Assembly (NCBI GenBank): GCA_024220525.1
Contig: JAMYWO010000201.1
Coordinates: 46,501-74,209 of the forward strand
From: Cochliopodium minus
Taxonomy: Eukaryota; Discosea; Himatismenida; Cochliopodiidae
Direction of reading: 5' to 3'
DNA: 27,709 nucleotides
The notes under the pieces were generated by a model. The model was not told where the DNA came from. It did no database searches and saw nothing but the letters and a program-made list of their open reading frames with translations. How positions within the stretch are numbered: position 1 is the stretch's first letter; every line of letters begins with the position of its first letter. Shown here piece after piece: positions 1 through 27,709 of this stretch. The position numbers and the translations under genes were made by a program.

Positions 1-2902
1 GTATTAGAAGGAAGAGAAGGATTTAGAGGAGAATTAACATTTTTATTTTCAATAATACTCTTTCTATCATTTTCACTATTGTTATTGTTTTTTTTGTAAT
101 TACTTGCTTCATTATTGTTGTTATTTTCATTTTCATTGTCATTCTCATTGTCATTATTATTGTCATTATTATTGTCATTATTATTATTATTAATGTTATT
201 GTTATTAATATTATTGTTATTAATATTATTATTGTCATTGTTATTATTATTATTAAAATTTGTATTATTTTTAAAGATACTGAGAATATCATTGTTTCCA
301 TTCTCATTCACAATAGTAGGAGTAGGGATAATATTCGTTACTTCTTTATCATTATTAACATTTTCTTTAGAGATGGAGTCATGAGTAGAGTCATGAGTAG
401 AGTCATGAGTAGAGTTATGAGTAGAGTTATGAGTAGAGTCATGAGTAGAGTCATGAGTAGAGAGAGAGGGAGAGAGAGAAAAAGGGTTATGGTGAAGAGA
501 GAGAAGGGAAGTAGGGGAGGGGGAAGCATGGAGAAGAGGAGGAAAGGAGGAGGAGGGGGAAGAAGGGGGAGGGGAGGGAGGAGAGGAAGAGAAGAGGAGA
601 GACTCAATGGAATCAAAGAGAAGGGGGGAGGGAAGAGAAGAAGAAGGAGTAAAATGATACAATGTCACACTGCTTGTTTGAAGTGTTAACAATGATAATG
701 TTCTTGATGAAAAATAATTACTTTTTTCATGTGTGTCCATTTCTTCATCTCTTTCATGTCTCTCTATTTCTTCATGTCTCTCTATCTTTTCATCTCTTTC
801 TATTTCTTCATTTATGTTTATGTCTTCATGTCTCTCCTCTACGCCATGTGTGTTATTTGAAGTATTTGTGTTTTCTTGTTTCTTTTCAAAGGAAGAAGAG
901 GGAAAAGAAGAAGAGGGGAGAGAAGAAGAGGGGAGAGAAGAAGAGGGGAGAGAAGAAGAGGGGAGAGAAGAAGAGGGGAGAGAGGGGAAAGAAGAAGAGT
1001 GGTAAGAGTAAAATTGTTCAGAATGGAAAGAAAAAGAAAGGATATTGGATGAAATAGAAAACTTTGAAATATAATGAAAAGAAAGAGAGGAGGGGGTAGA
1101 GGGAGAGGAGGGGGTAGAGGGGGTAGAGGGAGAGTAGAGGAGATGAAGAACATAAAAAGATTTATCCATAGAGTTGGTGAGAAATAAAAAGAAAGATTCA
1201 GAATCAAGAGACAAATGATTGTAAAGTTCTTTTCCTTCTTCTCTTTGGAGAGAGAGGGAAGAGAGGGGGAGAGGGTGAGAAGGGTCAGTATTCCATATTT
1301 CTAAATCTCGATAACTTTCACTACCAATCATCAAAAACTCATCACTCCCTTCTCTTTTCACATAAAAGACACCTCGTATCGTTTTATATTTACTTTTCAT
1401 TACATAATACGGTTCGTATTGCATTTCCCTTTCCTCTCCTTCTTCCTCTTTCTCTCCTCCTCCTCCTCTTTTCAATGACTCTTCTTCTCCTCCTTCTCTC
1501 TCTCCTTCTTTAGGAAAATATTTCTTTTCATAAAATTCCAAAAAAGAAAAATTCTATTTTTTATTTTTTGTTTTAAAAAATAAAAAACGTTAGTTAATAA
1601 ATTAAATTAAATATAATAAATTAATATGTAATAAATTAAATAATTAAATGCAATAAATTAAAATGTAATAAAATAAATATTAATAAATTAAATATAATAA
1701 ATTAATATGTAATAAATTAAATAATTAAATGTAAATTAAAATGTAATAAATTAAAATATTATAAAAAATTATAAATTTAAAAATAAATAAATGAGAAAAT
1801 AGAAAGAAAATAGTGATAAAAGGAAAAGGAAGGGGGGGATACGTTAAATAAAGGAGAAGAGACGGAAGGAAACTTGCAACTAGCAATTTGAGCAACACCA
1901 TTGGACAAACCAACAGCAATCTTACTTCCATCATGAGAAAAAGAAAAAGAAGAGATGAGAGAAGAAAAGATTATTATTTTAAAACTTTTCTTTGAAAAAG
2001 ATTGAATGTTGATGGGTGCTTCTCTCTTTAAATTTTTTTCTATAATTTCTTCCATCATCTTTTTTAAATTGAAAATGTAAATTTTATCAGAACAACTTGT
2101 AACTACTATTTTCGAATTCAAAGGATGAAACAAAACTTTATTTATCATCTTATTTTCTCCCAATGTTATCTGAAATAGTGGTCTTTCTCTATTCATAAAA
2201 AAAAAAAAAAAGAAAAAATTAAAATATTTTCAAAAATCTTTGTGAATTATTGTATGGAAAGATTTTTAGATAATAGAAAGATTCTGGATAGACTGATATT
2301 ATTATTTTTTGATGTTATAGTGTTATATAAATTTCAATGCGATTGATACTTCAATGTAATATTGATTATATAGGTGTGATGTTTTAATATGGTGTAATAG
2401 ATGATAATATTGATAGGAATAGATTTTAACAATAAAAAAAAGGGGCTTACTCCATCAAATTTAAATCCCATATAGCAAAAGATGATTCAACACCAACAGC
2501 AGCCAAAAGATTTTTGTTAATTTTGGATAAAGTAAAATCAGAGAATTCAGGAATGGAAGACAAGAAAAGTTTTCCTTCATTTTTTCTCCAAATCACTCTG
2601 ATACCTTGTTGTGATTTGATGGTTGCCAAATAACACAAATATAAATCATTCATCATTGTCAAATTGCCACTATAGTAATTTGATTTTGTTTTCATTTTTG
2701 CAATTCTATCTGATTGACAATTATTTGCTTTAGTGATCAAATCAAGATTAATTCTATTTTCTGTGATCAACATTCCAGGTTCTGTATTTTCATTCTATTA
2801 AAATATAATTGAGTATTATAATTGTAATTATTTAATTTTTGAGTAAAATAATTAATGTAATGAAAAGAGTTGAAAGGAACTTACATTTTCTAAGTTTTTC
2901 AT
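1..2902 (-). CDS. EDC4: EDC4/Ge-1-like mRNA-decapping scaffold (3' end beyond window)
   Basis: Exons 2902-2885, 2794-2451, 2188-1843 and 1553 to the window edge give 753 codons in one frame with no stop. EDC4 bridges decapping enzyme Dcp2 and its activators in P-bodies. The assignment rests on the order of segments in the WD40 region that I align from memory: 'YYSGNLTMMNDLYLCYL' then 'GIRVI'; 'FSFSHDGSKIAVGLSNG'; 'DEFLMIGSESYRDLEIWN'; 'FFLFLTNSMDKSFYVLHLL'; then 'HYISKF...NILSFSF'. These match, in the same order, the human EDC4 segments around 'YYYGNL', 'SPDGTVLATASHDG', 'ITGADQNRELKMW' and 'LILSDVQRKVLYVMELL'. The distal part is low complexity: Glu/Gly-rich, 'SLPSS' repeats, 'STHD' repeats and a long Asn-rich tract. 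The first coding exon holds only six codons. The C-terminal part is outside the window. Confidence 0.8.
376..462 (-). repeat. 12-bp coding tandem repeat (Ser-Thr-His-Asp/Asn) in EDC4
   Basis: Seven consecutive 12-bp units, read on the minus strand as ACTCATGACTCT with a few G/A changes, encode STHD or STHN. The unit length is a multiple of three, so copy-number change would not shift the frame. The repeat lies in the low-complexity linker beyond the WD40 region. Confidence 0.85.
898..985 (-). repeat. 15-bp coding tandem repeat (Ser-Leu-Pro-Ser-Ser) in EDC4
   Basis: About five 15-bp units of the type CTCCCCTCTTCTTCT on the minus strand encode SLPSS or SFPSS. They follow the last recognisable WD40 strands and precede a Glu/His-rich stretch. 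Like the STHD array, the unit preserves the reading frame. Confidence 0.85.
1554..1842 (-). repeat. EDC4 intron 3 with an 81-bp tandem duplication
   Basis: This 289-nt intron is nearly pure A/T. A 45-nt segment at 1606-1650 recurs without change at 1687-1731, and the sequence after each copy is also similar, so the intron holds about two copies of an 81-bp unit. The flanking splice sites (gtatcc donor, atag acceptor) restore the EDC4 frame at phase 0. Confidence 0.7.
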
Positions 2903-3141
2903 ATTAATTTTTGAAACGTATTTTTATCTTTTGAACGTATTTTTTTTTTTTTTGATTGAAAACCAAAAAGGAAAACAAATTGGATTCAATCAAAAAAATT
3001 TTGAATTCTCTTGAGGGAATATTTCTTTATGAAAAAATATATTTGATATAAAGAACAAATTTAATCAAAATAAAAACAAATGTATGTGAAAGAAAAAAGA
3101 GATAAGTATCAATTCTTTTTGTAAATTTCCCTTTATTCCTA

Positions 3142-4414
<1,273 letters not shown>

Positions 4415-6292
4415 TTATTCCTAAAAAAGAAAAATGAAATGTAAAAATAAAGGAATGTATTAAGAAAATAAAATGAAATAATAAATAATATTAATAATAA
4501 ATAAAATGAAATTAAAATAAAAAAAAAAGCAAAATAAAGGAAATTACTTCAAAATCACGATTCCAACTCAAAAGAGTGGTATCACCAAGCTCACGAGGTT
4601 TGACGCAATTGATAACAGCAAAAATAAAACCCAAAACAAAACACAAACCACCAACAACGAGGTAAACAATTCCTAAAAAAATGTTTTTACCACCCATCCA
4701 TGATGATGTACTCAACACTACATACTTTCTTCCATTAAAAGATTGAGTAGGAAAGTTGCTGTCAATGGTGAAAGTGTAATTTCCGTTTTGTAAAGAGTTC
4801 GATATTCTTCCCCATAGTTTTTTAAATGTTGACAATCCTGCCAATCTGTTCCACACTGCAAAATGTTCATTTTGAAGTCCTCCTGGCAATGCTGTTATGT
4901 TCATCCCTTTTTTCAATAAACATAACATAAAATAAATTTGTAAAACAACAAAATCAAAATAATTCTTTATTAATCATATTTATTAGTCATATATAAATAA
5001 AAATTAAAATAAAATAATATTTAATGAATAAATAATAAAATAAAATTTGATGGATAAAATAACTAATAAATAAAAATAATAAATTAATAAATTATATAAA
5101 ATTTGATAGTTAAAATGTAAAACAAGAATATTAAATGAATAAAAGAATGTTGTGAAATGATGCGAGGAAGAATGAATAAAAAATAAACAATTGTAAGATT
5201 TAAAGTAGAAAAAAGGAAAGTGAAAAACAAAATACCAGATTGTAAAACAGTTCTTCCGGGACATCCTTTTGGGTCATTACAGTTTTTAAATTTAGATTTC
5301 ACATCAGAGTTCCACGCGATTCCATTATTTGCTATGATCACTTGGTCTGTACCTCTAGACAACACAAATGTATCTTTTTTAAAAAAAAAAGATTAAAGAT
5401 TCAAAATTAAAGAATCAAAAATCATTATTATTAAATTCCAGATAAAAAAAAAAATCATTTTTAAATTCAAATATTAAAATATCCCTCAAAAATTATTATA
5501 ACTGAGTAATATATCAATAAATAGAGTGGAGAGATAAAAGAGTATTATTTCTTATTAGCAATTAGAAATAAAGTTTTTTTTTTTTTTACCATTGAAAAGA
5601 GAATTAGCAATTAAACCACAAGGATAATAAAAGTCTTCAGCATTTTTAGATTTGTTGAAAGAATCAAGGGGAGAACAATCAGAAAGAGAAGAATAAGAAG
5701 TAACTCTTTTTCCTGACAATTGATTATCATTGAGTGATTTCGCATATCTTCTGTGATTTTGGTAGAATCTTGTTAATTTGTAGTACATGTAAATAGGAGG
5801 ATTCATTGTTTTTGGTATTTCGAAATTTACAGAACATGATTTGGTTATATTACAAATATTATCATATCTCTTTGAAACCTCTAACACCTTTTTGTAAATA
5901 TTGATTCGTAAGGTTGAAATTTGAGTGTTAAATTTTTAATTTTATTATTATGAAAAAAGAGAAAATTTCTTACATTATTACTTGTAATAACAAATATTAT
6001 CCCCAATGGAACAAAAATTAAAGCAATAATGAAAAATGTGATGATAACGGGTCTTGGTGTTAAAATTGGTTGACAGGATTTTAATCTTTGTTGTCTAAAT
6101 GGAGTATCTATTTAAAATTAAATAGCAAATATGAAATCAGTGTGGAGGATATGAACTGGAGGAAAATATTTACCTGGAGGTCTCTTTGATTTTCCCTCAA
6201 TTACAATATTATTGTTTTCATTAGCTACTGTGCTTGCAATCTAATTAATTAAAGTAAATTTTCAAGATTAATCCTAAATATGATATTACCAT
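4415..6292 (-). CDS. CDC50: CDC50/LEM3 family P4-ATPase beta subunit
   Basis: Seven coding exons (6292-6290, 6240-6174, 6107-5974, 5887-5590, 5373-5236, 4906-4548, 4420-4415) give 334 residues. CDC50 proteins chaperone P4-ATPase lipid flippases out of the ER and are needed for their activity. Visible landmarks are the N-terminal 'DTPFRQQRLKSCQPILTPRP' before TM1 (about residues 45-67), a Cys-rich lumenal domain with 'GIAWNSDVKSKF', 'FAVWNRLAGLSTFKKLWGRI', a second TM segment near the C-terminus, and the conserved tail 'KPRELGDTTLLSWNR'. Two ends are odd: the ATG is directly followed by an intron, and the last coding exon contributes only GAA TAA. Both are consistent in phase, but transcript data would be needed to confirm them. 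The family call does not depend on them. Confidence 0.93.
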
Positions 6293-6571
6293 CTTTCAAA
6301 ATGAAAATTTCTTTTATTATTTTGAATATTTCGATCTTTAATATGAATAAAGTCCAGTTATCGAAAGTAGAGTACTTGTTCACCTTTTATTTTTATTATT
6401 TTACTGAAAAAAAAATTTAACAAACTGAAAATATATTCAAAGAGGGAATGAAAGAATTATCCTCTCAAATTTTATATCCTCTCCATGAAACATGTTTAAT
6501 AAAATTAATGAAAGGAAAGAATTGATTTTTCAAAAAAAAATTAAGATTGAGAAATAATCAAAAGTAATAGA
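6293..6571. promoter_or_regulatory. Divergent promoter region, CDC50 / RP9-like
   Basis: These 279 bp lie between the start codons of two divergently transcribed genes, so they must contain the start regions of both. The sequence is A/T-rich and shows no motif I can name. The function follows from gene orientation only. Confidence 0.5.
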
Positions 6572-7458
6572 ATGGACACTGATGAAGAACAAAAGAATAC
6601 AAAAAATCATACAATAAAAGATAAGATCAAAAAATTCAAAGAAACTAGAGAAAATGATCAAAATTCAAAGATTAATCTCACAAAAAATTTTGTCACTTCA
6701 AAGGAATTCTCAAATCCATTCTTAAATGAACCAAAGAAAGTATAATTTTGTCAAAATATCTTTAAGAATAGAAAAATATTTTTAAAAAATATTCAACAAA
6801 AACAAAGAATGAAAAGCAAAAGAATGAAATAATCGAAATAAATTCAGAAAATAGGAAGAATGAAAAAATAGAAGAAGAAAAAGAAATTCACAGAAATTTT
6901 GTGATTCAACAAATCACAAAAACAAAAAAACAAAACATTAAAATCCCTTCTTCTTCTAAAAATTCTTTTAAAATGGATTGGCTTCCAAAGGCTCTCATCA
7001 CAGCTCCCTCAAGGGCAGAAAAATTAAAACCTCGCACCTCCCCTTCTTTTCTTTGTTGGTTTTGTAAAAGTAAAGAGCATGATTCTGGTGACCCTTCTTG
7101 TCCTCTTTATTCTTCTATTCTTCTTTCTATTGAAAGTAAAAAAAAAAAAAGAAAATGAAATTACAAATAATCTATTTATCTTTTTTTTTTTATTATTTTT
7201 TTATTTTTAAATCATTTTTTTTTTATTAATTTAATATTTTCATTCAATATTTTTGTTTTTTTAAATTTTTTTTTTTGTTTTTTAGAAGAAAAATCAGACA
7301 AAGATAAAAAGAGGAAGAATGAAAATATCATATACGATGAAGAAAGGAATTTAAAGCTCAAAAAGATTGAAAAACTTAAAAATATAATTCAAAAAAAAGA
7401 AGAAAAATCAAAAAAAAAATCTAAAAAAGAAAAAAAATCAAAGAGAGAAAAAAAATAA
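6572..7458 (+). CDS. RP9: RP9/PAP-1-like zinc-knuckle protein
   Basis: Exons are 6572-6739, then one starting at 6772 or 6808 and ending at 7135, then 7286-7458. They give 234 or 222 residues; human RP9 has 221. RP9 (PAP-1) is a nuclear, splicing-associated protein that binds Pim-1 kinase. The diagnostic part is the knuckle CWFCKSKEHDSGDPSCP, which has the same C-x2-C-x4-H-x6-C spacing as CWRCKRYGHRTGDKECP in human RP9. It is followed, as in RP9, by 'IIYDEERNLKLKKIEKLKNI' and a Lys/Glu-rich tail. The Trp/Pro stretch before the knuckle also resembles RP9. The first intron has two possible acceptors (atag giving 32 nt, caaag giving 68 nt), both in frame. The N-terminal 55 residues are unlike anything I recognise. 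Confidence 0.72.
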
Positions 7459-7520
7459 ATTTTTAAGAACAATAAAACAATAAAACTTTTTATGAATATT
7501 CCAAAATAAAAAAAAAAATA

Positions 7521-7600
7521 AGACACCGTGTCATCGCCGCTTGTGCTAAAATTCTTAAATTGCACACTGAACAGGATAGTAGATTACTATCCTTGTTTAA
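7521..7600 (+). ncRNA. Candidate structured RNA: GC-richer island with two adjacent hairpins
   Basis: In a stretch that is otherwise A/T, about 80 nt are much richer in G and C. One hairpin pairs TGTGC (7542-7546) with GCACA (7562-7566), with AATT/AATT inside. The next pairs GGATAGTA (7574-7581) with TACTATCC (7585-7592) around GAT, extended by AACA/TGTT with one bulged T. A palindrome GACACCGTGTC sits at the 5' edge. The island lies between two same-strand genes and could also be UTR or promoter structure. I do not recognise it as tRNA, U1-U6, 5S, C/D or H/ACA RNA, and the strand is not established. Confidence 0.3.
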
Positions 7601-7673
7601 CAATTCATCAAATTTTAATTAAATATTTGTTTCCAATAAAAATAAAAAAAAATTGATAATTTATTTGGGAAAC

Positions 7674-8179
7674 ATGTTATCAGAAATTGTGAAAGAGCAT
7701 AATTTGAATAGAACGAAATTATTGAACAAAAATGGTATAGAATTAAAGAAATTTTTTAATTTCCAAGTTTAATCTCTTTTAATATAGAGAAATTAAAGAA
7801 AGAATCTATCCAAATGATGGAAAGTTTTACACATGAGCTAATGTAAATAATTTGAATCTTATGAATTTATATAATATCTAATTTTTAAGGGATGGAGTAA
7901 ATGAAGAAGTGGCCGAATCTTTCAATAAACAAAAATTAATAGAAAAAGAAATTAAAGGATTAGAGGAACAATGCACAATATTTTCAAAGAGAACAAATCA
8001 ATGGTTACAACTTGTTGAAACCTTCAATAATTCTTTGAAAGTAAAAAAATATTTTTATATATATATATAATTATTAAACGTTAAAGGAATTGGGTGATGT
8101 TGAAAATTGGTCGAAAACTATTGAAGAAGATATGAAAGAAATTGCAAAATCATTGGAATTTGTACATAGTAATATTTGA
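7674..8179 (+). CDS. BLOC1S1: BLOC-1 complex subunit 1 (BLOS1/GCN5L1)
   Basis: Four exons (7674-7734, 7788-7842, 7890-8040, 8087-8179) give 119 residues ending in TGA. BLOC1S1 is a helical subunit shared by BLOC-1 and BORC, which act in endosome and lysosome trafficking. The N-terminus 'MLSEIVKEHN' matches 'MLSRLLKEHQ' of the human protein, and the C-terminal half is very close: 'TNQWLQLVETFNNSLKELGD' then 'VENWSKTIEEDMKEIAKSLEF', against human 'TGQWIGMVENFNQALKEIGD' and 'VENWARSIELDMRTIATALEY'. The length fits the family (125 in human). Introns are 53, 47 and 46 nt. The alternative AG two bases downstream of the first acceptor would bring an early stop, which fixes the model. The gene converges on the secreted-protein gene, leaving 96 bp between stop codons. 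Confidence 0.95.
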
Positions 8180-8275
8180 TAATTTTCATGGGATTTCAAA
8201 ATTAAATGATGGTTTTTTAATATTTGATAATAAATGGATGTTTAAAAGTAGTATAAAATAGTTTTTATTGTTTTA

Positions 8276-10411
8276 TCAATATGGTTGAGGACAAAATGGA
8301 AGTCCCAATAAAGAACCATCAATAATCGAATCAAGAAAATGATCATATTCTCTGAATTTAGAAGAATTGGTAAAATCATTAAATTGATTAAAAGGAAAGG
8401 GAGTAACAGAAGAAGGGGTGGAACAATGAGGATCCAATTCCTTCCAAATAGAGCAACCACTTTTCAAGAATTGTTCGATTCTATTTAATTTGATGAGGAG
8501 AGGAGATTGGGAACGTTGGATAAAAACTTTTTTGACATTAAAATGATTTTCAACATTTAGAAAAGCAATTATCAATTTCTTGTACAAAGAAACATATTTT
8601 CTACGAAATAGATATCTGGGAAGTAAATCTACGAGAGTTGGAGGATGAGAAGGAAGAGGGTAAGAATAGATGGATCCCCAAGTAGAAACTTGACAAAGAT
8701 CTCCTTCACATGCTTTTCTTTTCCATGTAGCCTCTCCACCAGGCCAGTTACAGTAGTTATCCCATTCTTTGTTTATGCAACAATTTTCCTTTCTCACACA
8801 AGTAGGTGAAGTAACCAATTCTCCTTTATTGTTGAATGTTCCCCCAACACATTTTCTTCTGCTACAATCTTCCCATTCTCCTTTTCCTTCCCCCCTCAAG
8901 GAGGTCATTCCATTTTTGTTTTTATTACCCTCTCCTTCTTCTTCTCCTCCTTCCATAAGTTTTGCATAAAGATGAGAGTTGCAATCATTATCGTTACAAC
9001 AATGAAGTGTTGTGAGATTGGTTGTTGATTTGTGGCACCATCCTCCCAAACATACTCCCTTAGAACAAAGAGAAGTTGTTAAATAGGAACAGTCAAAATC
9101 TGTGTAACATCTTCTTTCTCCTTTGTTTCCTTTGTTTCCTTTGTGTCCCTTGTGTCCTTTGTGTCCTTTGTGACCTTTATGTCCCTTATCACCTTTATCT
9201 CCTCCCTTGTAACCTTTGTGACCCTTGTGTCCTTTATCACCTTTGTCACCTCCCTTGTAACCTTTATGTCCCTTGTGTCCTTTGTGTCCTTTATCACCTT
9301 TATCTCCTCCCTTGTAACCTTTATGACCCTTGTGTCCTTTGTGCTCTCCATAACCTCCATGATCACCATAACCATCATCATTTCCATCATCATAATCTCC
9401 ATTATTATCCCCATAATCTCCGTGATTTCCGTATCCTCCTTGATTTCCTTGACCATGATCACTATAGTCCCCATTATCACCATAACCTCCGTGATTTCCG
9501 TATCCTCCATGACTTCCGTGACCATTACCTCCATGATTACCATAATCCCCTTCACCATGACCTCCGTGATTTCCGTATCCTCCATGATTTCCGTGACCAT
9601 TACCTCCATGATTTCCATAGTCCCCTGCTCCATAACCTCCATGATTTCCTTGTCCTTGATGTTCTCTATCATCTTCATTATCGTACCTGTCTCCTTTGTT
9701 TCCATGATTTCCATTTCCTTGTTGTCCATGATCTCCTTGATGTTCTCTATCATCTCCTTTGTTAGAATGTTGAGATTGTTTTTTCTTTTTTTCTTTTTCT
9801 TCTTTTTCAATTTGCAATTGTTTCTCCTCTTCCTCTTTTTCTTCTTTTTCTTTTTTTAATTTTTGTTGTAAGAGTTTTTCTTTTTCTTCTCTCTCCTTTT
9901 CTTTTTGTTCTTTCAATAATCTTTGTTTTTCTAATTTTTCTATTTCTTCTTTTTCTTTCTTTTCTCTTTCTAATTTTAGTTTTTTCTCTTTTTCTTCTCT
10001 TTCTTTCTCTTCTTTCTCTTTTTCTTCTTTTTCTTTTTGTTCTTTCAATAATCTTTCTTTTTCCAATTTTTCTTTGAGTTCTTTTTCTTTTTGTTCTTTT
10101 TCTTTTTGGAGTTTCTCTTTTTGTTCATTTTCTTTTCTTTCTTTTTCTTTTTGCTTTGCTATTTCAATTGCTTTAAATTTGTTTCTAGAATCATCTTCAT
10201 CATCATCCTCATCTTCATCATAATCATTTATATCGGTATTTCTTGCATTGAATGGTCTTATATCCTTCACTTGCGAAGATAATTTTAGCTCGCTATCAAA
10301 ATCAATTTCTTCAAATATATTTGATCTCTTCTTCATTACTGGATCAACATCACCATTTGCAAAAATCAATGTTGATAGAAACAATATCAAGAGTACTGTT
10401 AATAACCTCAT
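8276..10411 (-). CDS. Secreted modular protein: coiled coil, GHK-repeat and Cys-rich domains
   Basis: This is a single 711-residue ORF with no intron. It starts with a clear signal peptide (MRLLTVLLILFLSTLIFA, then NGD). Next come an acidic patch (about 60-73), a Lys/Glu-rich predicted coiled coil (about 80-210), a Gly/His/Asn/Asp-rich repeat region (about 215-355), a GHK/GYK/GDK repeat region (about 355-430) and a Cys-rich part (about 432-573) with paired-cysteine patterns such as 'CYTDFDC' and 'HCCNDNDC'. The last about 140 residues have few cysteines and resemble nothing I know. A secreted or wall/matrix protein is the natural inference; the His density suggests metal binding. I cannot assign a family. 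The lack of introns contrasts with all complete neighbours. Confidence 0.85.
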   Translation of the reverse strand: MRLLTVLLILFLSTLIFANGDVDPVMKKRSNIFEEIDFDSELKLSSQVKDIRPFNARNTDINDYDEDEDDDEDDSRNKFKAIEIAKQKEKERKENEQKEKLQKEKEQKEKELKEKLEKERLLKEQKEKEEKEKEEKEREEKEKKLKLEREKKEKEEIEKLEKQRLLKEQKEKEREEKEKLLQQKLKKEKEEKEEEEKQLQIEKEEKEKKKKQSQHSNKGDDREHQGDHGQQGNGNHGNKGDRYDNEDDREHQGQGNHGGYGAGDYGNHGGNGHGNHGGYGNHGGHGEGDYGNHGGNGHGSHGGYGNHGGYGDNGDYSDHGQGNQGGYGNHGDYGDNNGDYDDGNDDGYGDHGGYGEHKGHKGHKGYKGGDKGDKGHKGHKGHKGYKGGDKGDKGHKGHKGYKGGDKGDKGHKGHKGHKGHKGHKGNKGNKGERRCYTDFDCSYLTTSLCSKGVCLGGWCHKSTTNLTTLHCCNDNDCNSHLYAKLMEGGEEEGEGNKNKNGMTSLRGEGKGEWEDCSRRKCVGGTFNNKGELVTSPTCVRKENCCINKEWDNYCNWPGGEATWKRKACEGDLCQVSTWGSIYSYPLPSHPPTLVDLLPRYLFRRKYVSLYKKLIIAFLNVENHFNVKKVFIQRSQSPLLIKLNRIEQFLKSGCSIWKELDPHCSTPSSVTPFPFNQFNDFTNSSKFREYDHFLDSIIDGSLLGLPFCPQPY
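9115..9350 (-). repeat. Gly-His-Lys tandem repeat region
   Basis: The minus strand encodes a chain of Gly-His-Lys, Gly-Tyr-Lys and Gly-Asp-Lys triplets. I count 12 GHK units, arranged around three copies of GYKGGDKGDK. The DNA is a 9-bp-periodic repeat (AAGGGACAC type), which explains long open frames on both strands here. Upstream, a related Gly/Asn/His/Tyr repeat runs to about 9770. Confidence 0.9.
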
Positions 10412-10674
10412 TTTTTTTTTATAATTAATTTTTCTCTCACAGTAAATGCACTTGTATGAAAAAAATTTTTTTTTTTATTTTTTTTTTTTTTTTATCTTTC
10501 ATTCTTTTTTTGACACAATATAAAATATTTAAATATTTTCCCTTATAATTTTAAAAAACTATCATTGAAAAAGAATTAATTATTTAACTTTCTAATTTTA
10601 GTTTTAAAAAATTTTTTTTTTTGAGAAATAGGATGTGTTTATTTTTTATATACAAAAATGATTTATTTTTATTT
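10412..10674. other. Intergenic region with long T/A homopolymers
   Basis: These 263 bp lie upstream of the secreted-protein gene and downstream of the Zn2Cys6 factor gene, both on the minus strand. They contain several T runs of 9-15 bases. No gene or motif is recognisable. Confidence 0.5.
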
Positions 10675-12028
10675 TTAAAAATTTAAAAAATTAGATAAGA
10701 AATCATCACTTTCTTTTTCATTCTTGTTGTTGGCAATTTCTTTGTTGTTGAGGGAATTGTTTGTTTTCAAAAGAAAATTGTTGAAATTAATTTCAGAAGT
10801 AAAACTTGGATCACTCGAGATGATCTCTTGTATAAAACTTGAGGAGTCATTTTCCAAATTTAGATTAAAGTTGTTTGGGTTAAATTCGAAAGATTCTATT
10901 TGTTTATGAAGATCTATAAGATTTTGATTGTTTTTTAAAGGACCTCGCATAAAAGGAGGAATTTCTTCTTCTGAATTTAGAAACAAAATAATATCTTTTT
11001 GTAAAATGTATTTAGGGGGAATGTTGCATTCTTCAATGTCCTTTTCATAAAGGGATGTTACTTTTATAGTAGCAAAAGTGGGTAGTTTAGATATTGGGTC
11101 AATAAACCTGTTTTTTTTAAAAGTATAAATTAAAAAGTTTGAAAAAAAAAAGTAAAAAAAAAAAAAAGGAGAAACAAAAGATACACACCCTATTAGATCA
11201 GCATCAATGTGAATAAATTTATTGTTTTGTTGTTTCAAGTACAATTCTTGTTTACATTGGAGTCTGTTAACCATCAAACCACTGATCCTCTCCAATTTGT
11301 ATCCTTTCTTTATATCATTTTCTTCAATGTTTTCTTTCATCTTATTTGAGATGAGATTAGGAAAATAAAAATTGTTCAAAGAATTATAGCCCAAAGCTCT
11401 TAAGAAACTAGGAGACATATCTTTTGATTTTTATCAATTAAATTTTTTTGTTTGAAAATTCTGAAAATTTTACCCTGTATGAATGCGGGTGGTATATAAG
11501 CCTTCCTATCAATTGGGAAGAAAACCTTCATTATCATCCACATATCATCTGTTTCTGAATTAAATGAAATAAATTAACAATACATTGAATACTTTTTCAT
11601 AAATTTATGCTTACTTTCTTGATTTCCAAAATTCCTCTTCATTAATTCTTTTTTGAGTCTTTCATTTTCAATTATTAGTTGATCAATTTTATAATTTAAA
11701 GGATCTGGTAACTTGGATCCACATTGACTGCAAAATTTAGAATCTACATCTGTAATGGTTTCACATTCTTCACATTTTAAATCAATTTCAATGTAGAATC
11801 TTGTTTTTTTATTGTTTTTATCTTTAAATAAGGTAAATTATTTTGATTGAATCTTCTATTATCAATTATTTTCTTCTATTCACCCTGTTTTATTCTATTT
11901 TGTTTTCTCTTTTGATTTATCACACATTCTATTTTTTGTTTGGTACAATTTCCACATGGATTTTGTTTATCACATTTGCGATGATTTTTCTGGCAATTGA
12001 GACATGCTCCTGGCAAAGAAGTATTCAT
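10675..12028 (-). CDS. Zn2Cys6 transcription factor with zinc ribbon and PAS-like domain
   Basis: Five exons (12028-11884, 11821-11615, 11554-11474, 11420-11189, 11107-10675) give 365 residues. An in-frame TAA directly precedes the ATG. Residues 9-35 (CLNCQKNHRKCDKQNPCGNC plus Cys35) form a canonical C-x2-C-x6-C-x5-C-x2-C-x6-C binuclear zinc cluster, a sequence-specific DNA-binding domain. A second C-x2-C-x10-C-x2-C set (Cys65, 68, 79, 82) looks like a zinc ribbon, followed by a short predicted coiled coil ('IDQLIIENERLKKELMK') that could mediate dimerisation. Residues about 123-235 ('PPAFIQDMSPSFLRALGYNS' onward) resemble the PAS region of fungal Ert1/AcuK-type regulators. The Asn/Ser-rich C-terminus could be an activation region. 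The target genes are unknown. Confidence 0.85.
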
Positions 12029-12105
12029 TTAAGATTTTCACTTTTTTTTTTTTTTTTTTCACTGATTTTTTATTTAACAAAATTTGATACATATTTTCAC
12101 AAACA

Positions 12106-13415
12106 TTATTTTAGTTGGTAAAGATAAAAATTGATGGAAGAGTAAATGAAGTCATACTGTGCTTGATTTTGTAATGAATTACATCTCTGGTTTCTAATAG
12201 ATTTCACCAAGTTTGGGATGTTTAAAAGATGATTTAGAGAATTTCTTGAGAAAGGAATCTCCTTTTCTCTCACTCTTAAATAATCAATTATCTGAGCTGC
12301 AAATACAAAGGAAATATAAGTTGCAGTGCGACCAATGCCAGCTAATTAAATTAATTGAAAGATTAATTGATTTCAATTTAAAATAAAACTTTTGAAAGTA
12401 CCTGAACAATGAACAACAATTGGAGAATCTACTTTTTTCATTTCCTTTGATTCATATTTCTTTTGAAGGAGGTACAAGTTGAGGACAGTTTGAGGACTAA
12501 CAACATTTCCATCAGGCCATTTAGTAAAATGAATCTGTGTTATTTCTTTTTTTAAATCTTCTTTTTTGTTAAAAATGATCAATTTTCTAACAACGATTCC
12601 TTCTTTTCCTTCTTCATCTTTTTGTTCGAAATTTTCAAAGAATTGATTTTGGAGAATTATGGAGAATTCTTCTTTTTCTTTTTTGAAAGATATTTCGTCT
12701 CCTGTTTTATTAGGCCAAAATTGTGTCATTTTAATTTTTCCATTTTCTACAAGAGAAGAAAGAGAAATAAGAAGAGAAGAGTTTGAATCCCAAATCATTT
12801 TAAAAAACTCAAACATTGTATTCTCTAAAGGTGCTTGTGTGGCAATAAAAACACTATTGATATCATTCATTATTTTTTCATCATTGAGAGGATGATTATT
12901 TGAATTATTATTATTGAAATTTGTGTTATTTGAATTGTTATGATAGAAAGATTGAAAAGAAATGTAATTTGCATTTATATATAAGTCTGAATTAAACAAA
13001 TCTTCTTGTGTCAAAGGTTTATCTCTTTGAAAGATAAATCTTGTTTCCTCTGTGCATAGAATATCATTGTATCTATTTTTGTTTATGTTCTCAATTTTAC
13101 ATGAAGAGGGATATTTTATCTTCTTTTGTTGATTGCTATACTCGTGAACAAAAGGGATTTGTTTGCAAATTGATTTATATTCTTTTTTCAACAATAATTT
13201 GAGTACATCCCTCGAAAATCCCATCTTCCATTGAGTTGGGATAGTGGGAGAAATGAATAGAGGAAATCCTCCTTCTAATTCAATTTCTTCAAATAATCTG
13301 AATCCATTTGAATACTCCTTAAAATATTATTTTTTTATCTAAACTTGATCAATTAAAATATTACCATTTCGTCTTTGAATGATATTATGTTTGGGCTTTT
13401 GTCTAATTTGAGCAT
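12106..13415 (-). CDS. Classical protein tyrosine phosphatase
   Basis: Three exons (13415-13365, 13317-12402, 12341-12106) give 400 residues. The enzyme removes phosphate from phosphotyrosine. All key elements are visible: the pTyr loop 'NKNRYNDI', 'NANYISF', 'IATQAPLENTMFEFFKMIWD', the WPD loop (284-286, general acid Asp286), and the P-loop HCSAGIGRT with nucleophile Cys321 and Arg327, followed by the Q-loop motif 'NQAQYDFIY'. The last intron splits the P-loop after Ser322. An Asn-rich insertion lies between 'NANYISF' and 'IATQAP'. It lacks TM segments and is probably cytosolic. The gap to the Zn2Cys6 factor downstream is only 77 bp. The upstream region carries repeat copy A, which also occurs upstream of the SAM-OTU-J gene. 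Confidence 0.95.
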
Positions 13416-13487
13416 TTTTTTTTTATTATTTTTGGATTTTTTAATTGTATTTCCGAAACTAAATTCACAAACCAATCAAATATACGT

Positions 13488-13725
13488 TTAAATGACTCAA
13501 TAATGTTTTCCCATTTAATTCGGTACCAAAAATATTTTCGGAAAATCAATTTCAAATTAAACGTTAAATAAAAAAGTTTTGACGAGGATAAAAAAAAGAG
13601 AAAAATTAGACCAAACTTTTTAAATAGTTTCGTTATGGAATAGAAATAAAGATGATCTAAAAACTTTTTGAAAAAAAAATTAGTCCATTTGAAGGAAAGG
13701 GATTGTGTTTGTGGAGTGAGCAAAT
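13488..13725. repeat. Direct repeat, copy A (uninterrupted)
   Basis: This block in the 361-bp gap upstream of the tyrosine phosphatase matches 16329-16746 in the same orientation. Shared segments include 'taaatgactcaa' at one end, a 34-nt identical core (13610-13643 against 16438-16471), 'gaaataaagatgatc', and 'gagtgagcaaat' at the other end. Between them the copies differ by many substitutions and indels, so the duplication is old. A 125-codon minus-strand ORF crosses copy A, but the other copy has single-base indels in that frame, so it is probably not coding. Confidence 0.8.
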
Positions 13726-13776
13726 ATTCAACATTGATTTCGCCAACAATTGATTTAAAAGATTTTAATGATAATA

Positions 13777-16249
13777 TCAAAAAGAACTAATTTTTTTGAA
13801 GAGGTGAGTAAAAATATGTTTGTTTCCTTCATAATTTAGAATAATCTCATAGTACATGTTGATTTTGGTGACCATTGAGTAATCTTTTTTTTCATTATTT
13901 TGTTTGTCTGGATGATGAATTCTCATGAATTTAGTATAAGTTTTTTTAACTTTTTGAAGATCATCATCAACTTTGTGACCAAAAAATAAATAAGCTTCTT
14001 GTACTTGTTCAACTGGATCTTTTTTAAAGTAAGATTGAATCCAATCCATAAATAAACTAGAAATAAAAGTTCCAATTAAACCACCAATTATAATTCCTGG
14101 AAAACCAAACGGTGAGCCTAATAAAGATCCAACCGTACTCAACCCAAGATTTGTCACATTTTTGGCAATAATCCCAATTGTAGATTTTTTAAGTTTGGTT
14201 TCCTGATGTGCCCAATTTTGGTGAATTTCAAAAACAGTGGTAAAAACACAGACACCAATGGCCACATAAAAATTAGCTTTAGCCATTGATAATCCAAAAT
14301 TTAACTTTTGAGACAAACACAAAAGGGCTTGAGGGCTTGCACTAACAATAAAACCAGAAGAAGAAGAAATAAATGTATCCTTGACTATTTCATAAGTGCT
14401 TTTTTTTTCAGTGGCATGGTAATTTTGATAGAGGGATAAAGAGAGGGTAATTAGACCACTTATTAAAGCTCCTTTTGAGCCTTCTTTGAGAATATCATTA
14501 CAGTTTATAAGCTTATTGATAGTGAAAGTCCTGTTTTCTAATTTTTCTTTTGGTAAATTTTTTTGTGCTTGTTGGAGGGCCATTTCTTTGTTTTCTGCAA
14601 TTGTCTTAAAAGTATTCCCATTTGAATCTGTTATCACATATTCTTTTACAGATTTCATATTTCCTAATTTTCTTTTAGCTTCTTTCAAAGCATTTTCATA
14701 AGAACCTTTTGTGGTCACTTCTCTGCCATTTGAATCTTTGAAGACAAATCTTTTTTTGTGAGTTGGAAATTTTTTTCTGTTCTTTCTAACAAATTCAATT
14801 TTGTTTTCAACTTCGATGATTTTTTTCGACTGAAAGTTTACATGATTGGGTACTTTGAATTGTTCATTCACAGTAACAGTTGGGGTTGTGAAGGAGGTAA
14901 AAAAATTTGCTTGAGGGATACTATGATTATCCATTTTTTCAACTTTAAACAATTTTAAGAAGGACTTGTTAACTAGTGGAATAGCAATCAAATCATTCCC
15001 ATTATTTTCCATTCTTATGAGAGCTATCTTCAAAAATGAGATGTTTTGTTCATACATTTCATGATTTTTTTTCACATCTTCTAATATTAATCTTTGAAAA
15101 TATTCAATGAGTTCTTCAATTTGGGGCTTATTAGCCAAGGCAGTAACTACTTCATGTTCTCTGTTGCCTTCAAACATTGAATGTAAAAGTTTTAAGTAGT
15201 TCCATTTGAGCAGATCTTCTTTATTCTTCTCTACTTGTATACCCTTTTCGATTAAATCTTCTATTTTTTCTAAATTCTCATTTATTTCTTCTTCGTATAT
15301 TGTATTATCCAATAATTTTTGTAAATTTCTATTGGCATGATTCATCAAGATCATGTATATATTTTTTTCATTTTTTTGTTCATTTGTGAGCAGACTGAAA
15401 TATTGGATGTTCAAAAGATTTCCAATTCTGATAGTATTTTTATAATCTTCACAATAAAATTCTTTGGTACATTTTTTGTCATTTGAAGAAGCAGTGTAGA
15501 CGAGAATTTTCAACTTGAATATTTCAGTGGTGGCTATCAAGGTCAATTCATCTCCACAGATTACTCCATTTTCTATATTTTTGCAATAAAACTCGAAATT
15601 TTTGTCATCTTTTCACTCTTGATATATCTCATCAAGTTTTTTTTGAATTTGGACATTATTTTTATTCTCCTTTAACCATTTACTAATTTTGGATCTTAAT
15701 TCTTCATTTGAGAATTTTTCTTTTTGGTAAATTTGGAGTTGTAATCTGATGGCATCAAATTGACTGTCATTATCTTCCTTGGTATACTCATCTAAAAAAA
15801 GCTCTTCTTTTGATAAACTATCAACTAATCTCTTTTTATATCCCTCTATGGAATTATCAATTGAAATAATAACAGGTGCTTTGTTTGAAATTAGGTCTTT
15901 TTCATTATTATCGGATATTTGTTCTTCAAGCAATCTTTTTTTCAAATTATTTATTCCTCTCATTAATTTTTTTCTTTTAAATGGATCGTCACAGAATATC
16001 TTCCAATGGTCCAATATTTCTTCGTTAATATCGCAAATATCTTCATAAGTTTCACCTTTATAATATTATTTTATTTTTATTTTTATTTTATGAAAATTAT
16101 TATTTTATGATTATTTTTTTTATTTTTTGATTATTACAAGTTTGATCGATAAAAATTCTATAAAGATGATTCATCTTCAGACTTGAAAGAAAAGATATGA
16201 CATCGGTGTATTCATATTCTTCAATTTTAAGGTTTAATTTTTCTTCCAT
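13777..16249 (-). pseudogene. SAM - OTU-like - J-domain protein gene with in-frame TGA
   Basis: Exons 16249-16138 and 16055-13777 make one frame of 796 codons broken only by TGA at 15615-15613 (codon 185). Residues 10-77 look like a SAM domain ('YTDVISFLSSLKMNHLYRIF', 'INEEILDHWKIF', 'KLMRGINNLKK'). From 130 the pattern is OTU peptidase, but D-G-N-C is replaced by D132-N-D-Ser135, and the C-terminal HY motif reads 'NIQYFSLL' (Gln for His), so no peptidase activity is expected. The OTU pattern continues across the TGA into 'CGDELTLIATTEIF'. Two about 37-residue repeats ('FVFKDSNG', 'YVITDSNG') follow at about 471-543, then a Gly-rich hydrophobic region (about 560-710) and a C-terminal J domain with HPD intact. 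No in-phase intron removes the TGA. It may be a pseudogene, a split gene or readthrough; the 611 open codons after the stop argue against old decay. Confidence 0.7.
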
Positions 16250-16328
16250 TTTTACTACTAGTTTTATTTTTTTTTTATTATTTATATTTATTTTAATTTT
16301 TTCTAATATAATTATAATTTTTAAACAC

Positions 16329-16746
16329 TTTAAATGACTCAAAACACATTTAATCAGGTACCAAAAAAAATTTTAGAGAATTCTAATTAAAAGTTATATA
16401 TGATATTTAATGGAGGATCAGAAAAGAGAAAAATGATACCAAACTTTTTAAATAGTTTCGTTATGGAATAGCAGAGCACCCGGCAAATATTATCTTTAAG
16501 CAGAAGTCAGTATATATAATAAATTATAAAATAAAAAAATACAGAATAACTTTATATATTCATATTAATAATCCAATTCTTATGAGCCTCTGGATCAAAA
16601 AATCCTTTACATATATACAAAATCACCTATACAGAATCTAAATATGAGTTTTGATCTCAATTTAAGAATTTTTCGGGTGCTGTGGAAATAAAGATGATCA
16701 ATTGGTCTATTTGTAGGAAAGGGAATGTTTTGTAGAGTGAGCAAAT
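16329..16746. repeat. Direct repeat, copy B (interrupted by an insertion)
   Basis: This is the second copy of the block at 13488-13725. It lies about 80 bp upstream of the SAM-OTU-J start codon; copy A lies about 73 bp upstream of the phosphatase start codon. The two copies therefore sit in equivalent promoter-proximal positions and also bracket the SAM-OTU-J gene. Without the 16472-16684 insertion, copy B would be about 205 bp. Together with its flanks it fills the 541-bp gap between that gene and beta-mannosidase. Confidence 0.8.
16472..16684. mobile_element. 213-bp insertion with inverted-repeat ends (MITE-like)
   Basis: Relative to copy A, which reads 'ggaatagaaataaag' without a gap, copy B has 213 extra bases between 'ggaatag' and 'gaaataaag'. 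The extra segment starts CAGAGCACCCG and ends CGGGTGCTGTG, inverted repeats of 11 bp with one mismatch, and it has no ORF. Only one base (g) appears duplicated at the target, so a standard target-site duplication is not visible. The ends and size fit a non-autonomous DNA transposon relic; its superfamily is not clear. The alternative, that copy A lost the element precisely, is less likely. Confidence 0.6.
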
Positions 16747-16790
16747 CTTTAAAATTAATTTAACATTTATTTTTTATTTTTCAGTCCAAA

Positions 16791-19700
16791 TTAATTTCTT
16801 TCAAATGTATCTGTAAGAGTAGAAAGTCTTAAAGAAGACTCAAAAAGAGAAACAGAAAAAGGAGACCAACCATTAAAAGAAAGAGTTTTATTTTCATTCT
16901 TTTTAAAAAAATAAAAAATGAGTAAAAATAAAGTAAAATTTAATTTGTTTAATGTAAGAATCAAACCTTCTTCAAAAGAAAACCATTATCGTTCCAAGTA
17001 CCATTAAAACTTGTTTCCAAAAAAACGAAAGGAGCTATTTGATCTGAAATTAGTGTTACTTTCGCACTGCTAGAACTTGTTGGAACAACTTGAACAATTT
17101 TAATGTTTGCTTTCAATAGATAAGCCTTTTTTTTTGTTTTTTTTTTTGTAAAAAAATAAAGTTGTGGACAAAAAAAATACATTAAAAGATTACATTTTTG
17201 AAAGGAGTCAAAAACCATTCATTTTCTGACAATAAATTTGATTTGTTATCATAAATTTTAGTATCAATAAAACAATAAGAGATGTTATTGCAGTAAGGAG
17301 AAACTAATTTAGGTATTCTAAACCAAAAAAAAATAATAAAATATGAAAAGAATGCTAAATAAAAATTTTTAAAATTTAAAAATATGATAAAAAATTAAAA
17401 AGAAACAAAGATTAATACGTAGAGGAAAAAATTTGTTTGGATTGCAAGGGTTGAATCTCAAAAGAAGAGGGATAAGAATGCAAAAGAGAACCATTCCAAT
17501 GGTAAATGGAAATGAGAAGAGAAGCTTCTGTCAAACTTGTCTGTTTGTCATTAATAACGTAAACATAAAAATTTTCTTTTTCCCATTCTTGATAAGGACT
17601 CACTAATATATCTCCAAAAAATTTCTTTACATGGTAATGTAACATTTTCCACCTTTTTTGGAATTTTTTAATTTTTTATTTTATATTATATATTTTTTAT
17701 TTTTTTTTTTTTTTACCTTCCACTGTACTCAAGAGATGACCTTTTTATTTAAATTAAATCATCAATAAAGAGTTTTTTTTGATAAAAAAAGAATTTTTTT
17801 GTACCATGTAGGTGCTATTTTAAAAAAGGGATGTAAAGAAAGATTTTATTTTATTTTTTTATTTTTTTTTTACCTTGCCAAATAGAATTTAATCTTTTCA
17901 ATAAAATTTAATTATAAAGTAGATTTAAAAAAATTAATTAAAAATGAAAAAGAAACATACTGCCAATACAATGCACCCATGGTAAAATAGTTAGCTCTAT
18001 TTCTTCTATAAGCCTCTTTTTTTTATTTTTTTTAATTATTTATTTTCAAATTTTTTAATTTTTATTTTTTTTCTACCAGTTTCAGATTTGATACACATTG
18101 TTTGGAGGACTTGAGAGAGATAGATCCATTTTGAAAAATTCTCTTTTTTGGTGGGGTTGGGGTAATTAGGAGAAAAAGGATTAAAATGCATTTTCATTTG
18201 TTCTTCTATTTGTAATGTTCCATTTGGATGATGTTGTCCTTTTTAAAATTGAATTTTTTTTGAAATGAATTCGATTTTTTTTAACATTAAATTTTAAAAA
18301 AATTAATATTTTTAAAATTAAGTATTTTTATCAAAAATTTTATTTATTTTTTAAAAAAAGGAATTTTACTTTCTATCATGAGAGGGCTTGTTTGATTCCA
18401 ATCCTCCTCTTTAGTTCGTTTTTTTAAAAAATTATATTAAATAAAAATAAAAATAAAAATTAAAAATGTATTACCAATGGTAACAGATTCCCAAGTGTAA
18501 ATTGATGGAAAGCTTTGCCAACCATACTTATTTTCGTTCAATTTTTTTTTTTTTTGTAAAATTTAATATACTTCAATATTGATTCAAAAAAAAAAAAGGT
18601 ATACCTCTGATACAAATCTACTGGTTGGGTAATTGGAAAGATTTAAGCAATTATAGGTGTACTTTTTTTAAAAAATTAAAATTTAAAAAAAGTTTAAATT
18701 TTAGTTAGCAAATATTTTACTTCATAAAAATGAGTGTCTCCTGTTCACACATAATTTTTTTGGGTAAATTAATTTAGTTTGAATAGAAATTTTTTTTTTT
18801 TAAAAAAAAGATACCGATGGTGTTATTATAGGGATTTCCCTTTGGAATTTAATTTTTTTAAAAAATATATATTAAAAGGTTAAACTACTCACCCATTCTC
18901 CTACATAAGGATTCTCTGATAAAATACTAATTTTTTTTTAAAATTATTAATTAATAAATAAAAAAAAAATCAAAAAGGTACCCGTTGGAAGGAGAGGATG
19001 GCCAAAAAGGTCTTGTTGTATCAGATGCTCTTACTGCAGGATGTACGACATTATAATATACTAAGATTCATTTATTTGATGAATTTTTTTTTTAAAATTA
19101 ATGAATTAAATCAAATGAATTAAATTAATTTATTATTAATAAATAATATGATAAAATTGATATTTTTTTACAATTTACATAATCAGCAACATATCTTATT
19201 TTTAAAAAATTATTGAATAATGAGTATTGAAATGTATTGTCCAATTTTAAAAAGAAAGCAAAAACCTTCTTGGGTTTGCAATAGTCACCTTTAAAAAAAA
19301 GAGATCAAATTAAATACTTTATATTATATTTGAAATGTTCCAAATTTTTTACATTGTACCAATTTAAAGCAGCCTAAAAAAAAAAATAGTTTATTTTATA
19401 ATTCATTTGTTAAATTCATTTGTTTAAAGTTTTAAAATTATTTTTTAAATAACAAAAGTTTTTTCAAATTTTTTTAAAAAAAAGTAAATACCTCATTTTC
19501 ATTGGAACCAGACCATAAAATGATGGAAACGTGATGAGCTAATCTAGAAACTTGGTATTCTATTTCTATTCTAACGTCTTCTAAGAAATCAGTGCTAACA
19601 GGGTACATTGCTTTATTTCATGTTTTTTAAATAAAAATCAAACAAAAATTTTTTCAATTTTTAATTTTTAATTTTTAATTTTTAATTCATAATTTTAATT

Positions 19701-20853
19701 TTTAATTTTTAATTTTAATTTTTAATTTTAATTTTTAATTTTAATTTTTAATTTTAATTTTAATTTTTAATTTTAATTTTAATTTTAATTTTTAATTTTA
19801 ATTTTTTTTTTTACCACAAGCAAACATTTGTTCTGAAAATTGAAAATTTTTAAATAGAAATTTTTATTTTAATCTTTTTAAAAAAATTTAACCTTGCCAA
19901 ACCATTATACCATAACGATCACAAATGTCATAGAAGAAATCTTGCTCATAAATTCCTCCTATAAAATTTTAAAATTAAAAAAGAAATAAAATATAAAACA
20001 TTTTAATAATTAAACAATAATAATTTAATAATATTTACAATAAATAATTTAATAATAAATAATTAAATATTATTTACAAAATATTTACAAAATAATCAAA
20101 TAATAATATTTACAATAAATAAATAAATATTATTTAAAATAAATTATTTACAATTTATAATTATTTTTAACAAATAACTACCTCCCCACACTCTAATGAT
20201 ATTCATATTAGCTCCTATCACACTTTCTATTAAATTAGTTATTCGGTCTGTTGAAACTCTCGTAGGAAACGAGTCTTTTTTTTAAAAAAAAAATAAAAAT
20301 GAATTAAAAAATAAAATGAATAAAATTATAAAATAAATAAAAATATTTATAAAAATAAAATAATAAATTAAAATATTTATAAATAATAAATTAAAATTTA
20401 AATGATTTTTTTTTGAGTCATTACCAGCAGGTATCCAGTTGGCTCCCTTAGCGAAGATATCAACATTGTTGACCCTAAAGAACATTGTTTTTCCATCTGA
20501 AAGTTTATTTGTCACTCTTTTTTTTATAATTTAAAATTAAAAAATAGATTTAAAATGAAAAATAAAAAATAAAAAATAAAAAATAAAATAAAAATATTTA
20601 AAATTTTTTATTTACAATTCTATTTTCCTAAATCCAATCACTAAAATAAAAAAGTAATTATTAATTTTCATTTAATTAAAAAAAGTAATTATTAATTTTC
20701 ATAATAGAAAAAAATTACCTTTATCGAATTGGTAGATGATTTGATTGTCCAACTTCATTGTTAAGGAAATGTTGTATAAGTTTTGGTCTCCATATCCATT
20801 TGGCCACCACAACTTTACATCTTTCACATTAACCTTTTGAAAGAAATAATAAA

Positions 20854-20890
<37 letters not shown>

Positions 20891-22464
20891 AAGTAAAAAA
20901 TAAAAAGTAAAAAATAAAAAGTAAATAAATAAATAATCAGTAAAAATAATATAAGAAATAAAAATTTTTTGAAAAAATAAATAAAATGATAAAAAAAATA
21001 GTATATAATAAATAAATAAATAAATAATAAATAAAACAATTAAAATTTTACAATGAAATTGAAAGAATTGGGACCAGGGGAAATGGAAGGGTTGAAAAGA
21101 GAGGAAATACCATTAATAGAAATGGTGAAAAGAGATTGAGAAGAGGCAAAAGAAGAGGAAGAATCCAACTTCAAAGAGTATTCCACTTTCCATTCCTCTA
21201 ATCCTCCTCCTCCAACACTTGATACTTTTGGTGATGCATCTACCAAAAACACGTCATTTGTTCCTATCAAGTACACGTCCTTGTAAATCCCTTTTTAAAA
21301 TCATTTTATTAAAAAAAATTTAATTTTTATTTAAAATTTATTTAAAAGAAAATCAATTTTAAAACCTGAACTTGGAAAACTATTTTATTAATTTTATAAA
21401 GGTTAATACTTTTTTAAAAAAAAAAATTTTTTATTAAAAAACTTTATTACCTTGGACCCCTTTTTAAAATTTTCAATAAAGTAAAAAAAGTTTTAAACAT
21501 CGAAGGTATTACCAATCCCATGACCTAAATTTTTTAAAAAATAATTTATTTTAAATTTGAATTTTAATTTGAATTTAATTTGAATTTGAATTTGAATTTG
21601 AATTTGAATTTGAATTTGATTTTGAATTTAAATTTAAATTTAAATTTAATTTAAATTTGAATTTAATTTCTATTTAAATTTAAATCAGTTTTTATAATTT
21701 TATTTGTTTACCAAGAACATTGAGATTTTCTTATGAAATTTCTTCCCAAGTAACCATGTTGATATTCTTCACAATCAGAAGAAGGAAGATCGTAAGGATA
21801 AGAGCTGTTCAAAGATTGGGAATAGGAGATGGGAGATAAAAAACTGATTTGAAGAAAATTGTTTCCCATCCTCAAAAGAGATGTCACTTCAAAAATGTAT
21901 CTTTGGAATTGATCCTTCACAAAGGAAATGGGAAAACCATTCAAGTAGATTTTTGCTAATGTGTCTATTCCATCACATACAAGGAAGATCTTCTTCATTC
22001 CTTTCATTTGTGAATTTATTTCGAAGGATCTTTCATAACTCCAATCTTCGAGTACTACCCACGCCTATTATTATTGAAATAAGAAAACTTTTAATAAAAT
22101 TAAACTAATTTCTTTCTATCAATCTTGTTATTTAGATAGGAATATCTTTTCTATAGTTTATAAAATGGATTTGATTTTTACCTGTTTGATATCATTGTAT
22201 CTATAACTTGAAAAATTCAAAAATTCAAAAATAAAAATAAAGGTAAATTTAAAAAGTTATTTTTTCTTACTAAGGATCATCTATAATTCCTGAATCCAAT
22301 AGATCCAGATGAACATATCCAGGAACAGTTGCTTTTATGTTAATCGAGGAATTTGAATTTTTCAAATTCCAAGCACCATTCAAATCTACTCTTGTTTCGG
22401 CAAGAGTATTTGAAAAATATAAGAAAAAAAGAAAAAAACAAAGGTTTGAGAATCCAATTTTCAT
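16791..22464 (-). CDS. MANBA: Lysosomal-type beta-mannosidase (GH2), 33 coding exons
   Basis: Hand-splicing gives 880 residues (human MANBA 879). Exons: 22464-22271, 22206-22182, 22064-21712, 21524-21513, 21459-21451, 21379-21366, 21290-21052, 20833-20719, 20640-20616, 20516-20425, 20274-20182, 19958-19893, 19832-19815, 19610-19492, 19373-19353, 19288-19266, 19194-19172, 19060-18982, 18926-18893, 18839-18815, 18740-18721, 18661-18605, 18526-18475, 18408-18370, 18238-18077, 18015-17961, 17893-17874, 17814-17805, 17740-17717, 17652-17419, 17317-17194, 17125-16967, 16898-16791. The enzyme removes terminal beta-mannose from glycoprotein-derived oligosaccharides. A signal peptide (cleavage near Ala22) precedes 'VDLNGAWNL'. 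Landmarks: 'SWSWDWGPSFP', 'AKGANWIPA', '[20 protein letters not shown]', acid/base Glu456 in WSGSNENE, nucleophile Glu552 in SEYGWQS, 'TMGALYWQLNSIWQAPTW'. Fourteen exons are 25 nt or shorter. One active-site-proximal stretch reads WQEQMF where human has WQDFMF. Confidence 0.96.
17805..17814 (-). other. 10-nt coding micro-exon of beta-mannosidase
   Basis: CACCTACATG lies between an atag acceptor and a gtacaa donor. With one base from the 20-nt exon before it and one from the 24-nt exon after it, it encodes Ala-Pro-Thr-Trp of the conserved 'SIWQAPTWSSLEY' motif. Three consecutive exons of 20, 10 and 24 nt build this motif. Confidence 0.92.
19640..19812. repeat. AATTTTT-type satellite in beta-mannosidase intron
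   Basis: More than 20 short units of aattttt/aatttta alternate through most of the intron between the exons at 19832-19815 and 19610-19492. Another simple-repeat tract, of ttgaat/ttaaat units, lies at about 21541-21660 in the intron before the micro-exon cluster. Both are non-coding. Confidence 0.85.
21366..21524 (-). other. Cluster of three micro-exons (12, 9 and 14 nt) in beta-mannosidase
   Basis: GTCATGGGATTG (21524-21513), GGGTCCAAG (21459-21451) and TTTTCCAAGTTCAG (21379-21366) follow one another, separated by introns of 53 and 71 nt. Each is flanked by AG and GT. Together with neighbouring exon ends they encode the conserved beta-mannosidase stretch SWSWDWGPSFPSSGIYKD, with Trp codons split across junctions. 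No other reading of this interval gives that motif. Confidence 0.93.
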
Positions 22465-22641
22465 TTTATTTTATTTTCAAAAAAGCAAATATTCTTAAAA
22501 TATCAAATAATTTGTTCTTATAACAAAGATGAGACTTTGAATACAATCCAATCACCAAAAAATATATTTTTTAGAAAAAAAATTTGACTGAAAAAAATAG
22601 AAGATATAACAAAAATTAGTACCCTCAGTTACGTTTTCAAT
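22465..22641. promoter_or_regulatory. Divergent promoter region, beta-mannosidase / kelch gene
   Basis: Only 177 bp separate the start codons of two divergent genes, so the initiation signals for both must fall here or in the first codons. No motif can be named with confidence. Confidence 0.5.
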
Positions 22642-24889
22642 ATGTATAATGACATGTACGAAGATTTCAGGACAATACAGAATAATTCAAGTGTACATAA
22701 TAAAAAGGGAAAAGAAACAGAAAAAGAAACAATCCTTCAATTCAATAGATTGATACCAAAGACAATACAAAAGCCATTGGAAAGGTATAATATAGAGAAT
22801 ATTAAAAAATAAAACAAAAAATTTGAAATAAATTCAAAAAAAATTGACAAATATTTACTAAAAGAAGTGGATGTGTTTTGGTTAATATAAAGAATTACAT
22901 TTATTTATATGGAGGCGAAGGAAAAAAGTATGCACAAGGGATCGAAAAAGGATGTTTCAATGATTTGTGGAGATTTGACAAAGCGGGGAGTTTTTGGGAG
23001 AAAATAATTCCAAAGAAAAACCCTCTTTACAGCCACAAAAATGAAACTTTCCCCACCCCTCGTGCCTATTCTTCCTACTCTATTTACCAAAATAAAATCT
23101 TCGTTTTAGGAGGTCAAAATTCTGATGGTAAAAAAAAATAAAAAATAAAAAAATGTAATATAAATAAAAATAAAATAAAAAAAGAAAAAAATAAAAAATA
23201 AAAATAAAAATAGAAAAGGACTGATAATTAAAATTTTTTTAATAAATTTTTGGAATTATTTTTTTAAAAATTGTTAAAAAGGAGGGGTCGGAAGAAAAAT
23301 AGAATATTACTCTATTGACGAAAATATGTGGTTTAAAATTTCCAAAAAACAACAAAAAGGCTCGATTCCCAATACCTTTCGTAATCCCACTCATAACGAT
23401 GATGATAATAATTATTCTCACCAAAATAATAATATTAATGAAAATAATGATGTTAATAACATTAATGAAAATAATAATGTTAATAACATTAATGAAAATA
23501 ATGATGGTAATAATATTAATGAAAATAAAAATGATATTAAAAATAGTGAAAATGATGATAATAATTATCGTAATAATATTAATGAAAATGATGATAATAA
23601 GGAAGAAAGAGAAGTAGAAGAAAGAATAGAGACGGAGATAGGATTTTCAAGAAATAATTCAACATTTCACAAAAATAAAATTTATGTTTATGGAGGAATT
23701 TGTTCTGATTTTTCACTTTTAAAACCTCTTTCACAAACCTTGATGAATAAAAAAGGAAAAACACACCTTTATTCTTTCAATCTTTTTTCTTTTTTTTGGA
23801 AAAAATACCCCCTCTTCTCTCCTCCTCTTTCCCAAAGCAAAGGAGATCATGAAGGAAGAAATAAAAAAAAAGAAAAAGATGAATTCGAGAAAAAATGTTT
23901 TAAAAAAATTAAACCAAACCTCCCCCTTTCTCCTCTTTATGAGTAATTCTTTTTTATAACTAGTTTTATTTAATTCTTTTTTTATAACTAGTTTTATTTC
24001 ATTTTTTTTTTTTTATTTAATACAATATTTTTTTATTTGTTAAAAATAAACTTTTTAATATTTAATTATTTACTGAATGATTTTAAAGCGGGTCTATGAG
24101 TTATGACAGTAAAAGAAAGGGACTCTGGATTTATGGAGGGGTGGATCACTTGGACGAAATATCTAATCTCCTTTATTTTTATTCTCTTCGTAAATTAATT
24201 TTTTTTGTATTTCACAAATATTCTTAATGGCTATTCAAAATTTTAAATTAAATCTAGGAAAAAAAAAATGGTAAACCCAAAAAACTTTTTAAATTTTATC
24301 GATAAATTAATAAAAATTAAAAAGGTACAAAGTAGATTTGAAAGAAGAGATACCATATTTAACTTCACATTTCACTGTATCAATTGATGGACTTTTGTAT
24401 ATCATACCTGGTAATTAAAATAAGAAAATGATTTAAATGATTTTTTTTTTTTACTTTTTTAAAAAAAAAAAGGAATGAATAAATTGGAAGTATTGGATAA
24501 TATATACTGTCTCGACCCTATGAAAATGAGAATTGAAAGTGTTCTCTTGAAAAGAAACAAAACAAAAAGTTATAAATTTTCTGTTGCTTTGGATGGTGTT
24601 CAATGTAAAATTTTAATTTTAAATAACAAAATTCTAAAATTTAAAAAAATTATAAAAAAAATTTTTTCAAATAGTGTTTTTATTTGGGGGTTATGGAGGA
24701 TCAAATTTGATTTCTGAATTATGGAAAATATATTTACCTATCAACGAGAATTGGAAAACTTCAAATCACCATTTATTTCCCTTGGAGACTCAAAATTTGG
24801 TCATTTTCATTTTGTGGTTTAGAAATCAAACTAAACTTTCTATTATTCCCAAAAGACTTTTCTATTATATCATGGGATTTATTTTTTAA
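22642..24889 (+). CDS. Kelch-repeat protein with Asn-rich insertion
   Basis: Eight exons (22642-22784, 22865-23127, 23282-23942, 24089-24189, 24258-24270, 24325-24410, 24473-24604, 24675-24889) give 537 residues. Kelch blades form a beta-propeller used for protein binding. Repeats are visible as hydrophobic runs ending in Gly-Gly: 'NYIYLYGGEG', 'NKIFVLGGQNSDG', 'NKIYVYGGICSDF', 'KGLWIYGGVDHLDE' and 'LFLFGGYGGSNLISELWKIY', with aromatic partners such as 'NDLWRFDKAGSFWEKI'. An Asn/Asp/Glu-rich insertion with 'NNINENND' units interrupts the blade encoded by exon 3. The fifth exon is 13 nt. The second exon has an AAGAAG tandem acceptor, so one Arg may be optional. There is no other domain, and the binding partner is unknown. 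Confidence 0.88.
23396..23600 (+). repeat. Asn-rich coding repeat in the kelch gene
   Basis: Repeated aataatattaatgaaaat-type units encode NNINENND. Such Asn-rich inserts are common in AT-rich protist genomes. A similar tract occurs in the EDC4-like gene at the left end of the window. Confidence 0.85.
24258..24270 (+). other. 13-nt coding micro-exon of the kelch gene
   Basis: A 13-nt exon (GA, then a run of A, then TG) lies between a tctag acceptor and a gtaaac donor. It encodes Arg-Lys-Lys-Lys and most of Trp, and keeps the blade in frame between 'NLLYFYSL' and 'YKVDLKEE'. Without it the frame is lost. Confidence 0.85.
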
Positions 24890-25041
24890 TTAAAGATTCA
24901 ATATTTAAACTAATTTGTCTTCTCATTTGGACTTTTTCTTGTCACTCATTGAGACTAAAAAATTTTCAAAAAATAAAATCATATTTTTGGTTTTTTATTG
25001 ACGTTATGAGATTTGTACATTTTAATTTAATTTAATTTAAT
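24890..25041. other. Convergent 3' intergenic region (kelch / PARG-like)
   Basis: These 152 bp separate the stop codons of two convergent genes and hold the 3' ends of both. A short tttaa repeat lies at 25021-25043. No specific terminator motif is identified. Confidence 0.5.
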
Positions 25042-25215
25042 TTATTTTTTATCAATGGCATGAAAAAATGAAACAATTTCCAAAAAATCATTATTTTTCT
25101 CGTCACGAGAAGATGCAGGAACAGAAAAAGTGATGTACCTGAAATGATTTCTGTAACTAAGAAAAACAGTCTTGAAAATTTTTGCTATTTCTAGAGGTGA
25201 ATAACCTATCAAAAT

Positions 25216-25247
<32 letters not shown>

Positions 25248-26963
25248 TTCTTTAATACCATTCTCTATACATCCAAACAAAGGAACAACAATCTTTAAAG
25301 AAAAATTTTAAATTGGGGGTAATTTGAATATTAAATAAAAATTTACAGCATCATGATTGTTGCGGATAGCAATTCTTATGAAAGCTTCAAATTTTTCTTG
25401 TAACAAATTTTTGTCTTGTTGAGATAGTTGAGTATAGTTTTGAGAAAGGATCTCATTGCTTTTGGGCTTTATTTCTTTGATAATTTTCAAAACAGATTTT
25501 TTACGGATCATGTTTTTTTCGTAATCATTAGAAGTAGAGAGGAGACTTTCTTGAGAAAATTCTGTTTTGGGTAATGTCATTCCTATCAATGACACATTCT
25601 CTATTTTTCCCTCAAAATTGTATCCTAATTTTGAAATAAAAAAAAAATATAAATGGAAAAAAAAAAATAGAAAAAAAATAGAAAAAAAATGTATACCACT
25701 CACTTCGCCTCCTCTCAAAACGAGAACGTCTTTAAAATAAATACCTCCTATGAAATTATAAATTAAAAAAATTAAAAAAGAATTTTTGTAACTGGTTTTT
25801 TTTTTACCTTTATCGAAATTTTCAAATCTATAAGATTCATTTTTGAGGAAATAAGAGACATTTTCTGAAACAGAAGTTCTCCTGAAAATATTCTCCTCTT
25901 CCGTCAAAATTCCTTTGAAATCCAAAGAAAAACTTGATTCTGTCATCTCCCTTTTTAAAAAATTGACAAAATGAAAATAAAGATTAAAAATGAAATATTA
26001 AATAAATAAAAAAAATAAAAATAAAATAAAAAAAATAATTGAAATTTTTTTGTTGATTTTACATAAGAATTACTGGATTACAATTTTTTCCGTTTTGAAG
26101 AAAAGTGGAAATGTCTATCAGACTCCTTTCCAAGAAATGAACTGATGTGTTGTATTTTCCCTCACCAAGTTCAGATTTGCTCAACAAGTTTTTCTTTTCT
26201 CCTGTATCATTACAATTCAAAAATTAATTTAATTTTGGATTTAATAAATTTATTATTTTTTTTTTTTGATTTTTTTTTTTTATTTTGGAAATTTAAATCA
26301 ATTTAATTTTCCCAATATTTAGCCTAATTTAATAGAATTCTATCTCAAGTCATATTTTTAAGAATTAAATTACCCTCGAAGAAATACAATTTGCTATTTT
26401 CTATTGAACCAGCAAGGGAAGAGGAATCGATTTCCAAATGCAAAAATTTATCTGAAGAAGACAAATAATCATATCCTTTGCTATTCAATGTCTTCACTGT
26501 TTCGTGGTATATCAATCTTCTTGCAGCTCTCAACTTTTTTGATCCATCTTCGTTATAAAACTCTTCAAGCCATCTTTCTGGGTTGAATACGTGACTTTGC
26601 GTTTCCACTTGAATTTTCAGATTTCCAAATCCGTTTAATTTCCTTTGTAGATCAATTAATTTTATTAATTTGAAAAGAATTTTGAGGAAATTTAAGATAA
26701 TTTTTTAATTAATTCGTATTTTTTGTTTTAAACTATTATATTAAACAATTTAACGATTGTTATTTTTGATGTTAAATATTTTACCCCTCAGTTATAAAGC
26801 TTTCTTCATATATATCCTTATTTGACATCTTTTTGGTCGTTTTTGGGGTTATCTTTCTTTCTACTTTTTTATCCTGCTTTTTGTCATGGAATGTTTGTGA
26901 AAATTCTCCATTTTCTGAATATCTGTTCTCTTTAAATTCTATATCTATATCATCAAGCAACAT
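25042..26963 (-). CDS. Microbial-type PARG-like protein (DUF2263/TIGR02452), active site degenerate
   Basis: Eight exons (26963-26785, 26642-26374, 26201-26063, 25950-25808, 25747-25697, 25624-25347, 25292-25259, 25205-25042) give 418 residues. Members of this family are macrodomain-related poly(ADP-ribose) glycohydrolases. The order of motifs fits: 'RAARRLIYHETVKTLNSKGY' near the N-terminus; 'EEENIFRRTSV' in place of the family's QEExLxRRS; 'IYFKDVLVLRGGE'; 'LIGMTLPK' in place of 'ITAAAPN'; and a C-terminal 'AIVVPLFGCIENGYSPLEIA' then 'KIFKTVF' like 'LGAxGCGAFGNPPEEVAxxF'. The ADP-ribose-binding Gly-Gly-Gly that should precede QEE by about seven residues reads Phe-Ser-Leu (203-205), and Gln is Glu213. 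A pseudoenzyme or altered specificity is likely. The N-terminal 60 residues are charged and unassigned. Confidence 0.7.
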
Positions 26964-27229
26964 CTCTTTAATACAAACAAAATTAAAAATGAAAATCCTT
27001 TCCAAATTTTTTTTTATTTTCCTTTCAAATTTAATTTTATTTTTTTACGAAGAGATGATATAAATGGAAAACATCACAATCAAACTTGAAGAAATGATAC
27101 TCAATTTTGCAAAAATTAAATTAAAACAAAATTTCTTTTAAAGGCATTTATTTAATTTTTTTTTTTTTTTTCTTATTCATACAAATAATAAGAGAAAAAA
27201 AAGGAATGAAAGATTTGGAAAAAAGAAGA
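26964..27229. other. Intergenic region, TPX2 stop to PARG-like start
   Basis: These 266 bp are A/T-rich and hold the PARG-like promoter. A 24-codon plus-strand reading frame begins at 27064, but nothing supports it as a gene. Confidence 0.45.
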
Positions 27230-27709
27230 TTATAAATCTCTATTTCCAAATCTTACAGAATTAGTTGAGAACTTTGGACTAAAAGGTTGTGTTAAAGAAT
27301 GATGAACTCTTTTTGTTACAAAAGGATTATTGAAACTTGGAAGGGGGAGAGGATTATGAACCATCTTGTTTCTCAATTCCTTGATTTCAAGTTGTTCTTT
27401 CTTTTCTTGTTCTAATTTACGTTGAAGTTCGAGTTTTTCTTCTTCCTCTTTCTTTCTTCTCTGAATTTCATCCCATTTATCTCTTTTTTGTGATCTTGAT
27501 TCAGAATTCAAACTAAAATTATCAGAATAAGTTAAAGAAGGCTTTGATACATTTGGAAAAGGTTTGAAAGAAGGATCAAAAGGTTTTGCAACGAAAGAAG
27601 AAAACATTTTTTGTTGTCTTTCCATCTTTTCTTCGAGTTGTTTCTCGAATACCATTGTTGCCAACTCTCCTCTTTGTTCTGTTTTTAGAGGGAATCCAGT
27701 AGGGTTGGT
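27230..27709 (-). CDS. TPX2: TPX2-like spindle assembly protein, C-terminal part
   Basis: The frame is open from the right edge to a TAA, giving 159 residues; the N-terminal part lies outside the window. TPX2 nucleates microtubules near chromatin and activates Aurora A. The TPX2 C-terminal domain is recognised from 'GFPLKTEQRGE' with a following 'EKQLEEKMERQ', a long charged helix with 'KRDKWDEIQRRKKEEEEKLE', and 'ELRNKMVHNPLPLPSF' followed by 'LTQPFSPKFST', corresponding to the family's 'ELRxxLVHKAxPxPxF' and 'LTxPxSPxF'. There is no intron in this part. The Aurora-binding N-terminus cannot be judged. Confidence 0.85.
   Translation of the reverse strand, partial: TNPTGFPLKTEQRGELATMVFEKQLEEKMERQQKMFSSFVAKPFDPSFKPFPNVSKPSLTYSDNFSLNSESRSQKRDKWDEIQRRKKEEEEKLELQRKLEQEKKEQLEIKELRNKMVHNPLPLPSFNNPFVTKRVHHSLTQPFSPKFSTNSVRFGNRDL

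Follow-up and report, generated by a model that had tools for sequence, protein, structure and literature searches.

Encoded on the reverse strand of the window, a stretch of 27,709 nucleotides from Cochliopodium minus, is a gene in which known domains are newly combined and whose reading frame is interrupted by a TGA at codon 185. From the N- to the C-terminus it specifies a SAM domain, an OTU domain, a helical stretch, two DSNG repeats, a Gly-rich hydrophobic stretch, and a J domain, an order that is unusual but real. Our confidence is evenly balanced on the reading that we favor, namely that the locus represents the remains, a null allele, or a mis-called copy of a single ancestral protist gene for an Hsp70 recruiter. 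As the surrounding sequence is still coding-like and open, the TGA most likely reflects either a nonsense mutation of recent origin or an error in the consensus. The features of the gene are as follows.

13777-16249, reverse strand: whole gene (exon 1, 16249-16138; intron, 16137-16056; exon 2, 16055-13777)
15940-16207, reverse strand: SAM domain, residues 15-76, encoded on both sides of the intron (SAM_2 Pfam match)
15382-15774, reverse strand: OTU domain, residues about 132-262, predicted from its residues to be catalytically dead (Pfam scores of 30.5 and 29.1 bits, alignment, model)
15763-15765, reverse strand: codon for Ser135, which occupies the site of the nucleophilic Cys of OTUs (translation and alignment)
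15613-15615, reverse strand: in-frame TGA, codon 185, within the OTU domain (translation and OTU search of the genome)
15403-15405, reverse strand: codon for Gln255, where OTUs have their catalytic His (translation and alignment)
14545-14751, reverse strand: two DSNG repeats, residues 473-541 (DNA repeat family D16; each beta-beta-alpha in a low-confidence model)
14038-14493, reverse strand: Gly/Ser-rich hydrophobic region, residues 559-710 (hydropathy; GxxxG motifs starting at residues 680, 684, 691, and 695)
13834-13989, reverse strand: J domain, residues 727-778, with the HPD motif at residues 752-754 (13914-13906) (DnaJ Pfam match and motif)

The coordinates, strand, and start codon of the original prediction were all reproduced. 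Exon 1 begins with the ATG at 16249, and exon 2 closes with a TGA at 13777. The 82-nucleotide intron between them, the boundaries of which are predicted from the SAM match, runs from GT to AG and is 94% AT in a window with an A+T content of 74.8%. When codon 185 is read through, the frame comprises 796 codons. The SAM_2, OTU, and DnaJ models each score above the Pfam cut-off in at least one of the pieces tested, and these scores, together with the translation, bear out the proposed succession of SAM, OTU, DSNG, Gly-rich, and HPD-containing J regions.

The SAM-like domain anticipated at the N-terminus is indeed a SAM domain, with a score against SAM_2 (PF07647) of 24.1 bits for the domain alone and 21.2 bits in a longer piece, the cut-off being 20.5. 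The genome of the organism, searched as an assembly of 44.65 Mb in 598 contigs, is rich in such domains, with 70 SAM_2 matches at E ≤ 0.01. The OTU domain (PF02338) is recognized only if the frame is read across the TGA, at 29.1 bits, or 30.5 bits in the genome search, versus a cut-off of 23.3. The portion 3' of the TGA alone scores 19.6 bits, and the portion upstream of it, taken alone, gave no OTU match in Pfam. A profile constructed from three OTUs of the same genome, that of the window included, identified OTUD5 in the PDB at 4.6e-13. By itself the read-through SAM-OTU part retrieved no PDB chain at E values up to 1, a result that counts against the favored reading. A model of the OTU domain built from a six-row alignment (mean pLDDT of 66.8, pTM of 0.63) was compared with known structures. 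As judged by Foldseek, the top rows are OTU domains, with a best E value of 4.2e-4, and VIA-align superimposes the model onto yeast Otu2 with a Z-score of 12.6 and a deviation of 3.6 Å over 129 residues. Note that five of the six alignment rows are OTU exons from other genes of the genome, and thus the model, unlike the Pfam match, is not fully independent of the OTU assignment. The OTU fold that had been proposed is nonetheless the common outcome of the Pfam score, the OTUD5 profile match, and the two structural comparisons.

Two other OTUs from the genome were aligned with the window gene to assign the residues of the putative active site. The nucleophilic Cys of an active OTU cysteine peptidase is replaced by Ser135 and the catalytic His by Gln255, in agreement with the original prediction of Ser135 and of a Gln at the His position. 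On the basis of these replacements it is very unlikely that the domain functions as a peptidase, and the lack of peptidase activity suggested earlier accords with its sequence. Six other OTU loci were found in the genome, five by the Pfam OTU search (L002, L003, L004, L006, and L007) and one by another search (L012), and the Cys is retained in all six. The window gene is thus the odd one of the seven OTU loci found. The catalytic His is visible in L002, L004, and L007, and the 3' exons of L003, L006, and L012 were not assembled. L012 (G000:C152:18442-18672), an additional OTU gene in which a GDC motif is present, was missed by the Pfam search.

The original prediction was silent on the TGA at codon 185, and the frame is not continuous as it had been described. 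An uninterrupted frame, as would be expected for a functional single gene, is therefore lacking; ordinary translation of the assembled sequence ends after residue 184, which also weighs against the favored reading. Downstream of the TGA the frame is open for 611 codons without a single stop, whereas the other two frames of the same strand hold 49 and 57. In 200 Markov windows the longest open run was 189 codons, and a run of 611 thus exceeds what chance would produce. The position-specific GC content is coding-like on either side of the TGA, at 0.38/0.19/0.23 and 0.37/0.26/0.26, respectively, and is flat in both of the flanking stretches that were analyzed. Since OTU similarity and coding-like composition extend across the TGA, a border between two genes at this position was rejected. 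These observations, along with the 611 open codons, argue that the locus was probably one gene until recently. The earlier description of one gene thus stands as a likely ancestry, given that the OTU similarity straddles the stop, but not for the present copy with its TGA.

A related proposal holds that the TGA arose as a consensus or assembly error and that the real gene is intact. This explanation, which overlaps with the favored one rather than excluding it, is possible if doubtful. It agrees with a defect confined to one codon in an otherwise clean frame of 796 codons, but the difference is of the substitution type with no accompanying frameshift.

The loss of two catalytic residues and the presence of a TGA in a core domain would also be expected of a plain decaying pseudogene, in which selection was relaxed, the active site was lost, the TGA followed, and nothing functional is now made. 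In keeping with this, no second copy was found in the genome. Indeed, the Cys and His losses could be early decay, and this was counted against the favored reading. Yet no frameshift occurs over about 2.3 kb, the HPD motif is retained, the composition is coding-like on either side of the TGA, and 611 codons have stayed open in a stretch where random substitution should create a new stop about once in every 18 changes. Any decay, or any loss of function, must consequently be recent, and simple decay is judged to be a rather unlikely account.

Alternatively, the locus may give rise to two products, with an internal ATG at Met272 (15354) initiating a protein of 525 residues that contains the helical, DSNG, Gly-rich, and J regions, and with the 184 residues upstream of the TGA yielding a SAM protein or nothing. 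Met272 is the first in-frame ATG past the TGA, it sits just behind the end of the OTU domain, and the frame downstream is wholly open. The OTU similarity and coding-like composition persist, however, from the TGA to Met272, and such an arrangement is considered quite unlikely.

Changes in decoding or splicing were also considered. A genome-wide change of the code in which TGA specifies an amino acid was rejected inasmuch as conserved matches of the genome seldom contain TGA as their sole kind of stop. TGA is the only type of stop inside one of 139 kinase matches, as counted by eye in a tally that drew on scores for 123 of the 846 initial candidates, and inside one of 29 Hsp70 matches. Both of the Hsp70 matches that cover the entire model are free of internal stops. 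A bypass of the TGA in vivo, whether by readthrough or by an atypical in-frame splice such as one at 15683-15609, is highly improbable. Twenty-four in-frame GT-AG pairs of 30-300 nucleotides in the stretch tested would remove the TGA without introducing a new stop, and seven of these begin with GTAAAT, the donor found in the intron of another OTU gene. The shortest of the seven, GTAAAT..GAAAAG, spans 75 nucleotides. Its AT content of 74.7% lies close to that of the exon (71.1%) rather than to the 83.5-93.9% observed for five introns placed by protein similarity. Moreover, its removal would delete an OTU helix, common to the other OTU genes, that carries the WL-EN motif. An ordinary intron spanning the TGA is not favored. 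A search of positions 12000-17500 with the Rfam families gave no match at the gathering threshold, which likewise argues against a bypass.

The region that follows the OTU domain and the helical stretch begins with the DSNG repeats. They were initially described as units of about 37 residues, and two units are indeed present, with starts 36 residues apart. In an ungapped test seven identities were counted in 32 positions, and 24 of 20,000 shuffles reached the score, although the register is imperfect. When the protein was compared with itself without gaps, the DSNG pair scored 29, but several low-complexity pairs scored higher, up to 41. Among phage families, phrog_22171, whose function is unknown, matches the repeats at 1.8e-4.

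The Gly/Ser-rich region was originally described as a membrane anchor. With Kyte-Doolittle windows of 19 residues, the highest mean value is 1.84 at residues 689-707, followed by 1.53 at residues 628-646. Among the eight highest-ranking distinct windows, just one exceeds 1.6, the value customarily taken to mark a transmembrane segment, and a membrane association, which is suggested by hydrophobicity, is thus plausible but weaker than first stated. A PHROG search of the C-terminal piece placed phrog_6922 on this region at 6.1e-6. The same family matched Bacillus subtilis among the controls, and the match on the Gly-rich region is likely driven by composition. Neither phrog_6922 nor phrog_22171 matched a second place in the genome.

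The J domain at the C-terminus, also part of the original prediction, reaches 28.4 bits against DnaJ (PF00226) as an 87-residue piece, just above the cut-off of 27.8. In longer pieces it scores 24.7 and 25.9 bits, both below the cut-off, and this marginal score counts against the favored reading. The HPD motif is intact. The best solved relative by sequence was matched at an E value of only 0.009, which likewise counts against the favored reading. A single-sequence AlphaFold model of residues 443-796 was left out of the fold search because of its mean pLDDT of 38.9.

Relatives were sought in the genome itself and in GTDB contigs, IMG/VR, phages, and plasmids, where the contig scans, seeded on exact short peptides, reach close relatives only. 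For the C-terminal part neither a relative nor a second copy was found in the genome. In IMG/VR five pattern stretches were retrieved, none of which was confirmed, and a further scan returned none. Two scans of the GTDB contigs yielded eight and 83 stretches, again with none confirmed. One phage search was empty, two others gave one and four records with E values of 1 to 9, and no plasmid match was observed. When the 611 residues beyond the TGA were compared with PDB sequences, nothing fell under an E value of 0.07, and the best rows, belonging to CRISPR Csm3, are taken as chance. The OTU profile retrieved 199 stretches from IMG/VR without a confirmed relative. The order of SAM, dead OTU, DSNG repeats, Gly-rich stretch, and J domain was not seen in the portions of the literature covered by our search. 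That no relative with the fused order was found was counted against the favored reading.

Bracketing the gene is a flanking segment of about 330-500 nucleotides that is present twice in direct orientation.

16266-16761, reverse strand: direct repeat copy 1, in the 5' flank of the gene, outer limits approximate (DNA repeat families D6, D8, D10, D11, and D13)
13414-13740, reverse strand: direct repeat copy 2, just downstream of the gene and upstream of a tyrosine phosphatase gene, limits approximate (repeat comparison)

The core of the repeat displays 96% identity over 50 nucleotides and contains an exact 30-mer, the like of which was seen in none of 100 shuffles of the window. Outside of the core the two copies agree in blocks separated by a large gap, and the outer ends are AT-rich and uncertain. 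A 27-nucleotide piece of the core, searched with up to three mismatches allowed, has no third site in the assembly. The duplicated flanks suggest a local event, whether duplication or insertion, and not membership in a repeat family. The neighboring tyrosine phosphatase gene (12109-13326, reverse strand; Y_phosphatase, 1.6e-35) carries a 60-nucleotide intron inside its active-site motif. Farther along, a frame of 711 residues at 8279-10411, reverse strand, contains collagen-like repeats (Collagen, 1.7e-4, below the cut-off), and a strong base skew is observed within it at 9001-10000. The start of the window, 27-1050, is occupied by short-unit repeats such as MSRV.. and EKKRG.. in the translated frames.

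A single ancestral gene, for which the OTU similarity across the TGA, the coding-like GC content on both sides, and the absence of stops in 611 codons were counted, would have encoded a protein of the following kind. The SAM domain may have mediated self-association or docking to a partner, and the dead OTU fold would have served as a protein-binding module rather than as a protease. Through its Gly-rich hydrophobic stretch the protein would have lain at or within a membrane, and its C-terminal, HPD-bearing J domain would have stimulated Hsp70 on whatever was held by the N-terminal part. The occurrence of full-length Hsp70 matches in the genome was counted in favor of an Hsp70 recruiter. That the locus still encodes a working membrane-bound pseudo-deubiquitinase that passes clients to Hsp70 in cis, with the frame maintained by an in-frame splice or by readthrough, is improbable. 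In such a fusion of deubiquitinase fold and J domain, a single polypeptide would both contain a binder from the ubiquitin system and recruit Hsp70. The gene would provide a testable case if an intact allele or relative exists; otherwise the locus would represent a recently lost gene.

By profile and by fold, respectively, the closest matches to the OTU domain are OTUD5, also known as DUBA, and yeast Otu2. Both are active cysteine peptidases, whereas the window gene has Ser in place of Cys and Gln in place of His. In DNAJB2, a J-domain protein that carries UIMs, a J domain is likewise fused to a segment associated with ubiquitin biology. The window gene differs in that the putative link to ubiquitin is an OTU fold rather than UIMs and in that its J domain is C-terminal. 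DjlA and Pam18/Tim14 are membrane J proteins in which a hydrophobic segment precedes a C-terminal J domain, an arrangement shared by the window gene, which in addition carries a long SAM-OTU N-terminal half. The likeness to Pam18 is one of architecture only. The DjlA model gave a weak match (7.6e-5, 22.4 bits), and membership in that family was rejected given its cut-off of 162 bits.

With respect to a dead OTU fold, the closest known system is human OTULINL, or FAM105A, a membrane-associated pseudo-deubiquitinase whose cellular role is listed as an open question in the review sections consulted (PMC7862380). As in the window gene, for which membrane association is only plausible, its OTU fold lacks a working catalytic triad (PMC7862380). 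According to the same sections OTULINL does not bind ubiquitin, and the original description of the window protein as ubiquitin-recognizing is not supported (PMC7862380). The residues lost also differ, with Asp139, His350, and His352 affected in OTULINL and the Cys (now Ser135) and His (now Gln255) in the window gene (PMC7862380). Finally, whereas neither a SAM nor a J domain is mentioned for OTULINL in those sections (PMC7862380), the window gene has both.
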